DNA from: Sediminispirochaeta smaragdinae DSM 11293
GTDB lineage: Bacteria; Spirochaetota; Spirochaetia; DSM-16054; Sediminispirochaetaceae
NCBI RefSeq assembly: GCF_000143985.1
Contig: NC_014364.1
Span: forward strand, 62,001-126,000
DNA: 64,000 nucleotides
Direction of reading: 5' to 3'
Part shown: positions 1 through 64,000 of the stretch, piece by piece
How positions within the stretch are numbered: the first letter of the stretch is position 1
How the letters are laid out: each line of letters begins with the position of its first letter
Position numbers and translations under genes: made by a program
Notes under the pieces: generated by a model
Databases searched by the model: none
The model's input: only the letters and a program-made list of their open reading frames with translations
Told to the model about the DNA's origin: nothing

Positions 1-132
1 CTTATGGCTGCGGAAGCTATCGGGGAACGGCTTTCGCCCTCCTTTGGCTTTGATTGCGAGCATGCCGAAAGCTACTCGTGGATGAAAGAGTATTTCCAAA
101 AACAACAGGACCTCTATTATAAAATTTTCTAA
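1..132 (+). CDS. C-terminal end of a protein cut by the window edge
   Basis: An open frame of 43 codons runs from the first base to a TAA at 130-132. The tail is acidic and aromatic and ends in QQDLYYKIF. This resembles the final helix of FGGY-family sugar kinases, where the chain often ends in an aromatic Y..lY..l pattern, but the fragment is too short to assign. No start is visible. It reads in the same direction as the histidine kinase gene that follows 56 bases later. Confidence 0.55.
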   Translation, partial: LMAAEAIGERLSPSFGFDCEHAESYSWMKEYFQKQQDLYYKIF

Positions 133-188
133 ATCCGGGCAATTCTGAGCTGATACCGCTATAATGGAAGTCATGGAGTGGATATTTC

Positions 189-1106
189 ATGGCTGATAAC
201 ACCGTTGTCATTTTGTGGTTTTCTATTGTGTTTCAATTAATGGCGGCTGCCTATGCGCTATTTCTCATTCGAGTGACCGGATTACGATATTCCTGGATTT
301 GTATATCTCTCGCTTTGATTCTCATGAGCGTCCGACGAATCGTTTCGCTTTCGAGCGGGCTTTTAGGGGCCGCTACGATGGGGGAACCCCTATATGAAGC
401 AATTGGGCTTTTGCTATCAATGCTCGTTTTTGTGGGAATTGTGGGGATTCGTTCTATCCTTGTCGAGTGGAGAAAGAATCAGACTAAGGTGGAGGCGCTC
501 CTTCAGGAAAAAGAGATGATACTGAGAGAGGTGCACCATAGGATCAAAAATAATATGTCCACGATACTTAGCTTTCTTTCGCTTCAAGCCGAAACATTGG
601 GTTCGTCACCGGCAAGAACCTCAATCGAGGAGGCGGAAAATCGTGTTCGAAGCATGATGATTTTGTACGATAAACTGTACAGGGGCGAGAATGTCGATGC
701 TTGTCCTATTGATCAATATCTTCCCTTGCTAATCGATCAGATTCTTGCGACCTTTCCCAATAGTGATTCGGTCGAGGTTGAGAAGAGTATCGGAAATTTT
801 GAGCTGGATGCAAAACGTCTTTCCTTGGTTGGAATTATCGTCAACGAACTTTTGACAAACAGCATGAAATACGCTTTTTCCGATGCGACACGTGGACATA
901 TTCGTGTGCATGCAGAGCTGGAATCCGGACAGGTCTTGATTCGCTTTGAAGACAACGGAACAGGAATCCCTGCTCATGTCGATTTTGAAGGTACCTCGGA
1001 TTTAGGCCTTCGAATGATTAAAGCGCTTACCACTCAGCTTGACGGTACCGTTCAACTGGAACGGGAAGAGGGAACCTGCATTTCAATATCCTTCCCGTTT
1101 CAATAG
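189..1106 (+). CDS. Membrane sensor histidine kinase, HisKA_2 family
   Basis: A 305-residue inner-membrane kinase. Three hydrophobic segments (about residues 6-28, 34-52 and 68-92) form a small membrane sensor with no extracellular domain. A short linker leads to a HisKA_2 dimerisation domain with the phosphoacceptor motif EVHHRIKNN (His117 likely modified). The ATPase domain shows an N box (NELLTNSMKYAF), a G1 box (EDNGTGIP) and a GLRMIKAL G2 region. HisKA_2 kinases often signal to two-component or light/stress regulators, but no response regulator lies alongside, so the partner is unknown. The ATG is preceded by GGAG at 174-177, and a TATAAT at 160-165 may be its -10 box, with no good -35 box. 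Confidence 0.9.
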   Translation: MADNTVVILWFSIVFQLMAAAYALFLIRVTGLRYSWICISLALILMSVRRIVSLSSGLLGAATMGEPLYEAIGLLLSMLVFVGIVGIRSILVEWRKNQTKVEALLQEKEMILREVHHRIKNNMSTILSFLSLQAETLGSSPARTSIEEAENRVRSMMILYDKLYRGENVDACPIDQYLPLLIDQILATFPNSDSVEVEKSIGNFELDAKRLSLVGIIVNELLTNSMKYAFSDATRGHIRVHAELESGQVLIRFEDNGTGIPAHVDFEGTSDLGLRMIKALTTQLDGTVQLEREEGTCISISFPFQ

Positions 1107-1112
1107 ATCTTC

Positions 1113-2912
1113 TCAAATGGAAAAACGTTTCAGGTTATCTTCGATCCTATCTACGGCCTCGACAGATTCTGAAAAGAGTTCCTGTAATGTGACCATCGAA
1201 CCGGTAACCTCTTGAACACCCGCGCTAATCTCCCTGATTCCCAGAAGGATCTCACTGCTTACTCCCTGTAGGCCATCCATCGATTCTGCAATTTCACCTG
1301 CACCGTTATTGATTTCCGAAGAGGCTGACTTGATGGATTCTGTTATTTCCGTAAGCTCATTTATTGCGATATTGATTTCATCCGCCCCGGTATTGATTTC
1401 TCCCATGGTGGAGGAGACTTCCTGAAAGGAATTGGCTAGATTGGTAACTCCCAAACGGAGCCGGGCAAAGGAGGTCTTGTTTTCCTGCGCCGATTCCTGG
1501 GCCTCTTGTATGATCGCATTTACTTTGCCTAATGTTTCGGCAATTTGCTTGGAATTGGACGATGTTTCTTCTGCAAGTTTTCTGATCTCATCGGCCACAA
1601 CGGAAAATCCCTTTCCCGCTTCTCCCGCATGAGCAGCCTCAATGGCAGCATTCATGGCTAGAAGATTGGTCTGCGTTGAAATATTATTGATGACACCGAT
1701 TACTTCAAGCATTTGTGTTGAGAGGGCGGCAACATTATCAATGACCATGCCAGTTGATTCGATGTTGCTGTCGGTTTGTTCAATAACGGAGATCAGTTCG
1801 GGAATTTCCTGTTGCCGATTTTGTGATATTCGGGCAACATTTGCTATGGATGCTGCCATCTCCTCAACGGCGGCCGACGATTGGATGACGGCACCGGCCT
1901 GTTGCTCGACCTGGTTGGTCATATCTTGAATATTGGTTCTAATCTGTTCGACGGCGCTACTCGATTCTGAAACCAGTCCGGTTTGCCGTTCTATATGGTG
2001 TCCGATTGATTCGGTGTTGGCACGTATTTCCGTAACCGATGCCGATACTTCGTCGGTGGAGGTCCTGAGCGTGGTGTTTACCGCGGAACTTGCATCTGCG
2101 GATTCCTTAACGCTGACGATGAGAGATCTGACGGTTGCGAATCCCTCATTGAAATGACGTATCAGTTGACCGAACTCATCCTTTCGGTGGAACTCGGTTT
2201 CCAAAGTGAAGGAACCGATGGAAAGATTCTGGGCATACTGCATGACCTGTAGGAGCCCCACGTGAATGGTTCTAATCGATAGGAATGCGACTAACGCGCT
2301 TATCAATATGATGGCGGCCATTAATAGAAGAGTGAGACGATTAACAAAGCCATTATTGGCCTCGATTGCGACAACGGCTTGATTTAGACCCGCCGTATGG
2401 CTGTCCACCAGATCCCGCATGGTGCGGGAAAGACGTTCGGCCACCGGGTCAAATTCGCCCATCATCGGATTTCCTTTGGAGGGCCCCCCATTGATGTAGG
2501 CCTCCGCCATTGCTTTGCCTGTATCGTAAAACGCATCAAGGTCTTGTTTAAAGGTGCGGAGGGTATCGACTGCGGTGTTTTCTTCTTTTGATGCATAGAC
2601 TTGGATAAACGTATCGACCCTCTCCTGTGCATCATTATAGTAGGATTCCGCTTCGTTAAAGCCGTCATCATAACCAGGAGCGGCCCTTGTTGCCGATATA
2701 TCTGTAAGCCATTGTTGAATTTGTATTACGTCTTTCTCAATCGTCAGGAAGCTGAGTGTTTCAGGGAGAAGTTCATTTTTTAAATCATGGATTTTCTGAC
2801 TGTTCATCTGATTACCGCGAAACGTAATGATTTCTATGCTGGCAAACATGAGAATAAGAAGTAAAAAACTTCCAAGCAATTTCCATTTTATCGACTGGAT
2901 CGAACTATTCAT
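1113..2912 (-). CDS. Methyl-accepting chemotaxis protein
   Basis: A 599-residue transmembrane chemoreceptor. TM1 lies at about residues 10-30, followed by a periplasmic helical region of about 160 residues resembling a four-helix-bundle sensor, TM2 at about 190-213, a HAMP linker, and a long cytoplasmic coiled coil. The signalling tip is intact: INNISTQTNLLAMNAA followed by IEAAHAGEAGKGF and VVADEIRKLAEETS. There is no C-terminal pentapeptide for CheR tethering. The ligand cannot be told from sequence. The gene converges on the histidine kinase with only 6 bases between the stops, and no che genes are in the window. The start has TAGGAG upstream. Confidence 0.95.
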   Translation of the reverse strand: MNSSIQSIKWKLLGSFLLLILMFASIEIITFRGNQMNSQKIHDLKNELLPETLSFLTIEKDVIQIQQWLTDISATRAAPGYDDGFNEAESYYNDAQERVDTFIQVYASKEENTAVDTLRTFKQDLDAFYDTGKAMAEAYINGGPSKGNPMMGEFDPVAERLSRTMRDLVDSHTAGLNQAVVAIEANNGFVNRLTLLLMAAIILISALVAFLSIRTIHVGLLQVMQYAQNLSIGSFTLETEFHRKDEFGQLIRHFNEGFATVRSLIVSVKESADASSAVNTTLRTSTDEVSASVTEIRANTESIGHHIERQTGLVSESSSAVEQIRTNIQDMTNQVEQQAGAVIQSSAAVEEMAASIANVARISQNRQQEIPELISVIEQTDSNIESTGMVIDNVAALSTQMLEVIGVINNISTQTNLLAMNAAIEAAHAGEAGKGFSVVADEIRKLAEETSSNSKQIAETLGKVNAIIQEAQESAQENKTSFARLRLGVTNLANSFQEVSSTMGEINTGADEINIAINELTEITESIKSASSEINNGAGEIAESMDGLQGVSSEILLGIREISAGVQEVTGSMVTLQELFSESVEAVDRIEDNLKRFSI

Positions 2913-2999
2913 GGCATCTCCTATTACAATTATCTTATTGGAAAGAGTGGCGATTTTCCATGAAAACTTTTATCTTATCATATAGTTAAGGAGTATTTT

Positions 3000-4766
3000 T
3001 TGAAATACCTAAGAAAGACCAGAATTGTGGCGACGATAGGTCCTGCCTGTGATGATCTTGCGATACAGAAGGAACTTCTCAAAGCGGGGGTAAATGTTGC
3101 CAGGTTCAATTTTTCTCATGGTAATCACGAGGAGCAAGCCAAACGGATAGCATCGATGAGGCGTGCTTCGGAGGAGACTTCTGTTCCCGTTGCCCTGATG
3201 ATGGATACGAAGGGACCGGAAATCCGGACTGGGAATGTCAAGGGCGAAGCTGAGCTTGCCTTACACAGCGGCTTTGAAATCGTATTGACCTCCCGTCACG
3301 TTGAGGGGACCAGAGAAGAGCTGTCGGTGAGTTATCAGAATCTACCCTCCGAGGTCGAGGCTGGGGATCATATTTTTATTGCAGATGGGGTTATCGATTT
3401 GGAAGTCCTTGCGGTCTCAGGTCCTGATATTCGTTGTTTGATTCGTAACGGCGGAATGCTTGGCAGCAAGAAAAACGTGAATGTTCCTGGCGTAAAGGTT
3501 GGTTTGCCGGCTATCACGGAGAAAGACCGTGAGGACATTCGTTTTGCGGTCGAGCATCAGATGGACTACATTGCAGCCAGTTTTATCAGAAGGCCTGAAG
3601 ATGTTGAAGAAATTCGTGAGATTCTCAAACAATACCATTCTTCTATCCGTATCATTGCAAAGATAGAGAACCAGGAAGGCCTTGATAATATTGACGACAT
3701 CATTCGGATTTCCGACGGAGTGATGGTTGCAAGAGGGGATCTTGGGGTACAGCTTTCAACGGAACAAATTCCTCTGGCCCAGAAACGGATCATTGGAAAG
3801 TGCATGAGGCAAGGGAAGCCCGTTATTACCGCCACCCAGATGCTTGATTCTATGATTCACAATCCGAGCCCTACCAGGGCAGAATTAACCGATGTTGCAA
3901 ACGCTATTTTTGACGGAACCGATGCTGTCATGCTTTCTGGCGAGACAGCAGGCGGTGCGTTTCCTGTACGGTCGGTTGAAACCATGGGACGCATTGCCGA
4001 GGCTGTCGAAACGAGTGAGGAGTATCGACGGCGGTGCACCCAATGGTTTGAAACCGTACAACGTCCGAAAGATATAGGTCATACCATTGCACGGGCCGCT
4101 TATGTTGTTGCATCCGATATTGATGCTTCCGCAATTGTCGCTCCGACGCTTCGGGGAAATACTCCTCGAATTCTGAGCAACTATCGACCGAACCAGCTCA
4201 TTATTGCCGTCACCACCTCTGAGGAAAGCTATCGTCAGCTTCTTCTTCATTGGGGAATTTTTCCGATTTTATCTGCTCCGGTGAAAGATTCCGACATGAT
4301 GATCCAGAATGCCTTGAGGCTTGCACGTGAGCATGGGTATGTGGCCCCTCCTGATCGTGTGGTTACCACGGCGGGGATTCCTCTTAACTCTCCTCAACCC
4401 CTCAATACGATCAAGATCCATTTTCTTGGGACGATCCTAAATAGAGGTCATGCCGGTATGGGGGATCGCTGTTCCGGGGCTCTTGTTAAGGCTGAAAATT
4501 TTGAACTTGCCCAGCATCGTCTTCGCTGGGATGGAACCGAGATTTTGTTGACCGGCTCCATAGGGAAAGAGCTTTTCCCTCGCCTTTCCTCTTTGCGAGG
4601 AATTGTTATAGAGGGGGAGCTTTCCCTATCTCCCGAGGAGGTTCGCAAGATCGCTTCTAAGATTGTAATCATAGCCGATGTCCCTAACGCCATGGACAAT
4701 TTTGAGGATGGGCAGCTGGTGACTCTTGATGGCAAAGAGAAGATCATTTACGAAGGCTTTATGTGA
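3000..4766 (+). CDS. pyk: Pyruvate kinase with an extra C-terminal domain
   Basis: A 588-residue glycolytic enzyme converting phosphoenolpyruvate and ADP to pyruvate and ATP. The TIM-barrel core is complete: MDTKGPEIRTG, IAKIENQEGL, and the signature stretch from TATQMLDSMI to MLSGETAGGAFP. The core and regulatory C domain end near residue 470. A further domain of about 110 residues follows, like the extra C-terminal sequence of Bacillus-type pyruvate kinases, which is related to the mobile domain of PEP-utilising enzymes. Its closing part (VPNAMDNFEDGQLVTLDG) aligns well, but the TSHAA phosphohistidine loop of that family is replaced by ELSLSPEE, with no histidine. The start is TTG with AAGGAG at 2988-2993. 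It is probably monocistronic. Confidence 0.95.
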   Translation: MKYLRKTRIVATIGPACDDLAIQKELLKAGVNVARFNFSHGNHEEQAKRIASMRRASEETSVPVALMMDTKGPEIRTGNVKGEAELALHSGFEIVLTSRHVEGTREELSVSYQNLPSEVEAGDHIFIADGVIDLEVLAVSGPDIRCLIRNGGMLGSKKNVNVPGVKVGLPAITEKDREDIRFAVEHQMDYIAASFIRRPEDVEEIREILKQYHSSIRIIAKIENQEGLDNIDDIIRISDGVMVARGDLGVQLSTEQIPLAQKRIIGKCMRQGKPVITATQMLDSMIHNPSPTRAELTDVANAIFDGTDAVMLSGETAGGAFPVRSVETMGRIAEAVETSEEYRRRCTQWFETVQRPKDIGHTIARAAYVVASDIDASAIVAPTLRGNTPRILSNYRPNQLIIAVTTSEESYRQLLLHWGIFPILSAPVKDSDMMIQNALRLAREHGYVAPPDRVVTTAGIPLNSPQPLNTIKIHFLGTILNRGHAGMGDRCSGALVKAENFELAQHRLRWDGTEILLTGSIGKELFPRLSSLRGIVIEGELSLSPEEVRKIASKIVIIADVPNAMDNFEDGQLVTLDGKEKIIYEGFM

Positions 4767-4840
4767 CGGCACAGTAAAAAATTGAGTCCTGTTTATCACC
4801 AATATTCGTAACAGTAGAATTTTCTTTCCCCTTTTCCTTG

Positions 4841-4869
4841 TTGACAGCCTCGGTGACAAGGATTATTAT
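4841..4869 (+). promoter_or_regulatory. Sigma-70 type promoter of the suf operon
   Basis: TTGACA at 4841-4846 is followed by a 17-base spacer and TATTAT at 4864-4869. This is the only good promoter ahead of the six suf genes, 44 bases before the first start codon. Confidence 0.75.
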
Positions 4870-4874
4870 AAATT

Positions 4875-4891
4875 CATACTTATTTAGTATG
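4875..4891. promoter_or_regulatory. Candidate operator dyad at the suf transcription start
   Basis: The inverted repeat CATACT-N5-AGTATG overlaps the expected transcription start, 6 bases past the -10 box. Its position fits a repressor site. Suf operons are often controlled by Fe-S sensing Rrf2-type proteins, but no such regulator gene lies nearby, so the binding protein is unknown. Confidence 0.5.
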
Positions 4892-4912
4892 TTTTATGCG
4901 TGGAGGGATACC

Positions 4913-5215
4913 ATGATAAACACCGAAACGGTGTTGAAGGCGCTTGAAGACGTAGTTGATCCTGAACTGGGCTACTCTGTTGTGGAACTCGGCTTGATAT
5001 ATCGTGTCAAAGTCGAAGGAAAGCGAGTGGAGATCGATTTTACCCTTACATCTTTCGGTTGTCCTTTGGCCGATCTTCTTACCGCCGATATCGAAGCGGC
5101 TGTTCGGTCCTTACATCCTGCTGCAGAGCCCGTTACGACTCTGGTGTGGGACCCTCCGTGGGGACCTGAACGGATGAACGAAGAGGCCCGGTTGGACCTT
5201 GGTTATCCCGTATAG
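4913..5215 (+). CDS. sufT: SufT-like Fe-S assembly protein (MIP18/DUF59 family)
   Basis: A 100-residue single-domain protein of the MIP18/DUF59 (PaaD-like) family. It has the typical start (ALEDVVDPELGYSVVELGLIY) and a conserved cysteine in the loop SFGCPLAD. Family members such as SufT help mature Fe-S proteins in the cytosol. It is the first gene of the suf operon, 18 bases before sufC, which supports that role. I chose the ATG at 4913 because GGAGGG lies at 4902-4907. An earlier in-frame start at 4838 would lie upstream of the promoter and is unlikely. The name sufT is by family and position rather than by close similarity. Confidence 0.85.
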   Translation: MINTETVLKALEDVVDPELGYSVVELGLIYRVKVEGKRVEIDFTLTSFGCPLADLLTADIEAAVRSLHPAAEPVTTLVWDPPWGPERMNEEARLDLGYPV

Positions 5216-5233
5216 GCAAGAGGAGGAGAAGGT

Positions 5234-6040
5234 ATGTCTGTTTTAACAATAAAGGGGCTTCGCGCCAGTATAGATGGAAAGCCCATTCTCAATGGGGTTG
5301 ATCTGATCCTCAAAAGCGGTGAGGTTCATGCCCTCATGGGGCCCAACGGTTCGGGTAAGTCGACTCTGGCGAATGTCATCATGGGAAATCCCCGCTACGA
5401 GGTGACCGGAGGTACGATTGATCTGGATGGTACCGATATTCTGGCGCTCCCTGTACATGAACGAGCACGTTTAGGATTATTTCTTGCCTTTCAATATCCC
5501 GTGGAGATCCCTGGCCTCAGCATGGCTAAATTTCTGCGGCGTGCTGCAGAAACACGTCTTTCCCAAGGCCAAAACCTTCGTGTTTCCTCCTTTTTAAAGG
5601 GAGTTCGTGCTGACATGGATCGCCTCTCTTTTGATAAGGCTTTTTTGAACCGTTCCCTCAATGATGGATTTTCCGGTGGAGAAAAAAAACGAGCGGAGAT
5701 CCTCCAGCTGCTTACGCTGAAGCCAAAACTGGCTATCTTCGACGAAACCGATTCTGGTTTGGATATCGATGCCATTAAAAGCGTTGCTGCAGGCATCGAC
5801 CATATGCGGGGACCTGATTTTGGTGCCCTGATTATCACCCATTACCGACGTATCCTGGATTATCTGGCACCGGAGTTCGTTCATGTCCTGTTCCAGGGAC
5901 GTGTGGTCCTCAGCGGAGGGAATGAGATTGTTCGCGAGCTCGAGGAACGGGGCTATGACTGGGTTAAGGAAGGTTACGGTGAGGCGGGCGGCACACCGCT
6001 TGTCCCGGAGACGAAAGCGTCTCAGGCTGCCCATGTCTGA
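5234..6040 (+). CDS. sufC: Fe-S assembly ATPase SufC
   Basis: A 268-residue cytosolic ABC-type ATPase of the SufBCD scaffold. It shows Walker A (GPNGSGKST), the SufC-type signature ([14 protein letters not shown]) and Walker B ([14 protein letters not shown]). SufC normally has DEIDSGLDID here, so Glu-Thr replaces Glu-Ile. The GKKKR-like EKKRAE segment and the lack of membrane helices separate it from transporter ATPases. It is preceded by a strong ribosome site (AGAGGAGGAGAA). The stop overlaps the start of sufB by 8 bases. Confidence 0.97.
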
Positions 6041-7451
6041 AACGAACACCATGGAAGCGGTAGCGGGCATAGGTGATGATGCCTACAAATTAGGCTTTCA
6101 TTATCCTGAGCACTCCATCATCAAGACAAAAAAAGGGCTTTCCGAGGAGGTGGTACGAGAGATTTCGGCTGCTAAAGGGGAGGCTGCCTGGATGCTCGAA
6201 TTTCGACTTGCTGCTTTGGAAACTTTTCGCAAGATGCCCATGCCCGGCTGGGGTTCAGACCTCTCGGGAATAGATTTCGACGATTACTACTATTATGCCA
6301 AACCAGTGAATGAGCAAAGCGGCTCTTGGGAAGAGCTCCCCCAGGATATCCGTGACACCTACGAACGATTGGGAATCCCGGAGGCGGAGCGCCGATTTTT
6401 AGGCGGGGTGGGCGCCCAGTATGATTCCGAGATGGTGTATCACAAGATCCGGAAAGATTTTGAATCAAAGGGCATTCTTTTTATGGATACCGAAACAGGA
6501 GAGCGCGAACACGAAGAGCTTTTTCGTAAGTATTTTGCCTCCGTTGTCCCTTCGACTGACAATAAATTTGCGGCCCTCAACGCTGCCGTCTGGTCCGGCG
6601 GTTCCTTTGTCTATGTGCCCAAAGGGGTAAAGGTTGATATCCCCCTTCAGGCTTACTTCCGTATCAATACCAAAAGCCTGGCGCAGTTCGAACGTACTCT
6701 GATCGTGGTGGATGAGGGGGCCTTCGTTCACTATATCGAGGGCTGTACCGCACCTATATATGCAAAGGACTCCCTCCATACCGGGGTGGTTGAGATCGTC
6801 GCCCTCCCCGGGGCAAGGGTGCGATATTCGACCATACAAAACTGGTCGACCAATGTATACAACTTGGTTACCCAGCGTGCTAAGGCTCATGCGGGAGCCT
6901 CCGTCGAATGGGTAGATGGTAACATCGGTTCGAAAAGCACCATGAAGTACCCCTGCGTTGTCCTTGCGGGAGAAGGGGCCCACGGAGAGGTCCTTTCGAT
7001 TGCCTTTGCCGGCCGGGGCCAGGAACAGGATGCCGGCGGCAAGATGATTCACCTGGCGAATAACACCTCCAGCGTCATCACTTCCAAGTCCATCAGTAAG
7101 GATGGCGGAATCTCCAGTTATCGTGGACTTGTAAAGGTTGCCCCGCATCTGCGTGGTGTGAAAAGTAAGGTTGAGTGTGATGCCCTCATCCTGGATGAAA
7201 AATCTACAAGCAATACCTATCCTACAATGGATATTCAGACTGACGATGTACGGATGGAGCATGAGGCAAAGGTGTCGAAAATATCAGAGGAAGAACTTTT
7301 CTACCTTCAGAGCCGGGGAATAGATGAGGAAGAGGCCGCTAAAATGATTGTAGCCGGCTTCATCGATCCTCTTGTTCGGGAGCTCCCCATGGAATATGCG
7401 GTAGAGCTTAATCGTCTCATCGATCTTGAGATGGAAGGAGCGGTAGGATAA
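6033..7451 (+). CDS. sufB: Fe-S scaffold protein SufB
   Basis: A 472-residue scaffold subunit on which clusters are built with SufC and SufD. Recognisable parts are the N-terminal [20 protein letters not shown] region, the beta-helix core with [15 protein letters not shown] and [11 protein letters not shown], and the C-terminal [17 protein letters not shown] motif shared with SufD. The conserved cysteine in VECDALIL is present. The open frame extends upstream to 5883 inside sufC, but family length and the N-terminus support the ATG at 6033. This start overlaps the end of sufC by 8 bases, which suggests translational coupling. A second ATG at 6051 is possible. Confidence 0.97.
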
Positions 7452-8740
7452 TGAACGAAAGGACGATGGAGGCTACCCGGCTTTCCTGGCTGAGCGAGCA
7501 CAAAAACAAAGCGGATGCTGCCTGGAAGCAGCTTCCCTGGCCGGGAAGAAAGAACCCCCAGTGGAAGAATAGCCCGGTCTCGCTTTTTGAGGCGGAAACC
7601 TTTACTGCAGAACAGGATTGGGAAGAGCATGCCTGGGATACCGCTGATACCTCTTCTGGCCCGCAGGTCACAGCGTCCGGTGCTATTGATGATGACCGCT
7701 ATGCTGCTGTCCTTCGTTTTGTGGACGGCAAACCCGACTTTGATAAGCAAACCATAGAAAGCCGGGGAATTGAACTCTCTTTTGGAGCGGCCCCCGAGTG
7801 GGGCGCCCGTTTTCTAGAAGCCGCTGATCTGTCGGACAAACTCCATGCCCGGCTCTTTGCCGAAGCGGCACCGGTAATGAGCCTTTCGATAGCACCTGGC
7901 GTGAATCTTGCAGGTCCAATCCTTTTGGATTGGGTGGATGGTCGGCCCGATTTCTATGCGGCTCCTCTTTTTTTTCTGAAGATAGGGGAGGCGGCACAGC
8001 TTCGCCTTACCCTGTGCTGGCGTACTCCCGACGGCCGAAAAACGCGTCTTTTTCTCTCTCCCGCTCTTTTTGTCGATCTTGAACGAAACGCCCGTCTGGA
8101 CCTTTTTGAGCTTGAGCACCTCAGTCACAGGGCTCGATTCCTTGACTATCCGGTTGCCATTTTGGAAGAGAAAGCGGAACTCCGCTGGAGCCGTGGCATC
8201 TTTGGGGTTGGCGTGTCAAAGAGTACAATTCTTGCCCGCCTGGAGGGGCGGGCCTCCCGTTTCGATTTTGCCGCGGCTTATGCATCTCCAGACAAGAGCC
8301 ATGTTGATATTTCAGTGACACAGCGTCATATTGCACCTTTTACCTGGTCCCGTTCTCGCCTGGATGCCGTGGCGGATGGAAGCGGCAAGGCTATTTCCCA
8401 CGGTCTCATTGAGGTGAAGGAGTCCGGTATCGGTACCGATGCCTATCTTTCTACAAAGACTCTGAGCCTTTCTCCACATGCCAAGGCAGTAAGTTTGCCG
8501 GAACTTGCGATCGATACGAATGATCTGACTGCCAGTCATGGTTCCACTGTCGGCACCATCAGTCCTGAGGAGCTTTTCTACCTGGCCAGTCGTGGGATCG
8601 AGATAGGTGAGGCAAAGGCCCTTATCGCCGAAGGTGTTCTCGGCCTTATCCTTGAAAGAACGCCTTCCGAGCTGACCGATACCCTGGAATCTCTTATAGA
8701 AGATGCTCTAGAGACCGAATCGGAGGTTGCTCGTGGCTAA
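7451..8740 (+). CDS. sufD: Fe-S scaffold protein SufD
   Basis: A 429-residue partner of SufB and SufC. The N-terminal part is variable (FRRLPWPGRKNPQW-like region). The beta-helix core includes VTQRHIAPFTWSRS and GLIEVKESGIGTDAYLSTKT, and the C-terminal motif ISPEELFYLASRGIEIGEAK is typical of the SufB/SufD family. Its start shares one base with the sufB stop (TAATG). Sequence near the N-terminus is less conserved than SufB, as is usual for SufD. It lies between sufB and sufS, so the identity is clear from context too. Confidence 0.93.
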   Translation: MNERTMEATRLSWLSEHKNKADAAWKQLPWPGRKNPQWKNSPVSLFEAETFTAEQDWEEHAWDTADTSSGPQVTASGAIDDDRYAAVLRFVDGKPDFDKQTIESRGIELSFGAAPEWGARFLEAADLSDKLHARLFAEAAPVMSLSIAPGVNLAGPILLDWVDGRPDFYAAPLFFLKIGEAAQLRLTLCWRTPDGRKTRLFLSPALFVDLERNARLDLFELEHLSHRARFLDYPVAILEEKAELRWSRGIFGVGVSKSTILARLEGRASRFDFAAAYASPDKSHVDISVTQRHIAPFTWSRSRLDAVADGSGKAISHGLIEVKESGIGTDAYLSTKTLSLSPHAKAVSLPELAIDTNDLTASHGSTVGTISPEELFYLASRGIEIGEAKALIAEGVLGLILERTPSELTDTLESLIEDALETESEVARG

Positions 8741-10022
8741 TATGATACAAACCGGAGCCAGAGGTTTTTTGAAAGGTGCTGCCTTTGATGCTGCCGATGC
8801 CAAAGCTCAAGGTATCCGTGAAGATTTCCCCATTCTGACCGCTGGCCCGACTAAGCAGGGGGCCCCTCTGGTCTATCTCGACTCGGCTGCCACTTCACAA
8901 AAGCCCAGAGTCGTGATCGATGCGATTGTCGACTACTACGAAAACACAAACGCCAACGTCCACCGTTCCATCCATCGACTGGGAGAGGAAGCAACAGCGG
9001 CCTTGGAGTCGGGGAGGGCAGCGGTTGCCGATTATATCGGCGCTGCATCCAGCCGGGAGATCATCTTTACCCGAGGAACAACGGAATCCTTCAACCTTTT
9101 GGCCTCCAGCCTATGTCGCAGACTGGAAGCCGGGGATGAGATCATCTTAAGCGAAATGGAGCATCACGCGAACATTGTGCCCTGGCATATGGCCGCTCAA
9201 AACTATGGGGTTGTTCTCAAATTTCTTCCTTTGAACGAAGCCGGCGATCTTGAGCTATCCGATCTGGACCGCCTGTTGAGCCCGCGGACCAAGCTGGTCT
9301 CTCTTACACACATCTCTAACCTTCTGGGTACGATAAACCCCATAGGACAGATAGCTCCCATGGTGCATGCCCGGGGGGCGCTTTTGGCCGTTGATGCGGC
9401 CCAATCTCTTCCCCATATGCCCATTGATGTAAAAGCCCTTGGCGCGGATTTTCTGGCATTTTCCGGCCATAAGGCCTTTGCTCCCATGGGAATCGGCTGT
9501 CTTTATGGACGCCAAGAGCTTTTAGAAAGCCTTCCCCCGTGGCAGGGCGGGGGAGAGATGATCTCCGCGGTAGGCCTTCACGGTTTTTCCGTCAATGAAC
9601 TGCCCTGGAAGTTCGAGGCCGGTACCCCACATGTGGAAGGGGTGGTAGGACTCGAAGCGGCTCTTGATTATATGCAAAGGCTGGATCCTGCATGGATCGA
9701 TACATGGACCGCCTCTTTGGCCGCCTATACAATAGAAAGGCTTGAAGCGATACCGGGAGTGACGGTCCATGGTGCACCCCGCCTTCGAGCTGGGCTCTTT
9801 CCCTTTACCCTGGATGGGGTCCATGCTCACGATTTGGCTGCCTTTCTTGATCGCGGCGGTATCGCCGTACGTGCCGGAAAGCATTGCGCCCATCCCCTTT
9901 CCGACAAACTGGGGCTTCTCTCCAGCTGCCGCGTTAGTTTTCACGCCTATTCCACACGGGCCGATGCGGACGCGCTTATCAAACGTCTAACAGATGCGGC
10001 ACGCCGAGGAGCGATAGTATGA
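8733..10022 (+). CDS. sufS: Cysteine desulfurase SufS
   Basis: A PLP enzyme of about 429 residues that takes sulfur from cysteine for cluster assembly. It is a group II desulfurase: YLDSAATSQKPRVV near the N-terminus, the PLP lysine in SGHKAFAPMGIG, and the active-site cysteine in RAGKHCAHPL. I chose GTG at 8733, with GGAGG at 8722-8726 six bases away. It overlaps the end of sufD by 8 bases, the same spacing as sufC/sufB. TTG at 8727 and ATG at 8742 are alternatives. An N-terminal extension of about 25 residues precedes the conserved fold. The sulfur acceptor is the adjacent SufU. Confidence 0.96.
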   Translation: MANMIQTGARGFLKGAAFDAADAKAQGIREDFPILTAGPTKQGAPLVYLDSAATSQKPRVVIDAIVDYYENTNANVHRSIHRLGEEATAALESGRAAVADYIGAASSREIIFTRGTTESFNLLASSLCRRLEAGDEIILSEMEHHANIVPWHMAAQNYGVVLKFLPLNEAGDLELSDLDRLLSPRTKLVSLTHISNLLGTINPIGQIAPMVHARGALLAVDAAQSLPHMPIDVKALGADFLAFSGHKAFAPMGIGCLYGRQELLESLPPWQGGGEMISAVGLHGFSVNELPWKFEAGTPHVEGVVGLEAALDYMQRLDPAWIDTWTASLAAYTIERLEAIPGVTVHGAPRLRAGLFPFTLDGVHAHDLAAFLDRGGIAVRAGKHCAHPLSDKLGLLSSCRVSFHAYSTRADADALIKRLTDAARRGAIV

Positions 10023-10483
10023 GCACTATTGAAAGAGAGGTCGATCGCGAGATTATCTACGATCACTATACGCGGCCACGGCACTTTGGTGCCCTCGGTC
10101 CGGATGCTGTCATGCTGGAAAATCCTTCATGTGGTGATACCGTACGTCTCAGTATACGTGGTGGGATTTCGTCCGATGGCTCAGAGCCTCTGGAATTCCG
10201 GTTTGAGGGAAAAGGATGTTCCATCAGTCAGTCGTCCACCTCCATGATGGTCGAACTGCTTTCGGGTAAGAGCCGCGGAGAGGCCATTCGCATAGCGGAA
10301 CGTGTGCTCTCGGTCTTTCGGGGAGAGCGTGATCCCCATGTTTTGGAAGATTTGGGGGATATCTCTGCGCTTGCCGGGATTGCCCGCCTTCCTGTTCGCG
10401 TAAAGTGTGCGGCCCTGGCCTGGCAGGGGGCTCTTAAGCTTTTGCGGCAGCAAGAGCGAGCGTATTCGGAAGTAGATCGATAG
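10019..10483 (+). CDS. sufU: Sulfur transfer protein SufU
   Basis: A 154-residue IscU-fold protein of the SufU type. The three cysteine motifs are intact: NPSCGD, GKGCSISQSS and RVKCAALAW. SufU of Gram-positive bacteria is a zinc-dependent sulfurtransferase that activates SufS, and the insertion between the second and third cysteine motifs fits SufU better than IscU. The ATGA overlap with sufS indicates coupling. It ends the operon. No sufE, sufA or sufR is found, so SufU is the likely sole acceptor. It converges on the LacI gene with 9 bases between. Confidence 0.95.
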   Translation: MSTIEREVDREIIYDHYTRPRHFGALGPDAVMLENPSCGDTVRLSIRGGISSDGSEPLEFRFEGKGCSISQSSTSMMVELLSGKSRGEAIRIAERVLSVFRGERDPHVLEDLGDISALAGIARLPVRVKCAALAWQGALKLLRQQERAYSEVDR

Positions 10484-10492
10484 TTCCCTCTA

Positions 10493-11521
10493 TTAGCGCC
10501 TGATACTTTCCCGGAGAATCAAGGCGCCGCCTACAAGCGAGCGAACCGTGGGGCTTCCGGGTGCCTCAATGCGGTTGTGAAGCTGTTTGACGGCTATGCT
10601 GGCGATATCCCGTTTCGATACCTCTATGGTGGAAAGAGGGGGATCGGCCTGGGCAGACTGAGGGAGATTGTCGAAACCCAGCAGCGATACATCTTCCGGA
10701 ATTCTAAAACCGTGCTCTTTGAGCGCTTTTATCGTGCCAAGGGCCATGATATCGTTGGAACAAATATAGGCTTTATGCGTAAGTTTTTTATGTTCTTCCA
10801 GGTAAGCGTTCATATCGCGATACGCTCCGTGAAAGGTTGATTCGACGGAAATAATATCCGGATTCATGTCCGGATAATACGAAATGCTTTCTTTATATGC
10901 GTTTTCACGAATTCTAAAGTTTGAGATATCGGAATAACTGGCGACAAAACCGATTTCCGGAAACCCGAGCTCTTTTAGATAGATAAAAGCCTTATAGATA
11001 GAACTCTTGTTATCCATATCCACAAAATCAAAGGGTAGATATTCGTTGTAGGTATCGATGAAGACTATAGGAATGGTAGTGGTGGAAAAAAGCAGCATAT
11101 CATCCCGGTTTAATTCCGTGGCAAGAACAATTGCCCCTGAAATTGATGGTTCCTGCAGTGCGCTGGCGATGATATCGGCTACAGAGGTATGGGCAAAGGA
11201 AACCACCTCAAGTTTGTAGTCAAGTTCCTGTGCCCCCGAAGTGAGGCCGTCGAGATAGTCGGCAATGAACACATCGTGATCGCGGTTGATGACCTGGCCA
11301 TGTTTGGCAATCTTTAAGAATTTTATGGTCCGTTGCTGTGATGCCGGGCCATGGCTCTTATTGTAATCAAAATGGCGTATCGCTTTCAGTACACGGTCTC
11401 TGGTCTCCGGACTGATGTTTCCCTTGTTGTTGAGAACAAGCGAGACCGTGGCACTGGAAACCTCGGCATAATTTGCAATATCTTTCAGTGTTACTTTCAC
11501 TCCGTATAAGTCCTTTTCCAT
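10493..11521 (-). CDS. LacI-family transcription regulator
   Basis: A 342-residue repressor with an N-terminal LacI helix-turn-helix (TLKDIANYAEVSSATVSLVLNN), a hinge, and a periplasmic-binding-protein-like sensor domain. It is divergent from the aldolase-TTT-DhaKL genes and probably controls them through palindromes at 11683-11736. Effector unknown. The ATG at 11521 lies 7 bases from the likely transcription start and has no ribosome site. A GTG at 11500, giving an N-terminus VKVTLKDIA, is preceded by AAAAGGA and is the more typical family start. The true start is therefore open between the two. Confidence 0.93.
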   Translation of the reverse strand: MEKDLYGVKVTLKDIANYAEVSSATVSLVLNNKGNISPETRDRVLKAIRHFDYNKSHGPASQQRTIKFLKIAKHGQVINRDHDVFIADYLDGLTSGAQELDYKLEVVSFAHTSVADIIASALQEPSISGAIVLATELNRDDMLLFSTTTIPIVFIDTYNEYLPFDFVDMDNKSSIYKAFIYLKELGFPEIGFVASYSDISNFRIRENAYKESISYYPDMNPDIISVESTFHGAYRDMNAYLEEHKKLTHKAYICSNDIMALGTIKALKEHGFRIPEDVSLLGFDNLPQSAQADPPLSTIEVSKRDIASIAVKQLHNRIEAPGSPTVRSLVGGALILRESIRR

Positions 11522-11534
11522 TTTTTGCTATCTA

Positions 11535-11563
11535 AGTATATCCGCGGAGTTATATTTTAGCAA
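11535..11563 (-). promoter_or_regulatory. Promoter of the LacI-family gene
   Basis: On the minus strand TTGCTA (11563-11558) and TATACT (11540-11535) are separated by 17 bases. The start of transcription would be near 11528. The surrounding 11522-11650 stretch is very AT-rich and holds no gene. Confidence 0.5.
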
Positions 11564-11650
11564 TAAAATAGTAAAAATTTTACCACCTTTTACTTTGCAA
11601 ATATTCGTATATAGGCATTTTTTGTGCCGAAAACTACCAAAAAATAAAAC

Positions 11651-11736
11651 TTGACAGCTGAAAAAAAGCATTGTACCCTATGTTAGTAAAACGTTAACTA
11701 AACGTTTACCAATATTAGTGGTTAAAGATTTACTAA
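11651..11736 (+). promoter_or_regulatory. Promoter and operator cluster of the aldolase/TTT operon
   Basis: TTGACA at 11651-11656 with TACCCT at 11674-11679 (17-base spacer) is the likely promoter. Just downstream lie the perfect palindrome TAAACGTTTA (11699-11708), typical in size and CG centre of LacI-family operators, and two TTAGT...ACTAA inverted pairs (11683-11701 and 11715-11736). The divergent LacI-family protein is the obvious candidate binder. Confidence 0.6.
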
Positions 11737-11751
11737 CTGTAAGGGGAAAGT

Positions 11752-12654
11752 ATGAAAAAACTTTATGGTCTTACAACAGCCATGATTACGCCCTACGACA
11801 ATAAGGGGAAGCTCAATCTCGACATGGTTGGTGAAATGACCCGCTTTCAAATAGAGCGGGGGACGCATTGTCTCTATCCCGGTGGTACGACCGGTGAAAT
11901 GTACCTTTTATCGGAAGAGGAACGAAAGGCTTTGGCCAAGGCTACCGTTGATGCGGGCAAGGGAAAAGCGAACATTTTTATTCATGTGGGTGCGATGACC
12001 CAGGATGAAACCATTCGTCTTGCACAACACGCCAGCGAGATCGGAGCGGACGGTATCGGGGTTGTGACCCCTTCCTATTTTAAGGTTACCGATGGGATGA
12101 TGGTGAACTATTTTACAACGATTGCAAACAGTGTTCCAAACGATTTTCCCATCTATCTTTACAATATTCCGCAATGTTCGGGAAACGATCTAAAACCGGA
12201 CACCATTCGTCAGATTATTGACAGGGCTCCCAATGTGGTGGGGATTAAGTATAGTTTTGCCGATTTTGTCAGGACCATCGAATATGTCGGAATCGCTGAG
12301 GATTTCTCCGTAGTTATCGGAGCAGATATTCTTTTCCATTCCGGTCTTGCCATGGGCTGTACCGGAACCGTTTCCGGGGTTGCCTCTGTTTATCCCGAGC
12401 CCTTTGTTGCCATCTACGATGCTTTTCTCAAAGGCGACCAGGAAAAGGCGCGGCGGATTCAGAAAAAAGCGGTTGAAATCGCCAACCTGCTGAAAAATGG
12501 CTCAAATATGTCCTATTTCAAAATTGCGCTTAAACATCGGGGATATGACGTCGGGGGTATGCGCGCACCTCTCATGGATTTGTCCGATGAAGAACAGCAG
12601 CGGCTCGTCGAGCAGCTTAACGTATGGGAAGACTCGGCTCTTGGCGAGTTCTGA
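11752..12654 (+). CDS. DapA-family aldolase/synthase (DHDPS/NAL superfamily)
   Basis: A 300-residue class I aldolase. The family motifs are clear: GGTTGE at residues 44-49, YNIP with Tyr137, and the Schiff-base Lys166 in GIKYS. Members add or remove pyruvate from an aldehyde or semialdehyde, or act as dehydratases. Lysine synthesis is unlikely here, because the gene heads a LacI-controlled operon with a TTT transporter and a DhaK/DhaL kinase. A catabolic role, splitting a 2-keto-3-deoxy acid to pyruvate and an aldehyde, fits best. This is inference from context. GGGGAAAG precedes the ATG. Confidence 0.9.
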   Translation: MKKLYGLTTAMITPYDNKGKLNLDMVGEMTRFQIERGTHCLYPGGTTGEMYLLSEEERKALAKATVDAGKGKANIFIHVGAMTQDETIRLAQHASEIGADGIGVVTPSYFKVTDGMMVNYFTTIANSVPNDFPIYLYNIPQCSGNDLKPDTIRQIIDRAPNVVGIKYSFADFVRTIEYVGIAEDFSVVIGADILFHSGLAMGCTGTVSGVASVYPEPFVAIYDAFLKGDQEKARRIQKKAVEIANLLKNGSNMSYFKIALKHRGYDVGGMRAPLMDLSDEEQQRLVEQLNVWEDSALGEF

Positions 12655-12693
12655 TCCCGATAACCTTTTTTATTTTCAAGAAGGAGTAAGAAC

Positions 12694-13659
12694 ATGAAGA
12701 AAAAGATCACTATGGTACTGATCGCTTTGCTGGCGGTCGGTACCCTCTGTTTTGCCAACGGCCAGTCCGAAGGCCAGCCTTTTCCGGCCAAGGAAGTAAC
12801 CATTGTCGTTCCCTATTCTCCAGGTGGCGCTTCCGATACCGTAACCCGTATCATTGCAAAGAATACCGAATCTGCATTGGGCGTTCCCGTAATCGTCACC
12901 AACAAGACCGGTGCTTCCGGTTCCATTGGTATGGACTATGTGAGAAAAAGCACACCTGACGGATATACCATCTCCTACATGCCCGTTGAATCCACCATGG
13001 TAAGTGCTCTTGGCTATACCGATCTCGCTCCCGCAGATTTTGATTTTGTTGCAGGTGCCATGACCCTTTCCGCCGCCCTTACCGTTCGTGCGGACGCTCC
13101 CTGGGACAGTGTCGAGGAGTTTCTTGCATATGCAAAAGCGAACCCCGGCAAGCTGAATATCGGTAACTCAGGCACCGGATCTATCTGGCACATCGCAGCC
13201 GCCTCGATCGAGGAGTCGCAAGGCGTTCAATTCAACCACGTTCCTTTTGAAGGTGCGGCTCCTGCCATTGCCGCCCTCCTCGGCGGACACATCGATGCCA
13301 TAACGGTAAGTGATGCAGAAGTTCTTCCTAATGTAAAGAACGGGGACTTTAAGGTCCTTGCCGTGATGGGAAATGAACGATCCGCTACACTTCCAGAGGT
13401 TCCCACCCTCAAAGATCTGGGAATCGATGTCGCCGTATTCGGTTGGGGTGGTTTTGCCGTTCCCAAGGGAACCCCCGACGATGTCAAGGCGATTCTCGGC
13501 GCCGCTTTCAAGGTTGGTATAGGATCTGCTGATTTTGCCCAGCTGTGTAAAGAACGAGGCTTTACCCAGAAATATATGACCGGCAAGGAAATTCAGGAAT
13601 TCGCACAGGAACAGTATGAATACTATTCCAAGCTGATCCCCAAACTGGGAATTCACTAA
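12694..13659 (+). CDS. TTT transporter periplasmic binding protein (TctC family)
   Basis: A 321-residue exported protein. A signal peptide (MKKKITMVLIALLAVGTL) ends in CFANGQ. The mature part has the TctC/Bug fold: VPYSPGGASDTVTR binds the carboxylate, and NKTGASGSIG and NIGNSGTGSIWH follow the usual order. It captures an organic acid and delivers it to the TctB/TctA membrane pair encoded downstream. It lies 39 bases after the aldolase gene, preceded by AAGGAG. A perfect stem-loop after the gene probably raises its level over the membrane subunits. Confidence 0.95.
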   Translation: MKKKITMVLIALLAVGTLCFANGQSEGQPFPAKEVTIVVPYSPGGASDTVTRIIAKNTESALGVPVIVTNKTGASGSIGMDYVRKSTPDGYTISYMPVESTMVSALGYTDLAPADFDFVAGAMTLSAALTVRADAPWDSVEEFLAYAKANPGKLNIGNSGTGSIWHIAAASIEESQGVQFNHVPFEGAAPAIAALLGGHIDAITVSDAEVLPNVKNGDFKVLAVMGNERSATLPEVPTLKDLGIDVAVFGWGGFAVPKGTPDDVKAILGAAFKVGIGSADFAQLCKERGFTQKYMTGKEIQEFAQEQYEYYSKLIPKLGIH

Positions 13660-13677
13660 GATCGAAAGATTTGGTTG

Positions 13678-13707
13678 GGAGGCAGGCTTTTGGGCCTGCC
13701 TCCTTTT
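13678..13707 (+). terminator. Partial terminator between binding protein and membrane subunits
   Basis: A perfect 10-base stem, GGAGGCAGGC with GCCTGCCTCC and a 6-base loop, is followed by TTTT then CC. The short T run suggests incomplete termination, or a 3' stabiliser, and downstream genes lack another clear promoter. Confidence 0.7.
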
Positions 13708-13728
13708 CCATAGCAAAGGGAGTTTTAT

Positions 13729-14175
13729 ATGTTGTATGGAGATCTTGTCTTCGGGGCCGTATCTCTGGGCTTGAGCGTTTGGTTTTTCATTATGAGTCTC
13801 GGCTTTCCGTCGGGTTCCTCGTCCAATGGTGTCCCCGGTGCCGGTTTTTTTCCCGGAGTTATTTCTATCCTCATTGCCCTTGTTTCGATTGTTTTAATGG
13901 TTCAAGGGTTTCGACAAAAACGACACTATTTTCAACCGGTCAAATCGATAAAGGAGATGCCGACAAACACCAGGAATCTTTTTCTTACGATAGTTTCTTT
14001 GATGATTTTTATGCTTCTCTGGAAGTTTGTACATTTTTTTGTTGCTATTGGGGCCTTTATTTTTTTCCTTAATGTACTGTTTCGCCAAAAACTCCTTGTC
14101 AACATCATCTACACGGTGGTCAGCATCGCATTTATCTATTTGACGTTCGGAAAAATTTTTCACGTCATGTTCTGA
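13729..14175 (+). CDS. TTT transporter small membrane subunit (TctB family)
   Basis: A 148-residue protein with four predicted membrane helices (about residues 5-25, 38-60, 85-103 and 120-140). The loop GVPGAGFFPG after the first helix is typical of TctB, the small subunit of tripartite tricarboxylate transporters. Conservation in this family is low, so the call leans on position between TctC and TctA, size and topology. A ribosome site (AAAGGGAG) precedes the ATG. It is 22 bases ahead of the large subunit gene. Confidence 0.9.
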   Translation: MLYGDLVFGAVSLGLSVWFFIMSLGFPSGSSSNGVPGAGFFPGVISILIALVSIVLMVQGFRQKRHYFQPVKSIKEMPTNTRNLFLTIVSLMIFMLLWKFVHFFVAIGAFIFFLNVLFRQKLLVNIIYTVVSIAFIYLTFGKIFHVMF

Positions 14176-14197
14176 TTAGAAACGGAAGGTTATTTGT

Positions 14198-15709
14198 ATG
14201 GGTATATGGTTACACGTGCTGCAATCGCTTCTCAATCCCGGTGTGCTTCTCTATTTGCTTTTCGGGGTGGTAATCGGGAGTTTTCTCGGGGGGCTTCCGG
14301 GCTTAACTGCAACCATGGGGATTGCGATTCTTACCCCAATTACATTTTGGTTCAGCCCGGAGAAGGGATTTGCAATGCTTATCGGGGTTTGGAACTCGGC
14401 CATCTGGGCCGGAGGACTTACCGCGATATTGGTCAATACACCGGGAACTCCCGCATCGATTGCCACCACTTTTGATGGTTTTGCCCTGACGAAGCTGGGA
14501 AAGGCCAAACTTGCTTTGCAGATCAATACGGTTTTCTCTGTGTTCGGGGGACTTTTCAGTACGCTGATTTTGATTGTTGCGGCCTTTCCCCTTGCTAAAC
14601 TGGCCATCAAGTTTGGGCCGGCCGAATACTTCATGCTGGGGCTTTTCGGTCTTACCATGATGATTTCAGTCTCGGGAAACTCCTTAACAAAAGGCGCCTT
14701 GATGGGCTTTGCCGGACTACTGGTTTCCACCATCGGTCTTGACCCTATCCTGGCAGCAAAGCGCTTTACATTCGGTATCACCGATTTGCTGATGGGCGTC
14801 TCGTTCATCCCCGTAATGATCGGCATGTTTGGTGTTGGGGAAGTGCTGTATCAGATTTCTGTTTCCAAAAGCGATGATTTTATCGAACGGGATGAGAACG
14901 CTTCTGACAAGCCTATCGATTTGGGAAAAGATCATTTAACTCTGAAGATGATCTGGGAGATGGGGCCGCTTGCTTTTCTGATGGCGGCGGTTGCCACGGT
15001 CGTTGGTGCTATTCCAGCTGCGGGAGGGGATATCGCATCAATTATTTGCTGGGGCCAGGCAAAACGCTTATCACGGCATCCGGAAAAATACGGAAAAGGA
15101 TCGGAAGAGGGGCTTGCCACAAGTTGTATTGCCAACAACGGTGTACTTGGTGGTGCCCTGACGACCATGTTGACCCTTGGGATTCCGGGGGATGCTGCAA
15201 CCGCCATCATGATCGGTTCGCTCATGATGTACGGGATGCAGCCTGGACCGCGAATGTTCGTGGAGAACAAGGAGTTCGTCATTACCATCATGCTGCTGAT
15301 GATTTTTGCCAATATCATCATATTGCTGTATGGTCTGCTTACCACCAAGGCCTCTATCAAACTTTTGTCTGTGAAAAAACAGTTTATCTGGGTGACGGTT
15401 CTGATTCTTTGTATTGTCGGCTCCTTTGCCCTGAATAATTCGATGTTTGATGTCGTTGTCATGCTGATTGCGGGTTTCCTCGGGTTTTTTATGAAGCGGA
15501 TGGATTATGCGCCGGGTCCCTTTATTCTCGGACTGCTGCTCGGGAAAATTATCGAATCGAATCTGCGTCGAGCGCTCTCGTTGACACAGGGAAGTTACAG
15601 TTTCCTTCTGACTCATCCCATCGTCATTGTTCTTGAGGTGTTGATCATACTTGCACTGATTGGGCCTCTCGTAAAAAAACTACGCAATGGCCGAAAGGCT
15701 GTTGCCTGA
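14198..15709 (+). CDS. TTT transporter large membrane subunit (TctA family)
   Basis: A 503-residue inner-membrane protein with about 11-12 helices. TctA hallmarks include GGLPGLTATMGIAILTP near the N-terminus, NTPGTPASIATTFDG, and the inverted-repeat counterpart LTLGIPGDAATAIMIG in the second half. It moves the solute using an ion gradient together with TctB and the TctC-type protein. The substrate is unknown; known members carry citrate, tartrate, terephthalate and other carboxylates. Coupled to an aldolase and a kinase, a sugar acid is a sensible guess. Ribosome site is weak (GGAAGG). Confidence 0.96.
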   Translation: MGIWLHVLQSLLNPGVLLYLLFGVVIGSFLGGLPGLTATMGIAILTPITFWFSPEKGFAMLIGVWNSAIWAGGLTAILVNTPGTPASIATTFDGFALTKLGKAKLALQINTVFSVFGGLFSTLILIVAAFPLAKLAIKFGPAEYFMLGLFGLTMMISVSGNSLTKGALMGFAGLLVSTIGLDPILAAKRFTFGITDLLMGVSFIPVMIGMFGVGEVLYQISVSKSDDFIERDENASDKPIDLGKDHLTLKMIWEMGPLAFLMAAVATVVGAIPAAGGDIASIICWGQAKRLSRHPEKYGKGSEEGLATSCIANNGVLGGALTTMLTLGIPGDAATAIMIGSLMMYGMQPGPRMFVENKEFVITIMLLMIFANIIILLYGLLTTKASIKLLSVKKQFIWVTVLILCIVGSFALNNSMFDVVVMLIAGFLGFFMKRMDYAPGPFILGLLLGKIIESNLRRALSLTQGSYSFLLTHPIVIVLEVLIILALIGPLVKKLRNGRKAVA

Positions 15710-15736
15710 AAACATCTTTGCTGGAAGAGGAGAATT

Positions 15737-16747
15737 ATGAAGAAATTTCTTAACGCCCCTGAGGCTTTTGTTGATGAAATGCTTGAGGGGATTATGGCTG
15801 CTCATCCTGATCAGATGAGCTATGTGAATGATGATATCCGCTGTGTTGTACGAAAAGACCTTTCAAAGAAGAAGGTTGCTCTTGCTTCAGGCGGGGGCTC
15901 CGGTCATCTTCCCACCTTTATGGGCTATGTGGGAGAAGGGATGCTCGACGGCTGCCCTGTCGGCGGGGTATTTCAATCCCCCAGTTCCGACCAGATGTAT
16001 GAAGTGACCAAAGCCATAGACCGCGGTGCCGGGGTTTTGTATATCTACGGAAACTACAGCGGGGACATCATCAATTTCGACATGGCCGCCGAACTTGCCG
16101 ACTTCGACGATATTCGTGTCGAGACGGTAGTGGCAGCCGATGATGTTGCCTCCGCCCCGAAAAGCGAAACCGAAAAGCGTCGGGGGGTTGCCGGGATCTT
16201 TTATCTTTTTAAAATCGCCGGAGCCGCCGCGGAGGCTGGAATGGATATGGATGAGGTAAAACGGGTTGCCGAAAAGGTGAACGGCCGGGTTGCAACCATG
16301 GGGGTTGCCCTTTCACCCTGTATCATCCCCGATGTGGGGAAACCCTCCTTTACTATCGGTGAGGATGAAATGGAAATCGGCATGGGCATCCATGGGGAAC
16401 CGGGTATCAGGCGGGGAAAGCTTCGCAGTGCCGATGAGGTCGTAAATGAGATCCTTCCGAAGCTTATCGATGATCTTTCTCCCGAATCCGGCAGTGAGGT
16501 ATCGATTCTCGTCAACGGACTCGGCGCCACCCCGAAAGAGGAGCTCTATATTATCTACCGACGTATCGCTCAGGTGTTAAAGGAACGGGGATTGAAGCCG
16601 GTAAAGATTTATTGCGGCGAGTTTGCCACATCCATGGAGATGGCCGGTTTTTCCATCTCCATGATCTGTCTTGACGATGAGCTGAAGAAATTTCTTGCCG
16701 CACCAGCCTGTACCCCCTTCTTCGAGCAGGGAGAACTGGAGTTGTAG
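15737..16747 (+). CDS. dhaK: Dihydroxyacetone kinase-like subunit DhaK
   Basis: A 336-residue substrate-binding subunit. The catalytic residues known for DhaK are all present: His57 in SGGGSGH, Asp110 in GNYSGD, and His219 in GIHGEPG, which binds the carbonyl substrate as a hemiaminal. It works with DhaL, encoded 2 bases downstream. No DhaM phosphotransferase subunit is found in the window, so phosphoryl transfer from PEP is not evident and an ATP-dependent two-part kinase is more likely. In this operon the substrate may be the triose or tetrose released by the aldolase rather than dihydroxyacetone itself. GAAGAGGAG precedes the ATG. Confidence 0.93.
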   Translation: MKKFLNAPEAFVDEMLEGIMAAHPDQMSYVNDDIRCVVRKDLSKKKVALASGGGSGHLPTFMGYVGEGMLDGCPVGGVFQSPSSDQMYEVTKAIDRGAGVLYIYGNYSGDIINFDMAAELADFDDIRVETVVAADDVASAPKSETEKRRGVAGIFYLFKIAGAAAEAGMDMDEVKRVAEKVNGRVATMGVALSPCIIPDVGKPSFTIGEDEMEIGMGIHGEPGIRRGKLRSADEVVNEILPKLIDDLSPESGSEVSILVNGLGATPKEELYIIYRRIAQVLKERGLKPVKIYCGEFATSMEMAGFSISMICLDDELKKFLAAPACTPFFEQGELEL

Positions 16748-16749
16748 CC

Positions 16750-17388
16750 ATGGCGGAACGAACGAAAGAACGTGCGGCTGTAGATGCCGTGCTTGCCTCG
16801 ATATCGGGGATCATGTCGGAGAATCGTGAATTCCTGATCAAGATAGACGGGGTGATCGGCGACGGAGACCTCGGCATCACCATGGATAAGGCCTTTTCTG
16901 CTGCGGCAGAAGGGGTTGTCTCCCTCGATGAACCTCAGGTTCCAAAGGCCTTGATCGAGGCAGGAAAGATCATGGCAAAGAATGCCCCCTCGACCATGGG
17001 AACCTTAATGGCCACCGGTTTTATGTACGGCGGTAAGGCCCTGGGTGAGGAAGAGATGCTCAGCGCCGGAGGCCTGTACGCCTTTTTTAAGGGATTTCTT
17101 GAAGGGGTGGAAAAACGTGGAAAGGCAAAGCCCGGAGAAAAGACACTTCTCGATGTTTTGGACCCGGTGGTCCGTGCCTTGGAGGCAAAACAGGAGGCCG
17201 ACCTTTCAGATGCCCTTGAGGCCGCGATGAAGGCGGCCGAGGAAGGTTTAAAGGCCACCGAAAAGATGGTTTCCCAACACGGCAAGGCCGCCGTTTACCG
17301 GGAACAAACCCTTGGAAAACAGGACCCCGGAGCAACGGCGATGCTCTTCGTCGTAAAGGGATTCCGGGAGGCGCTTACAACACTGTAG
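16750..17388 (+). CDS. dhaL: Dihydroxyacetone kinase-like subunit DhaL
   Basis: A 212-residue nucleotide-binding subunit. The Mg-binding aspartates are in place (Asp33, Asp38 and Asp40 of KIDGVIGDGD), as are STMGTLMATG and DPGATAML. Leu41 replaces the histidine of the usual GDGDHG, a change seen in several DhaL-like proteins. LDVLDPV corresponds to the MLD.L.P helix. It probably holds ATP and phosphorylates the substrate bound to DhaK. It ends the operon; a strong terminator lies 65 bases further on. Confidence 0.92.
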   Translation: MAERTKERAAVDAVLASISGIMSENREFLIKIDGVIGDGDLGITMDKAFSAAAEGVVSLDEPQVPKALIEAGKIMAKNAPSTMGTLMATGFMYGGKALGEEEMLSAGGLYAFFKGFLEGVEKRGKAKPGEKTLLDVLDPVVRALEAKQEADLSDALEAAMKAAEEGLKATEKMVSQHGKAAVYREQTLGKQDPGATAMLFVVKGFREALTTL

Positions 17389-17453
17389 TCTGGGTACAGC
17401 CTGGGAGAAATAGGAACGTTCCGTATTGTGTGGGAATTACGGACGCTAATTAT

Positions 17454-17481
17454 GCCGCCTGATATGAGGGCGGCTTTTTTT
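17454..17481 (+). terminator. Rho-independent terminator of the aldolase/TTT/DhaKL operon
   Basis: GCCGCC at 17454-17459 pairs with GGCGGC at 17468-17473, followed by eight T. It sits after dhaL and before the flavodoxin-like gene. Confidence 0.8.
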
Positions 17482-17575
17482 ATTCAGATTAATATTTTTG
17501 TATCTTCAGTCACAAATGCTTTTGGGATGTGTCTAAATAATTGAAACCAAGCAAATATGTAGGAGTAAGGTAGTG

Positions 17576-18136
17576 ATGAAGATTCTGACTATTCTGGGCA
17601 GTCCGAAAAAAAACGGTAAAACAGCTTTCGTGCTGAATTTTTTTGAGGAAAAAATCAAGGAAAAAGGAATCGCAGCAAAAAGAATTAATATAATCGATTA
17701 CAATGTCGGCGGATGCAAAGGATGTATGGCTTGTGTACAAAAAAAGAATGAGCCGGGCTGTGTCCAAAAAGATGACGTACCGGCTCTCTTTAAAGAACTG
17801 ATACGTGCTGATATGATAGTTTATGCTTCGCCGCTTTACGGATGGGATGTAAGCAGTCAGATGAAAACCTTTTTTGACAGACATTTCTGTCTTGTAAAAG
17901 ATTACAAAACCCCTGAACACTTTTCTTTGCTTGAGAATAAAGATATTTTTACGCTTACGACCTGTATGGGAGAAAAAGTTGGAAACACAGATCTGCTATC
18001 TATTTTTTACGATAGGTTCGCAGGCATGCTTGGCTGCCGAAGCCTTAAACAATTTGTAGTTACTCAGTCGTTTAGTCCTGATTTCTCTGAAAGAGCAGAG
18101 GAAGTTGCTCAGAGAATGGCTAATGAAATTATCTGA
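17576..18136 (+). CDS. Flavodoxin-like NADPH-dependent FMN reductase family protein
   Basis: A 186-residue protein of the flavodoxin-fold FMN reductase family. The N-terminus MKILTILGSPKKNGKTAF holds the FMN phosphate loop, and YASPLYGWDVSSQMKTFFDR is the second flavin-binding loop. A cysteine cluster (C-X2-C-X2-C-X8-C in GGCKGCMACVQ...GC) matches the spacing style of iron-sulfur flavoproteins, so a 4Fe-4S cluster is possible. Substrate unknown. The ATG at 17576 is preferred; a GTG lies one codon earlier, and AGGAG is at 17561-17565. It overlaps the sigma factor gene by 14 bases. Confidence 0.88.
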   Translation: MKILTILGSPKKNGKTAFVLNFFEEKIKEKGIAAKRINIIDYNVGGCKGCMACVQKKNEPGCVQKDDVPALFKELIRADMIVYASPLYGWDVSSQMKTFFDRHFCLVKDYKTPEHFSLLENKDIFTLTTCMGEKVGNTDLLSIFYDRFAGMLGCRSLKQFVVTQSFSPDFSERAEEVAQRMANEII

Positions 18137-18977
18137 ATGCATAACGGCGGCCAAGGCGGGACGTTATTCCGCTTTGGAGGCCCTTATAAAACACAACCAG
18201 GACTATCTATATAATCTTGTTGTACGTTTTTTGGGAAACCCTTTGGATGCGGAAGATGCTGTTCAGGAAATTTTGATTAAAATGATTACAAGGCTTTCCT
18301 CATTCAGAGGCGAGAGTAGTTTCAGGACATGGTTGTACCGAATCACGGTTAACCATGTCCTGAATATGAAGCGTTCTAAACATGAAGAAGTTTTTACTTC
18401 ATTTGAAGACCATAAGCTTTTTATTGAAAATCTTCCGGATAACTCTTTGAATGGGCTCTTAGCGTATTCGGAAGAAAAACAGCAGCGCATGGCAGAAGAA
18501 ACAAAAATACAATGTCAGATGGGAATGTTGCTTTGTCTGGAACGGGAAAATCGAATTATCTTTATCCTGGGTGCCGTCATGGGAATTGATTCCCTCACCG
18601 GATCGGCGGTTATGGACATAACACCGGAAACTTTTCGAAAACGGCTTTCACGTTCCAGAAAACGGCTATCAAACTACATGAACGGGAATTGTAGTTTGAT
18701 TAATACCAACGGCGTTTGCAGCTGCAGAAAGAAAACCGATATTCTTATACAAAAAGGATATGTTAATCCTGAAAACCGCATGTTTTATACTACTCATCTT
18801 GAAAAAGTTATGGAACATGTAAAAAACTATTCTCAATATGCAGATGATATGCTTGAGAAAAGGGTCGACGATTCTTTTCGGGAACATCCCTGGCTAAGCC
18901 TTCCGGCTTCTATCGTTCCACTTAAAGATATCATACAGAGTATGGAGGTTTCCTGGGATAAATCAAAGCTTCTATAA
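18123..18977 (+). CDS. ECF-type RNA polymerase sigma factor with a cysteine-rich C-terminal extension
   Basis: A protein of about 284 residues. Sigma region 2 spans about residues 20-85 (LGNPLDAEDAVQEILIKM, SFRTWLYRITVNHVLN), and region 4 about 135-185, ending in TFRKRLSRSRKRLSNYM. About 100 residues follow with no sigma homology, beginning with a cluster (NCSLINTNGVCSCRKK) that could bind metal. Such tails often replace an anti-sigma factor; none is encoded nearby. The ATG at 18123 lies inside the end of the flavodoxin-like gene; a TTG at 18105 is also possible. The overlap suggests the two are expressed together, perhaps in redox control. Confidence 0.85.
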   Translation: MKLSECITAAKAGRYSALEALIKHNQDYLYNLVVRFLGNPLDAEDAVQEILIKMITRLSSFRGESSFRTWLYRITVNHVLNMKRSKHEEVFTSFEDHKLFIENLPDNSLNGLLAYSEEKQQRMAEETKIQCQMGMLLCLERENRIIFILGAVMGIDSLTGSAVMDITPETFRKRLSRSRKRLSNYMNGNCSLINTNGVCSCRKKTDILIQKGYVNPENRMFYTTHLEKVMEHVKNYSQYADDMLEKRVDDSFREHPWLSLPASIVPLKDIIQSMEVSWDKSKLL

Positions 18978-19056
18978 AGCTACTAAATTTACCAGACAAA
19001 TGGAATTAATCGATATTTCGTGATTTGAGAATATTTTTATGGCTTCTAATGCCTCG

Positions 19057-20031
19057 TTATCGATGAGGTTTTTCCTCGAGTAGCCTTTTTGCATTCAAAG
19101 AAAAAACCGCATAGGCTTCTGGTTCATTGAGGATCCCATCGAGTATCAATTGGTCAATTGATATGTTAAGGTCGTTTCTCTGATTTTCTCCATAATTGCT
19201 CCCAAATAGTATATGCTCACTATCTACCATGTTCTTTAACGCTGAAATGAAATCACGTTCAAGGACTGTTGCCGTTTCATAGTAAAGATTGCTCAAAAGT
19301 TCTTCCCCGCTGTTTTTTCTCCTGCTCATGTCTTTGATGATTCTTCCCCATCGTAATCGCTTTCCGTTGAGATAATATGGCTTACTTATTCTCTGGGCAT
19401 AAAAGGGAACGATACCGCCCCCATTTGCCAAGATATATCTAATATTGGGGTATTTCTCAAGGGTGCCGTTGAATAATTGAGCTACGATAAATCGGGCTAT
19501 ATCAAAATAGTATTCTATATCCCCCTTATAGGCTGGTGCGTCAAGAAGAGGCTTTTTAGCGCTTGTATTAGGATGAACAAAAACCACCGCCTTTCTTTTA
19601 TCCAATTCCGAATACAAATCATCCAAATCGGAGGGATAAGGAATTTCACCCTCTGTATTAGAATAAAGAATAATACCGTCAAGATTCAGGACATCCAAAG
19701 AATACGCTATTTCTTTTAGGCAATTATCGATATTCATGTAGGGAATAGAAGCAAACGCTCCAAATCTGTCCGGGTAGGCCCGTATTATTGCAGCCGCGGA
19801 TTCATTGCATTCCCTCACGATTCCTTTTTCGATAATAGAGGTATGATATGTTGGGGCAAAAGGAAGTGAAAGATATGCTTTTGATATATTCCCTTCATCC
19901 ATCAACCGTAACGAATCCTCTTCTTTCCATGATGGATTAATAAGCTGATCTTGACCGCTTTTTTTGAGCTCAGCCTTATAAATTTTCGGAAAAAAATGAT
20001 GATGAATGTCTATCTTTGAGATTGTCTTCAT
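19057..20031 (-). CDS. Amidohydrolase-2 (ACMSD-like) family protein with altered active site
   Basis: A 324-residue protein of the metal-dependent amidohydrolase-2 family, which includes ACMSD-type decarboxylases. The N-terminal metal motif is kept (KIDIHHHF), as is the barrel histidine in VFVHPN. But LANGGG replaces the usual L(S/A)HGGG and FGSNYG replaces FG(S/T)D, so the catalytic histidine and the metal-binding aspartate are both asparagine. It may be a non-catalytic partner of its neighbour or bind metal differently. It lies 14 bases after the intact paralogue in one operon and has a strong ribosome site (AAGGGGGG). The substrate is unknown. Confidence 0.88.
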   Translation of the reverse strand: MKTISKIDIHHHFFPKIYKAELKKSGQDQLINPSWKEEDSLRLMDEGNISKAYLSLPFAPTYHTSIIEKGIVRECNESAAAIIRAYPDRFGAFASIPYMNIDNCLKEIAYSLDVLNLDGIILYSNTEGEIPYPSDLDDLYSELDKRKAVVFVHPNTSAKKPLLDAPAYKGDIEYYFDIARFIVAQLFNGTLEKYPNIRYILANGGGIVPFYAQRISKPYYLNGKRLRWGRIIKDMSRRKNSGEELLSNLYYETATVLERDFISALKNMVDSEHILFGSNYGENQRNDLNISIDQLILDGILNEPEAYAVFSLNAKRLLEEKPHR

Positions 20032-20045
20032 GTTGCCCCCCCTTT

Positions 20046-20996
20046 TTAATCATTGTTTGGGAATAGTCTTTGTACGTTTTTCCATTCTATGGCTTCGAAA
20101 TCTGCAGAATTAAAGTGTCTAGAGGTATCGAATGCCTTAACTGTTTGGGCTACTTGAACAGGCGACTGCCATCCCCCGTCTGTTCCAAAAACGATTTGTG
20201 AAGTACCGCAGAATCCTTTCAAATACCTGTAAAGGAAATTGCCTTGCTGCGCGGTATCGAAAAAGAGTCTGCTTTTTATTTTTTGGTAATCTTCTTGATG
20301 TATCTGATTATAATACTCCATCCACTTAATAATAAGTGGAAATGAGCCCCCACCATGTGACAGAATATATCTGACGTTCGGATAGGAAGATAATACGTCT
20401 TGCGTCAATAAATGGGCCATGGACCTTCCGGTATCAAGAAGGCGATCGATAAGAGGAGCGAGTATACTGTATTCTCCATACTCCAGCGGTATGTCTTCTG
20501 GATGTATAAAAACAATGGCTTTTCTTGCATCCAATTCGCTGAATATTGCCTGAAACTCATCCTCCCCGGGATATCTTCCTCCGGTGTTTGTGAATAACGT
20601 TATGCCGTCAAGTTTTAGTACATCAAGAGCATATTCTATTTCTTCAATAGTTCCGCTTGTATTGGGAAACGGGATTGTAGCAAAAGCGCCATAATAATCA
20701 GGAAATGATTTTTTGATTTGCGAGGCATATTCATTGCATTCTCGTGCCAATTCTTTTGCAAAGACTATATCACCACCTTTCTCCTCTACCCAAACCCCTG
20801 GTATAGATAATGATAATATCCTTTTTGCAATGCCGTTATGCCTCATTACTTTCATGTCTTTTTCCGGTGACCAGCGAGGAAAGTTGTTCCACAGGGGGCC
20901 ATTGATACCTCTCTTTTTCATCTTCTTCACATAGAACTCAGGAATCATGTGGGCGTGCACGTCAATTTTCCTGTGTTTTTCTTCATGCTTTCTCAT
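20046..20996 (-). CDS. Amidohydrolase-2 (ACMSD-like) family hydrolase or decarboxylase
   Basis: A 316-residue TIM-barrel enzyme with the complete family active site: DVHAH near the N-terminus, FIHPE, YILSHGGG, and the metal-binding aspartate in FGTDGG. Family members hydrolyse or decarboxylate aromatic and cyclic acids using one Zn or similar metal. Sequence alone does not give the substrate. It is the first gene of a two-gene operon with the altered paralogue and is divergent from a TetR-type regulator, separated by two perfect palindromes. AAGGAGAGGG precedes the ATG. Confidence 0.9.
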   Translation of the reverse strand: MRKHEEKHRKIDVHAHMIPEFYVKKMKKRGINGPLWNNFPRWSPEKDMKVMRHNGIAKRILSLSIPGVWVEEKGGDIVFAKELARECNEYASQIKKSFPDYYGAFATIPFPNTSGTIEEIEYALDVLKLDGITLFTNTGGRYPGEDEFQAIFSELDARKAIVFIHPEDIPLEYGEYSILAPLIDRLLDTGRSMAHLLTQDVLSSYPNVRYILSHGGGSFPLIIKWMEYYNQIHQEDYQKIKSRLFFDTAQQGNFLYRYLKGFCGTSQIVFGTDGGWQSPVQVAQTVKAFDTSRHFNSADFEAIEWKNVQRLFPNND

Positions 20997-21018
20997 ATTT
21001 CCCTCTCCTTCTTAATAA

Positions 21019-21049
21019 TACTATATGTACTATTACGGTACATATAGTA
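21019..21049. promoter_or_regulatory. Palindromic operator at the amidohydrolase promoter
   Basis: TACTATATGTAC and GTACATATAGTA form a perfect 12-base inverted repeat around 7 bases. It lies 23 bases upstream of the amidohydrolase ATG and overlaps its expected promoter (TTGTAC at 21052-21047 on the minus strand). Confidence 0.7.
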
Positions 21050-21051
21050 CA

Positions 21052-21080
21052 ATAAAAATTTGACTGTGTCAAATTTTTAT
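21052..21080. promoter_or_regulatory. Second palindromic operator, at the TetR-gene promoter
   Basis: ATAAAAATTTGAC and GTCAAATTTTTAT are a perfect 13-base inverted repeat around 3 bases. It includes the TTGACT that is the best -35 candidate for the TetR gene (GATAAT at 21081-21086), so it may be an autoregulatory site. Its sequence is unlike the neighbouring palindrome. Confidence 0.65.
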
Positions 21081-21107
21081 GATAATTTACCATTCTGGAG
21101 AAGCTTT

Positions 21108-21692
21108 ATGACTGGACATGAAAAAAGAACCTTAAAGAAAAAAGAAAACATTAAAAATGCCAGTATCGAATTATTCTCGCTTTACGGAATAAAAAAAGTA
21201 TCCATGAACGAAATTGCCGAGAAGGCGCAGGTGTCGAAGGTTTCTATCTATAAATATTTTAACAGCAAGGATGATTTGATTAGATATGTTATCAAAGCCG
21301 TTTCTTCGGAAATACTTTCTGATATTAATAACATAATAGAAAGTGAGAATCCTTTTCCTGAAAAAGTAAAAATGATAATCATGAATAAAAATCAGGGACT
21401 TAAATTCCTCAGAGGTGATTTTTTCACCGAGCTTCTGAGCCTGGATGAGGTTCTGAACAATTACTATGAGCACGAATTCAAGGAAAAAGCAAACAGCTTG
21501 ATGAGCAAGTTTATTGAATTGGGTAAAACTTCCGGATTCATCGATAAAAAGGTAAAAACCGCTACCATTTTGACATATATTCATATTTTTCAAAAGGGAG
21601 TTGAATCTAATATCGGAACATTATCAGGCCGCGATGACATCTCAGAGCTTATTCAGTTGTTCTTTTTCGGTATTCTCTCGAAGCAGAAATAG
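21108..21692 (+). CDS. TetR-family transcription regulator
   Basis: A 194-residue repressor. The TetR helix-turn-helix is clear at about residues 14-60: IKNASIELFSLYGIKKVSM, then EIAEKAQVSKVSIYKYF. The C-terminal ligand domain is helical and not recognisable. Divergent from the amidohydrolase pair and probably their regulator, with two perfect palindromes between. The ATG at 21108 is chosen for GGAG at 21097-21100. An upstream TTG at 21060 would place the palindrome inside the coding region. Confidence 0.92.
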   Translation: MTGHEKRTLKKKENIKNASIELFSLYGIKKVSMNEIAEKAQVSKVSIYKYFNSKDDLIRYVIKAVSSEILSDINNIIESENPFPEKVKMIIMNKNQGLKFLRGDFFTELLSLDEVLNNYYEHEFKEKANSLMSKFIELGKTSGFIDKKVKTATILTYIHIFQKGVESNIGTLSGRDDISELIQLFFFGILSKQK

Positions 21693-22021
21693 GTACTGGA
21701 ACAGAGATCAAAATACATCTCCACGTATGGTACACTCTATTTTGTTATGAATTCGAATAGGAAAGGATTCGGAAGCTTGCTGATAGAATTGAGTAAGCGC
21801 TGGAATAATTTCTCCTATAAAAGAGAACGGTCGCTGTTCAGCCACTGGGGTTTTAGTGCATACAGATCAAGGTCCTTCGTATAGGTATAGGTTGTAATGG
21901 ACATTTCGTGAATGCTTATCAGGTTAATGTACGTTAATATTCCTGCGTTTATCAATAGATTCATATAAGGGATGAAGCCTTCTTTAGTACTTCTGTGGCT
22001 CTTTTTACCGAGTATTTTATC
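21693..22021. other. Intergenic stretch with a short unrecognised minus-strand frame
   Basis: Between the two TetR genes lie about 360 bases without a convincing gene. On the minus strand a frame stays open for about 69 codons from 22021 to a TAG at 21817-21815, reading KKSHRSTKEGFIPYMN and later DLDLYALKPQWLNSDRS. It has no clear ribosome site or homology that I recognise. It may be the end of a decayed gene. Confidence 0.25.
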
Positions 22022-22050
22022 TTGACAAGCTATATACCGATCGGTATATT
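22022..22050 (+). promoter_or_regulatory. Core promoter with embedded TetR-type operator
   Basis: TTGACA (22022-22027), a 17-base spacer and TATATT (22045-22050). The 18-base perfect palindrome ATATACCGATCGGTATAT at 22032-22049 fills the spacer and the -10 box, so a bound repressor would block polymerase. The expected transcription start is the A of the ATG at 22057. Confidence 0.85.
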
Positions 22051-22056
22051 ACTCCT

Positions 22057-22623
22057 ATGAGTAGCCGCCCACTTATTAGTGCCTGTGCCCTCAAGCTTTT
22101 TGCCGAACGTGGATACGATGCCGTTGGAGTTCAGGAGATCGTCGATGCCGCAGGCATCACTAAACCGAGCCTCTATCATCATTTCGGCAGCAAAAAAGGG
22201 CTGCTGGAACAGCTTATTGCTCCCTTGTTTCAGGAAGTGAACGAGGCCCTGGCCCGTGCAGCATCGTACCATCACGACCTTCCCCGAAATCTTGACCAGG
22301 CTGCAGCTTGCTTTTTTTCCTTTGCCGAAAAACAACCGCTCTTTTCCCGGCTTATGCTTTCGATGATTCATGCTCCGTTAAAAAGTGAGGCGCGTCTTGT
22401 CGTACAGCCGTGGCTTGAAGAACAGTACCACACCTTCGAAAATCTCTTTCGCCTGGCCTCCGGGGATCACGGCAATATGAAAGGACGGAGCAAACCCTTT
22501 GCCGCAACCTTTCTCGGTATGCTCCACACCTATGTTTCCCTTTTTCTCGACGGAAACACGGATTTTGATGAACGGGTCAGACACGAGGCCGTTAGACAAT
22601 TTTCCTACGGGATCTATTCGTAA
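22057..22623 (+). CDS. TetR-family transcription regulator, probably leaderless
   Basis: A 188-residue repressor with a TetR helix-turn-helix at about residues 5-50 (LISACALKLFAERGYDAVG, then EIVDAAGITKPSLYHHFGS). The ligand domain is unassigned. The ATG starts 6 bases after the -10 box, so the message would begin at the start codon. No ribosome site fits between. The palindrome in the promoter suggests autorepression. The GH13 gene follows 14 bases later and is probably under the same control. Confidence 0.92.
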   Translation: MSSRPLISACALKLFAERGYDAVGVQEIVDAAGITKPSLYHHFGSKKGLLEQLIAPLFQEVNEALARAASYHHDLPRNLDQAAACFFSFAEKQPLFSRLMLSMIHAPLKSEARLVVQPWLEEQYHTFENLFRLASGDHGNMKGRSKPFAATFLGMLHTYVSLFLDGNTDFDERVRHEAVRQFSYGIYS

Positions 22624-22637
22624 GAAGGAGGAAGCAT

Positions 22638-23978
22638 ATGAGCAGCTGGTGGAACGATGCCCGGATCTACCACATCTTTCCCATGGGGTTTTGTGGTGCC
22701 CCTCATACAAATGATTTCTCATCTCCGGCGGAACATCGAATCCTGAAAATCATCGACTGGCTTGATCCTATACGGCGGATGGGCTTTGATACCATTCTTC
22801 TCGGGCCGGTTTTTGAATCGACAAGCCACGGCTATGATACGGTGGACTTCTACCATATCGATAGGCGCCTTGGCAACAACGAATCCTTTGCCGGTTTTGC
22901 CGAAGAAGTGCACCGCCGGGGAATGCGCCTGATGCTCGATGGGGTGTTCAATCATGTAGGACGTGATTTCTGGGCCTTCTATGACCTGCGGCAAAAGGGA
23001 GCTGCCTCCGACTACGTTTCCTGGTTCGACGGCGTCTCTTTTTCCTCTCCTGGTTTCGGGGACGATGGTTTTTCCTATACCGGCTGGGAAGGGCACCAGG
23101 AGTTGGTTCAGCTGGCACTTTCCAATACAGAGGTGAAGGATCATCTCTTCGGGGCTATTCGGGCAATGCGGGAACGCTTCGGCGTCGATGGCCTGCGTCT
23201 CGATGTCGCCTACAACCTCGACGAAGGGTTTCTTCGGAAACTGGCCGGATTCTGCAGGTCCCTCGATCCCGACTTTACGCTGCTTGGTGAGGTGATCCAC
23301 GGAGATTACGGCCGTTATCTGCATTCGAATGGACTGGATTCGGTAACCAATTATGAGTGCTATAAGGGAATCTATTCCAGCCATAACGACGGGAATTTTT
23401 TCGAAATTGCCTGGTCGCTGAATCGACTTTTCGGCGAAGAAGGGCTGTGCCACGGGTTGCCGCTGTTCAATTTTGTGGACAACCACGATGTCTCACGCAT
23501 TGCTTCCATTCTGAAAGATCGTGCGGATCTTCCCACCGTCTATGCGCTTCTCTGCACCATACCCGGTGTGCCTTCACTCTACTACGGAAGCGAATGGGAG
23601 AGCCCCGGTGTGAAGGAGTCGGGATCCGATTGGAATCTCCGGCCTCCTGCCGAACAGATCGAGCGTTCCGGCTCCCGGCTTCCGGAGCTTATTCGCGGAC
23701 TTCTCTCGCTTCGCAATGGGCATCCTGCTCTCTGCCGAGGTGACTATCGACAGGTCCATGTAGCCTCCCGGCAATTGGCTTTTGTCAGAAATTATGGAGA
23801 TGATTGGGTATTGATACTCCTGAATTCTGCCGATCGATCGGTGCCGATTCCTTTGAAAGAAGTTCCCCTTCGGGAACTTCGTGATACGCTCACAGGAGAG
23901 ATCGCCGGTGCCCAGCCTGAGCTTGGCCCGAAATCTTTCCGTATCTTTTCGACGCAAGGCCCGGAGGAGAGGGTTTAG
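22638..23978 (+). CDS. Alpha-amylase family (GH13) glycoside hydrolase
   Basis: A 446-residue cytosolic enzyme without a signal peptide. The four GH13 regions are present: DGVFNH at 101-106, GLRLDVA with nucleophile Asp189, LLGEV with acid/base Glu218, and FVDNHD with Asp284. A short C-terminal beta domain follows. It probably acts on maltodextrins, cyclodextrins or related oligosaccharides, or as a transglycosylase. It lacks the N-terminal domain of neopullulanases. AAGAAGGAGGAAG gives a strong ribosome site. Its stop overlaps the convergent pentapeptide gene by 4 bases. Confidence 0.93.
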   Translation: MSSWWNDARIYHIFPMGFCGAPHTNDFSSPAEHRILKIIDWLDPIRRMGFDTILLGPVFESTSHGYDTVDFYHIDRRLGNNESFAGFAEEVHRRGMRLMLDGVFNHVGRDFWAFYDLRQKGAASDYVSWFDGVSFSSPGFGDDGFSYTGWEGHQELVQLALSNTEVKDHLFGAIRAMRERFGVDGLRLDVAYNLDEGFLRKLAGFCRSLDPDFTLLGEVIHGDYGRYLHSNGLDSVTNYECYKGIYSSHNDGNFFEIAWSLNRLFGEEGLCHGLPLFNFVDNHDVSRIASILKDRADLPTVYALLCTIPGVPSLYYGSEWESPGVKESGSDWNLRPPAEQIERSGSRLPELIRGLLSLRNGHPALCRGDYRQVHVASRQLAFVRNYGDDWVLILLNSADRSVPIPLKEVPLRELRDTLTGEIAGAQPELGPKSFRIFSTQGPEERV

Positions 23979-24556
23979 GGGCCTAGGTCGATTCCAAGAA
24001 AGAGAAGAAACGATTGGGCTTCTGGCAGGGTAAAACGTGCCTGTACGATTTTATTGGTTATGGGATTGATCTCGTAGCCCCTTGCCGTGCGGAAATCTGC
24101 CTTTCTCAGGTCGCATTGGTGAAAGCGTGTGCCTTTGAAAAAGGAATTTGAAAAGTCGGCATCCCGGAGATCCGATTCGGTAAAGTCGCAGTCTACAATC
24201 TCGCACGATTCGAAAGGCATACTTTTGAGATTCTTGTTATTGAAGACGACCGTCTTCATCAAACAAGCCTTAAAGCGCGGTGAAAAGCCGAAATCATTAC
24301 AATTGGTGAAATTGATTCCCAAAAGTTTGCATGCATCGAAGAGTGTATCGTTGAAGCTAACGTTTTGTATTTCTGTGACGACGAACTCGCAGGTCTCAAA
24401 CACACAGGAGATGAAGGCTGTCCCTGCCATCCTCAATTCGGAAAAGCGACAGTTCGAAAAGCTGCAATTTTCAAAGGTATGATCGGTGAAATCCATATCA
24501 ACCATATCATTTTGGGTAAATTGCGCATCGCAGTGGTACTGCTTCTCCGATATCAT
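23975..24556 (-). CDS. Pentapeptide-repeat protein
   Basis: A 193-residue protein made mostly of A(D/N)LXX-type pentapeptides such as ENCSFSNCRFSELRMAG and DADFSNSFFKGTRF, which fold as a right-handed quadrilateral beta helix. The tail (ARFTLPEAQSFLLFLGIDL) resembles the C-terminus of Qnr/MfpA-like proteins, which protect DNA gyrase. That function is possible but not shown here. No signal peptide or membrane segment. A GAGGAGGGG ribosome site lies before the ATG. Confidence 0.9.
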   Translation of the reverse strand: MISEKQYHCDAQFTQNDMVDMDFTDHTFENCSFSNCRFSELRMAGTAFISCVFETCEFVVTEIQNVSFNDTLFDACKLLGINFTNCNDFGFSPRFKACLMKTVVFNNKNLKSMPFESCEIVDCDFTESDLRDADFSNSFFKGTRFHQCDLRKADFRTARGYEINPITNKIVQARFTLPEAQSFLLFLGIDLGP

Positions 24557-24657
24557 TGAGCCGCCCCTCCTCTTCTGTCATTCCATGATATCAGAATCGT
24601 TGACTTCATGTCCCGCTCTTACTATGCTGGGAATGAGAATAAGGAGCCTTTGAAGTG

Positions 24658-25179
24658 ATGTTTTTTTCTCCTCCCTTTGTCTGGGGGCTTATAGGTGTAT
24701 TGCTCATAGCCTTTGAAATGGTTATACCCGGCTTTACCATCTTCTTTTTTGGGGCAGGTGCTCTTTTGACGGCGCTTGTGTCGGCCGTTGTTCCTCCTGT
24801 TGCCTCCAATATTGGAAGCCAGCTGTTACTCTGGGCTGTAAGTTCCGTACTCTCTTTTGCCTTTCTGAGGCGGCATTTTGCAAAAATTTTTCGGGGAACG
24901 GTACTTAACAGATCTATCTCCAATGAGGGATTAGGAGAAGTCGTTACGGTTCTTGAAACCATTTCCCCCGATAAGCCGGGAAGGGTTCGATATCGGGGAA
25001 CCAGTTGGAAAGCCGTTAGCTTGACCGAAACCTTTGAGCCTGGTAACAAGGCTGAAATCATAGAAATATCGGGGCTGACACTCACGGTAACGGCTCCGTT
25101 TGAGGGGATCGGCCGGGACGAATTCCTTGATCGTCTCGAAGATCCATCTTCTCCGAAATCCGGAGAAACTACTTTGTGA
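24658..25179 (+). CDS. NfeD-family membrane protein
   Basis: A protein of about 173 residues. Two or three hydrophobic segments (about residues 7-30, 32-50 and 55-72) lead to a cytoplasmic OB-fold domain (GRVRYRGTSWKAVSLTETFEPGNKAEI), the typical short NfeD arrangement. NfeD proteins work with stomatin/prohibitin-like partners in membrane domain organisation or quality control. Two such genes follow directly. A GTG one codon upstream (24655) is an equally good start, with AAGGAG at 24641-24646. Confidence 0.9.
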   Translation: MFFSPPFVWGLIGVLLIAFEMVIPGFTIFFFGAGALLTALVSAVVPPVASNIGSQLLLWAVSSVLSFAFLRRHFAKIFRGTVLNRSISNEGLGEVVTVLETISPDKPGRVRYRGTSWKAVSLTETFEPGNKAEIIEISGLTLTVTAPFEGIGRDEFLDRLEDPSSPKSGETTL

Positions 25180-25219
25180 TTGCTATACTCTTATGTAACG
25201 GATTATTATTGGAGGCTTT

Positions 25220-26134
25220 ATGAACGTTATTTTGGCCTACCTTCTTGCCTTTGTGGTCATCGTGATCTTTTTTAAATTGATCAGGATCGTACCCGAACAG
25301 GAAGTGTACATCATTGAACGATTTGGAAAGTACGAGAAAAGTCTCGGCTCCGGACTTCATCTTGTGATTCCTTTTGTCCAGCGGGTGGCCTATAAGCATA
25401 CCCTGAAAGAAGAGGTGATCGATGTGGACCCTCAAGTCTGTATTACCGCGGACAATGTCCAGGTTACTGTCGACGGACTTCTCTATCTTCGTGTAATGGA
25501 TGCAGAAAAGGCGAGCTACGGAATCGACAATTACCGCTATGCAACCGCTCAGCTGGCAAAGACCACGATGAGGTCGGAGATCGGAAAACTGGATCTTGAT
25601 CGTTCCTTCAGTGAACGGGATGAGATCAACGATGCAATCGTCCGGGCCGTTGACGAGGCTTCCGATCCTTGGGGCATCAAGGTTACTCGTTATGAGATAA
25701 AGGATATTCGCCCCACCGATACCATCGAACAGGCGATGGAGCAACAGATGCGGGCAGAGCGGGAGAAGCGGGCGGAAATTCTTGCCAGCGAAGGCGAAAA
25801 GATGAGCCGTATCAACATCTCTCAGGGAGACCGGGAGGCTGCGATTAACCTTTCCAAGGGAGAGCGCCAGCGTCGGATCAACGAAGCGGAAGGGCGCTCC
25901 AAGGCGATTGAGGTTACCAGTGTGGCCACAGCCGAAGGCCTACAGATGATCGCAGAGGCGTTGCAGCTTCCCAAGGGAAAGGCCGCCATGGGCTTGCGGC
26001 TGGCGGAACAGTACCTTACCAAGTTTGGATCCATTCTCGATACGGCGGAAACAACGGTTCTTCCGGATGATCTTGCCAGACTCAAGTCTCTTATCGATAC
26101 GGTGGCACCGGGAATAGCCGGAGGTAAGGTATGA
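25220..26134 (+). CDS. Stomatin-like SPFH/band 7 protein, first copy
   Basis: A 304-residue membrane-anchored protein: one N-terminal hydrophobic segment (about residues 3-22) followed by an SPFH domain (RIVPEQEVYIIERFGKY, HLVIPFVQRVAYKHTLKEE) and a long charged coiled coil from about 180 to 245 (AMEQQMRAEREKRAEI). Such proteins oligomerise on the inner face of the membrane and act with NfeD and proteases. Similar in length and pattern to the next gene, clearly a duplication. Its stop and the next start overlap as ATGA. Confidence 0.93.
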   Translation: MNVILAYLLAFVVIVIFFKLIRIVPEQEVYIIERFGKYEKSLGSGLHLVIPFVQRVAYKHTLKEEVIDVDPQVCITADNVQVTVDGLLYLRVMDAEKASYGIDNYRYATAQLAKTTMRSEIGKLDLDRSFSERDEINDAIVRAVDEASDPWGIKVTRYEIKDIRPTDTIEQAMEQQMRAEREKRAEILASEGEKMSRINISQGDREAAINLSKGERQRRINEAEGRSKAIEVTSVATAEGLQMIAEALQLPKGKAAMGLRLAEQYLTKFGSILDTAETTVLPDDLARLKSLIDTVAPGIAGGKV

Positions 26135-27051
26135 ACCCCTTTCTTCCCTTGATGGTTCTTATTTTTCTCTTCGGGGTGGTTATTCTTGTCAGCTTGATTC
26201 GTAGTGTTCGGATCGTTCCTGGTAAGGTCGCCTTGGTGGTCGAGCGGCTTGGTAAGTATAGCCGCACCCTTGAAGCCGGATTTCATGTGCTTGTTCCCTT
26301 TATTGAACGGGTAAAATATCGACACGGGTTAAAAGAGGTGGCCGTCGACGTTCCTGCCCAGGACTGTTTTACCCAGGACAATGTCAAGGTTCGAGTTGAT
26401 GGTGTTTTATATATGAAGGTGGTCGATGCCAGGCGTGCAAGCTACGGTATCACCAATTATCAGTACGCAACCATCCAGCTTGCTCAGACCACCATGCGGT
26501 CGGTCATCGGCAGGCTTGAACTTGATAAAACCTTCGAAGAGCGAGACGCTATCAATGCCGAGGTTGTGAAGGCTGTAGATGAGGCCGCCGATGCCTGGGG
26601 TGTCAAGGTTTCCCGGTATGAGATCCAGAACATCAATGTACCTTCGGGAATCCTGGAGGCGATGGAAGTCCAGATGCGGGCAGAGCGGGAAAAGCGAGCT
26701 GCGATTGCCCGAAGTCTCGGAGAGAAAGAGTCTAAGATCAACTACAGCCAGGCCGAAATGGAAGAGGCTGTCAACCGCTCTGAAGGTGTAAAGGAAAAAA
26801 TGATCAACGAGGCGGAAGGAAAGGCCCAGGAGATCCTTTCCCTGGCAAGAGCAACGGCCGATGGAATCAAAATGGTTGCCCGGTCGGTGGCGAATCAGGG
26901 AGGAGAGGATGCTTTGGCCCTGCGGGTCGCCGAAGGATATATCGAAGAGTTAAGCAAACTGGCCAAACAGCAGACGAGGGTTGTTGTACCTATGGACGTT
27001 ACCGACATGGCCGCCATGATGACAAAGGTCGAACGTATGGTCAAAGAGTAA
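26131..27051 (+). CDS. Stomatin-like SPFH/band 7 protein, second copy
   Basis: A 306-residue paralogue of the preceding protein with the same layout: hydrophobic N-terminus, SPFH domain (RIVPGKVALVVERLGKYS, VDVPAQDCFTQDNV) and coiled coil (EVQMRAEREKRAAIARS). The two probably form mixed rings with NfeD. Translational coupling through ATGA suggests balanced production. A strong terminator follows. Confidence 0.93.
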   Translation: MNPFLPLMVLIFLFGVVILVSLIRSVRIVPGKVALVVERLGKYSRTLEAGFHVLVPFIERVKYRHGLKEVAVDVPAQDCFTQDNVKVRVDGVLYMKVVDARRASYGITNYQYATIQLAQTTMRSVIGRLELDKTFEERDAINAEVVKAVDEAADAWGVKVSRYEIQNINVPSGILEAMEVQMRAEREKRAAIARSLGEKESKINYSQAEMEEAVNRSEGVKEKMINEAEGKAQEILSLARATADGIKMVARSVANQGGEDALALRVAEGYIEELSKLAKQQTRVVVPMDVTDMAAMMTKVERMVKE

Positions 27052-27075
27052 TTGGCCGACCCTTTGCGGTAAGAG

Positions 27076-27108
27076 CGGCGAAAAGGGTGGGCTTTTCGCC
27101 GTTGTTTC
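27076..27108 (+). terminator. Rho-independent terminator of the NfeD/stomatin operon
   Basis: CGGCGAAAAG (27076-27085) pairs perfectly with CTTTTCGCCG (27092-27101) around GGTGGG, followed by a T-rich tail. Confidence 0.85.
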
Positions 27109-27241
27109 TTTCTCTTGACAGGATAGAGAGTAAAAAGTAAATTTGACTTCCCACGCGATACGTAGTAACTTATAACCTCATAATATTTTATACTCTGATC
27201 TAGAGGTATGCCCTCTTTATCGTGCATGTAGAAAGGGGATT

Positions 27242-28681
27242 ATGCATAATTCACTAATTTCGAAAAAAGGATTCCCGATCGTTCATTTTTACGATCAAGA
27301 CTTTGTCGATATTTATGAAAAAAGCTGGGCGTGGATAGAGGAAGCCTGGTATCGAAACGGAGAGAAAAATGGGCTCCAGGAGCAATTTTTTCGCTACCCC
27401 GGTGGAGATACGATTAACCAGGCAGAGGCATGTATGTCGACCTTCTTCTTGGTTTACAGCAACCGACTTTTTTCCGCCTTCCACAACCTGGATAATTTTT
27501 ACGGTAAGCAGGAAAGCGACGGTGCTATCCGCTGTACCTATCGAATAGACGATGGTAATCCGGTTTTAACCGAGGAGAACCCTCTTGGGGTTGGCCCGCC
27601 ACTTTTTGCCTTGGCAGAATACAATCTGTTTCATAAGGTCGGCAATAAGAAACGGCTCAAGGAGATTATGCCTTATCTTGAGGCCTACTATGCCTGGCTT
27701 GAGCTCAATTTTAAAGATGATACCGGGCTGTACGTAGTACCTGCGGAAGCATCCATGATGGAGAATGCACCCCGTGATAGGGCGGTCTATCTGCTTGATT
27801 TTAATGCACAGCAGGCCGTTAACGCGCTCTATATGAGTGCGATTGGCGATGTTCTCAACGACAAAGAGATAAGTTTTAGGTATAAAAGAAATTATTTTTC
27901 TCTGAAGACGAGAATTAATTCTCAGATGTGGGATGAGGAAAGCGGTTTTTATTACGATCTTGATAAAGAGGGAAAGCGCCTTAACGAAAAGATGATTGGT
28001 GCATATTGGACCCTCCTTGCCGAGATCCCTAATGAGGACAAGTCTAATGCTCTCATCGCTCATTTGAAGAATCCGGAAACCTTCGGCACAGAACATCCCT
28101 TTCCCTCTTTGGCTGTTGATTCTCCCCATTTCACTGAGAATGGATACGGTTGTAGAGGGTCTGTCTATCCTTCGTTGAATTTCGTGGTTATCAAGGGGCT
28201 TGAGAAATATGCCCGCTACGAGCTGGCCAGAGAAGCATCTATCCGGCATCTCTATTTTATGCTTGATACTCTGCATCCCGAAGGTGATAAAAAAGGAAAT
28301 TTGTGGGAGGCTTATCTTCCCCACAAGGAGGGCCCTGCACTGTGGCCCGATAGTGAGGATTTTCCGAGACCGCTCTATCTGCCGGGAATTGCTCTTTCCA
28401 CTATTACCCTGATGATCGAAAATGTTCTTGGTTTGACCATCAGTTTGCCAAGAAAGACCGTCGATTGGATCGTTCCTACCTTGGAGATCATGGGAATCGA
28501 GAATCTTTCGCTCAAGCGTAATATGATTACCATCCTCAGTAACAAAAGCTCGAGAGGCTGGGAGATAAGGCTTGAGTCGGAAAAACTCTACTATTTCACG
28601 ATCACGGTATTGGATGAAAAGAAAAAAAAGACCCTGCCGATTCCGTCGGGTAAATGCTCGATGCTAATCGACAAACTATAG
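27242..28681 (+). CDS. Trehalase/GH63-like (alpha/alpha)6-barrel glycosidase
   Basis: A 479-residue protein without a signal peptide. The stretch QMWDEESGFYYDLDKEG is typical of GH37/GH63 (alpha/alpha)6-barrel enzymes, and GYGCRGSVYPSLNFVVIKGL and NLWEAYLPH fit the catalytic face in the C-terminal half. GH63 includes mannosylglycerate and glucosylglycerate hydrolases and processing glucosidases; trehalase is GH37. I cannot pick the substrate. About 80 C-terminal residues form a beta-rich tail. AAAGGGG precedes the ATG, and the stop is one base from the recR stop. Confidence 0.8.
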   Translation: MHNSLISKKGFPIVHFYDQDFVDIYEKSWAWIEEAWYRNGEKNGLQEQFFRYPGGDTINQAEACMSTFFLVYSNRLFSAFHNLDNFYGKQESDGAIRCTYRIDDGNPVLTEENPLGVGPPLFALAEYNLFHKVGNKKRLKEIMPYLEAYYAWLELNFKDDTGLYVVPAEASMMENAPRDRAVYLLDFNAQQAVNALYMSAIGDVLNDKEISFRYKRNYFSLKTRINSQMWDEESGFYYDLDKEGKRLNEKMIGAYWTLLAEIPNEDKSNALIAHLKNPETFGTEHPFPSLAVDSPHFTENGYGCRGSVYPSLNFVVIKGLEKYARYELAREASIRHLYFMLDTLHPEGDKKGNLWEAYLPHKEGPALWPDSEDFPRPLYLPGIALSTITLMIENVLGLTISLPRKTVDWIVPTLEIMGIENLSLKRNMITILSNKSSRGWEIRLESEKLYYFTITVLDEKKKKTLPIPSGKCSMLIDKL

Positions 28682-28682
28682 T

Positions 28683-29270
28683 TTACAGTTTCGTTCGTCC
28701 CCGGAAGGAGCGGGCAAGGGTAAGCTTGTCCGCATATTCGAGGTCACCGCCTACCGGCAGTCCGGATGCCAGGCGGCTGACTTCAATGGGGCGTTCCTTT
28801 AAGATGTTCTGAAGGTAGAGTGCGGTGGTATCTCCCTCGACTGTCGGATTGGTTGCGATGATAATTTCCTTCACCGTACCTTCGGATGCCCGTTTGACCA
28901 GCTTATCAATGGAAAGATCGCTCGGCCCGACTCCATTCATCGGATTGATTGCTCCACCAAGAACGTGAAAAAGGCCGTTATACTCCCCTGTCGATTCGAT
29001 GGTCGCCACATCCTGAGGCTCTTCCACCACACAGATCTGTGTTCCATCCCGACGAGGATCAGAACAGACGGAACAGAGTTCATCCTCGGTGAAGTTTCCG
29101 CAGACAGGGCAGGGATGTATGCGTTCTTTTAGTGTGCCAATCTCTTCCGCAAGCCGTGTAACAAAGGCCGAATCGGCTTTGAGAAGGTAATGGGCAATTC
29201 GCGCGGCACTCTTTCTTCCCACACCCGGTAACCTGGAAAGGCTTCGGATGAGTCGCTCCAACTGGTTCAT
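28683..29270 (-). CDS. recR: Recombination protein RecR
   Basis: A 195-residue protein for recombinational repair with RecF and RecO. It has the helix-hairpin-helix (LSRLPGVGRKSAARIA), the four-cysteine zinc finger (CPVCGNFTEDELCSVC), and the Toprim motif VVEEPQDVATIE. It is the third gene of the classic dnaX-ebfC-recR order. The start is 1 base past the ebfC stop, so translation is probably coupled. Confidence 0.98.
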   Translation of the reverse strand: MNQLERLIRSLSRLPGVGRKSAARIAHYLLKADSAFVTRLAEEIGTLKERIHPCPVCGNFTEDELCSVCSDPRRDGTQICVVEEPQDVATIESTGEYNGLFHVLGGAINPMNGVGPSDLSIDKLVKRASEGTVKEIIIATNPTVEGDTTALYLQNILKERPIEVSRLASGLPVGGDLEYADKLTLARSFRGRTKL

Positions 29271-29271
29271 A

Positions 29272-29604
29272 TCAGCCGGGGTTTCCCAAATTGTTAAGCA
29301 GGTCGGGCGGAAGGTTCAGATTTCCCAAACCGCCGGAAAGTTTATTCTGCATCTCTTCGCGAACCTTTGCAAATGCATCGTTAAAAGCGGCCCGGACCAG
29401 ATCTTCCAGCATCCCTATATCTTCGGGATCGACCACTTCACGTTCGATTCTGACACCGATGATCTGCATCTGTCCGTTCATTTCGATGACGACCATGCCA
29501 CCGCCGGCAGTACCGATTACCACGATATCTTTCAACTGCTCCTGCATGTCTTTCATGCCGGACTGAAGGTTTTGCATATTCTTGAACAGGTCCATGGGAT
29601 TCAT
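29272..29604 (-). CDS. ebfC: Nucleoid-associated protein YbaB/EbfC family
   Basis: A 110-residue DNA-binding protein with the typical N-terminal helix (DLFKNMQNLQSGMKDMQEQL), the beta core VVIGTAGGGMVVIEMNGQ, and a C-terminal helix. The family name EbfC comes from the Borrelia protein. It forms tweezer-like dimers on DNA. Encoded between dnaX and recR, with its ATG overlapping the dnaX stop (29601-29604) and AAGGAG inside dnaX. Confidence 0.96.
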   Translation of the reverse strand: MNPMDLFKNMQNLQSGMKDMQEQLKDIVVIGTAGGGMVVIEMNGQMQIIGVRIEREVVDPEDIGMLEDLVRAAFNDAFAKVREEMQNKLSGGLGNLNLPPDLLNNLGNPG

Positions 29605-31346
29605 TTTTTCTCTCCTTTTGGGCCGATTACTTCACCGCGAAATACTTCTGTGACAAGCCGAACCTCTGTATCGTCATTTTCTTCCTGCTGCTGTTCCTTT
29701 GATATTGCGTTGAGTTTGACCGCTGGTCGAAATCCGATGACCGGCAACAGCGCATCGGCAAGGATGGGAATCTCTCCACGTACGAAGTTAACGGTAAAGC
29801 CGTTTTCAAAATCGATGGAAAGCGTTTCTCCCTCCAAGTGCCATGTCCCTGCCTTCTCTAATGCCGAAACCAGGGCAGGCTTTGTTTTTCGTAAAGAGTC
29901 AATTGTCTGTTGAATTTCCTCTTGGCTAAGATTTCTTGGTCCCTCTGCCTGCTCTGTTTGTCCCACAACGGCATGACTGTTTTTTGGGGGGGCTTCCTCG
30001 CCTTCTTCGGATGATAGCGAGTCGGAATGCGACTTTTCATGAACAGGGTTCGATGCCTTCTGTGAGACCGATTGGTCGGCGGCTTGAGAAACCTGTTCTT
30101 GGGGGGGGGCGTGTTCGCGAATCTGCGGGCTCCGAGGAGGCTCTGTTTCAGGAACATCATTGTCGGAACCAGCTACTTGCTGCTGACCAAGGGGAAGTTT
30201 CCCTTCCACCAGCTCGCTACGAAGTTTGCCGATTTGGTGGAGGACTTCTTTGGGGGAGAGATAGCTTCGCATACCGGCCAGGCGGCTCATGACGAGTTCT
30301 AATTCGAAGCGTTGGTTCAGGCTGTAGCGAATTTCTCGGTACAATGTAAACAGAAGCTCGATGGCTGTCTCCATCTGAGAGACGCTCCATGCGTCCCGTG
30401 CCTTGGACGAAAAACGTTCGGGGCTGTAGCCGAGAACTGCCTCTTTTTTGATTCCGTGACGAATAAAAAGGAGATTTCGAAAGTATTCGGTCAGATCAAT
30501 GATGAACTGCTCTACTGCAACGCCGTCGGCAAGGACCGATTCGGTTAGTTCAATGGCCTTTCCGGCATCCTCTTCCGCCAAAGCCTCTGCAACCCCGTTT
30601 ATCCGTTCCAGACCTACCAGTCCCAGCTTCTGGCGTATCTCTTCCAGGGTGATTCCCTTGTCTGAAAAAGAGGCCACCTGGTCGAAAAGGGTATATGCGT
30701 CCCGAAGGCTTCCCGTCGCCTCCTTGGCAATCCAGAAAAGCGCCTCATCTTCAGCCTCTATCTGTAACTCCGCGGCTGCTTCGGCCAATTTATTCTTGAT
30801 CGTTTCGGGCTGAATAAGGCGAAAATTGAACTGCTGACAACGGCTGCGAATGGTCGCCGGTACCTTGTGAATTTCCGTAGTTGCAAAGATAAAGACAATG
30901 TAGGGCGGCGGCTCTTCTATGGTCTTCAGCAACGCATTGAAAGCACTGTTGGAGAGCATGTGGACCTCGTCGATGATATACACCTTGTAGCGACCACTAT
31001 TTGGTGCAAAGAGGACCTCGTCCTTAATCTCCCGTACATCATTGACGCTGGTATTGCTGGCACCGTCGATCTCGATCACATCGAGGCTGTTACCTCTAGA
31101 GATTTCCTGACAGCTGCTACACTCCCCGCAAGGAGCGGGAGTAGGACCCTTCTCACAATTCAAGGCTTTTGCAAGAAGCCGTGCTGCAGAGGTCTTGCCG
31201 ACACCTCTTGGGCCGGAAAAAAGATAGGCGTGGGCTATTCTCCCCGACGAAACCGCACTGGAAAGGGTCGATACGACAAAATCCTGACCAACCAGTGTTT
31301 CAAAGCCCTGGGGCCGTTTCCTTGTTGCTGTTACTTCGTATGACAT
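29601..31346 (-). CDS. dnaX: DNA polymerase III subunits gamma/tau
   Basis: A 581-residue clamp-loader ATPase. The N-terminus is slightly unusual (MSYEVTATRKRPQGFETLVG rather than ALYRKWRP), followed by Walker A (GPRGVGKTSAARLLAKALNC), the zinc finger with CGECSSCQEI, Walker B (VYIIDEVHML) and sensor 1 (FIFATTE). A proline- and glutamate-rich linker (about residues 400-490) joins a tau-like C domain. I start at 31346, matching the usual DnaX N-terminus; an in-frame ATG at 31385 would lie inside the SRP RNA. The glutamate and glycine runs in the linker are worth a check for programmed frameshifting. Confidence 0.96.
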   Translation of the reverse strand: MSYEVTATRKRPQGFETLVGQDFVVSTLSSAVSSGRIAHAYLFSGPRGVGKTSAARLLAKALNCEKGPTPAPCGECSSCQEISRGNSLDVIEIDGASNTSVNDVREIKDEVLFAPNSGRYKVYIIDEVHMLSNSAFNALLKTIEEPPPYIVFIFATTEIHKVPATIRSRCQQFNFRLIQPETIKNKLAEAAAELQIEAEDEALFWIAKEATGSLRDAYTLFDQVASFSDKGITLEEIRQKLGLVGLERINGVAEALAEEDAGKAIELTESVLADGVAVEQFIIDLTEYFRNLLFIRHGIKKEAVLGYSPERFSSKARDAWSVSQMETAIELLFTLYREIRYSLNQRFELELVMSRLAGMRSYLSPKEVLHQIGKLRSELVEGKLPLGQQQVAGSDNDVPETEPPRSPQIREHAPPQEQVSQAADQSVSQKASNPVHEKSHSDSLSSEEGEEAPPKNSHAVVGQTEQAEGPRNLSQEEIQQTIDSLRKTKPALVSALEKAGTWHLEGETLSIDFENGFTVNFVRGEIPILADALLPVIGFRPAVKLNAISKEQQQEENDDTEVRLVTEVFRGEVIGPKGEKK

Positions 31347-31374
31347 TGTCCACCCATATTGGCCGAAAAAAAAA

Positions 31375-31496
31375 CCCCTCGGCACCGATCAAGCCGGTTG
31401 CGGCTCATCATCCGTCCGCTTACCGCTGCTACCTTCCGGTCCTGACGGAGTTGGGCGGTGGACAATAGCGCAGGACCTGACCGGGAAGCCAAGGGG
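31375..31496 (-). ncRNA. ffs: Signal recognition particle RNA (4.5S type)
   Basis: Read on the minus strand, the sequence has the universal domain IV: GTCAGGTCCTGC, then TCAGGACCGGAAGG with the GGAA tetraloop, then TAGCAGCGGTAAGC. The ends CCCCTTGGC and GCCGAGGGG close the terminal stem. Length is about 122 nt, so it is the short bacterial type without an Alu domain. The closing stem runs into nine T (31374-31366), so it may also serve as a terminator. It starts only 6 bases after the tRNA-Ser(GGA) end and probably is processed from the tRNA transcript. Confidence 0.95.
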
Positions 31497-31502
31497 AAAT
31501 AA

Positions 31503-31590
31503 CGGAGAGAGGGGGATTCGAACCCCCGGTACCCGGTTAGAGTACATACGCTTTCCAAGCGTACTCCTTCGGCCTCTCGGACATCTCTCC
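31503..31590 (-). tRNA. tRNA-Ser (anticodon GGA)
   Basis: A cloverleaf with a 7-bp acceptor stem GGAGAGA/TCTCTCC, discriminator G, a long variable arm, and anticodon loop TTGGAAA. CCA is not encoded. Reads UCC and UCU. Confidence 0.95.
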
Positions 31591-31615
31591 AGAATCACGA
31601 TACTCTTTTTGCCTG

Positions 31616-31702
31616 CGGAGAGAGAGGGATTCGAACCCTCGGTACCGTAAACGGTACAACGGATTTCGAGTCCGTCCGATTCAACCGCTCTCGCATCTCT
31701 CC
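31616..31702 (-). tRNA. tRNA-Ser (anticodon CGA)
   Basis: Same serine class II fold with acceptor GGAGAGA/TCTCTCC, discriminator G and a long variable arm. Anticodon loop CTCGAAA. Reads UCG. Confidence 0.95.
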
Positions 31703-31713
31703 GTAAAAAAGAA

Positions 31714-31787
31714 TGTACCCAAGAGGACTCGAACCTCCGGCCTTTAGATCCGCAATCTAACGCTCTATCCAGCTGAGCTATGGGTAC
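31714..31787 (-). tRNA. tRNA-Arg (anticodon GCG)
   Basis: Acceptor GTACCCA/TGGGTAC, discriminator A, D-loop with A20, and anticodon loop TTGCGGA between stems TTAGA and TCTAA. The anticodon GCG carries G34, where most bacteria have ACG read as ICG. Arginine identity (A20, C35) fits. It lies between two serine tRNAs. Confidence 0.92.
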
Positions 31788-31795
31788 ATACAAAA

Positions 31796-31883
<88 letters not shown>

Positions 31884-31900
31884 AAATACAAACGCTGATA

Positions 31901-31985
31901 CGGAGAAGGTGGGATTCGAACCCACGGAGCCTCGCAGCTCAACGGTTTTCAAGACCGCCTCCTTCAACCACTCGGACACCTCTCC
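31901..31985 (-). tRNA. tRNA-Ser (anticodon TGA)
   Basis: Class II tRNA with acceptor GGAGAGG pairing with CTTCTCC (one G-T pair), discriminator G, anticodon loop CTTGAAA. It is the first RNA of the minus-strand tRNA cluster. Reads UCA. Confidence 0.95.
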
Positions 31986-32012
31986 ATTCTCTGACCAGCA
32001 AACTGGGCCTTC

Positions 32013-32041
32013 AATATACTTGTGGCACCTTCCTTTGTCAA
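32013..32041 (-). promoter_or_regulatory. Promoter of the tRNA-SRP RNA-dnaX transcript
   Basis: On the minus strand TTGACA (32041-32036) and TATATT (32018-32013) have a 17-base spacer. Transcription would start near 32006, about 20 bases ahead of tRNA-Ser(TGA). Confidence 0.85.
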
Positions 32042-32078
32042 TATATCGGCTAATTTTCGCTGTGATCAGTCGCCGACG

Positions 32079-32924
32079 TCAGGTTCCTGCAAAGTCGTAA
32101 AGGGTCTTGATTTCTTGGGCCCAGCGATCGGGCTCCGGTGTCTCCAGAATCAGGGGGATATCATCGAGCCTGGAATCTTCCATCAGGAAACGAAAGGCCT
32201 CGATGCCGATGTTTCCGTCCCCCAAGGGGGCATGACGGTCAACTCTACTTCCAAACTCGGATTTGGCATCGTTCAGGTGCATACCCCGCAGGTAGGAATA
32301 GCCGACGACTTCGTCAAAGTGTGCCATGGTATGGCCATAAGCTTCCCTGCTGCGCATGTCATACCCAGCGGCAAATGCGTGGCAGGTATCGATACAGACT
32401 CCGACCCGCTTCTTGTTTTCCGTCAACTCCACAAGCCGTCCCAGCTGTTCGAAGCTGTAGCCTATGTTTGAACCCTGGCCTGCGGTATTTTCTATAACCA
32501 GAACCAGGCTATCGGTTTCTGCTATGGCCCTGTTCATCGCCTTTGCAATTCGTCCTATACACTCCTCTTCGGATATCTTTTTCAGGTGGCTTCCCGGGTG
32601 AAAATTAAGTAGCTTGAGGCCGAGTTGTTCGGCCCGTCTTACTTCATCCAAAAAGGCATCGAAGGCACGCTGCCATTTTTCTTCTTCCGGAGAACCCAAG
32701 TTGATGAGGTAGGAATCGTGGGGCAGCACATGGTCGGGGCTGATCCCTACTTGGGATAAATGGTCGGAGAAGGCCTTGATAGAATGCTCTTCCAGGGGCT
32801 TTGTCTTCCACTGGCGTTGATTTTTTGTAAAAAGGGCAAAAGCCCCTGCGCCTATCTCCGCCGCATGTAGCGGGGCCTTCTCAACCCCGCCGGCGGCACT
32901 AACATGAGCTCCGATATACTTCAT
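32079..32924 (-). CDS. nfo: Endonuclease IV (AP endonuclease)
   Basis: A 281-residue base-excision repair enzyme that cuts 5' of abasic sites. The Zn-binding motifs are all present: GAHVSAAGG at the N-terminus, [35 protein letters not shown] and [15 protein letters not shown]. Length fits the family. It starts 3 bases after the stop of a small hypothetical gene, so they are probably coupled. The nfo end lies 38 bases from the tRNA promoter -35 box. Confidence 0.98.
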
Positions 32925-32927
32925 GTT

Positions 32928-33251
32928 TCAGTTTCTACATTCCGGTGTGTAAAGATGATCGGCTTCGATGCGCAGAACGAACTGCTGCGGCAGGCCGTTC
33001 ACGAAATTTTTCGGAAGAAAAAGATGAAAGCGCCTTGCCTGCTCAATAATAAATTCAAGGTGATCATAGTCCCAAAGGTGGTAATCTTTCTTTGAGCAGT
33101 CCGCATTCAGAGTATCCACCAGCTCGCCACAAATCGTTTCCAACTCCTTCCCTAAGAAACTCTGGCTGCAAGCCTTGAAAAGTAGATCGGCAGGTATAGT
33201 ATCCGGAAGCTTTTGTACAAATGTGTCATGTAAGCTATTGATCGTATCCAT
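32928..33251 (-). CDS. Hypothetical protein in an operon with nfo
   Basis: A 107-residue soluble, mostly helical protein (SLHDTFVQKLPDTIPADLLF, then DYDHLEFIIEQARRF). No domain recognised. Three cysteines (residues 28, 40 and 52) lie in the first half and one near the end. A strong ribosome site (AAAGGAGGAAC) precedes the ATG, and it lies 3 bases before nfo on the same strand, so it is a real gene that may link to repair or simply share a promoter. Confidence 0.75.
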   Translation of the reverse strand: MDTINSLHDTFVQKLPDTIPADLLFKACSQSFLGKELETICGELVDTLNADCSKKDYHLWDYDHLEFIIEQARRFHLFLPKNFVNGLPQQFVLRIEADHLYTPECRN

Positions 33252-33321
33252 ACCGTTCCTCCTTTCTTAAAGATAACAGGGCATAGCAGGAAAAGCAAAA
33301 TTTACCTATGATGAACCATCT

Positions 33322-34872
33322 ATGGGTTATAAACGATATCAGCTATCTCTTCCTACCGATTATGGGGAAGAGGACCTTCTCGGGCTTCTTCGCAAAAAGA
33401 GTGGCCTGACCGAATTTCGTTATGTGATCGAGAAAAAGAGTCTTGATGCACGACAAAAAAGAGAAATTCATTGGCTTCTGTCCATTGTTCTCATTTCCGA
33501 TCAACTATCGGGAGAGCCCTGGGCAGCGCCTGCCCCCCTCAATGTGCCCAAGAAGCGTAGCCCCTGCCATGTGGTGGTGGTCGGTAGTGGCCCTGCCGGA
33601 ATATTCTCGGCTTTGGTTCTTGCCGAGGCGGGGTGTTCGGTAACCGTCATAGAACGCGGTTCCCGGATTGAAAAGCGTAAACGCGATATCGATGTCTTTG
33701 AGGCAGACTCGACCTTTCCTCTGTGCAACAACTATGCCTTTGGCGAGGGAGGGGCTGGGGCCTTTTCCGACGGCAAACTGACCTCCCGGTCGAAGCATAT
33801 CGGCCCCGAGCGTGCTTTTATCCATAAAGCCTTCATCGAGGCTGGTGCTCCCGAAGAGATAGCCTGGCTTGCGCACCCCCATCTCGGCAGCGATAACCTT
33901 TTTCGAATAACTCGTGCTCTTCGTGCCAAGGTGGGGACCTTAGGAGGCTCTTTTGCCTTTGATACGTTCTTGGAGGGATTTACCCGTCTTTCCGGGGGCG
34001 GTTTTCGCTTATCATGCAAAAAAAGCATTGGCGGTGAAGGTTCGGAAATCGATGGGATCGAATGTGATTATCTGATCATTGCCTGCGGCCATTCGGCCGA
34101 CGATACCATCGCTATGATGATTCACAGCGGGATACCTTATCGAACAAAAAACTTTGCTCTTGGCTTTCGGGTGGAGCATGAGCAGCGTGTCATTAATCAT
34201 GCCCAATGGGGCAGCTCCTCTTTGCCCGGGGTAAAGGCTGCGGAGTACCGTCTGACGGCAGCGGATAATGTCTACACCTTTTGTATGTGTCCCGGCGGTC
34301 GGGTGGTACCGGCGGCAGCCTTTTCCGATCGAAATATTGTCAATGGGATGAGTAATTATTACAGGGACGGACGCTTTGCCAATGCGGCGGTGGTTGCAGG
34401 GCTTCATCCAGATCAACTTGCCGGACGTCCAGTCTCTCCTCCCGAGGCCCTGGAGCTCCTTGCCAACCTTGAGCGTCGTTTTGTGCAGACAGGCAATGGT
34501 TATGCGGCACCAGCCGCCTCTATTTCGGCCTTCCTCGCCGGAAAGGCTCCGGGGATGCTGCCCCAGGAGAGCTCCTATCCCTTTCCTCTTATTCCCGCCG
34601 ACCCCGAGGCCCTCTATCCTAAATTTCTTCTTCCGAGACTTCGTCGTGGTCTGGCTCAGTTCTGCAGCAAGATCAGGGGGTTTGATACGGGAACCATCCT
34701 TGGATTGGAAAGCAGAACCTCTTCTTCCGTCCAGGTTCTGCGGGAACAGGATGGATCTATCCCTCAATTCCCCGGGCTTTTTGTGGTGGGGGAAGCCTCC
34801 GGCTGGGCCGGGGGGATCGTGAGTTCCGCTGCCGACGGCATTCGGGCGGCAATGACCGTAGTCGGATCTTAG
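33322..34872 (+). CDS. FAD-dependent dehydrogenase, COG2509 type
   Basis: A 516-residue flavoprotein. An N-terminal ferredoxin-like region of about 70 residues ends in KKSLDARQKREI, typical of this uncharacterised family. The FAD-binding fold follows (VVVVGSGPAGIFSALVLAEAG, then VIERG), with FGEGGAGAFSDGKLTSRSK and, near the C-terminus, LFVVGEASGWAGGIVSSAADG. Substrate unknown. The ATG at 33322 has no ribosome site. A TATGAT at 33307-33312 would put the transcript start 3 bases before it, so it may be nearly leaderless. The stop overlaps the next, convergent, gene by 4 bases. Confidence 0.9.
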   Translation: MGYKRYQLSLPTDYGEEDLLGLLRKKSGLTEFRYVIEKKSLDARQKREIHWLLSIVLISDQLSGEPWAAPAPLNVPKKRSPCHVVVVGSGPAGIFSALVLAEAGCSVTVIERGSRIEKRKRDIDVFEADSTFPLCNNYAFGEGGAGAFSDGKLTSRSKHIGPERAFIHKAFIEAGAPEEIAWLAHPHLGSDNLFRITRALRAKVGTLGGSFAFDTFLEGFTRLSGGGFRLSCKKSIGGEGSEIDGIECDYLIIACGHSADDTIAMMIHSGIPYRTKNFALGFRVEHEQRVINHAQWGSSSLPGVKAAEYRLTAADNVYTFCMCPGGRVVPAAAFSDRNIVNGMSNYYRDGRFANAAVVAGLHPDQLAGRPVSPPEALELLANLERRFVQTGNGYAAPAASISAFLAGKAPGMLPQESSYPFPLIPADPEALYPKFLLPRLRRGLAQFCSKIRGFDTGTILGLESRTSSSVQVLREQDGSIPQFPGLFVVGEASGWAGGIVSSAADGIRAAMTVVGS

Positions 34873-35747
34873 TCGTCCGTCTCCTCTTCTATGGGAATGG
34901 CTTCGGCTCGTTCTTTTAGTCTTCCGGAAGGTGAGAATTTAACTACCGCTCTGCTTGGCTTTGCAGGAATCGTCATCTCCTCTCCTGTCGCCGGGACGGT
35001 AATGATCCTGGCTTTGCTTGGCGGCCTCACACGGTAACCGATTTTCCCGAGGGAGCCTAACGAGACCCGCTCGCCCAGCATAATGCCGCTTTCCACCACC
35101 GAGAAGAAATCATCCAGAATTCTGCGGACCTGGAGTTGGGTGAGGTCGTTACGCCCGGCAATATAGGCTGCCATGCGATCTTTCGTAAAATGCTCAATCT
35201 TACCCGCCATAGGGGTCTCGATGGTGCGATTAATCCTTGCAAAGCCATTGGTCAGAAAAATGGTGGCCTCCCTGATCCTCTTAGCCTGTTCTGCAGGGGA
35301 TACTCCTTCTTCGCAAACGGCAATGCGATACACTGGTGAGGTCTTTTTGATGGGAGCTCCATGGAGGATCGCAGGATTGCCGACCGAGAGGGAGGGAGCG
35401 TATGTAACATCCTGTTCCCTGATGATGTCAGGAACATCGGATCGTATGGGGATGCTTGCATACTCCATTGCCCGCCCTTCACCCGTATGGGGAAAGAGCG
35501 AGAGAAGAGAGCCTGAATTTGTAAGAAGGATACAACCCCGGGAATCATCTTCGGCCAGCTCCTTTATTTCGGCCATTTCGAGAAGCCTTGTCTGCCCGGT
35601 AAAAAGCCGTTCCTTTTCCGACCATGCCTGTTTTAGACGAGAAAACCCTTCTTCGGCATCGACAAAGTCAAGCGTGGCTGCCAGGCCTTTGAGATGCTGC
35701 TCAATCACCTTCGGCATAGTTTCTACAACTTGTTTGTCATTATTCAT
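34869..35747 (-). CDS. Unrecognised domain fused to an HU/IHF-like DNA-binding domain
   Basis: A 292-residue protein. Residues 1-180 form a domain I do not recognise, shared with the 174-residue product of the divergent gene: common motifs are DD.RG..L.T.SGSL, IR.DVP, I.K.SP.(Y/F).IAV and EAT..LT..F...N.TI. Residues 184-279 are an HU/IHF fold: RRILDDFFSVVESGIMLGER, SLGKIGYRVRPPSKARI, then AKPSRAVVKFSPSGRLKE. The arm proline region (TVPATGEEMTIPAKP) fits HU. It probably bends or binds DNA while the N-terminal domain senses or joins to its twin. Function unknown. Confidence 0.85.
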   Translation of the reverse strand: MNNDKQVVETMPKVIEQHLKGLAATLDFVDAEEGFSRLKQAWSEKERLFTGQTRLLEMAEIKELAEDDSRGCILLTNSGSLLSLFPHTGEGRAMEYASIPIRSDVPDIIREQDVTYAPSLSVGNPAILHGAPIKKTSPVYRIAVCEEGVSPAEQAKRIREATIFLTNGFARINRTIETPMAGKIEHFTKDRMAAYIAGRNDLTQLQVRRILDDFFSVVESGIMLGERVSLGSLGKIGYRVRPPSKARIITVPATGEEMTIPAKPSRAVVKFSPSGRLKERAEAIPIEEETDD

Positions 35748-35860
35748 ACTTGAAAGATAGTTCGAGGCAGAAGAAAATTCAGTAGAAGAGAAAAAATATT
35801 GTTTTTCAACGCCATGGGTAGTACGTTCAATGCACTAGTTAAAGATGAGGAGGCAGATCC

Positions 35861-36385
35861 ATGACGGATGGAAATGGTATTGAAGGAAAGATCAGAGACC
35901 ATCTCAAGCTCCTGGTGAAAACAGCCGGCCTTCCCGGTAACGAAGATTCTCTGAAACAATTGGAGAATGCCTGGATGGAAAAGATGGAGGCATTCGATAG
36001 TGAGGTAGAATCTCGTGGAATGGAGGTGGTTGATTCCTTTTTTGCGGATGATGAGCGAGGTGCTCTGCTTATGACCTATTCAGGGAGCCTGATTACCTTG
36101 GGTCCGATGGTAGGGGCGGCCAGAAGTGCCGCCTACCGAAGCATCGGGATACGGAATGATGTTCCCGAATCGATTGACAGCGATGCCGCTTCTCTTTCCG
36201 GGGATGTAGAGGTTGATTCGGTCGTATCTTTCATCGACGGCCCCATTGAAAAAAGCTCTCCGATATTCAAAATTGCGGTTGTTTCGAGCGATATGGCTGA
36301 AGAGGAACAGGAAGAACTTTTGGCCGAGGCGACGAGGATTCTTACCGAAAGCTTTGTGGACGTGAACAAGACCATCATTCAGTAG
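35861..36385 (+). CDS. Stand-alone copy of the HU-fused N-terminal domain
   Basis: A 174-residue acidic protein homologous along its length to the first 180 residues of the divergent HU-fused protein, but with no DNA-binding part. Conserved points include FADDERGALLMTYSGSLITL, IGIRNDVPES, PIEKSSPIFKIAV and EATRILTESFVDVNKTI. It heads the phosphatase-kinase-FHA operon: the phosphatase gene starts 3 bases after its stop. AGGAGGCAG precedes the ATG. It could be a partner or antagonist of the HU-fused protein and a target of the kinase. No known family recognised. Confidence 0.85.
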   Translation: MTDGNGIEGKIRDHLKLLVKTAGLPGNEDSLKQLENAWMEKMEAFDSEVESRGMEVVDSFFADDERGALLMTYSGSLITLGPMVGAARSAAYRSIGIRNDVPESIDSDAASLSGDVEVDSVVSFIDGPIEKSSPIFKIAVVSSDMAEEEQEELLAEATRILTESFVDVNKTIIQ

Positions 36386-36388
36386 CCT

Positions 36389-37417
36389 ATGTTTTTTTTG
36401 CCTTCGATAGTCACACGCAGAACGCTTCCCCCCCGGGAAGCGTATCTGCACATCGTGAAAGCCGCGACAGATAAACTCAAGGGAGAGGACCAGCTTGTAC
36501 GTCCCCGAGATGAGCATAATCGCCCTGGAGGGCTTATTCGTCTGCAGGAAGGGATCACCATGATTGTCCCCGATCTCCATGCAAGAATCCCCTTTCTCCT
36601 GCACGCCCTGGTTTTTCCCGTAGAAGGCCGACCCTTTATCGACCTGATGAAAGAGGGGTCGGGGACGATGGTCTGCGTGGGTGACGGTTTGCACTCCGAA
36701 GCCAGAGGCTATCAGCGGTGGCAGGTCGCTTTGCAGGAGCTTCTGGAGGGCTTTTTCCGTCATGAAGCAATGGATGAGGAGATGCTGGAGGGACTGGGAC
36801 AAATGGAACTGGTGATGCGGCTGAAACTCGCCTTTCCCGATCGTTTCCACTTTCTCAAAGGAAACCATGAGAATATCCTCAACAGGGAGGGAAACGGAGA
36901 TCATCCTTTTCGAAAATTTGTTTTGGAGGGTGAAATGGTCCGCGTTTATCTTCAGAAATTCTACGGTGATGATTTTCTGAAGTCCTATGCCGATTTTGAA
37001 CGTGCGCTTCCCCTTGTTGCTGCGGATGGTAACTTTATGGTTTCCCATGCAGAACCGGCACGCTCCTTTTCCCGTGAGGAGGTGATCCGTTATCGTTCGC
37101 TTGATGATGTGGTGGAGGGACTTACCTGGACCCCTAACGACGGCTCAGAGGAGGGAAGTGTACAAACGATGATAGAGAGTTTCTGTGCATCCCCCGACCA
37201 GGCGGTCTATTTCGGCGGGCATCGAACCATAGAAGGACGTTACTCCCTTCGGGCTTCGGGACGTTTTATCCAGCTTCATAATCCCGTTTCCTTCCAGGTT
37301 GCCCTGGCAGATTCCGGACGGCCCTTCGACCCTGAGCGGGATATTGTCGATGTTTCTGGGGATCCGGCGGCGCTTTTAGAGCGTTCGGAGCTTGAAATAT
37401 CAGAGGAAACGCCATGA
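36389..37417 (+). CDS. Calcineurin-like (PPP-type) metallophosphatase
   Basis: A 342-residue soluble enzyme. PPP-style metal motifs are in order: PDLHARIP (Asp and His of motif I, without the usual GD.HG), CVGDGLHSEARG, FLKGNHEN with Asn-His, VSHAEP and FGGHR. The motif II arginine of GD..DRG is absent, so catalysis may differ. It probably removes phosphate from Ser/Thr on proteins, reversing the kinase encoded next. No ribosome site is seen; the start lies 3 bases from the upstream stop. It overlaps the kinase by ATGA. Confidence 0.82.
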   Translation: MFFLPSIVTRRTLPPREAYLHIVKAATDKLKGEDQLVRPRDEHNRPGGLIRLQEGITMIVPDLHARIPFLLHALVFPVEGRPFIDLMKEGSGTMVCVGDGLHSEARGYQRWQVALQELLEGFFRHEAMDEEMLEGLGQMELVMRLKLAFPDRFHFLKGNHENILNREGNGDHPFRKFVLEGEMVRVYLQKFYGDDFLKSYADFERALPLVAADGNFMVSHAEPARSFSREEVIRYRSLDDVVEGLTWTPNDGSEEGSVQTMIESFCASPDQAVYFGGHRTIEGRYSLRASGRFIQLHNPVSFQVALADSGRPFDPERDIVDVSGDPAALLERSELEISEETP

Positions 37418-39030
37418 ATCGGCCTCCGGAGATGATCGGAAAGTATAAGATCATAGATCTCATAGCAACAGGTGGAATGGGGGCCGTCTACAAGGGGGTG
37501 CACCCTACCCTTGATTGTTATGTGATCATCAAGAAACTGACCCTGCGGGGGAATCCTGATTTTGCCGAACGCTTTCGTCGGGAAGCAAAAATCCTCATGG
37601 ATTTTCGCAACGACAATATTGTCGATATATATGACCATTTCAAGGAAGGACGCTCCCACTATATTGTCCTCGAATATATCGACGGCCTTTCTTTGGAGCA
37701 GCTTATCAGGCGGGAACGTTACCTCTCAAACGATATGGCTCTCTACATTTTTCGGGAGGTGTGTAAGGCCCTCGATTATGCCCACAAACGAAGGGTCGTT
37801 CACCGTGATATCAAACCGGCGAATATTCTCATCTCGAAAAAGGGAGAGGTGAAACTGGTGGATTTCGGTATCGCCTCTTCCAAGGAGGAGGATGGGGAAG
37901 CGGGGCTGACTCGGGACGGTATGACCCTGGGATCTCCCTCGTATATGGCTCCCGAGCAGTTCGAAAATAGCAGGAATGTCGACCAGCGGGCCGATATCTA
38001 CTCTCTCGGGGTGATGTTGTACGAGAGTGTCACAGGGAAAAAGCCTTATCCCGGCGGTTATACCGCCGATTTAATAGCGGCGATTACCAAGGGAAAGCAT
38101 CCTGCTCCCCGTCGCCTTAATCCCAAGGTGAACCGTTTTGTCTCTTCGATCGTCAAAAAGACGATGCATCCTAAACCAAGACGACGTTATCAAAATCTTA
38201 CCTCTCTGCTTCGTCGCCTGGACCGTTACTTCCACCGTAAACCGGTCGAAGCTCTTAAGGAGCAGCTGAAAAAGGCAATTTCCGGAGGAACGTTGGAATC
38301 CACTCCACGAAAGAAGCTAGGAAAGCTCCGACGTTTTTTTTCAATAGCCCTACCCGTGTTCTTTTTATTGTTCCTTTTGCTCGGTAGTGCATATCGTAGC
38401 GGCTGGTACCAGCGCCTCTTTCTTGCCGACAGCTATGGTGAGTTGAGAATTGCCTTGCATCTGGATCATTCCTATAAGGAGCCGAAGGATCTTTACTTGC
38501 GGGGTTGGCTTTTTGCCGATACAGGTGAAGACGGAACAGCCCTCGATATTGATCCGATACATTTTCGTCTTCTCCCCTCAGAAGAGCGGGAAGGAGACCT
38601 GAACTTTGTCAGCAGGCGGGTTTTCCTTCCTTCAGGTGATTATCGTCTTAAGGTTCAGATAGAGAACAACTTGTTTTGGAACACCTTTAGGCTCCATACC
38701 ATAAAGGAACAGCATAATCTTTACCAGGGTGAGCAGGGACGTACCATCACCCTGTGCACAAGCTCCCATACGCTTCCGCTTTCGGTCGATTTTTTTGTTC
38801 AGGATTGTGATACCTGGGTTGATATTACCCCGATTTCCCTTATTGAACTCAAAACGGGCGGAAGGTGGACTCCCTGGAGTGATGAGCTTGCCGAGGGACT
38901 TACAACCGGGTCGGTATATCGATTTCGCATTTCTGCCCCGGGATACACAGAAAAGGAATTTAGTCTTTTGATTCGGGAAGATCAAAGTACACTCTATCTC
39001 AACCCACGATTGGAGAAATCAAAACTATGA
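37414..39030 (+). CDS. Membrane Ser/Thr protein kinase (Hanks type)
   Basis: A 538-residue kinase. The catalytic domain (residues 11-275) is complete: glycine loop ATGGMGAVYKG, Lys40/41, HRDIKPANI with Asp132, DFG at 150-152, and APE at 179-181. One membrane helix near residues 312-332 is followed by a beta-rich outer domain of about 205 residues, rather than PASTA repeats. The outer domain has no recognised fold. Encoded between the PPP phosphatase and two FHA proteins, so it likely phosphorylates FHA partners and perhaps the novel-domain proteins. Confidence 0.95.
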   Translation: MNRPPEMIGKYKIIDLIATGGMGAVYKGVHPTLDCYVIIKKLTLRGNPDFAERFRREAKILMDFRNDNIVDIYDHFKEGRSHYIVLEYIDGLSLEQLIRRERYLSNDMALYIFREVCKALDYAHKRRVVHRDIKPANILISKKGEVKLVDFGIASSKEEDGEAGLTRDGMTLGSPSYMAPEQFENSRNVDQRADIYSLGVMLYESVTGKKPYPGGYTADLIAAITKGKHPAPRRLNPKVNRFVSSIVKKTMHPKPRRRYQNLTSLLRRLDRYFHRKPVEALKEQLKKAISGGTLESTPRKKLGKLRRFFSIALPVFFLLFLLLGSAYRSGWYQRLFLADSYGELRIALHLDHSYKEPKDLYLRGWLFADTGEDGTALDIDPIHFRLLPSEEREGDLNFVSRRVFLPSGDYRLKVQIENNLFWNTFRLHTIKEQHNLYQGEQGRTITLCTSSHTLPLSVDFFVQDCDTWVDITPISLIELKTGGRWTPWSDELAEGLTTGSVYRFRISAPGYTEKEFSLLIREDQSTLYLNPRLEKSKL

Positions 39031-39043
39031 AAGGAGCCGAAGC

Positions 39044-39919
39044 ATGAGTATCGGTCTTAAAAGAATCATTATCATAGCCTTGGGAATTCTTGCCGGTGCG
39101 GCTGCATGGCCGCTGATGGAGCTTGTCCTTTCATTTCAGTCGCTTTTTCCGGGCTATTTTATCTTCAGCATTGTCCAGGGGGCCCTCTTCGGTCTCGTTC
39201 TCGGCCTTTTTTTCGGCTCGGGAGAGGGGCTGACCTCACGGAACGGAAAGAAACTTGGACATGGGCTTGCAAGTGGTGCGGCGGTTGGAGTAATCGGAGG
39301 GGTGGTCGGTTTTCTTTTCGGCCAGGGGGTGCTCTTTTTCATCCTTGATAAAACATCCAACTACCTTGCTGTCCCCGTAGCAAGGGGAATCGGCTGGGCG
39401 CTTCTTGGGCTCTTTGTCGGCGCTGTGGATGGTATCAGAGTCCGTAGCCTGAGGAAGACGGCAATAGGTGCTTTGGGAGGGATTATCGGCGGAGCGGCCG
39501 GTGGGGCTGCCATTGAGTTGATCCGTCTCCATTTTTCGGAGCTTCTTATGATACGAGCCGTTGGCTTTATTTTGTTCGGCCTGCTTGTGGGAATCGGCTA
39601 CGCGGTTGCCGAACGAAGCTTCTCCTTTGGTATCCTTCACGTTCTTAACGGGCCTCAGCGGGGACGGGAATACAGCCTCTCCCAATCCTCCTTTTTTGTG
39701 GGGACCTCTTCTTCTAACGATATCAGTGCAGAGGGGTATCACGATATTGAGCCTCGGCATATACGTTTTTATTCCAAGAGAAAAGAACTCTACATAAAGG
39801 ATATCTCCGGGAAAGCAGGGACTAAGGTCAATGAGGAACCGCTCCGGGGAGAGCGCTTACTAAAATATGAAGATGTGATTCAGGTCGGTTCCCTGAAGAT
39901 CTGTTATCTTACCGAATAG
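39044..39919 (+). CDS. Glycine-rich membrane protein with C-terminal FHA domain
   Basis: A 291-residue protein. Six or so glycine-rich hydrophobic helices fill residues 5-195 (pattern GGVVGFLFGQGVLF, LGGIIGGAAGGAA). An FHA fold fills residues 200-291: PQRGREYSLSQSSFFVGTSS, RHIRFYSKRKELYIKDISG, and GTKVNEEPLRGERLL. The GR/S..H core is altered (SFFVGT, EPRHI), so phosphothreonine binding is not certain. It lies 13 bases after the kinase gene and probably is part of the same membrane signalling complex. Confidence 0.85.
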   Translation: MSIGLKRIIIIALGILAGAAAWPLMELVLSFQSLFPGYFIFSIVQGALFGLVLGLFFGSGEGLTSRNGKKLGHGLASGAAVGVIGGVVGFLFGQGVLFFILDKTSNYLAVPVARGIGWALLGLFVGAVDGIRVRSLRKTAIGALGGIIGGAAGGAAIELIRLHFSELLMIRAVGFILFGLLVGIGYAVAERSFSFGILHVLNGPQRGREYSLSQSSFFVGTSSSNDISAEGYHDIEPRHIRFYSKRKELYIKDISGKAGTKVNEEPLRGERLLKYEDVIQVGSLKICYLTE

Positions 39920-39938
39920 AGGATCATGGGGGTTTTGT

Positions 39939-41363
39939 ATGAATCGTTTCGCCGCTGTTGTTTGTATAACTGTTTTTTTGGCGCCTGCTTTTACACTTTC
40001 TGCAGAGACCCTGCAGATTACGCAGATAGATTCTTCATCACTGCTTCTTTCCCAGTCGGTTGATCTCTATGTTTCTCTGACCGATGATACCGGAACTCCC
40101 CTGAAGGGGATATCCGGGGATTCTTTTCAGCTTTTTGAATCGGATGATCCCGATACTTTTTCCGAACCTATGCTTATCCGATCGCTAGCTCCGAACCCGC
40201 ACGAATCACAAGGCCTATCCATCCTCCTACTGATGGATAATTCCGGGAGTATGTATGATACCCTTTCCGGTGATCCCACTGGCGATCCTGCTCTCATGCG
40301 TACCACCTATGCTCGTAATGCGCTTCGGACCTTTGTGGGGTCTTCCTTTCATGCCGGAGATAGCGTCTCTTTTGCCACCTTCAATACCAATGTTGTACTT
40401 CATGCGGATGAGGCCGGGGATCCCGTGGTGATGGATATGCTGCTTTCCGGTATCCGCCGCCCGGGAACAGACGAATCGTATACGGAACTCTATCACGCGC
40501 TTGCCGATATGGCGCTTCCTGTGGGAGAGCGGTCCGGGCGCCGGGCCGTCATTGTCCTCTCCGACGGGGAGGATTACTCCTATGCGACCCATAGTGGGAA
40601 CCCTCATCCCATCTACGGGAATCAGCAGCTTAGCCCGGATGAGGTTGTGGAGGAGTATATCCGCAATGGTGTTACCTTGTACGCTATCCATTTCGGCTTG
40701 GAAAAGGACCAATACCTTGGTGAGATGGCGCTCAAAACCGGGGGAGCGGTCTATGATGCAAAAGACCAGGAGGAGTTGACAGGCATCTACCATGACATTC
40801 GGCAAAAAATCGATGGAGAGTACCTGATCCGCTATCGGGCCGGGATGTTTCCCGCTGACAAGACCTATGTCAAACTGATTCATAAAAGCCCTGAGGGAAA
40901 CAGTGAAGCCGTTCGTTACTACTATACCTCAACCATGTTCGGCCGGCCGGTGGTTCCTTTCCCTTGGAAAATCTTTTTGATTCTACCCGCCGTGCTTCTT
41001 ATCTGGCTGTTGCTTCTCTTGATTCGCAACCGAACCTTCCATTCCGACGCTGCCTTGCGGATTCTTCGTGCAGGATATGGTACGAAGATCAGTTCGGCAA
41101 CCATTGCGATACAGCAGGAAAAGACAGTGATCGGAGGAGGGGAACAGGCAGATCTTACCCTTTCCGGCAGAGGGGTTCCTCATGACCGGGATGTAACCAT
41201 TGTGTTCGATAAGCAACAGAAAAACTACACCATTGTGGGGGGGGCCGGAGTTAGCGTCAACAACCAACCGCTCAAGGGGGAAAGACGACTGAGCGGTGGA
41301 GATGTACTTAATATCGAAGGGACCACCATCGTTTTTGAAGAACCGGACGAGGGTAAGAACTAA
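39939..41363 (+). CDS. Exported von Willebrand A domain protein with FHA-like tail
   Basis: A 474-residue protein with a signal peptide (cleavage near TLSAE), then an outer VWA domain with a complete MIDAS start (LLLMDNSGSMYD, Asp100, Ser102, Ser104), a membrane helix at about residues 345-365 (IFLILPAVLLIWLLLLLI), and a cytoplasmic FHA-like fold (TVIGGGEQADLTLSG, then VSVNNQPLKGERRLSGGD). The inner domain lacks the RS..H signature, so it may be a structural copy. It ends the operon and could carry signals from an outer ligand to the kinase. The stop overlaps the convergent EamA gene by 4 bases. Confidence 0.88.
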   Translation: MNRFAAVVCITVFLAPAFTLSAETLQITQIDSSSLLLSQSVDLYVSLTDDTGTPLKGISGDSFQLFESDDPDTFSEPMLIRSLAPNPHESQGLSILLLMDNSGSMYDTLSGDPTGDPALMRTTYARNALRTFVGSSFHAGDSVSFATFNTNVVLHADEAGDPVVMDMLLSGIRRPGTDESYTELYHALADMALPVGERSGRRAVIVLSDGEDYSYATHSGNPHPIYGNQQLSPDEVVEEYIRNGVTLYAIHFGLEKDQYLGEMALKTGGAVYDAKDQEELTGIYHDIRQKIDGEYLIRYRAGMFPADKTYVKLIHKSPEGNSEAVRYYYTSTMFGRPVVPFPWKIFLILPAVLLIWLLLLLIRNRTFHSDAALRILRAGYGTKISSATIAIQQEKTVIGGGEQADLTLSGRGVPHDRDVTIVFDKQQKNYTIVGGAGVSVNNQPLKGERRLSGGDVLNIEGTTIVFEEPDEGKN

Positions 41364-42226
41364 GCCTTTTTTCTGTTCACGACCCAAACACCGAGGAGCA
41401 CGGCTGCTCCTCCGGCTATCTGGAGAGGGGCGAGGCGCTCGGCGAGTACAAGAAAACCAGCGATGACACCGAAGATCGGACTAAGATTGCTGTACATGCT
41501 TGTGCCGGTGCTGCCGATTCGTTTTACTCCATGACTCCAAAGGACATTTCCGATCAGAATCCCGAAGGTCCCAGCATACCCGATGCTGAAGGATTCAGCC
41601 AGCGTCGGGAAAAAAAGACCCGACCGCAAAAAAACGGGAAGCGAAATCAGCAGAAAGGGGAGCAGTACGATGAAGATCACAATACAGACAATTTGTTCGA
41701 TGGAATATCGTTTTGTAAGCGGGCGTACGTACACGGTGTATACGGCATAGGCAAACTCTGCGATGACCAGGAGTAGGACCCCTCGAAGGTAGGTGCCCTT
41801 GACGGAAACAGCTTCTCCTCCGGCGGTAATGGCCAGCACACCGAGAACCGAAAGGGCTATTCCCAGGGCCTTTTTTACAGTGATTTTTTCCTGTCGGGTT
41901 ACAATGGAGATGACGGCAACGAAAACAGGAAGCAAGGCGAGGATAATTGCCGAAATGCTTGCCGCCGTATCGTGTACACCAAAGGTGTAGCCACCCTGGA
42001 AGATAAAAAAACCACCGAGCCCTACCGCAATGAACCGCTTCCTATCCTCTTTTGCTACAGGCTTCCAGCGTCTTCCCAGCAGAACGAATATAAGAGAGAC
42101 AAGAAAAGCCAGTAGCAGTCGAAGGGTGTTGTAGCGAAGGGGATCAATGGTCGCAAGGCCTATTTTCATGATCATCGGATTTATTCCCCAGATAAAGGCC
42201 GCGGCGATGAGCATGAGATGGGTCAT
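41360..42226 (-). CDS. EamA-type (DMT) transporter
   Basis: A 288-residue protein with ten predicted membrane helices in two EamA repeats. The first begins AAFIWGINPMIMKIGL, and the second includes LRGVLLLVIAEFAYAVYTVY. Members export amino acids or metabolites or import sugars; the substrate is not known. It lies 13 bases after the Nudix gene on the same strand and is probably cotranscribed. A cytoplasmic C-terminus ends in NRKKA. Confidence 0.93.
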   Translation of the reverse strand: MTHLMLIAAAFIWGINPMIMKIGLATIDPLRYNTLRLLLAFLVSLIFVLLGRRWKPVAKEDRKRFIAVGLGGFFIFQGGYTFGVHDTAASISAIILALLPVFVAVISIVTRQEKITVKKALGIALSVLGVLAITAGGEAVSVKGTYLRGVLLLVIAEFAYAVYTVYVRPLTKRYSIEQIVCIVIFIVLLPFLLISLPVFLRSGLFFPTLAESFSIGYAGTFGILIGNVLWSHGVKRIGSTGTSMYSNLSPIFGVIAGFLVLAERLAPLQIAGGAAVLLGVWVVNRKKA

Positions 42227-42239
42227 TGTATGTAGTACC

Positions 42240-43202
42240 TTATGATTCGATGATCTTTTGGCTTACCATGGCTTCATCCTCAAAGATGAAATAGCCGGAA
42301 ACCCTTTTCCCTTCAAGGACTTTCGGAAGCCAGAGAGCATCGTCTTCCCACATCTTATCAAACGGGATTTCCCCCACTGGGGTCCAGAATGGATCGGCTT
42401 CATCGGTTGCTCGTGCTTCGCCTTCATGGTCATAGGCAAAGAAAACCGTTCCTTTGAGCGAATAGCCGTCGGTGAAGATGAAATGGAGGCTGGCAACCTC
42501 TTTCAGCTCTTTTGGCGTAATGCCGGTCTCTTCCTGCATTTCACGGATTGCCGCATCCATAGGCATTTCCGCTGCCTCTATCCTACCGCCGGGAGCATTT
42601 ACAAGGCCCCTGCCCAGCCCTGTTTTCTTATGTATCAGTAGTACCTCATCTCCTCGAAAGAGATAGCAGAGGACCGCTTTTTCCGCAAATTCCCAGGCAT
42701 CCCAATCGATTCCGTCTGTATCCCGGGGGATCTCTTCTCGAGGCGTACCCTTTCCCAGTGTATGACGGTTCTCTTCATCTATCTCTGGAGGTGCGATGGT
42801 TATCGGCTGAGGCTTCTCTTCCTTTTCCTCTTCCGGCTTCTCTTCTCCCTCCGGTGTCGGAGCGCAGTTGGCACAGAGGTTATCATCTCTGCCGATAAAC
42901 TCCCTGCTGGCTAAAGGTGCGCCGCAAGAGGCGCAGGTTCGCCGGAAGACAAAGATCTTCTTTCTCAGCAAAAAAAGGATGACTGCGTAAAGGGCAAAGG
43001 CGGGAATGAGCATCCAATCGGGTTGTTTATTCGCTGCGAGAAGTCCGATCTCGATCTGTAAGATAAGAAGAGTTCCGGCAAGCCACAGGGTGGCGAAACG
43101 TTTCTTCTCTCCTGTTGCCATATGCTTTCTTTGAAAAAGATTGAGGATCATGATCGAAAGCATCAGATAATAAATAGGGGTTGATAGTTTTTCAGCAAGC
43201 AT
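42240..43202 (-). CDS. Membrane-anchored Nudix hydrolase (MTH1-like)
   Basis: A 320-residue protein. Three hydrophobic segments (about residues 10-25, 35-57 and 62-80) come first, followed by a zinc-ribbon-like C-X2-C...C-X2-C (CASCGAPLAS, CANCAP), an acidic linker, and a Nudix domain with the full box GRIEAAEMPMDAAIREMQEE. The end (EIPFDKMWEDDALWLPKVLEG) resembles the C-terminus of human MTH1, which hydrolyses oxidised purine nucleotides. The combination with membrane helices and ribbon is unusual. No ribosome site; the promoter sits 6 bases before the ATG, so the gene is probably leaderless. Confidence 0.9.
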   Translation of the reverse strand: MLAEKLSTPIYYLMLSIMILNLFQRKHMATGEKKRFATLWLAGTLLILQIEIGLLAANKQPDWMLIPAFALYAVILFLLRKKIFVFRRTCASCGAPLASREFIGRDDNLCANCAPTPEGEEKPEEEKEEKPQPITIAPPEIDEENRHTLGKGTPREEIPRDTDGIDWDAWEFAEKAVLCYLFRGDEVLLIHKKTGLGRGLVNAPGGRIEAAEMPMDAAIREMQEETGITPKELKEVASLHFIFTDGYSLKGTVFFAYDHEGEARATDEADPFWTPVGEIPFDKMWEDDALWLPKVLEGKRVSGYFIFEDEAMVSQKIIES

Positions 43203-43208
43203 GGAAGC

Positions 43209-43237
43209 ACATTACTCTCTCACCGGCCCCAGGTCAA
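43209..43237 (-). promoter_or_regulatory. Promoter of the Nudix gene, start codon at +1
   Basis: On the minus strand TTGACC (43237-43232) and TAATGT (43214-43209) have a 17-base spacer. The ATG begins 6 bases after the -10 box, at the expected transcription start. Confidence 0.65.
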
Positions 43238-43245
43238 GGTTTATC

Positions 43246-43274
43246 TGGCCAGAGCCATCCGTTCCGGGTACAAT
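43246..43274 (+). promoter_or_regulatory. Promoter of the thymidine kinase gene
   Basis: TGGCCA (43246-43251), 17-base spacer, TACAAT (43269-43274). The ATG at 43282 is 7 bases beyond, so the transcript would start 1 base before it. The promoter faces away from that of the Nudix gene. Confidence 0.55.
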
Positions 43275-43281
43275 AACTGCC

Positions 43282-44430
43282 ATGAACGAAGTCAAGAACA
43301 ATCCGGAGACCATCAGTTTTCTCAAAAGCCTCGGATTTCCCAGTGTGCGGGTGCACCATTCCTTTAATCATTTCGATTTTAGCCGTCCCGATCGGCGAAT
43401 CCTTGTCATCGGGCCTATGGGATCGGGCAAAACCGAGTATTCGGCGCGAGTCTGGCGCGATGCTCAGGTTGCCCTGACAAAAAGCGAAACTATTGCTCGG
43501 GAAACCAGTACCGACGGGGCCGATCGCAGGAAGGTTTTTTTTATTCGTTCGTTACTGGACACCCAGCGATTTCCCGATTATCCGGAGGATGCTCTTGCCT
43601 ATCGGGGTGGATATGAGCGTTGCGGCGATTACATCGCCAGGATAAGTGACTCCTTTGCCCTTGAAAAGCTTGTACACGACATGCCGGAAATCGGTACCTG
43701 GATCGTTGATGAGGCCAGTTTTTACGATGAGCGGCTTGTATACGTTGTACGAAACGAATGCCAACGTCGTGGACTTATCTTCATCTTTCCTGCTTTGATC
43801 CTGAATTTCAGGCGCGATATTTTCAATCCCACGGCCCGACTCATGCTCGAAACCGCCACCGATGTTTTTCCCTTGACCGCTTACTGTGAGCATCCCGACT
43901 GTCTTGAGGATTCTTTCTATACCTACCGCTACTACCAAATAGATGGAGAGGAGTGTCCCGCTCTCTATTTTGATCCGCTCATTGTGATTGGGGGGGATCG
44001 AAAAAAAGAGGATGCCGTGGAACCGAATTATTGTACCCGCTGCGATCGCCACCATTACCTCCCCGGCAAGGAGTACACCTTTTTTACCTTGAAACCTCTC
44101 GGTCAACAGGCCAGCGGAGGCAATAGTGATCCGCTGAAACGGGAGCTTGCAGCCTTACAGGAGCGAAAAGGGAATTCCCTTCTCGCTCGTCATCTGCGGG
44201 ATAAATTCGGACACGATGAGGAACAACGGGTAAACCTGAATGCCCTCAAGGTTGCCCGCATTGCCGAGCGTGCCCTTATCTATCTTTATGCCGAGCAAAA
44301 CCTGATCCCCGAAGAATTGCTGTTGAAACTCGTAAATGAATTAGGGCTGGACCGGGTATACATGAAAAAAACCTTATCGGAAAATGGCCGACTCGTTAAT
44401 CTGGATCAACAGATACTCGACGGTTTTTAG
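43282..44430 (+). CDS. tdk: Enlarged thymidine kinase, TK1 type
   Basis: A 382-residue enzyme in the TK1 style: P-loop GPMGSGKT at residues 44-51, IVDEASFYDERL, then the lasso region and zinc-binding cysteines (CEHPDC and CTRC). Usual bacterial TK1 is about 190-220 residues; this one has a 35-residue leader and a helical tail of about 100 residues with no recognised domain. It would phosphorylate thymidine for salvage, but the extra parts could alter that. I start at 43282 rather than the upstream ATG at 43201, because a promoter lies between them and no ribosome site is seen. Confidence 0.78.
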   Translation: MNEVKNNPETISFLKSLGFPSVRVHHSFNHFDFSRPDRRILVIGPMGSGKTEYSARVWRDAQVALTKSETIARETSTDGADRRKVFFIRSLLDTQRFPDYPEDALAYRGGYERCGDYIARISDSFALEKLVHDMPEIGTWIVDEASFYDERLVYVVRNECQRRGLIFIFPALILNFRRDIFNPTARLMLETATDVFPLTAYCEHPDCLEDSFYTYRYYQIDGEECPALYFDPLIVIGGDRKKEDAVEPNYCTRCDRHHYLPGKEYTFFTLKPLGQQASGGNSDPLKRELAALQERKGNSLLARHLRDKFGHDEEQRVNLNALKVARIAERALIYLYAEQNLIPEELLLKLVNELGLDRVYMKKTLSENGRLVNLDQQILDGF

Positions 44431-44439
44431 GCTTTTCCG

Positions 44440-44844
44440 CTATTGTTGAGTTTGTAAATACTTCTCGGCATATTTTTTATCTTCGATTAAAATATGGTTT
44501 TTAATCCAATCTTTGAGTTCCGAGGTTATTTTCATTGACATTACCAGTTTCCCCTCATCCATTGATGTACGAAAAGCCTGGATCTTTCCTCTTATCTCCT
44601 CATGAAGCCGTTTGTGCTCTTCAAGTTTTTCGTAGCCCATCTTTGTCATAAACCGTTCTTCTTCGATAAAGTGATAGAGTGTATAATCAAGAACTTCATC
44701 CAGCAAGGTTTTTGTTTTGCTTTCAATATCGCTAGCGGCAAGCTGATCATAAAACGTATTGAGAATTTCTACAAATTTTTTGTGTTGTGCATCGATGCCG
44801 GGGATCCCAAGCTCGTAGTCCGAATTCCATGTTATTAAACTCAT
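44440..44844 (-). CDS. Bacteriohemerythrin, second copy
   Basis: A 134-residue O2-binding di-iron protein. The hemerythrin ligands are present: His in DAQHKKF, HFIEEERFM, EEHKRLHEEI, and NHILIEDKKYAEK with the final His and Asp. It may buffer or sense oxygen for an anaerobic or microaerophilic cell. It begins 1 base after the stop of the first copy, with AAGGAGGG ahead. The pair are clear duplicates. Confidence 0.95.
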   Translation of the reverse strand: MSLITWNSDYELGIPGIDAQHKKFVEILNTFYDQLAASDIESKTKTLLDEVLDYTLYHFIEEERFMTKMGYEKLEEHKRLHEEIRGKIQAFRTSMDEGKLVMSMKITSELKDWIKNHILIEDKKYAEKYLQTQQ

Positions 44845-44845
44845 G

Positions 44846-45262
44846 TCATATCCCTCCTTTTTGTGTTACCTGAAAATACTTCTCGGCATATTTTTTGTCT
44901 TCGACCATGATATGTTCTTTGAACCATGATTTCAGTTCGGAGGTTACGGCTGTTGATATCACCAAATTTCCGGCATCCAAACGCTGTTTGAATCGAATGA
45001 TTTTATCTGTTATCTCTTTATGCATCTGCTTTTGCTGATTCAGTTCGTGGTAACCGATACTTGCCATGAGCTTTTCTTCTTCCGAAAAATGATACTGTGT
45101 ATAGTCGATAACATCCTGAATGAGGCCTTTCATTTGGGTAGTAAGGTCTTTGTCGCTAAGATGGTCATAAAAACTATTCAGAATCTCGAGCCACTTTTTA
45201 TGTTGCTCATCCATCTCCGGGATGCCCAGTTCGAATTTCGAGCTCCAAGCCATAAATCCCAT
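44846..45262 (-). CDS. Bacteriohemerythrin, first copy
   Basis: A 138-residue hemerythrin with all iron ligands: DEQHKKWL, YHFSEEEKLM, NQQKQMHKEI (one His), and KEHIMVEDKKYAEK. About half identical to the next gene by eye. The H-to-Q change in NQQKQMH relative to EEHKRLH removes one histidine, probably not the ligand but worth checking. AGGAGG precedes the ATG. First gene of a two-gene unit. Confidence 0.95.
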   Translation of the reverse strand: MGFMAWSSKFELGIPEMDEQHKKWLEILNSFYDHLSDKDLTTQMKGLIQDVIDYTQYHFSEEEKLMASIGYHELNQQKQMHKEITDKIIRFKQRLDAGNLVISTAVTSELKSWFKEHIMVEDKKYAEKYFQVTQKGGI

Positions 45263-45372
45263 AGTAACCTCCTGGTCGTAATGCTATTGTTGATAAAAAT
45301 TCTATGAAACAAGAGATATGAATGCAAATTTAGATGCTTGCCGAAGAGTTTTTTGCAGTATAGGCTTGTGTC

Positions 45373-46086
45373 ATGGAAGGGAACGTGGTCGAATTTGTTC
45401 GAAACGAGCTGGCGCTGCACGGTGATGATTCTGTTCGTGAAAGTGGAAAGCGCTTTTTCAAGGAAGAAACCAAGAGCTACGGCGTAAAGACCTCTGTGGT
45501 AACAAAGATTGCGAAATCCGGTTTTCGTGAACTTAAAGGCTTGGATAAGAATACAATTCTCGCCTTATGCGAAGAGCTCTGGAAGTCGGGGTACATGGAA
45601 GAGAGCTTTATTGCATGCCATTGGGCCTACGCCTTACGTGAGACGTTCATCCCCGATGATTTTGTGATTTTCGAAGGATGGGTGGAGCACTATGTGAGTA
45701 ACTGGGCCTCTTGCGATACCCTCTGTAACCATACGGTGGGTGCCTTTGTCGAAATGTACCCCGAATATATCGAAAACCTGAAAAGGTGGGCGAAAAGCGA
45801 GGGTCGTTGGATGCGTCGGGCCGCTGCGGTGTCGCTTATCATCCCTGCAAGGTCGGGACTTTTTCTTGAAGATATTTTTGAGATTGCGGATACATTGCTG
45901 CTTGATCAAGATGACTTGGTGCAGAAAGGCTACGGCTGGATGCTGAAGGCGGCAAGTCAGGCCCATCAACGGGAGGTTTATGATTATGTCATGAGCAAGA
46001 AAGCCATGATGCCGAGGACCTCCCTGCGCTATGCCATCGAGAAAATGCCGAAAGAGCTGCGTGTAAAGGCAATGGCAAAACAATGA
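45373..46086 (+). CDS. DNA alkylation repair enzyme, AlkD family
   Basis: A 237-residue HEAT-repeat protein. The typical start (GKRFFKEETKSYGVKTSVV) and middle section (VSNWASCDTLCNHTVG and WMRRAAAVSLI) match AlkD/AlkC-like glycosylases that remove bulky alkylated bases. No ribosome site. TATAGG at 45359-45364 puts the expected transcript start 2 bases before the ATG, with TTGCCG at 45338-45343 as a possible -35 box (spacer 15). It may be leaderless. Confidence 0.92.
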   Translation: MEGNVVEFVRNELALHGDDSVRESGKRFFKEETKSYGVKTSVVTKIAKSGFRELKGLDKNTILALCEELWKSGYMEESFIACHWAYALRETFIPDDFVIFEGWVEHYVSNWASCDTLCNHTVGAFVEMYPEYIENLKRWAKSEGRWMRRAAAVSLIIPARSGLFLEDIFEIADTLLLDQDDLVQKGYGWMLKAASQAHQREVYDYVMSKKAMMPRTSLRYAIEKMPKELRVKAMAKQ

Positions 46087-46089
46087 ATC

Positions 46090-46626
46090 TTATTCCAGTA
46101 TTTCCTTCATTTTGAGAAGGGTATTCCAATTACGTGCGGTGCAACTGGTCCCTAAGACTTTTTCCACATAGTCGATGGTCAGTTTTGACCTGCCTGCTCC
46201 GTTTCTATAATAGATATAAAGAAGATCTCCTCTTTCGTAGGTTTTTTCGATGATTTTGTCATCTGCTTCTATCGAAGCAAATCTTTCCGGGTCTACCTTA
46301 CTTGTCAGCATCATAACCATCTTTTTGGCAGGCTCTGTTTCGGTTGTTGTATCAAAGGGGTCGCTCTGCAGCGTGTCGTTGATCTCCTCTTTCGTCTTTA
46401 CCACCACTTCGATAGTCAGACCGAAAGCCTGTTCGATCATATCTTGCAGCTCTTTTTTTACTTCGCTTTTTTCTGCATTATGGAAAAAGAGAATATTACC
46501 GCTGTTGATATAGGTTTTCGGTGCCGAGAAGCCATGCCTTTCCATGGCCTCCCGTAGTTCGGCCATGGAAAGGCGGTTCTTCCCTCCGACGTTTACTCCC
46601 TTCAGAAATGCTGCATATTGATTCAT
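46090..46626 (-). CDS. DUF1697 family protein
   Basis: A 178-residue protein. The start (MNQYAAFLKGVNVGGKNRLS) and TYINSGNILF are typical of DUF1697, a small cytoplasmic family of unknown function with an alpha-beta fold. The open frame extends further upstream to 46797, but the family N-terminus and an ATGA overlap with the ferredoxin gene support the ATG at 46626. It converges on the AlkD gene with 3 bases between. Confidence 0.93.
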   Translation of the reverse strand: MNQYAAFLKGVNVGGKNRLSMAELREAMERHGFSAPKTYINSGNILFFHNAEKSEVKKELQDMIEQAFGLTIEVVVKTKEEINDTLQSDPFDTTTETEPAKKMVMMLTSKVDPERFASIEADDKIIEKTYERGDLLYIYYRNGAGRSKLTIDYVEKVLGTSCTARNWNTLLKMKEILE

Positions 46627-46964
46627 GAGCAAGGCTTTCTTGTGTTGGGGGCCGGTGGATGCTTCATGCCAAGACGAAAATTTTCTCCTGTGGCCTTTCG
46701 CTTCCAGATAACAGTAACGCTTTGATTCATCGGATGGACAAGTTTTATTGCTCCTTTCCTGTTGCATTCGAGCACACAGGTTCCGCAATACCAGCACTCA
46801 TCGGGATAGAGTACGATGGGCGGCTTGCCTTTTTCCGGATGAGGCATCAGGACATCTGAACGGCAGATATTCACGCAGAGGTTGCATCCGTTGCAAATGT
46901 CGGAGGCGAACTGGATCGGCTCATTTGGGGTTGGGGGATTGGGCAGCATGCGAGGGCTGTTCAT
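46623..46964 (-). CDS. Ferredoxin-type 4Fe-4S protein, AprB-like
   Basis: A 113-residue protein with two 4Fe-4S cysteine motifs: CNGCNLCVNICR and CWYCGTCVLECNRKG. The arrangement, with a short C-terminal strand region, resembles the AprB subunit of adenylylsulfate reductase. It overlaps the flavoprotein gene by ATGA and thus is probably its electron partner. True sulfate reduction is not implied, since no sat or dsr genes are present. Confidence 0.9.
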   Translation of the reverse strand: MNSPRMLPNPPTPNEPIQFASDICNGCNLCVNICRSDVLMPHPEKGKPPIVLYPDECWYCGTCVLECNRKGAIKLVHPMNQSVTVIWKRKATGENFRLGMKHPPAPNTRKPCS

Positions 46965-48961
46965 TTGTGTGCCTCCTTTCCTGAAAGGCCGCCGTGGGCC
47001 AGGTAGTTTTCTTCCAAACTGGGAGCATTGGAATCCTTTAGAAAATAATCGAAGGGCAAATCACGGATTTCTGCCCCTTCCTTGCCTTTGCGAAGGGCTA
47101 TGAGCTTTCTCCATTCGGGAGGGTCCATCCTAGGATAATCGATCCGGTTGAAGCAGAGGTAATCGCTGGAAGCCTTACGTGCCAGGCTGGCGTGGATAAC
47201 AGCCTCGCAGACATCGAGCATGGCAAGACACTCGACGGCATGGATAAGCTCATGGGGATTGGCAGCGGAAACTGAGGCTGCTTCGGACTCTCGGATTTCT
47301 CCGATGAGTCTCAGGCCTTCGGAAAGCCCCCCCTCGCTCTTGAACTGGCCGCAGTAGTCCTGCATCACCCGTCCTATGCCGGCGTTCAGTTCTTTCCAGC
47401 CGATGGGGTGCCCCTCGGGGTTGAGAGGGGCGTAGACACGCTTTTTTTCCCGTTTGATCTGCTCGTCGTCCACCGGGACTTCCTCGGCCGATGATGCAAA
47501 ATCGGCGGCCCTGCGTCCGGCAAACCGGCCGCTTGCAGCGGCTCCGGAATGGGCACCGGCCCCAAATACGGCCCCTCCTGCAGCATAGAGCCCTTCCAGG
47601 TTGGTCCTCAGGTCCCAGTCGACCACCACGCCGCCACAACCCCACATGCGCCATTGGGGTGCTCCCACCCCTGCCCAGAAATTGGAATGACAATAGGCTG
47701 ATGGGTCCATGACCGGTACCGCGAGCATGTCCTTGTCGGGGTCGAAACCTGCTTTCGTTAGGGTTTCATAAACCGGTATGCGCGTCCTTCCTTCGTTGCC
47801 GACCATAAGGCCGAAGATAGCTCTTCGCTCTTTTTCCGGCATACGGGAAAGGTCTGCGTAGAGGGGGAGTACGAACTCTCCGCTGCGAATCCTATCGGGA
47901 AGATCCGGGGCGAGTTTTTTGTTTTGGTTTTCGTAACTGGGAGGAACCCGTAACCCGTCGCCCAGCATGAAGCGCTGTCCCTGTGCGGGACGAAACCGTT
48001 CCTCGATAGAAGAGAGCTCCTTATCATCCCGGTCTACCCAGGGAATTTCCTTACCGTTTGCATCCACAATGGGGCAGCCGTGCCAGGTGTTATGGGCATT
48101 TCCTACCGCATAAGAGATGTAGGCAAGGGTTCCGGAATCGGGGAAGGACTCTTCCAATCGGGTGAACTCGGCCCCGGCCCGCCATGCGGCGGAAACCCCT
48201 TCTCCCGTACAGTTCGGGTCGCGAAAAGTGGATCGATATTCCGTGGAAAAGTTCCAGATACGACCGGGAAGCCCCGTGGCCAGAACAACGGCCTTTGCTT
48301 CGATGATATAGAACTCGCCGGTGCGGGTGTGGATTCCCATGGCTCCGCAGACCCTGCGGGACGCACCTTCACCCTCAACAAGGAAAGCGGTAATCATCAC
48401 CCGATCCAGGATTTCAACGCCAAGCTTGCGCATCCCTTTGTAAAGGGAGGGCTTTATGTTATGCCCCCAGACGCGAATTTCGCAGCGGTTTTCGTAATCA
48501 TAGGCGAACAAGAGCCCTGTTTCTTCATCGCGAAAAGCAGCGCCTTTAAATTCCTCATCTGTATCACGTATCTTAACACCCATAGACTCGCAATCGAGAA
48601 GGGCCTCCCAGCTTTCCCTGGACGAGATATAGCGCAAAGGTCCGCAGTCGTAGCCTCCACAGTCGATGAGGACTCGCTTGGTATATTCTTCCGGGGTAAT
48701 CTTCGAACAGGGGTTCGTACAGGCCGATAACCAATGGTCTACTCCTGCTCCCCCGTTTCCGCTCCATTTCGTTGCTTCTTTCTCAACGACTAAAACCCGG
48801 GCTCCCGCCTTTCGGGCACCTATTGCCGCATGAGAGCCCGCAATTCCTCCACCGAAAATAAGAACATCGGTGGAGAGTCTGTTTTCTCGGCCGTAGTTTA
48901 CCGGGTAGGGCCAGAGAGGAACGGGGTTCCCTTCGTTTAGATATTCATGCCACGTACTCAT
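46961..48961 (-). CDS. Fumarate reductase/AprA-like flavoprotein
   Basis: A 666-residue FAD protein. FAD-binding fold at the N-terminus (DVLIFGGGIAGSHAAIGARKAG), a conserved GNGGAGVDHW loop, then VLATGLPGRIW and GLYAAGGAVFGAGAHSGAAA. Homology is to the AprA/fumarate reductase/L-aspartate oxidase superfamily, and the size and ferredoxin partner favour an AprAB-like redox pair. The substrate is unknown. A strong ribosome site (AAAGGAGGGC) precedes the ATG. First gene of a three-gene operon with the ferredoxin and DUF1697. Confidence 0.9.
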   Translation of the reverse strand: MSTWHEYLNEGNPVPLWPYPVNYGRENRLSTDVLIFGGGIAGSHAAIGARKAGARVLVVEKEATKWSGNGGAGVDHWLSACTNPCSKITPEEYTKRVLIDCGGYDCGPLRYISSRESWEALLDCESMGVKIRDTDEEFKGAAFRDEETGLLFAYDYENRCEIRVWGHNIKPSLYKGMRKLGVEILDRVMITAFLVEGEGASRRVCGAMGIHTRTGEFYIIEAKAVVLATGLPGRIWNFSTEYRSTFRDPNCTGEGVSAAWRAGAEFTRLEESFPDSGTLAYISYAVGNAHNTWHGCPIVDANGKEIPWVDRDDKELSSIEERFRPAQGQRFMLGDGLRVPPSYENQNKKLAPDLPDRIRSGEFVLPLYADLSRMPEKERRAIFGLMVGNEGRTRIPVYETLTKAGFDPDKDMLAVPVMDPSAYCHSNFWAGVGAPQWRMWGCGGVVVDWDLRTNLEGLYAAGGAVFGAGAHSGAAASGRFAGRRAADFASSAEEVPVDDEQIKREKKRVYAPLNPEGHPIGWKELNAGIGRVMQDYCGQFKSEGGLSEGLRLIGEIRESEAASVSAANPHELIHAVECLAMLDVCEAVIHASLARKASSDYLCFNRIDYPRMDPPEWRKLIALRKGKEGAEIRDLPFDYFLKDSNAPSLEENYLAHGGLSGKEAHK

Positions 48962-49176
48962 ATGCCCTCCTTTCGAGCCATTTCCAGCTCATATTGTCGA
49001 TCGAGGTAAGTTCGATCGGATCAATGTACCCGATCATGACTGTCCAAAATAAAATTAAATCTGATTTTAGTCTATTAAGCCAAATCTTTCAGTAAAAAAA
49101 GTTATCATGGTATCTATATTGAGTATACATAGCATTTTTACTTATCCCGAAAAAGCTCTTAATTTTAAGATCCTGC

Positions 49177-49551
49177 TTGATCGTTTTTATTGAAGAGCTA
49201 AAAAAATTGAACAGTTCTGATGCGTGGCACGGAGCCTCAATGGTATGGACTCATTCCGGTAATTTCAAACACAAAAAAGATATCTGTCTTATCGGAATCC
49301 GCGAAGGGGTGAACTCGGACATGTCAATAACTGTGGCAAAGCAGGTATCAAAGATGTTTTGCGGGGATAATTTTCTTTTTATACCGATTGATATTGTTGA
49401 ATTGTGTCTTGCTGTCTTTGCAGAGGCTGAGGAACGGGAAGAATCAGACAACGGAGAAATGCTTCTTAGAGTTGTCTCTGCCCAGGACAAGGTATTGTCT
49501 TTGGGAATTAACGGCATCAATGAATGGCTTGAGGCTGCGGAGCGTCCGTGA
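49177..49551 (+). CDS. Hypothetical protein with uncertain start
   Basis: A frame of about 124 codons with no recognised domain. Segments such as ICLIGIREGVNSDMSITV and LLRVVSAQDKVLSLGINGI look like coding sequence. The only upstream start is TTG (49177) with no ribosome site, and the frame stays open further upstream to a stop at 49120-49122, so the start may be elsewhere or lost. Preceded by AT-rich sequence and followed by convergent HNH and transposon remains, so it may be a fragment. Confidence 0.4.
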   Translation: MIVFIEELKKLNSSDAWHGASMVWTHSGNFKHKKDICLIGIREGVNSDMSITVAKQVSKMFCGDNFLFIPIDIVELCLAVFAEAEEREESDNGEMLLRVVSAQDKVLSLGINGINEWLEAAERP

Positions 49552-49581
49552 TTAAATTCCGCACACATGAAACCATCAAGT

Positions 49582-50223
49582 CTATCTATCCAAGCATACC
49601 TTTCTCATCACAAGCCTCAAGAAAAGGTTTTCGTAGTCTCCATGAGCAAGCGTTACTTTTATTTCAATTTGACCGTAATCTTCCTTAAAAAGATAAAAGG
49701 CTTTTTTTCTGTTGTTACTTGAATCATGCAGAGGATCTTTATTCCCCTTGTTTCCACTATTACATTTGTTGCACATCGAAGCCAGATTCTTGAAATCTAC
49801 AGAAAGAAATGGATAAATACGCTTAAGTACATAGTGATCAAAGGCCTCCCATGTTTTTACATCTACTTCATCAATAAGATATAATCCGCAGTAAGGACAC
49901 ATATCCTTTGTATTCGTTCTTACAAAATCATCATAGTAATCGTCTAAAGACCCTATCCTTTTCCGAATTATCGACAAGTGTAATACTCCGTCCCATAGAG
50001 TTTTAAAAAAAATCTTGAGAGGATTTTTTAGAATAGAAAAATCACCATCAAAGTCATAAATCCGAAATGGTTGATAGCCTTCATCAGTCAAACACAGCTT
50101 TTCTATCTCCTTCGATTCTTTGGATTCTTCGTACTGGTGCACCATGGAAAGAACTGCCGGATAGGTAACCATCCTATCAAACCTGCCATAGAAGATTCCA
50201 GGAATGGGTTCGAAACGGTACAT
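49582..50223 (-). CDS. HNH-endonuclease domain protein
   Basis: A 213-residue protein. An HNH-type zinc/metal domain lies in the middle: [27 protein letters not shown], and [14 protein letters not shown]. Such proteins include phage and restriction-linked nucleases. It is isolated in a region of mobile element remains and may have been part of a mobile or defence unit. Its ATG abuts a broken IS5-type transposase gene on the other strand. Confidence 0.75.
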
Positions 50224-50227
50224 TCCA

Positions 50228-50581
50228 GATTCTCATAAAAGAAATAGCTGAAGACCTCTATGAAAGAGGCAAAATTGATGTACGAGAAACCTTTATTGAC
50301 GGGACATTCGCTCCCGCAAAAAAAGGGGCGCTGCTGTTGGCAAGACAAAACGTGGCAAAGGCACCAAGATCATGGCAATCGCAGACGCTCATGGTCTTCC
50401 TATCGCCGGAATTGTGGGAAGTACTTCCCCACACGAAGTAACCTATGTCAAAGAAACAATACATAATTGCTTTATTGAACAAAAACCGTATTTTATAATC
50501 GGTGATAAGGAGATAGTTACGATCGAGATAACTTTTTCTGTTATTCATTTGCCGGAGGAAATCAACCACCTCTGTTTTTAA
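50228..50581 (+). pseudogene. Frameshifted fragment of an IS5-type transposase
   Basis: Two frames together give the core of an IS5/IS1182-type DDE transposase: [13 protein letters not shown] then [13 protein letters not shown] (first Asp) in one frame, and [20 protein letters not shown] then [14 protein letters not shown] in another, with a break near 50330. The N-terminal part and the final catalytic motif are missing, and the reading ends after about 70 codons of unrelated sequence. No terminal repeats identified. Confidence 0.8.
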
Positions 50582-50594
50582 ATAATCTTTCCGT

Positions 50595-51878
50595 TTATCT
50601 CAGATTGTGAGACGCTTTGTTGAAGCGCTCGGTGATGGTGTGCGAGGCGGCCATCAAGCATCCGCCCTTGAAGACGTAGTTTTTTTCGACCTGCCCGACG
50701 ATGGCTGCAGAAAGGGTGGGAGCATCGAGCACCACCATGTCTGCTTTGCACCCTGGTTGCAGGCCGTAGTCTTCCAGACCGATGGCTTTGGCGCCGCCGT
50801 AGGTTGCCATGCGCATGAGAGTGTCCAGTTGATCGATACTGTCCATGTGGGCTCCATAAGAGAGGATCAGGGCCTCTTCAAGCAAGTTGAAATTTCCAAC
50901 CGGCCGTAGTACATCGCGTACGTTGTTTGATGCCAGAGTCACGTTTACACCCCCATCCAGGAGTTCTTTTACGCGTGTCAGACCACGGCGAACATGGACA
51001 TCGTCTTGACGTGCCAGTCGGTACATATCCGGTTGGCTGATTACACTGATCCGAGCCTCGTTGAGTAGTTCAATCACGCGTTGGGCGACATCGGGCTCAG
51101 CTGATCCCAGTGAACAAAGGTGCCCGGCGGTGACCCGGCCCTGATAGCCGACCTCGAGCGTTTTTTTTGCCAGGTACACGGCTTCGAAGTCGTCAAAGCC
51201 GATTGAACGCGGAATTGTCAGGTCGACGTGGGTATCCAAGTCGACATCATGTTCCATCGCCAGCTTGAAAGCCATGTCGATATGGCCGGCGACGTTAATC
51301 CGCCCCTCAGGGGTGAGGTCGGTGTTGGCCACGCATCCCATGACGTCGACACCGCATTTGAAGGCTTCCCGGAAGAGGTCGGGTGTGCAGGGATCGCGTA
51401 GCAATCCTTGTTGGGGAAATCCCACGATTTGCAGACTCACGCGGCCGGCGTATTTTTCCTTCACAGCCTGGAGCGCTTCGACATGCTTCAAGCCGACTTC
51501 GGTATCAACATGACATTGGGCCCGGACAGCGGTCACACCATGACGGGATGCCATCTCCAATGCCCGGCCGGCTCGTTGTTCGATATCTTGGCGAGTGAAG
51601 TCCTTGCGGCGGCGCTCAAGGATGTCGTTTAATTCCAGTACGGATTGGAAAGGCGCCGGCCGACCGGGGCGGTCGTGCTCATTCATCAAGGCGATGTCGA
51701 GATGCAGATGGGGTTCGATAAATCCTGGAATAAGCAATCGTCCCTTAAGGTCGATTGCTTGGCGGCAGGGATAAGGCACGGAAGGTCCTCGGTTGACGAT
51801 CATTCCCTTATCAACGGCGATATCTATTAATTCCGGTTCTCCATCAACCGCGCAATTTCTCAACACTAGATCAACCAT
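50595..51878 (-). CDS. Cytosine deaminase-like amidohydrolase
   Basis: A 427-residue amidohydrolase. Metal motif HLHLD, then QCHVD, DTHVDL and TAGHLCSLGS follow the order of the CodA/AtzC group. At the place of the last metal-binding aspartate (HDD in E. coli CodA) the protein has ASNNVRD. It may still deaminate or hydrolyse a pyrimidine, s-triazine or hydantoin-like ring. The open frame continues upstream to 51971, but the ATG at 51878 has TTGGAG before it. Higher GC than its surroundings and flanked by mobile debris suggest it came by transfer. Confidence 0.85.
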   Translation of the reverse strand: MVDLVLRNCAVDGEPELIDIAVDKGMIVNRGPSVPYPCRQAIDLKGRLLIPGFIEPHLHLDIALMNEHDRPGRPAPFQSVLELNDILERRRKDFTRQDIEQRAGRALEMASRHGVTAVRAQCHVDTEVGLKHVEALQAVKEKYAGRVSLQIVGFPQQGLLRDPCTPDLFREAFKCGVDVMGCVANTDLTPEGRINVAGHIDMAFKLAMEHDVDLDTHVDLTIPRSIGFDDFEAVYLAKKTLEVGYQGRVTAGHLCSLGSAEPDVAQRVIELLNEARISVISQPDMYRLARQDDVHVRRGLTRVKELLDGGVNVTLASNNVRDVLRPVGNFNLLEEALILSYGAHMDSIDQLDTLMRMATYGGAKAIGLEDYGLQPGCKADMVVLDAPTLSAAIVGQVEKNYVFKGGCLMAASHTITERFNKASHNLR

Positions 51879-51954
51879 GGTTACTCCAATACAATGCAAA
51901 CGGGATGTTTGAATTAAATCACTATACGTTATGTCGCCTGCGTTGTTCAACATT

Positions 51955-52080
51955 ACTTTCCAAGGCGACATGCGAGACAGCTACCGATATCGCATAGTAC
52001 CGTGAGGGAAAGGGAGCAGCCCCCGGGCGAGGAGGGGAATAGAACCTAAAAACCGTGAACTTACAAGCGGTCGGAGCACG
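51955..52080 (+). pseudogene. Degraded fragment of a 23S rRNA gene
   Basis: The stretch matches domain I/II of bacterial 23S rRNA by eye: TCCAAGGCGACATG, TACCGATATCGCATAG, the nearly universal AGTACCGTGAGGGAAAGG, CCCCGGGCGAGGAGGGG, and GTGAACTTACAAGCGGT...GGAGCACG. Several bases are missing compared with intact genes (for example in the segment after GGGGA before ATAGAACC), and flanking 23S sequence is absent. It is a relic, not a working rRNA gene. Confidence 0.8.
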
Positions 52081-52279
52081 ACCACTAAGTTACTCTAAAG
52101 AAAATGAGATGGATTACGCTTATGTTTCGCGAACCGAAGATTCGCAGAACGAGTATTACCTATGAGTAACGTCGGATGTCGAAAGGTATGAGTTGGAACG
52201 TGAATTCACATAGTAAGTGCGATAAAAAAGAATATTGAAATCATAGTATGTTTCTCCAGAGAAAAGAGGGAGAGTACAC

Positions 52280-52426
52280 CTGAAATACAAACAATTCCAA
52301 GATGCACGGGTATTGAAGAATCATAAGATTTTTAGTATCAGTCATGAAACGATCTATCGATATATTTGGAAAGATGAATCTGCTTTGAGTACAAGCCAGC
52401 CCTGCAAGTCGGGTCAGCAAAGCTGA
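52280..52426 (+). pseudogene. Fragment of an IS30-type transposase
   Basis: An open frame of 48 codons contains LKNHKIFSISHETIYRYIWK, the helix-turn-helix typical of IS30 transposases before the catalytic domain. The rest of the protein is missing on both sides. It lies between the 23S relic and the ygeW terminator. Confidence 0.8.
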
Positions 52427-52847
52427 TCCGATATCAGGTACGATAATTTTTGTATTGTAAGAAGATAGCCGTTTTGTCTTTGTATGAAAAACGCCTTGCT
52501 TCATGTAATCCCTCAGATATTGAGAGCTGGCACGATGGTATGTTGATGAAACCCTAAAGTGAGAAAAATTTTAACCCTTTACGTCTAACTACAATAAATC
52601 ATATGCTTATCTGCTTACACGACATGTATTTAATCAAGCAAAAAAAGAAAGACTAATCTCTTGAAATCCCTATTCTGGTGTTGAAGCTCTTGAGAAGCAT
52701 TCAAAAATGCGTGGTACGCTAACACCAGAAGAACCAATAAAGATTATTAACAATTCTGCGATTTGGAACAATACTATCGTTGATAGCGGAAATCCATTAA
52801 AAGAGATAATCCTAAAGATTTTGCTGCTTCTGATAATAATCGATAAT
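52427..52847. other. Gene-free stretch in the scar
   Basis: AT-rich sequence without a convincing gene. A short frame from an ATG at 52708 to a TAA at 52873-52875 gives 55 residues (MRGTLTPEEPIKIINNS...), which I do not recognise. It probably consists of decayed element sequence. Confidence 0.5.
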
Positions 52848-52889
52848 AAAAAGCCTGCCTCCCTTCATGTTTAAAGAGAAGGGGACAGG
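52848..52889 (-). terminator. Rho-independent terminator of the ygeY-ygeW operon
   Basis: On the minus strand CCTGTCCCCTTC and GAAGGGAGGCAGG form an imperfect stem followed by CTTTTT. It lies about 60 bases after the ygeW stop. Confidence 0.75.
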
Positions 52890-52949
52890 ATCAATTTCTA
52901 TTTTCTGATTGCCGCTTTTTTTAGCAAAGCAGTGGATCTCTATAAAACA

Positions 52950-54146
52950 CTACACTATTCTGGGCAGGTTTGCATTCAGTATTGTGTCCAGCCGGTCGGC
53001 GGGATTTTTGACCTTACTCAGGAAAATCATGGCGGCAATAATGTAGGGTTTGAAGCTGGCCTGCTTGTAAAGAGGGTCACGGTAGCGGTCAAAAACTGAA
53101 GCTGCAACTTCTCCCTTTTCACATGATACATCAGTGATGTCGGCCGGCAGACAGTGCATGTAAAGGGCTTTTCCTTCTTTTGTTGAATTCATGAGTTCTT
53201 CGGTACATTCCCAGTCCTTATGATCTGCGTTCTGACCAAGAAGTTCCTTTTCGAGCTTGTCGATTCCGTCAAAATCTCCCTTTCCGTAGAGACCAGTCCT
53301 TTTTTCCATGGCTTTGAACGGTGCCCAGCTTTTGGGATAAACAATGTCCGCGTCTTTGAACGCTTCGGCCATGGAGTTTGTCTTGGAAAAAGTACCACCT
53401 GATTTCGCGGAATTTATTTCTGCGATTTTTTCCACTTCAGGCATTACCTCATAACCTTCCGGGTGCGCGAGGGTGACGGCCATTCCGAACCGGCTCATGA
53501 GGCCCATGATTCCCTGGGGTACAGAGAGTGGTTTCCCATAGGATGGTGAATAAGCCCATGTCATGGCTATCTTTTTGCCTTTAAGATTTTCTATTCCTCC
53601 GAAGTGATTGATAAGGTGAAGGGCGTCGGCCATTGACTGGGTTGGGTGATCTATATCGCACTGGAGGTTAACAAGGGTGGGGCGTTGTTCCAGAATTCCC
53701 GCATCGTATCCAGCCTGTACGCTGGCTGCGACTTCCTTCATATAGGTGTGTCCCTTACCGATGTACATATCATCTCTTATACCGATGACATCGGCCATGA
53801 AACTTATCATATTGGCTGTTTCCCTTACAGTCTCGCCATGGGCAACCTGGCTTTTTCCTTCATCCAGATCCTGAACTTCAAGTCCAAGCATATTGCATGC
53901 CGAAGCGTAGCTGAATCTTGTTCTTGTGGAATTGTCTCTAAATAGGCTTATTCCAAGACCGCTGTCGAAAAGCCTGGTGGAGATATTGTTATTTCGCATT
54001 CCTCTCAGGATATCTGCAACTTCAAAAACAGCCTTTATCTCCTGGTCACTTTTTTTCCAGGTGTGAAAGAAATCATTCAGGTACATATCTTCTGTTCTGA
54101 GTCTTGACAGCGACTTTATTTTTTCTTTAATTCCAATTCTGTCCAT
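52950..54146 (-). CDS. ygeW: Knotted carbamoyltransferase YgeW family
   Basis: A 398-residue member of the aspartate/ornithine carbamoyltransferase superfamily, knotted class. The carbamoyl phosphate motif is FRDNSTRTRFSYA. LQCDIDHPTQSMADALHL and MHCLPADITDVSC follow. YgeW genes group with ygeY and hydantoinase genes in clusters for anaerobic purine and ureide breakdown, where the enzyme probably splits a carbamoyl compound to give carbamoyl phosphate. Third gene of the minus-strand operon, with AAGGGAG before the ATG. Confidence 0.95.
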   Translation of the reverse strand: MDRIGIKEKIKSLSRLRTEDMYLNDFFHTWKKSDQEIKAVFEVADILRGMRNNNISTRLFDSGLGISLFRDNSTRTRFSYASACNMLGLEVQDLDEGKSQVAHGETVRETANMISFMADVIGIRDDMYIGKGHTYMKEVAASVQAGYDAGILEQRPTLVNLQCDIDHPTQSMADALHLINHFGGIENLKGKKIAMTWAYSPSYGKPLSVPQGIMGLMSRFGMAVTLAHPEGYEVMPEVEKIAEINSAKSGGTFSKTNSMAEAFKDADIVYPKSWAPFKAMEKRTGLYGKGDFDGIDKLEKELLGQNADHKDWECTEELMNSTKEGKALYMHCLPADITDVSCEKGEVAASVFDRYRDPLYKQASFKPYIIAAMIFLSKVKNPADRLDTILNANLPRIV

Positions 54147-54186
54147 ATCAATATTTCTCCCTTTGGGTTTGATTTTACCAAGTTCC

Positions 54187-55647
54187 CTATAGTGCTTTTA
54201 TTCGCCTGTTGAAATCTATTATTAATTCGTCCAGTTTTGGAGTTACTTTATAAAGGTTTGTCCAGTAGTCGTGGTCGTACCATTGAGCATTGATTTCATC
54301 ATAGGTTTTATCCTGCTGTTCGACCCATGTGTAGTACTTGAGGTTGTGAATCCGTTTCTGTTCCTGGTAGGAAAGTTCCATTGTGTGATCAAAGGTAACC
54401 TGATTAATCAGTTCGTAGTCCCGAATCGCGTCTTCTCTTGTGTAAGCACCGCGGGCCTCTTCAAGTTCCTTTAGTCGGCTTTCGTACATCTCGAACGAAT
54501 CTGTGAAGATGGTCATCAGTACGTCTTCTTCGGTTAATTCGTAATATTTAGCCATTTTGATAGTACCTATAAGGTTTCCTATGCTTGAAATTCCAAGAAG
54601 GTCAAGCTGATCGAGGAGCTCTGCCGGAACCCCATTCTCTTTTAGATACTCTCTTCCAACGGGTTCATTAAAAAGTCTCAAGAGCCGTATGGTCTGTTCA
54701 TCATCAATGGCAATTACCATATCAGTATTCTTCAGGTTGTGAATCCATGGAACGTGCTTATCTCCTATTCCTTCGATTCTATGTCCTCCGAATCCGTTGT
54801 TGTAAAGAGTAGGGCACTGAAGGGCTTCAGCCACCGATAGTTTTGCCTTTGGGTAGAGGGTTTTAAGATATTCACCGGATCCGAGAGTTCCTGATGAACC
54901 GGATGAGAGGCATGTGCCTGCAAAGCGGCTGTCTTCTCCCATAGCTTTTTTCAGGACTTTTTCCATGGAGTGACCTGTGACCTCATAATGCCAAAGGTGG
55001 TTGGGAAACTGATCAAACTGATTGAAGATCTCGATTGTGTCACCCCTGCTTTCAGTCAGCTCTCGGCATTTGTCGAAAATTTCTTTTACGTTTGATTCAC
55101 AGCCGGGAGTCGCTATGGTCTCTCCTGCAATATTCTTGAGCCAGTCGAACCTCTCCTGGCTCATCTCTTCGGGGAGAATTGCTATTGAATCGCAGGCTAG
55201 GAGTCTGGAAATGTAGGCCCCGCCCCGGCAGTAATTTCCCGTTGAGGGCCAGACTGCTTTTTCCTTCATGGGATTGAACTGGCCTGTAACAAGACGGGGA
55301 GCAAGGCAACTGTAGCTTGCCCCTACCTTGTGGGCTCCTGTAGGGAACCATTTTCCGACAAGAGCCAGAATTCTGGCTCTTGTACCTGTCAGAGATGAGG
55401 GGAGTTCCATATAGTTCACATCTCCGAAACCTCCGCCGAACTTCTTAGGTTCATTCTGCCAGTTCACCCTGTAAAGGTTGAGGGAGTTAACATCCCATAG
55501 TCCGACATCTTTGAGTTTTTTCTTGATATCTTCGGAAATAGTTTCCGGCTCTCTCATCTCGGCGAAAGTAGGAAAAAGAATCCCCTGTTCCTTGCAGCGT
55601 ATGGCGTTCTTTTGAATTTGTTCTTCGTTGGTTGTAAGATCAATCAT
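54187..55647 (-). CDS. Fold-type II PLP enzyme in the place of YgeX
   Basis: A 486-residue PLP-dependent lyase-like protein related to tryptophan synthase beta/cysteine synthase. The Schiff-base lysine is in FPTGAHKVGASYSC, the substrate loop in STGNYCRGGAYISR, and the phosphate loop in SSGSSGTLGSGEY. It is longer than YgeX (about 400 residues) and lacks its KDESKRFGLNAFK motif. It sits where ygeX (diaminopropionate ammonia-lyase) lies in related clusters, so it may release ammonia from a diaminopropionate-like intermediate. That is inference. AAAGGA precedes the ATG, 3 bases after ygeY. Confidence 0.88.
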   Translation of the reverse strand: MIDLTTNEEQIQKNAIRCKEQGILFPTFAEMREPETISEDIKKKLKDVGLWDVNSLNLYRVNWQNEPKKFGGGFGDVNYMELPSSLTGTRARILALVGKWFPTGAHKVGASYSCLAPRLVTGQFNPMKEKAVWPSTGNYCRGGAYISRLLACDSIAILPEEMSQERFDWLKNIAGETIATPGCESNVKEIFDKCRELTESRGDTIEIFNQFDQFPNHLWHYEVTGHSMEKVLKKAMGEDSRFAGTCLSSGSSGTLGSGEYLKTLYPKAKLSVAEALQCPTLYNNGFGGHRIEGIGDKHVPWIHNLKNTDMVIAIDDEQTIRLLRLFNEPVGREYLKENGVPAELLDQLDLLGISSIGNLIGTIKMAKYYELTEEDVLMTIFTDSFEMYESRLKELEEARGAYTREDAIRDYELINQVTFDHTMELSYQEQKRIHNLKYYTWVEQQDKTYDEINAQWYDHDYWTNLYKVTPKLDELIIDFNRRIKAL

Positions 55648-55650
55648 TTA

Positions 55651-56865
55651 TTATATCCTTTTTTCCAGGCTGTATGGCAGCATCGCGTAGAAAGCTGCAC
55701 AGATAACAAGATCTTCGATTCTGTTGATTTCGTTTGGAGCGTGGGCCTGACTTTCATCACCCGGGCCGAACCCTATTGCCGGTATCTTGTGCCTGCCGGT
55801 TGTCGCAACTGCGTTGGTGGAAAATGTCCACTTGTCCACTACCGGATCCTTTCCCCAGAGTGTTTTGTAAGCGTCTACTCCGCTTTCAACAAGAGGATGA
55901 TCAGCATCCATTTTCCATGTAGGAAAGTAGAGTTCCTGGCTATAATCATAGTCCCTGTATCCTCTCTTTGTGTATTCAGGCATTGTAACGTCAATTTCCT
56001 CAGGAGGGCAGTCCAATGCCTTCCCTATGTACTCCTTTACCTGACCAATGGCCAGATCTGCGTCCTCACCCCAGGTAAGCCGGCGGTCCAGATAAAGCAT
56101 GGCTTGATCGGGAACAGCACACTGACTGGGTCCCTTTACATCTATCTGTGAAACAACTATCGTTCCCTTTCCCAGGAAGTTGTCTTCATCCGGCTGGAGA
56201 TCCTTGTTGAGCTTTTCCATTGCAAGGGCTGCCCTGGCGGCCTTGTATGCAGCTGATTCGCCTCTTTCGGGAGCTGAACCATGAGCCGAGATTCCTTTAA
56301 GCCGTACCATCATCTCCATGCGTCCCCTGTGGCCCCTGTAGATTCGGGTAGAGGTCGGTTCGGTTGATACATAGAAGTCTGGTTTCAGCTTCTCTTCTTC
56401 AATCAGATATTTCCAACACATGCCGTCACAATCTTCTTCCATGACTGTAAAGGTGAAATAGATAGTAAACTGGCCATTGTAGTTTATATCTTTGAGGATT
56501 CTTCCGGCGGTTATCATGGAGGCAGCTCCTCCTTTCTGGTCCGAGGAGCCTCTTCCGTGTACCAGTCCATCGGCAATCAATCCGGAGAAAGGTTCTTTTT
56601 CCCACTGATCCGGATCACCGATTTCTACTGTATCAATATGGGCGTCGAAAGCGATTGATTTTGGGCCGTTTCCAATCCGGGCTATCACAGAACCTAGTTT
56701 ATCTGTCCTGACTTCATCAAATCCGGCATCTTCACAAATCTCTTTTATCCTTTTACAGATAGCCTCTTCCTTTCCACTATATGAGGGGATTTTAACCATT
56801 TCCGAAAGGGTCTGAGCGACGTAGTCGCGGTACTCTTCCGCTTTCCTTAAAATTTCCTGTTTCAT
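55651..56865 (-). CDS. ygeY: YgeY-family M20 metallohydrolase
   Basis: A 404-residue zinc amidohydrolase/peptidase. M20 motifs: FDAHIDTVEIGD, GRGSSDQKGG, VMEEDCDG with the general base, and STEPTS. GPGDESQAHAPNE near the end holds the last metal ligand. Family members named YgeY occur with ygeW in purine/ureide clusters. It is the first gene of the operon, so its promoter, with the upstream operator dyad, controls all three. Start ATG has AGGAAG ahead. Confidence 0.94.
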   Translation of the reverse strand: MKQEILRKAEEYRDYVAQTLSEMVKIPSYSGKEEAICKRIKEICEDAGFDEVRTDKLGSVIARIGNGPKSIAFDAHIDTVEIGDPDQWEKEPFSGLIADGLVHGRGSSDQKGGAASMITAGRILKDINYNGQFTIYFTFTVMEEDCDGMCWKYLIEEEKLKPDFYVSTEPTSTRIYRGHRGRMEMMVRLKGISAHGSAPERGESAAYKAARAALAMEKLNKDLQPDEDNFLGKGTIVVSQIDVKGPSQCAVPDQAMLYLDRRLTWGEDADLAIGQVKEYIGKALDCPPEEIDVTMPEYTKRGYRDYDYSQELYFPTWKMDADHPLVESGVDAYKTLWGKDPVVDKWTFSTNAVATTGRHKIPAIGFGPGDESQAHAPNEINRIEDLVICAAFYAMLPYSLEKRI

Positions 56866-56936
56866 TTCATCCTTCCTTGTTTAGTAGTGCTTTATCTTGC
56901 TATTAGTTATTCCATCGATGAGACAAATAATTATCA

Positions 56937-56963
56937 ATAGTAATAAGTATTACTTATTACTAT
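56937..56963. promoter_or_regulatory. Operator copy 1, next to the ygeY promoter
   Basis: ATAGTAATAAGT and ACTTATTACTAT form a perfect 12-base inverted repeat around ATT. It lies at the probable -10/transcription start of the minus-strand operon. The core is identical to copy 2. Confidence 0.85.
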
Positions 56964-56990
56964 AATTGGTGAGGTTTTTAAATCTGTCAA
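56962..56990 (-). promoter_or_regulatory. Probable promoter of the ygeY operon
   Basis: TTGACA on the minus strand (56990-56985) with a weak AATTAT (56967-56962, spacer 17) or ATTATA at spacer 18. The first operator copy abuts it. Confidence 0.45.
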
Positions 56991-57063
56991 GTAAAAAATA
57001 CTCAGTGTTTTTATACTTTGGATATTCATATAAATAGTACCTAAATGTACCTAAAATAATTTC

Positions 57064-57092
57064 TTGACAAATAAGAATTTCGCACTGATAAT
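57064..57092 (+). promoter_or_regulatory. Promoter of the racemase-hydantoinase operon
   Basis: TTGACA (57064-57069), 17-base spacer, GATAAT (57087-57092). Transcription would start near 57099, 6 bases before operator copy 2. Confidence 0.7.
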
Positions 57093-57104
57093 AAATTTAT
57101 CAAC

Positions 57105-57127
57105 AGTAATAAGTATTACTTATTACT
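57105..57127. promoter_or_regulatory. Operator copy 2, just past the plus-strand promoter
   Basis: AGTAATAAGT and ACTTATTACT around ATT, identical over 23 bases to copy 1. The two centres are 166 bases apart, a spacing that would allow looping. The regulator is not encoded in the window. Confidence 0.85.
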
Positions 57128-57252
57128 ATTAAGACTTAGATTTCAATGTTTGATAGATACGAAAACCTAATGGAAGTACTTAGTAGAGACTCTATGGGGA
57201 TGTCTGACGTTGAAAGTATAAAACCATCAACCAAAGGAGGAAAAAGAGGAGG

Positions 57253-57996
57253 ATGCGGTGTCTAATTGTAAATCCAAACACCAGTGTGCATATGACATCG
57301 TCAATAAACCATACAATGGAGGAGTTAGATAAAGGAGATGTTTCCTTTGACGTAATCAGTGCTGAAATTGGTCCAGAATCATTGGAATCTTTTTATGAGT
57401 ACAATCTTGCGGCCTCTGGGGTTGCCTACACGCTAAAAAAGATGGACATGCAAATATATGATGGTGTGCTTTTAGCCTGTTTTGGTGATCCGGGATTGTA
57501 TGGACTAAAGGAATCTTTGTCCTGTCCAGTGGTAGGTATTGCTGAGGCTTCTCTGTCAATGTCGCTGTTGTTGGGTTACAAATTTGCAATTATAGTTTCT
57601 CTGCAGAAAGCTGTTCCAATGATGATAAATATGGTTCATCAGTATGGACTTGGCCAGCGTATGGCCGGTGTTTTTCCTTTGAATATGCCAGTTCTGGATC
57701 TTGAGAAAGATAAAGTTTCCGTTATTGAAAAAATTCGACAGGTGAGCAGAAAAGCTATTATTCAAGGCGCGGAAACTCTTATCCTCGGTTGTGCAGGTAT
57801 GACTGGCATCGCGAAGGAAGTTGAAAAAGAGATGAAGGTTCCGGTTATTGATCCTGTTTCTGCTGGATTCCATAGCCTCAAGGCAATCATCGAATCGAAA
57901 CTCACGACTGCACGTCATGGTCTTTACGAACCGGTGCCCGCGAAAAGGATAATTGGAGCGGAGGGTCGGGACTCTAAATATTTTGGTTATTTTTAG
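57253..57996 (+). CDS. Hydantoin/Asp-Glu racemase family protein
   Basis: A 247-residue cofactor-free racemase of the HyuA-like group. The two catalytic cysteines are present: Cys76 in LLACFGDPGL and Cys180 in LILGCAGMTGIA. The N-terminal start CLIVNPNTS fits. In the neighbouring hydantoinase context it probably equilibrates D- and L-hydantoins or a similar 5-substituted ring. It is the first gene of the plus-strand operon, with AAAGGAGG and GAGGAGG stretches ahead of the ATG. About 200 bases to the next gene hold a weak TCTAAAC/GTTTAGA dyad (58136-58151). Confidence 0.93.
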   Translation: MRCLIVNPNTSVHMTSSINHTMEELDKGDVSFDVISAEIGPESLESFYEYNLAASGVAYTLKKMDMQIYDGVLLACFGDPGLYGLKESLSCPVVGIAEASLSMSLLLGYKFAIIVSLQKAVPMMINMVHQYGLGQRMAGVFPLNMPVLDLEKDKVSVIEKIRQVSRKAIIQGAETLILGCAGMTGIAKEVEKEMKVPVIDPVSAGFHSLKAIIESKLTTARHGLYEPVPAKRIIGAEGRDSKYFGYF

Positions 57997-58196
57997 AAAT
58001 GGGTTGATAAAGATGCTCCATGACTTGTGTGATGCAAAGGTATCCAGAAAATGTATCTTATTGTAGAAGATGGCAGATTTTCTGACAAAGGTGTGGATAG
58101 TCAATTGCTTGAGAAAAGCTGACTGGATTTTTATATCTAAACCCGTTTAGAAGAAAGCTTTATAGGGTTTTACTACGTATAAAGCTAACAGGGGGT

Positions 58197-59609
58197 ATGT
58201 ATAAAATGGCTGCAAAAAAAATTCTTATTCGAGGTGGGACGGTTGTCAGTGAAAGTGAGATAGCGCCCTATGATATAAGTATTGAAGGCGAGCGTATCGT
58301 TGCCCATGGTGATAAAGGTCAATTCGATTCAGAATCTTTCGATGAAATAGTAGATGCGGATGGATTGCTGGTATTGCCGGGTTTGATTGATCCGCATGTT
58401 CACTTTGATTCTCCGTTTATGGGGTCCCGGACTGATCATGATTTTCTTACCGGAACAAAAGCTGCTGCATATGGTGGTGTAACAACGGTTATAAGCTTCT
58501 CTACTCAGTCGAAGGGCGGATCGGTTCTGAAGAATTTAGAGGATCAGGAGAAGAAAGCACTCGGACAGGCATATATCGATTGGAGTATTCATGGCATCCT
58601 GCTTGATGCTTCGGAACAGACACTTTCTGAGATCCCTGAATTAGTGAATAGAGGAGTGCCAACCTATAAATGTTTTACTACCTATCGTCATGCTAACAGA
58701 ATGGTAGATGATGATGGAATGTTGAAAATACTGAAAGCAACTGCAGAAAACGGCGGTATGCTTATGGTTCATTGTGAGAATGACTCAATTATTGAATACC
58801 GTTTGAAATCCGAAATAGAAAAGGGAAATACTGAGTGGATTTATCACGCGTTGACCCGGCCCCGATTAGCAGAGAATATTTCAATTCAGAGAATTATAGA
58901 TCTCATGAAAGTGGAGAGGGCGCCTGTTTATATCGTTCATACATCCACTTCAGAAAGTGCCGGGATTATTCACGAGGCCCGTTCACAGGGAGCGCCTCTT
59001 CATTCGGAAACTTGTACTCATTATCTGGTGCTTACGGAAGATGAACTGAAAAAAGAGAATGGGTACCTTTTTATTTGCAGCCCGCCGCTTAGAACCGAAC
59101 GAGACATAGATACATTATGGACTGCAGCACGTGTCGGTCCTATTGAAGTTGTTTCCACGGATGATGCCGGATTACCTGTTGCGGACCAGACAAGACTGGC
59201 TGAGGGTAGATTTAATAAGGTTCCAAGCGGAATGCCCGGTGTTGAACCCAGATTGACAATGCTTTATACAGAAGGTGTAAGAAAGGGGCGTATCTCCTGG
59301 CCTCGCCTTGTATCTTTAACAGCAGGAAATCCATCACGATTATTCGGATTATCTCCTAAAAAGGGTAGTTTGGCTCCTGGATCAGATGCGGATGTCGTTC
59401 TTTTTGATCCTGATGTCGAATGGACAATGTCTGCTGAAAATCTCCATATGAATACCGACTTTTGTCCTTTTGAAGGTCGGGATGTATTTGGAAAACCCAA
59501 AACCGTATTATCTCGTGGTGAATTCGTTCTCCGTGATTATGAATTGATCGGTACATCGAAGCATGGTCAAAGAGTGATTCGGAAACTTGATAGTTCATAT
59601 ATTTATTAA
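58197..59609 (+). CDS. D-hydantoinase/dihydropyrimidinase family enzyme
   Basis: A 470-residue cyclic amidohydrolase. The metal site is intact: GLIDPHVHFD at the N-terminus, the carboxylated Lys in TYKCFTTY, VHCEN, HTSTS, and the metal-binding Asp in VSTDDAG. It would open hydantoin or dihydropyrimidine-like rings to N-carbamoyl amino acids, substrates for the M20 enzyme that follows. Allantoinase activity is possible. A second ATG three codons later is an alternative start. Confidence 0.92.
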   Translation: MYKMAAKKILIRGGTVVSESEIAPYDISIEGERIVAHGDKGQFDSESFDEIVDADGLLVLPGLIDPHVHFDSPFMGSRTDHDFLTGTKAAAYGGVTTVISFSTQSKGGSVLKNLEDQEKKALGQAYIDWSIHGILLDASEQTLSEIPELVNRGVPTYKCFTTYRHANRMVDDDGMLKILKATAENGGMLMVHCENDSIIEYRLKSEIEKGNTEWIYHALTRPRLAENISIQRIIDLMKVERAPVYIVHTSTSESAGIIHEARSQGAPLHSETCTHYLVLTEDELKKENGYLFICSPPLRTERDIDTLWTAARVGPIEVVSTDDAGLPVADQTRLAEGRFNKVPSGMPGVEPRLTMLYTEGVRKGRISWPRLVSLTAGNPSRLFGLSPKKGSLAPGSDADVVLFDPDVEWTMSAENLHMNTDFCPFEGRDVFGKPKTVLSRGEFVLRDYELIGTSKHGQRVIRKLDSSYIY

Positions 59610-59639
59610 TAGGCTTTAAAGGAGTTTAAAAGATAAAAT

Positions 59640-60818
59640 ATGAAACTCAATAGTAGTCAGCAAAAAGAGGTCCTTGCATTTGCCAGGCAGCTGGTATGTG
59701 AACCGGGAAATTCTGGCGATGAAGAAAAAAGTGCCTTATTAATAGAAAAGAAAATGAACGAATTGGGTTACAATCAGGTTCGGGTTGATCCTTATGGAAG
59801 TGTTATCGGTATTATCAACGGTTCAAAACCGGGGCCGACAATCCTGTTTGATGGGCATGTGGATGTTGTCCCGATTCATGAACCGGATGAATGGCATCAC
59901 GATCCGTATGGTGGCGAGGTTGTTGGAGACAAACTTATCAGCAGAGGATCCGCTGATATGAAGGGATCTGTAACCGCAATGATCTTTGCAGCTTCTTATC
60001 TTGATAAAGAAAAACTCCTTGGAACAATCATTGTTTCTGCCAGTGTAGCTGAAGAATTGATACCCGGCCGGGCACTTGAGAAAATTCTGGACGAATATAA
60101 AGTTGATGCGGTTGTTGTTGGAGAACCGACCAAACTGCGGCTTGGATTTACGGAAAAGGGTAGATGCTCAATAAGCATGACCGTAACCGGAGAAGTTGCA
60201 CACAGCAGCAGTCCTGAATTGGGAAAGAATGCCATATATATTGCAAACGATGCAATCAGGCGTATTAGAGAAATTCCTGTAAACTCTGATCCTTTTCTGG
60301 GTGATGAAGTCAGGGAACTTGTCGAGTTACGTTCTGAGCCTACTCCTGGATATGGCAGTGTGCCTTATTATTGCTGGGGACTCTGGGAGTGTCGAATTCT
60401 ACCCGGAGAGAGCGAACAGGCTCTATTAAATAAATTTGTCAGTTCTCAAAAGGGCTCAGAATGGGAAGAACGGATTCACTTTCAGTTTGAAACGATTGAT
60501 ATCCCTAATTTTACAGGTACTCATCTGATCGGTAAAGACTTCCTTCCCGCATGGAGAGAAGACAAAAACAGTGGTTTATATAAACAGATGGAAGCTGCTG
60601 TTGAGAAAAGCGGAATACCTGTGGAATACGAGCCGATTTATTATGGGAGCAATGCTCTGATGAGCTGTGGAGTGAAGAAATTACCTACAGTTATATTTGG
60701 TCCTGGGGATGTGGCTCTTGCGCACAAGCCTGATGAATACCTAAGAATTCAGGACCTCTGGAAGGCAACGAAGATCTTTAATCATATAATGGAGCTGAAT
60801 GGAAAGTATACTTATTAG
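59640..60818 (+). CDS. M20-family amidohydrolase/peptidase
   Basis: A 392-residue zinc enzyme. Motifs: FDGHVDVVPIHE, SRGSADMKGS, VAEELIPGR with the catalytic Glu, and GEPTKLR. Related to ArgE/DapE and YgeY. With the hydantoinase upstream it likely cleaves a carbamoyl or acyl amino acid. It is different from the minus-strand ygeY copy by eye, suggesting separate steps or substrates. Confidence 0.92.
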   Translation: MKLNSSQQKEVLAFARQLVCEPGNSGDEEKSALLIEKKMNELGYNQVRVDPYGSVIGIINGSKPGPTILFDGHVDVVPIHEPDEWHHDPYGGEVVGDKLISRGSADMKGSVTAMIFAASYLDKEKLLGTIIVSASVAEELIPGRALEKILDEYKVDAVVVGEPTKLRLGFTEKGRCSISMTVTGEVAHSSSPELGKNAIYIANDAIRRIREIPVNSDPFLGDEVRELVELRSEPTPGYGSVPYYCWGLWECRILPGESEQALLNKFVSSQKGSEWEERIHFQFETIDIPNFTGTHLIGKDFLPAWREDKNSGLYKQMEAAVEKSGIPVEYEPIYYGSNALMSCGVKKLPTVIFGPGDVALAHKPDEYLRIQDLWKATKIFNHIMELNGKYTY

Positions 60819-60849
60819 TATATCTCACACAACTGGAGAACAGGATCTG

Positions 60850-61008
60850 ATGAGTTCTACTAAGGAGAAAACAAAAATAGACATGACAGATGTAACCCAA
60901 AAGGAGGTCGTATGCCCTTATGATGAAGAGAAAGTATTTTTGAAAATTAAAAGCTATAGGTTTTTATATTTTAATGAAAAGGGGGAAATGAGGAATGAAG
61001 AATCTTAA
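60850..61008 (+). CDS. Possible small protein between M20 and BMP genes
   Basis: A 52-codon frame overlaps the start of the BMP gene by 14 bases. The sequence (DMTDVTQKEVVCPYDEEKVF) is not recognised. No ribosome site is clear. It may be spurious. Confidence 0.25.
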   Translation: MSSTKEKTKIDMTDVTQKEVVCPYDEEKVFLKIKSYRFLYFNEKGEMRNEES

Positions 61009-61981
61009 ACTGGCAGTCGTTTTGGTGCTTTTATCGGTCCTCGTCTTTGGAGGGTGTCAAGGCTCTTCAGATGATAAGGACGCCGGTACTAAATCAGCGG
61101 AATCAAAGCTCAAGGTCGCAATGGTCTTGCCCGGATTGAAAACAGATGAAGCTTTCAATCAGTTTACCTATGAAGGTATGATGAGAGCCGCAGAAGATTT
61201 GGATATTGAAACTGCATTTGTGGAAGAAGTAAAACAGGATGAGCAGATTGAAGTTATCCGACAATTCGCACAGCAGGGGTATGACATCATTATCGGTCAG
61301 GGTGGTCAGTTTGGTGAAGCCCTCCAGACAGTTGCCAAAGAATATCCTGATCAGGAGTTCGTTTTCAGTGTTGCAACAGATACGGGAGGAGTTCCCAATC
61401 TGACAGCTGTAACTGTCAGTTACAGCCATGCCGGATATATTGCAGGTATAATGGCCGGTCAAATGACCAAGAACAATAAAGTAGCAATGATACTTGGCGA
61501 GTGGTATACTCCGCATAGACAGATGTGGGAAAGTTTTCAGAAAGGTGTTGCCGCAAGCGGTAAGGATGTTGAAGTAAAGTCTGTTGCAACAGGATCATGG
61601 TCTGATGTCAATAAGGCCCGTGAAGCCTCATTGGCTCTGATAGCTGATGGTGTAGATGTCCTCTTGCCTGTTCTTGATGCCGCGTATGTTGGCGTATTGA
61701 GTGCAGCACAGGATTCCGACGATGTTTTGGTTGTCGGTAGCGTATTGGATATGGCTAAAGTTGCTCCCGAGGTTGTTGTCGGCAGTGTTGTATATAACTG
61801 GAATGAGCTTGGATATCAGGAAGCTACCGGAGAGATAACGGACGGAGGTACCCATATCCTTGGTATTAAGGAAAATGGTATTACACCCGTATTAAACGAT
61901 TTACTTTCGGATGAAGGTAAGACGGCCGTAGAAGATGCAATAGCCGGTTTAAAAGCTGGAAATATTGATATCTTACCATAA
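60995..61981 (+). CDS. BMP-type ABC transporter substrate-binding lipoprotein
   Basis: A 328-residue exported lipoprotein. The signal ends in VLVFGGC, so Cys21 is lipidated. The mature part is a Bmp/PnrA-like binding protein: AMVLPGLKTDEAFNQFTYEG, then YDIIIGQGGQFGEALQ and AAYVGVLSAAQD. Family members bind nucleosides, purines or related heterocycles. In this island a ureide, hydantoin or purine seems likely. A GAAAAGGGGG ribosome site precedes the ATG. A stem-loop after the gene may raise its level over the permease. Confidence 0.93.
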   Translation: MKNLKLAVVLVLLSVLVFGGCQGSSDDKDAGTKSAESKLKVAMVLPGLKTDEAFNQFTYEGMMRAAEDLDIETAFVEEVKQDEQIEVIRQFAQQGYDIIIGQGGQFGEALQTVAKEYPDQEFVFSVATDTGGVPNLTAVTVSYSHAGYIAGIMAGQMTKNNKVAMILGEWYTPHRQMWESFQKGVAASGKDVEVKSVATGSWSDVNKAREASLALIADGVDVLLPVLDAAYVGVLSAAQDSDDVLVVGSVLDMAKVAPEVVVGSVVYNWNELGYQEATGEITDGGTHILGIKENGITPVLNDLLSDEGKTAVEDAIAGLKAGNIDILP

Positions 61982-61996
61982 TTTTTAAAACAATTA

Positions 61997-62032
61997 GGTT
62001 ATGGGTGGTAAAATAATCAGCCGCTCATAACC
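61997..62032 (+). promoter_or_regulatory. Stem-loop between binding protein and ABC ATPase genes
   Basis: GGTTATGGGTGG (61997-62008) pairs with CCGCTCATAACC (62021-62032) apart from two positions, around a 12-base AT-rich loop. No T run follows, so it is more likely a 3' stabiliser than a terminator. Confidence 0.6.
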
Positions 62033-62081
62033 AATCGATTGAAAGATATTCAGCACTTGATAAGAGAATAAGGATGTATTT

Positions 62082-63605
62082 ATGGCACAAGACGGTGCGT
62101 TTGCATTGCGCATGGAAGGAATTTCTAAATTTTTTCCTGGAGTGATAGCCAATGATAGAATAAATCTCGATTGTCGTAGGGGTGAGGTTCTTGGAATTCT
62201 TGGAGAGAATGGCGCAGGCAAAACAACCTTAATGAATATTCTATATGGACTTCACCAGCCGGATGAAGGTCAGATATTTCTTGATGGAAAACAAGTAACC
62301 ATTGATTCTCCTTCTAAAGCAATTGACTTGGGAGTCGGAATGGTTCATCAACATTTCATGTTGGTGGAAGCTCTGTCCGCATTAGAAAATGTGATACTCG
62401 GCATGCCTTCCAAAAGGATAACCCTGGATATAGAGTCTGCCCGTAAGCGTCTGGAGACTCTATGTGAGGATTATGAACTTCATGTAGATCCCTCTGTGGA
62501 AGTGTGGAAAATGCCGGTGGGTAAGCAGCAGTGGCTAGAAATCCTGAAAGCATTATATAGAGATATCAATTTGCTGGTACTCGACGAACCGAGTTCTGTT
62601 TTAACTCCTTCTGAAGGAAAGCAGCTTTTCAAGGCGATACGTAAAATAACAGCAGAGGGCCGCTCGGTAATCTTCATCAGCCATAAATTGGATGAAGTTC
62701 TGGAGGTCACTGATCGTATCACAGTCATTCGGGATGGTCGTGTAGTTGGTACGGTTGAGACAAAGGATGCAAGTCAGGAAGAACTGACTCGTATGATGGT
62801 TGGTCGTCCCGTGACAATTACAAGGAAACCCAGACCTGTCGTGACGAAGGATAGTCCTGTTCTCGTAATGGAGAATGTAAATGCTGATGATGACCGTGGT
62901 CTACCTGCCTTAAAAAACTTTAACCTGACAGTCCGTGCTGGTGAAATTGTCGGCGTTGCCGGAGTTGACGGTAATGGTCAGCGGGAATTGGCTGAATGTA
63001 TTGTAGGAATGCGTAAGTATACGAGTGGTTCGGTTCAAATCCAGGACCGCCTCATTGATCGGATCATAGCTGATACTTCATTTGTCGGATATATACCTGA
63101 AGACAGACAGAAAACCGGTCTTTGTCTTGATATGACAGTGGCGGAAAATCTTATCTTTAAGGAAGTAGATAACCCTCCATACTTGAAAAATGGTATTCTT
63201 CGCTTAAATTCAATTAAAGAACATGCACAGAATATGATTCAGAAATATGACATACGGACACGATCCGGCGACGACCTCGTAGGGAATCTCTCGGGAGGGA
63301 ATCAGCAGAAAGTCATTTTCGCAAGGGAAATTAACAACGAACCGGTTTTGGTAATTGCATCTCAGGCAACCAGAGGTTTAGACCTTGGTGCGGTGGAAAA
63401 TGTTCATAATGTGCTGCTTAATGAACGTAATCGCGGTGCTGCAGTATTATTCATTTCTACGGAACTTCAGGAGGTTATGTCGCTTAGCGATCGTATTATA
63501 GTGATGTTTCGAGGTGAGTTGATGGGAGATGTAGCTGGTGAAGGAACGGATGTTTCAACGATCGGCAGGATGATGTTAGGAGAAACTTTGGAGTTAGACA
63601 AATGA
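62082..63605 (+). CDS. ABC transporter ATPase, two ATPase domains (nucleoside type)
   Basis: A 507-residue inner-face ATPase with two ABC halves. First: Walker A GENGAGKTTL, signature MPVGKQQWLEIL, Walker B LLVLDEPSSVL. Second: GVDGNGQREL in place of the Walker A, signature NLSGGNQQKV, ATRGLDLG. The pattern is of RbsA/nucleoside importers of the BMP type. It follows the binding protein and overlaps the permease gene by ATGA. Confidence 0.95.
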   Translation: MAQDGAFALRMEGISKFFPGVIANDRINLDCRRGEVLGILGENGAGKTTLMNILYGLHQPDEGQIFLDGKQVTIDSPSKAIDLGVGMVHQHFMLVEALSALENVILGMPSKRITLDIESARKRLETLCEDYELHVDPSVEVWKMPVGKQQWLEILKALYRDINLLVLDEPSSVLTPSEGKQLFKAIRKITAEGRSVIFISHKLDEVLEVTDRITVIRDGRVVGTVETKDASQEELTRMMVGRPVTITRKPRPVVTKDSPVLVMENVNADDDRGLPALKNFNLTVRAGEIVGVAGVDGNGQRELAECIVGMRKYTSGSVQIQDRLIDRIIADTSFVGYIPEDRQKTGLCLDMTVAENLIFKEVDNPPYLKNGILRLNSIKEHAQNMIQKYDIRTRSGDDLVGNLSGGNQQKVIFAREINNEPVLVIASQATRGLDLGAVENVHNVLLNERNRGAAVLFISTELQEVMSLSDRIIVMFRGELMGDVAGEGTDVSTIGRMMLGETLELDK

Positions 63606-64000
63606 CTAAAATTAAACGACCTGGAATATTGAATTTACCGGGTATTGGAGAAGTTGTCTTATCAAGCGCACGCCCTCTCCTCGGCATCTTTTTAGGTTTG
63701 CTGGCTGGAGCACTATTAATTGCTATTTCGGGAGTTAATCCTTTTGTGGCATATTGGGCGATGGTGCAGGGGGCTTTTGGGAGTCCTCAGGCATTTGCGA
63801 ACGTGCTGGTACGTGCTTCCCCCCTGCTTCTTGCCGGCGTGGGTGTAGCAATCGGTATCAAGGCGGGTATATGGAATATTGGTGCAGAAGGATATATGTA
63901 TGCTGGTGCAATCGGTGCTGCAGTAGTCGGGATCGCACCATTATCTGTTCATCCCTTTATTCATATTCTGCTTTCCGTCATCGCAGCCATGGTATTTGCA
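63602..64000 (+). CDS. ABC permease of the BMP-type transporter, N-terminal part
   Basis: The first 133 codons of a permease, cut by the window edge. N-terminal leader then hydrophobic helices (LGIFLGLLAGALLIAI, and ANVLVRASPLLLAGVGVAIG) and GIWNIGAEGYMYAG, the typical loop of the BPD-2 permeases of nucleoside uptake systems. Overlaps the ATPase stop by 4 bases. Confidence 0.93.
   Translation, partial: MTKIKRPGILNLPGIGEVVLSSARPLLGIFLGLLAGALLIAISGVNPFVAYWAMVQGAFGSPQAFANVLVRASPLLLAGVGVAIGIKAGIWNIGAEGYMYAGAIGAAVVGIAPLSVHPFIHILLSVIAAMVFA

Follow-up and report, generated by a model that had tools for sequence, protein, structure and literature searches.

A protein domain of about 170 residues with no match to a known family is shared by two divergent genes of Sediminispirochaeta smaragdinae. 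In one, FUS, it forms the N-terminal part (about 180 residues) of a protein that ends in an HU/IHF domain; in the other, STA, it stands alone at the head of an operon for a membrane-bound Ser/Thr kinase, a PPP-type phosphatase and FHA and VWA proteins. The two genes lie within the window, the whole stretch of 64,000 nucleotides that was analyzed. The best explanation, offered tentatively, is that the membrane kinase module has this domain as its partner or target in the cytosol and that FUS carries the domain to DNA.

The FUS/STA gene pair and its shared domain

An earlier note, made from the sequence alone, had described an unrecognized domain in two divergent genes, an HU-like fold in one copy only, and the other copy as the first gene of a phosphatase-kinase-FHA operon. 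Each of these observations was borne out. Both open reading frames were found as described (Table 1), and FUS and STA both present the motifs DD.RG..L.T.SGSL, IR.DVP, I.K.SP...IAV and EAT..LT..F, the four matching pairs being DDSRGCILLTNSGSL / DDERGALLMTYSGSL, IRSDVP / IRNDVP, IKKTSPVYRIAV / IEKSSPIFKIAV and EATIFLTNGF / EATRILTESF. From an ungapped BLASTP alignment (57/162 identities, 35%, 93.6 bits, E = 4e-28), the similarity is far above chance and the two proteins are, as judged from their sequences, paralogues. They are the only two copies of the domain in the genome. A promoter scan of the intergenic region returned two weak promoter-like matches and nothing usable. Elsewhere in the window, five consecutive tRNA genes (four Ser, one Arg) occupy positions 31502-31986 of the minus strand; an open reading frame at 31389-31793 reads through them and was rejected as a gene.

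Table 1. Coordinates of the FUS/STA gene pair, its domains and the adjoining kinase operon within the window.
Feature	Position	Strand	Description	Basis
FUS	34869..35747	-	292-aa protein, new N-terminal domain and HU/IHF domain	ORF, BLASTP, Pfam
HU/IHF domain of FUS	34905..35186	-	residues 188-281, DNA-arm motif TGEE..I.AKP	PF00216, Foldseek, alignment
N-domain of FUS	35217..35711	-	residues about 13-177, long helices round a beta core	AF2 mean pLDDT 86.0; alignment
Thr175 codon of FUS	35223..35225	-	candidate site, equivalent of STA Thr171, helix end before HU linker	AF2 model; residue conservation
FUS/STA intergenic region	35748..35860	.	113 bp between divergent genes	GAGGAGG Shine-Dalgarno-like before STA
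STA	35861..36385	+	174-aa stand-alone copy of N-domain, first gene of kinase operon	AF2 pLDDT 88.5, pTM 0.85
Thr171 codon of STA	36371..36373	+	candidate phospho-acceptor	residue conservation
PP	36389..37417	+	PPP/calcineurin-like phosphatase, metal-site motifs intact (D.H, GD, GNHE, H, H)	PF00149
STK	37414..39030	+	Hanks-type Ser/Thr kinase, membrane-spanning segment, extracytoplasmic C-terminal part	PF00069 E 1.2e-52
TMFHA	39044..39919	+	multi-membrane-span protein, FHA-fold domain at the C-terminus without the phosphothreonine-binding Arg and Ser	PF16697 / PF00498
VWA-FHA	39939..41363	+	VWA domain and membrane segment, degenerate FHA at the C-terminus	PF00092, PF16697 weak

The HU half of FUS is identified with confidence. 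It matches PF00216 with E = 4.6e-15 (56.1 bits vs a gathering cut-off of 22.4), its best Foldseek match to IHF/HU chains has E = 9.5e-6 (prob 1.00), and the beta-arm of the HU/IHF fold is present, with the arm motif visible in the HU alignment. No recognized domain was found in STA. A separate, ordinary HU gene is located elsewhere in the S. smaragdinae genome. As a putative dimer, FUS may bind and bend DNA. In three genomes where no full FUS was found, the FUS profile matches a short HU protein (126-160 residues, 110-119 bits; L115:9653-10030, L114:2536-2922 and L116:8828-9307); these proteins closely resemble the HU half and are possibly that half on its own.

Searches of Pfam and NCBIfam with 31 members of the domain found no family match outside the HU half, PHROGs gave no match to the domain with members P0001 and P0002, and no PDB sequence matched the N-domain above chance. 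Literature searches, which covered open-licence papers, returned no description of it. The AlphaFold2 model of STA is confident (pLDDT = 88.5, pTM = 0.85) although calculated from a shallow alignment of 31-37 rows, and is composed of two N-terminal helices, a beta core and a single long C-terminal helix. A Foldseek search with the N-domain model gave nothing significant (best E = 0.05 in the PDB and 0.07 in BFVD). Since the search covered the PDB and BFVD, these negatives do not prove a new fold; from the model, the fold is possibly new. The best VIA-align match had Z = 4.3 with an rmsd of 3.9 over 83 residues. Likenesses to EndoMS (Z = 4.3) and, in weak rows, to GAF domains (Z = 2.4-2.7) were not trusted.

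In STA numbering, the residues that are invariant or nearly so in both STA and FUS are Trp38, Lys41, Phe45, Ser74-Gly-Ser76, Arg88, Tyr92, Ser94, Arg98, Asp100-Val-Pro102, Ser133, Phe165 and Asn169. Most of these are also retained in a distant subfamily. A profile built from that subfamily recovers STA and FUS in return, and the new domain family has at least four subgroups. Members of the distant subfamily occur in other spirochaete families (L109, L110, L111, L134-L139) with up to four copies per genome (G074); no FHA or kinase gene was adjacent in the three loci examined. In a quick tree with this subfamily as outgroup, 45 FUS N-domains are set apart from the rest by a branch with an SH-aLRT support of 99. 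Thus, the split between FUS and STA is old and the fusion to HU probably happened once.

The kinase operon and its conservation

STA is followed in the window by PP, STK, TMFHA and VWA-FHA. While PP scores just under the PF00149 cut-off (21.3 vs 21.5 bits), its metal-site motifs are kept in 55 relatives. STK has the glycine loop, the VAIK lysine, HRD and DFG, and its membrane segment was read off the sequence. The catalytic residues are kept in 61/61 relatives and one position of the glycine loop in 60/61. Since both the catalytic residues of the kinase and the metal-site residues of the phosphatase have been kept, reversible phosphorylation by the two enzymes is likely to be real.

The FHA domains of the operon present a different picture. 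In TMFHA proteins, which mostly depart from the Gly-Arg and Ser-x-x-His pattern, the phosphothreonine-binding arginine is found in 3/59 and the serine in 12/59, and the FHA domains of the VWA-FHA proteins are likewise divergent from the phosphothreonine-reading pattern. Because the arginine and serine are mostly absent, these domains need not read phosphorylation, and that role was set aside; from their sequences, they look like scaffolds. In the window (39044-41363), the operon's FHA domains have lost the phosphothreonine-binding arginine and, mostly, the serine, and resemble the YscD-type FHA fold.

The gene order from STA to VWA-FHA recurs in dozens of loci. Genes beyond the block (an FAD protein, a 107-aa ORF, endonuclease IV and DnaX) are kept within the same genus only and serve as an internal control. 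In one family, the phosphatase is absent with the remaining order kept. TMFHA and VWA-FHA are fused in some genomes into one protein of 761 residues (for example, L033:9790-12072), which points to joint action of the two.

The domain was identified in 34/296 genomes of the phylum and in 105/395 genomes of the class. A scan of GTDB contigs returned 19 loci, all in Spirochaetota, with one peptide pattern that does not prove absence elsewhere. Plasmid and phage searches with STA as the query gave no match. TMFHA is present in 95 of the 395 class genomes and the domain accompanies it in 94 of these; 11 genomes have the domain only, one has TMFHA only and 289 have neither (Fisher 3.6e-77, shared ancestry ignored). 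Counted by genus, the domain and TMFHA are found in 49 and 48 of 133. FUS is present as a single copy in 89 of the class genomes, 82 of which also have TMFHA. Since 13 genomes with TMFHA, several of them more than 90% complete, gave no match to FUS, it is not a fixed part of the module. FUS and STA are divergently adjacent in 50 genomes with a median gap between the domains of 138 bp, and the pair is conserved in relatives.

Copies of the domain outside the operon also have telling neighbors. Seven of ten such STA copies are divergent to a small FHA protein, and the three of these proteins that were scanned all combine a canonical FHA domain with a LuxR-type HTH, making them FHA transcription factors. 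Small proteins divergent to the extra copies are found at L054:6986-7549, L066:9310-9855 and L073:10700-11269, and also at L047, L076, L077 and L083. Two FUS genes located away from STA adjoin a small canonical FHA gene, in one case with an FHA–GGDEF gene alongside. At L068:10576-11953, a small FHA gene and a gene for an FHA–GGDEF diguanylate cyclase lie upstream of FUS on the same strand, and a link to cyclic di-GMP is possible. The domain is thus associated with FHA proteins, and also with DNA-binding proteins, in more than one setting. As one copy is joined to HU and the domain accompanies the kinase cluster across many spirochaetes, the cluster may act on DNA by way of this domain.

Proposed mechanism and alternatives

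In the proposed mechanism, a membrane-bound signalling module of spirochaetes, composed of the Ser/Thr kinase, the PPP phosphatase and the FHA and VWA proteins, would have the shared domain as its partner or target in the cytosol. STA would be the dedicated adaptor or substrate of the module beside its membrane proteins, and FUS would be the same domain mounted on an HU/IHF-type DNA-bending dimer. The state of the module, phosphorylated or not, bound or free, would then alter the sites at which FUS bends DNA or the strength of the bending, probably at promoters and perhaps within the intergenic region shared by the two genes. The physical interaction, the phosphorylation of the domain, and the bending of DNA by FUS with its effect are all steps that we infer. 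The larger claim, in which a new and possibly new-fold signalling domain allows a membrane Ser/Thr kinase module to control an HU-type DNA-bending protein in an undescribed kinase-to-nucleoid pathway, is doubtful at present.

A candidate for the phosphorylation site is Thr171 of STA and its equivalent in FUS, Thr175. The position is threonine in 95% of the operon STAs and threonine or serine in 86% of FUS proteins; among the ten copies that lie elsewhere than in the kinase operon, it is aspartate or glutamate in 80%. The pattern could also be due to the structure of the helix end, and the site may be considered a hypothesis.

The earlier note had drawn a link to phosphorylation from one gene order and proposed a nucleoid or promoter switch. 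With a conserved operon in dozens of loci and the co-occurrence with TMFHA, the link itself holds across the phylum and is now well supported genomically. Neither outcome that the note had named as refuting its reading, a strong match to a known family of unrelated function or a pair not conserved in relatives, was observed. The switch stays an inference. Operon FHA domains that mostly lack the phosphothreonine-reading residues, no specific co-variation of STA with FUS, and the 13 genomes that have the FHA protein and gave no FUS match all count against part of the note's reading. They also weigh against the mechanism proposed here, as does a clade in which FUS has neither a kinase nor an FHA gene close by.

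Other arrangements of the same parts can be considered. STA may be an antagonist of FUS, the paralogous domains pairing such that STA keeps FUS off the DNA until the kinase releases it. A DNA-binding half on FUS only and the divergent adjacency in 50 genomes agree with this reading; however, STA is retained in genomes without a FUS match and a mirror-tree comparison of STA and FUS distances identified no co-variation beyond shared history (partial 0.14), making it unlikely. The short divergent intergenic region and its conserved arrangement would suit a FUS protein that acts only as a local autoregulator, binding between the genes to set expression of its own gene and of the kinase operon, and not as an output of the kinase. 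Sequence specificity is usually low for HU-type proteins, and in the assemblies 39 of the 89 FUS genes do not adjoin STA, among them that of the single-contig genome G130. Local autoregulation is therefore given little credence.

It is also improbable that the domain acts as a sensor of a small molecule or anion, with STA relaying the signal to the kinase and FUS relaying it to DNA. A putative polar pocket (Lys41, Thr72, Ser74, Ser76, Arg88, Tyr92, Ser94, Arg98, Asp100 and Ser133 in STA numbering) is invariant or nearly so in STA and FUS with most residues kept in the distant subfamily, but conserved polar residues may be structural. Finally, the neighborhood might only reflect gene order inherited from an ancestor, with FUS as a minor nucleoid protein of the ordinary kind. 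In one clade, FUS does stand by itself, and neither kinase nor FHA genes are close to it. Against this, the block is conserved while its flanking genes are not, the domain and TMFHA co-occur over 395 genomes, including a same-genus contrast between G319 with both and G303 with neither, and the association with FHA is repeated in other settings. Ancestral order is thus a very remote prospect.

Comparison with known systems

Kinase–phosphatase–FHA clusters are common, often with outputs yet to be identified. Most spirochaete genomes with such a cluster have it tied to an HU-type DNA-binding protein by a domain that matches no known family, and a sister copy of the domain adjoins an FHA–LuxR transcription factor. 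If the proposed mechanism is true, Ser/Thr signalling at the spirochaete membrane would have a testable route to gene expression or to the shape of the nucleoid.

In type VI secretion, the PpkA–PppA–Fha pathway of threonine phosphorylation combines a kinase, a phosphatase, and FHA and VWA parts within a single cluster, as the spirochaete operon does. PppA is of the PP2C type, unlike the PPP-type phosphatase observed here, and we know of no HU protein or copy of the new domain in that pathway.

The C-terminal half of FUS is like the HU/IHF (DNABII) nucleoid-associated proteins in fold and arm motif, and ordinary HU lacks the N-terminal domain that precedes it. Phosphorylation of HU is known to alter DNA binding, both for DrHU in Deinococcus (PMC9900698) and for HupB in M. 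tuberculosis (reviewed in PMC4754617).

In Sulfolobus, motility is under the control of the ArnA/ArnB–ArnC–PP2A network (PMC7472852, PMC12852372), in which a Ser/Thr kinase, a PPP-type phosphatase, and FHA and VWA proteins act jointly in regulation. The same parts are present in the one spirochaete operon, where they may act as a complex. The Sulfolobus network is archaeal, and neither an HU fusion nor a homologue of the new domain has been reported from it. ArnA contains a zinc finger and an FHA domain that binds phosphorylated ArnB (PMC7472852, PMC12852372); in contrast, the FHA and VWA proteins of the spirochaetes look to be membrane-bound with degenerate FHA domains.
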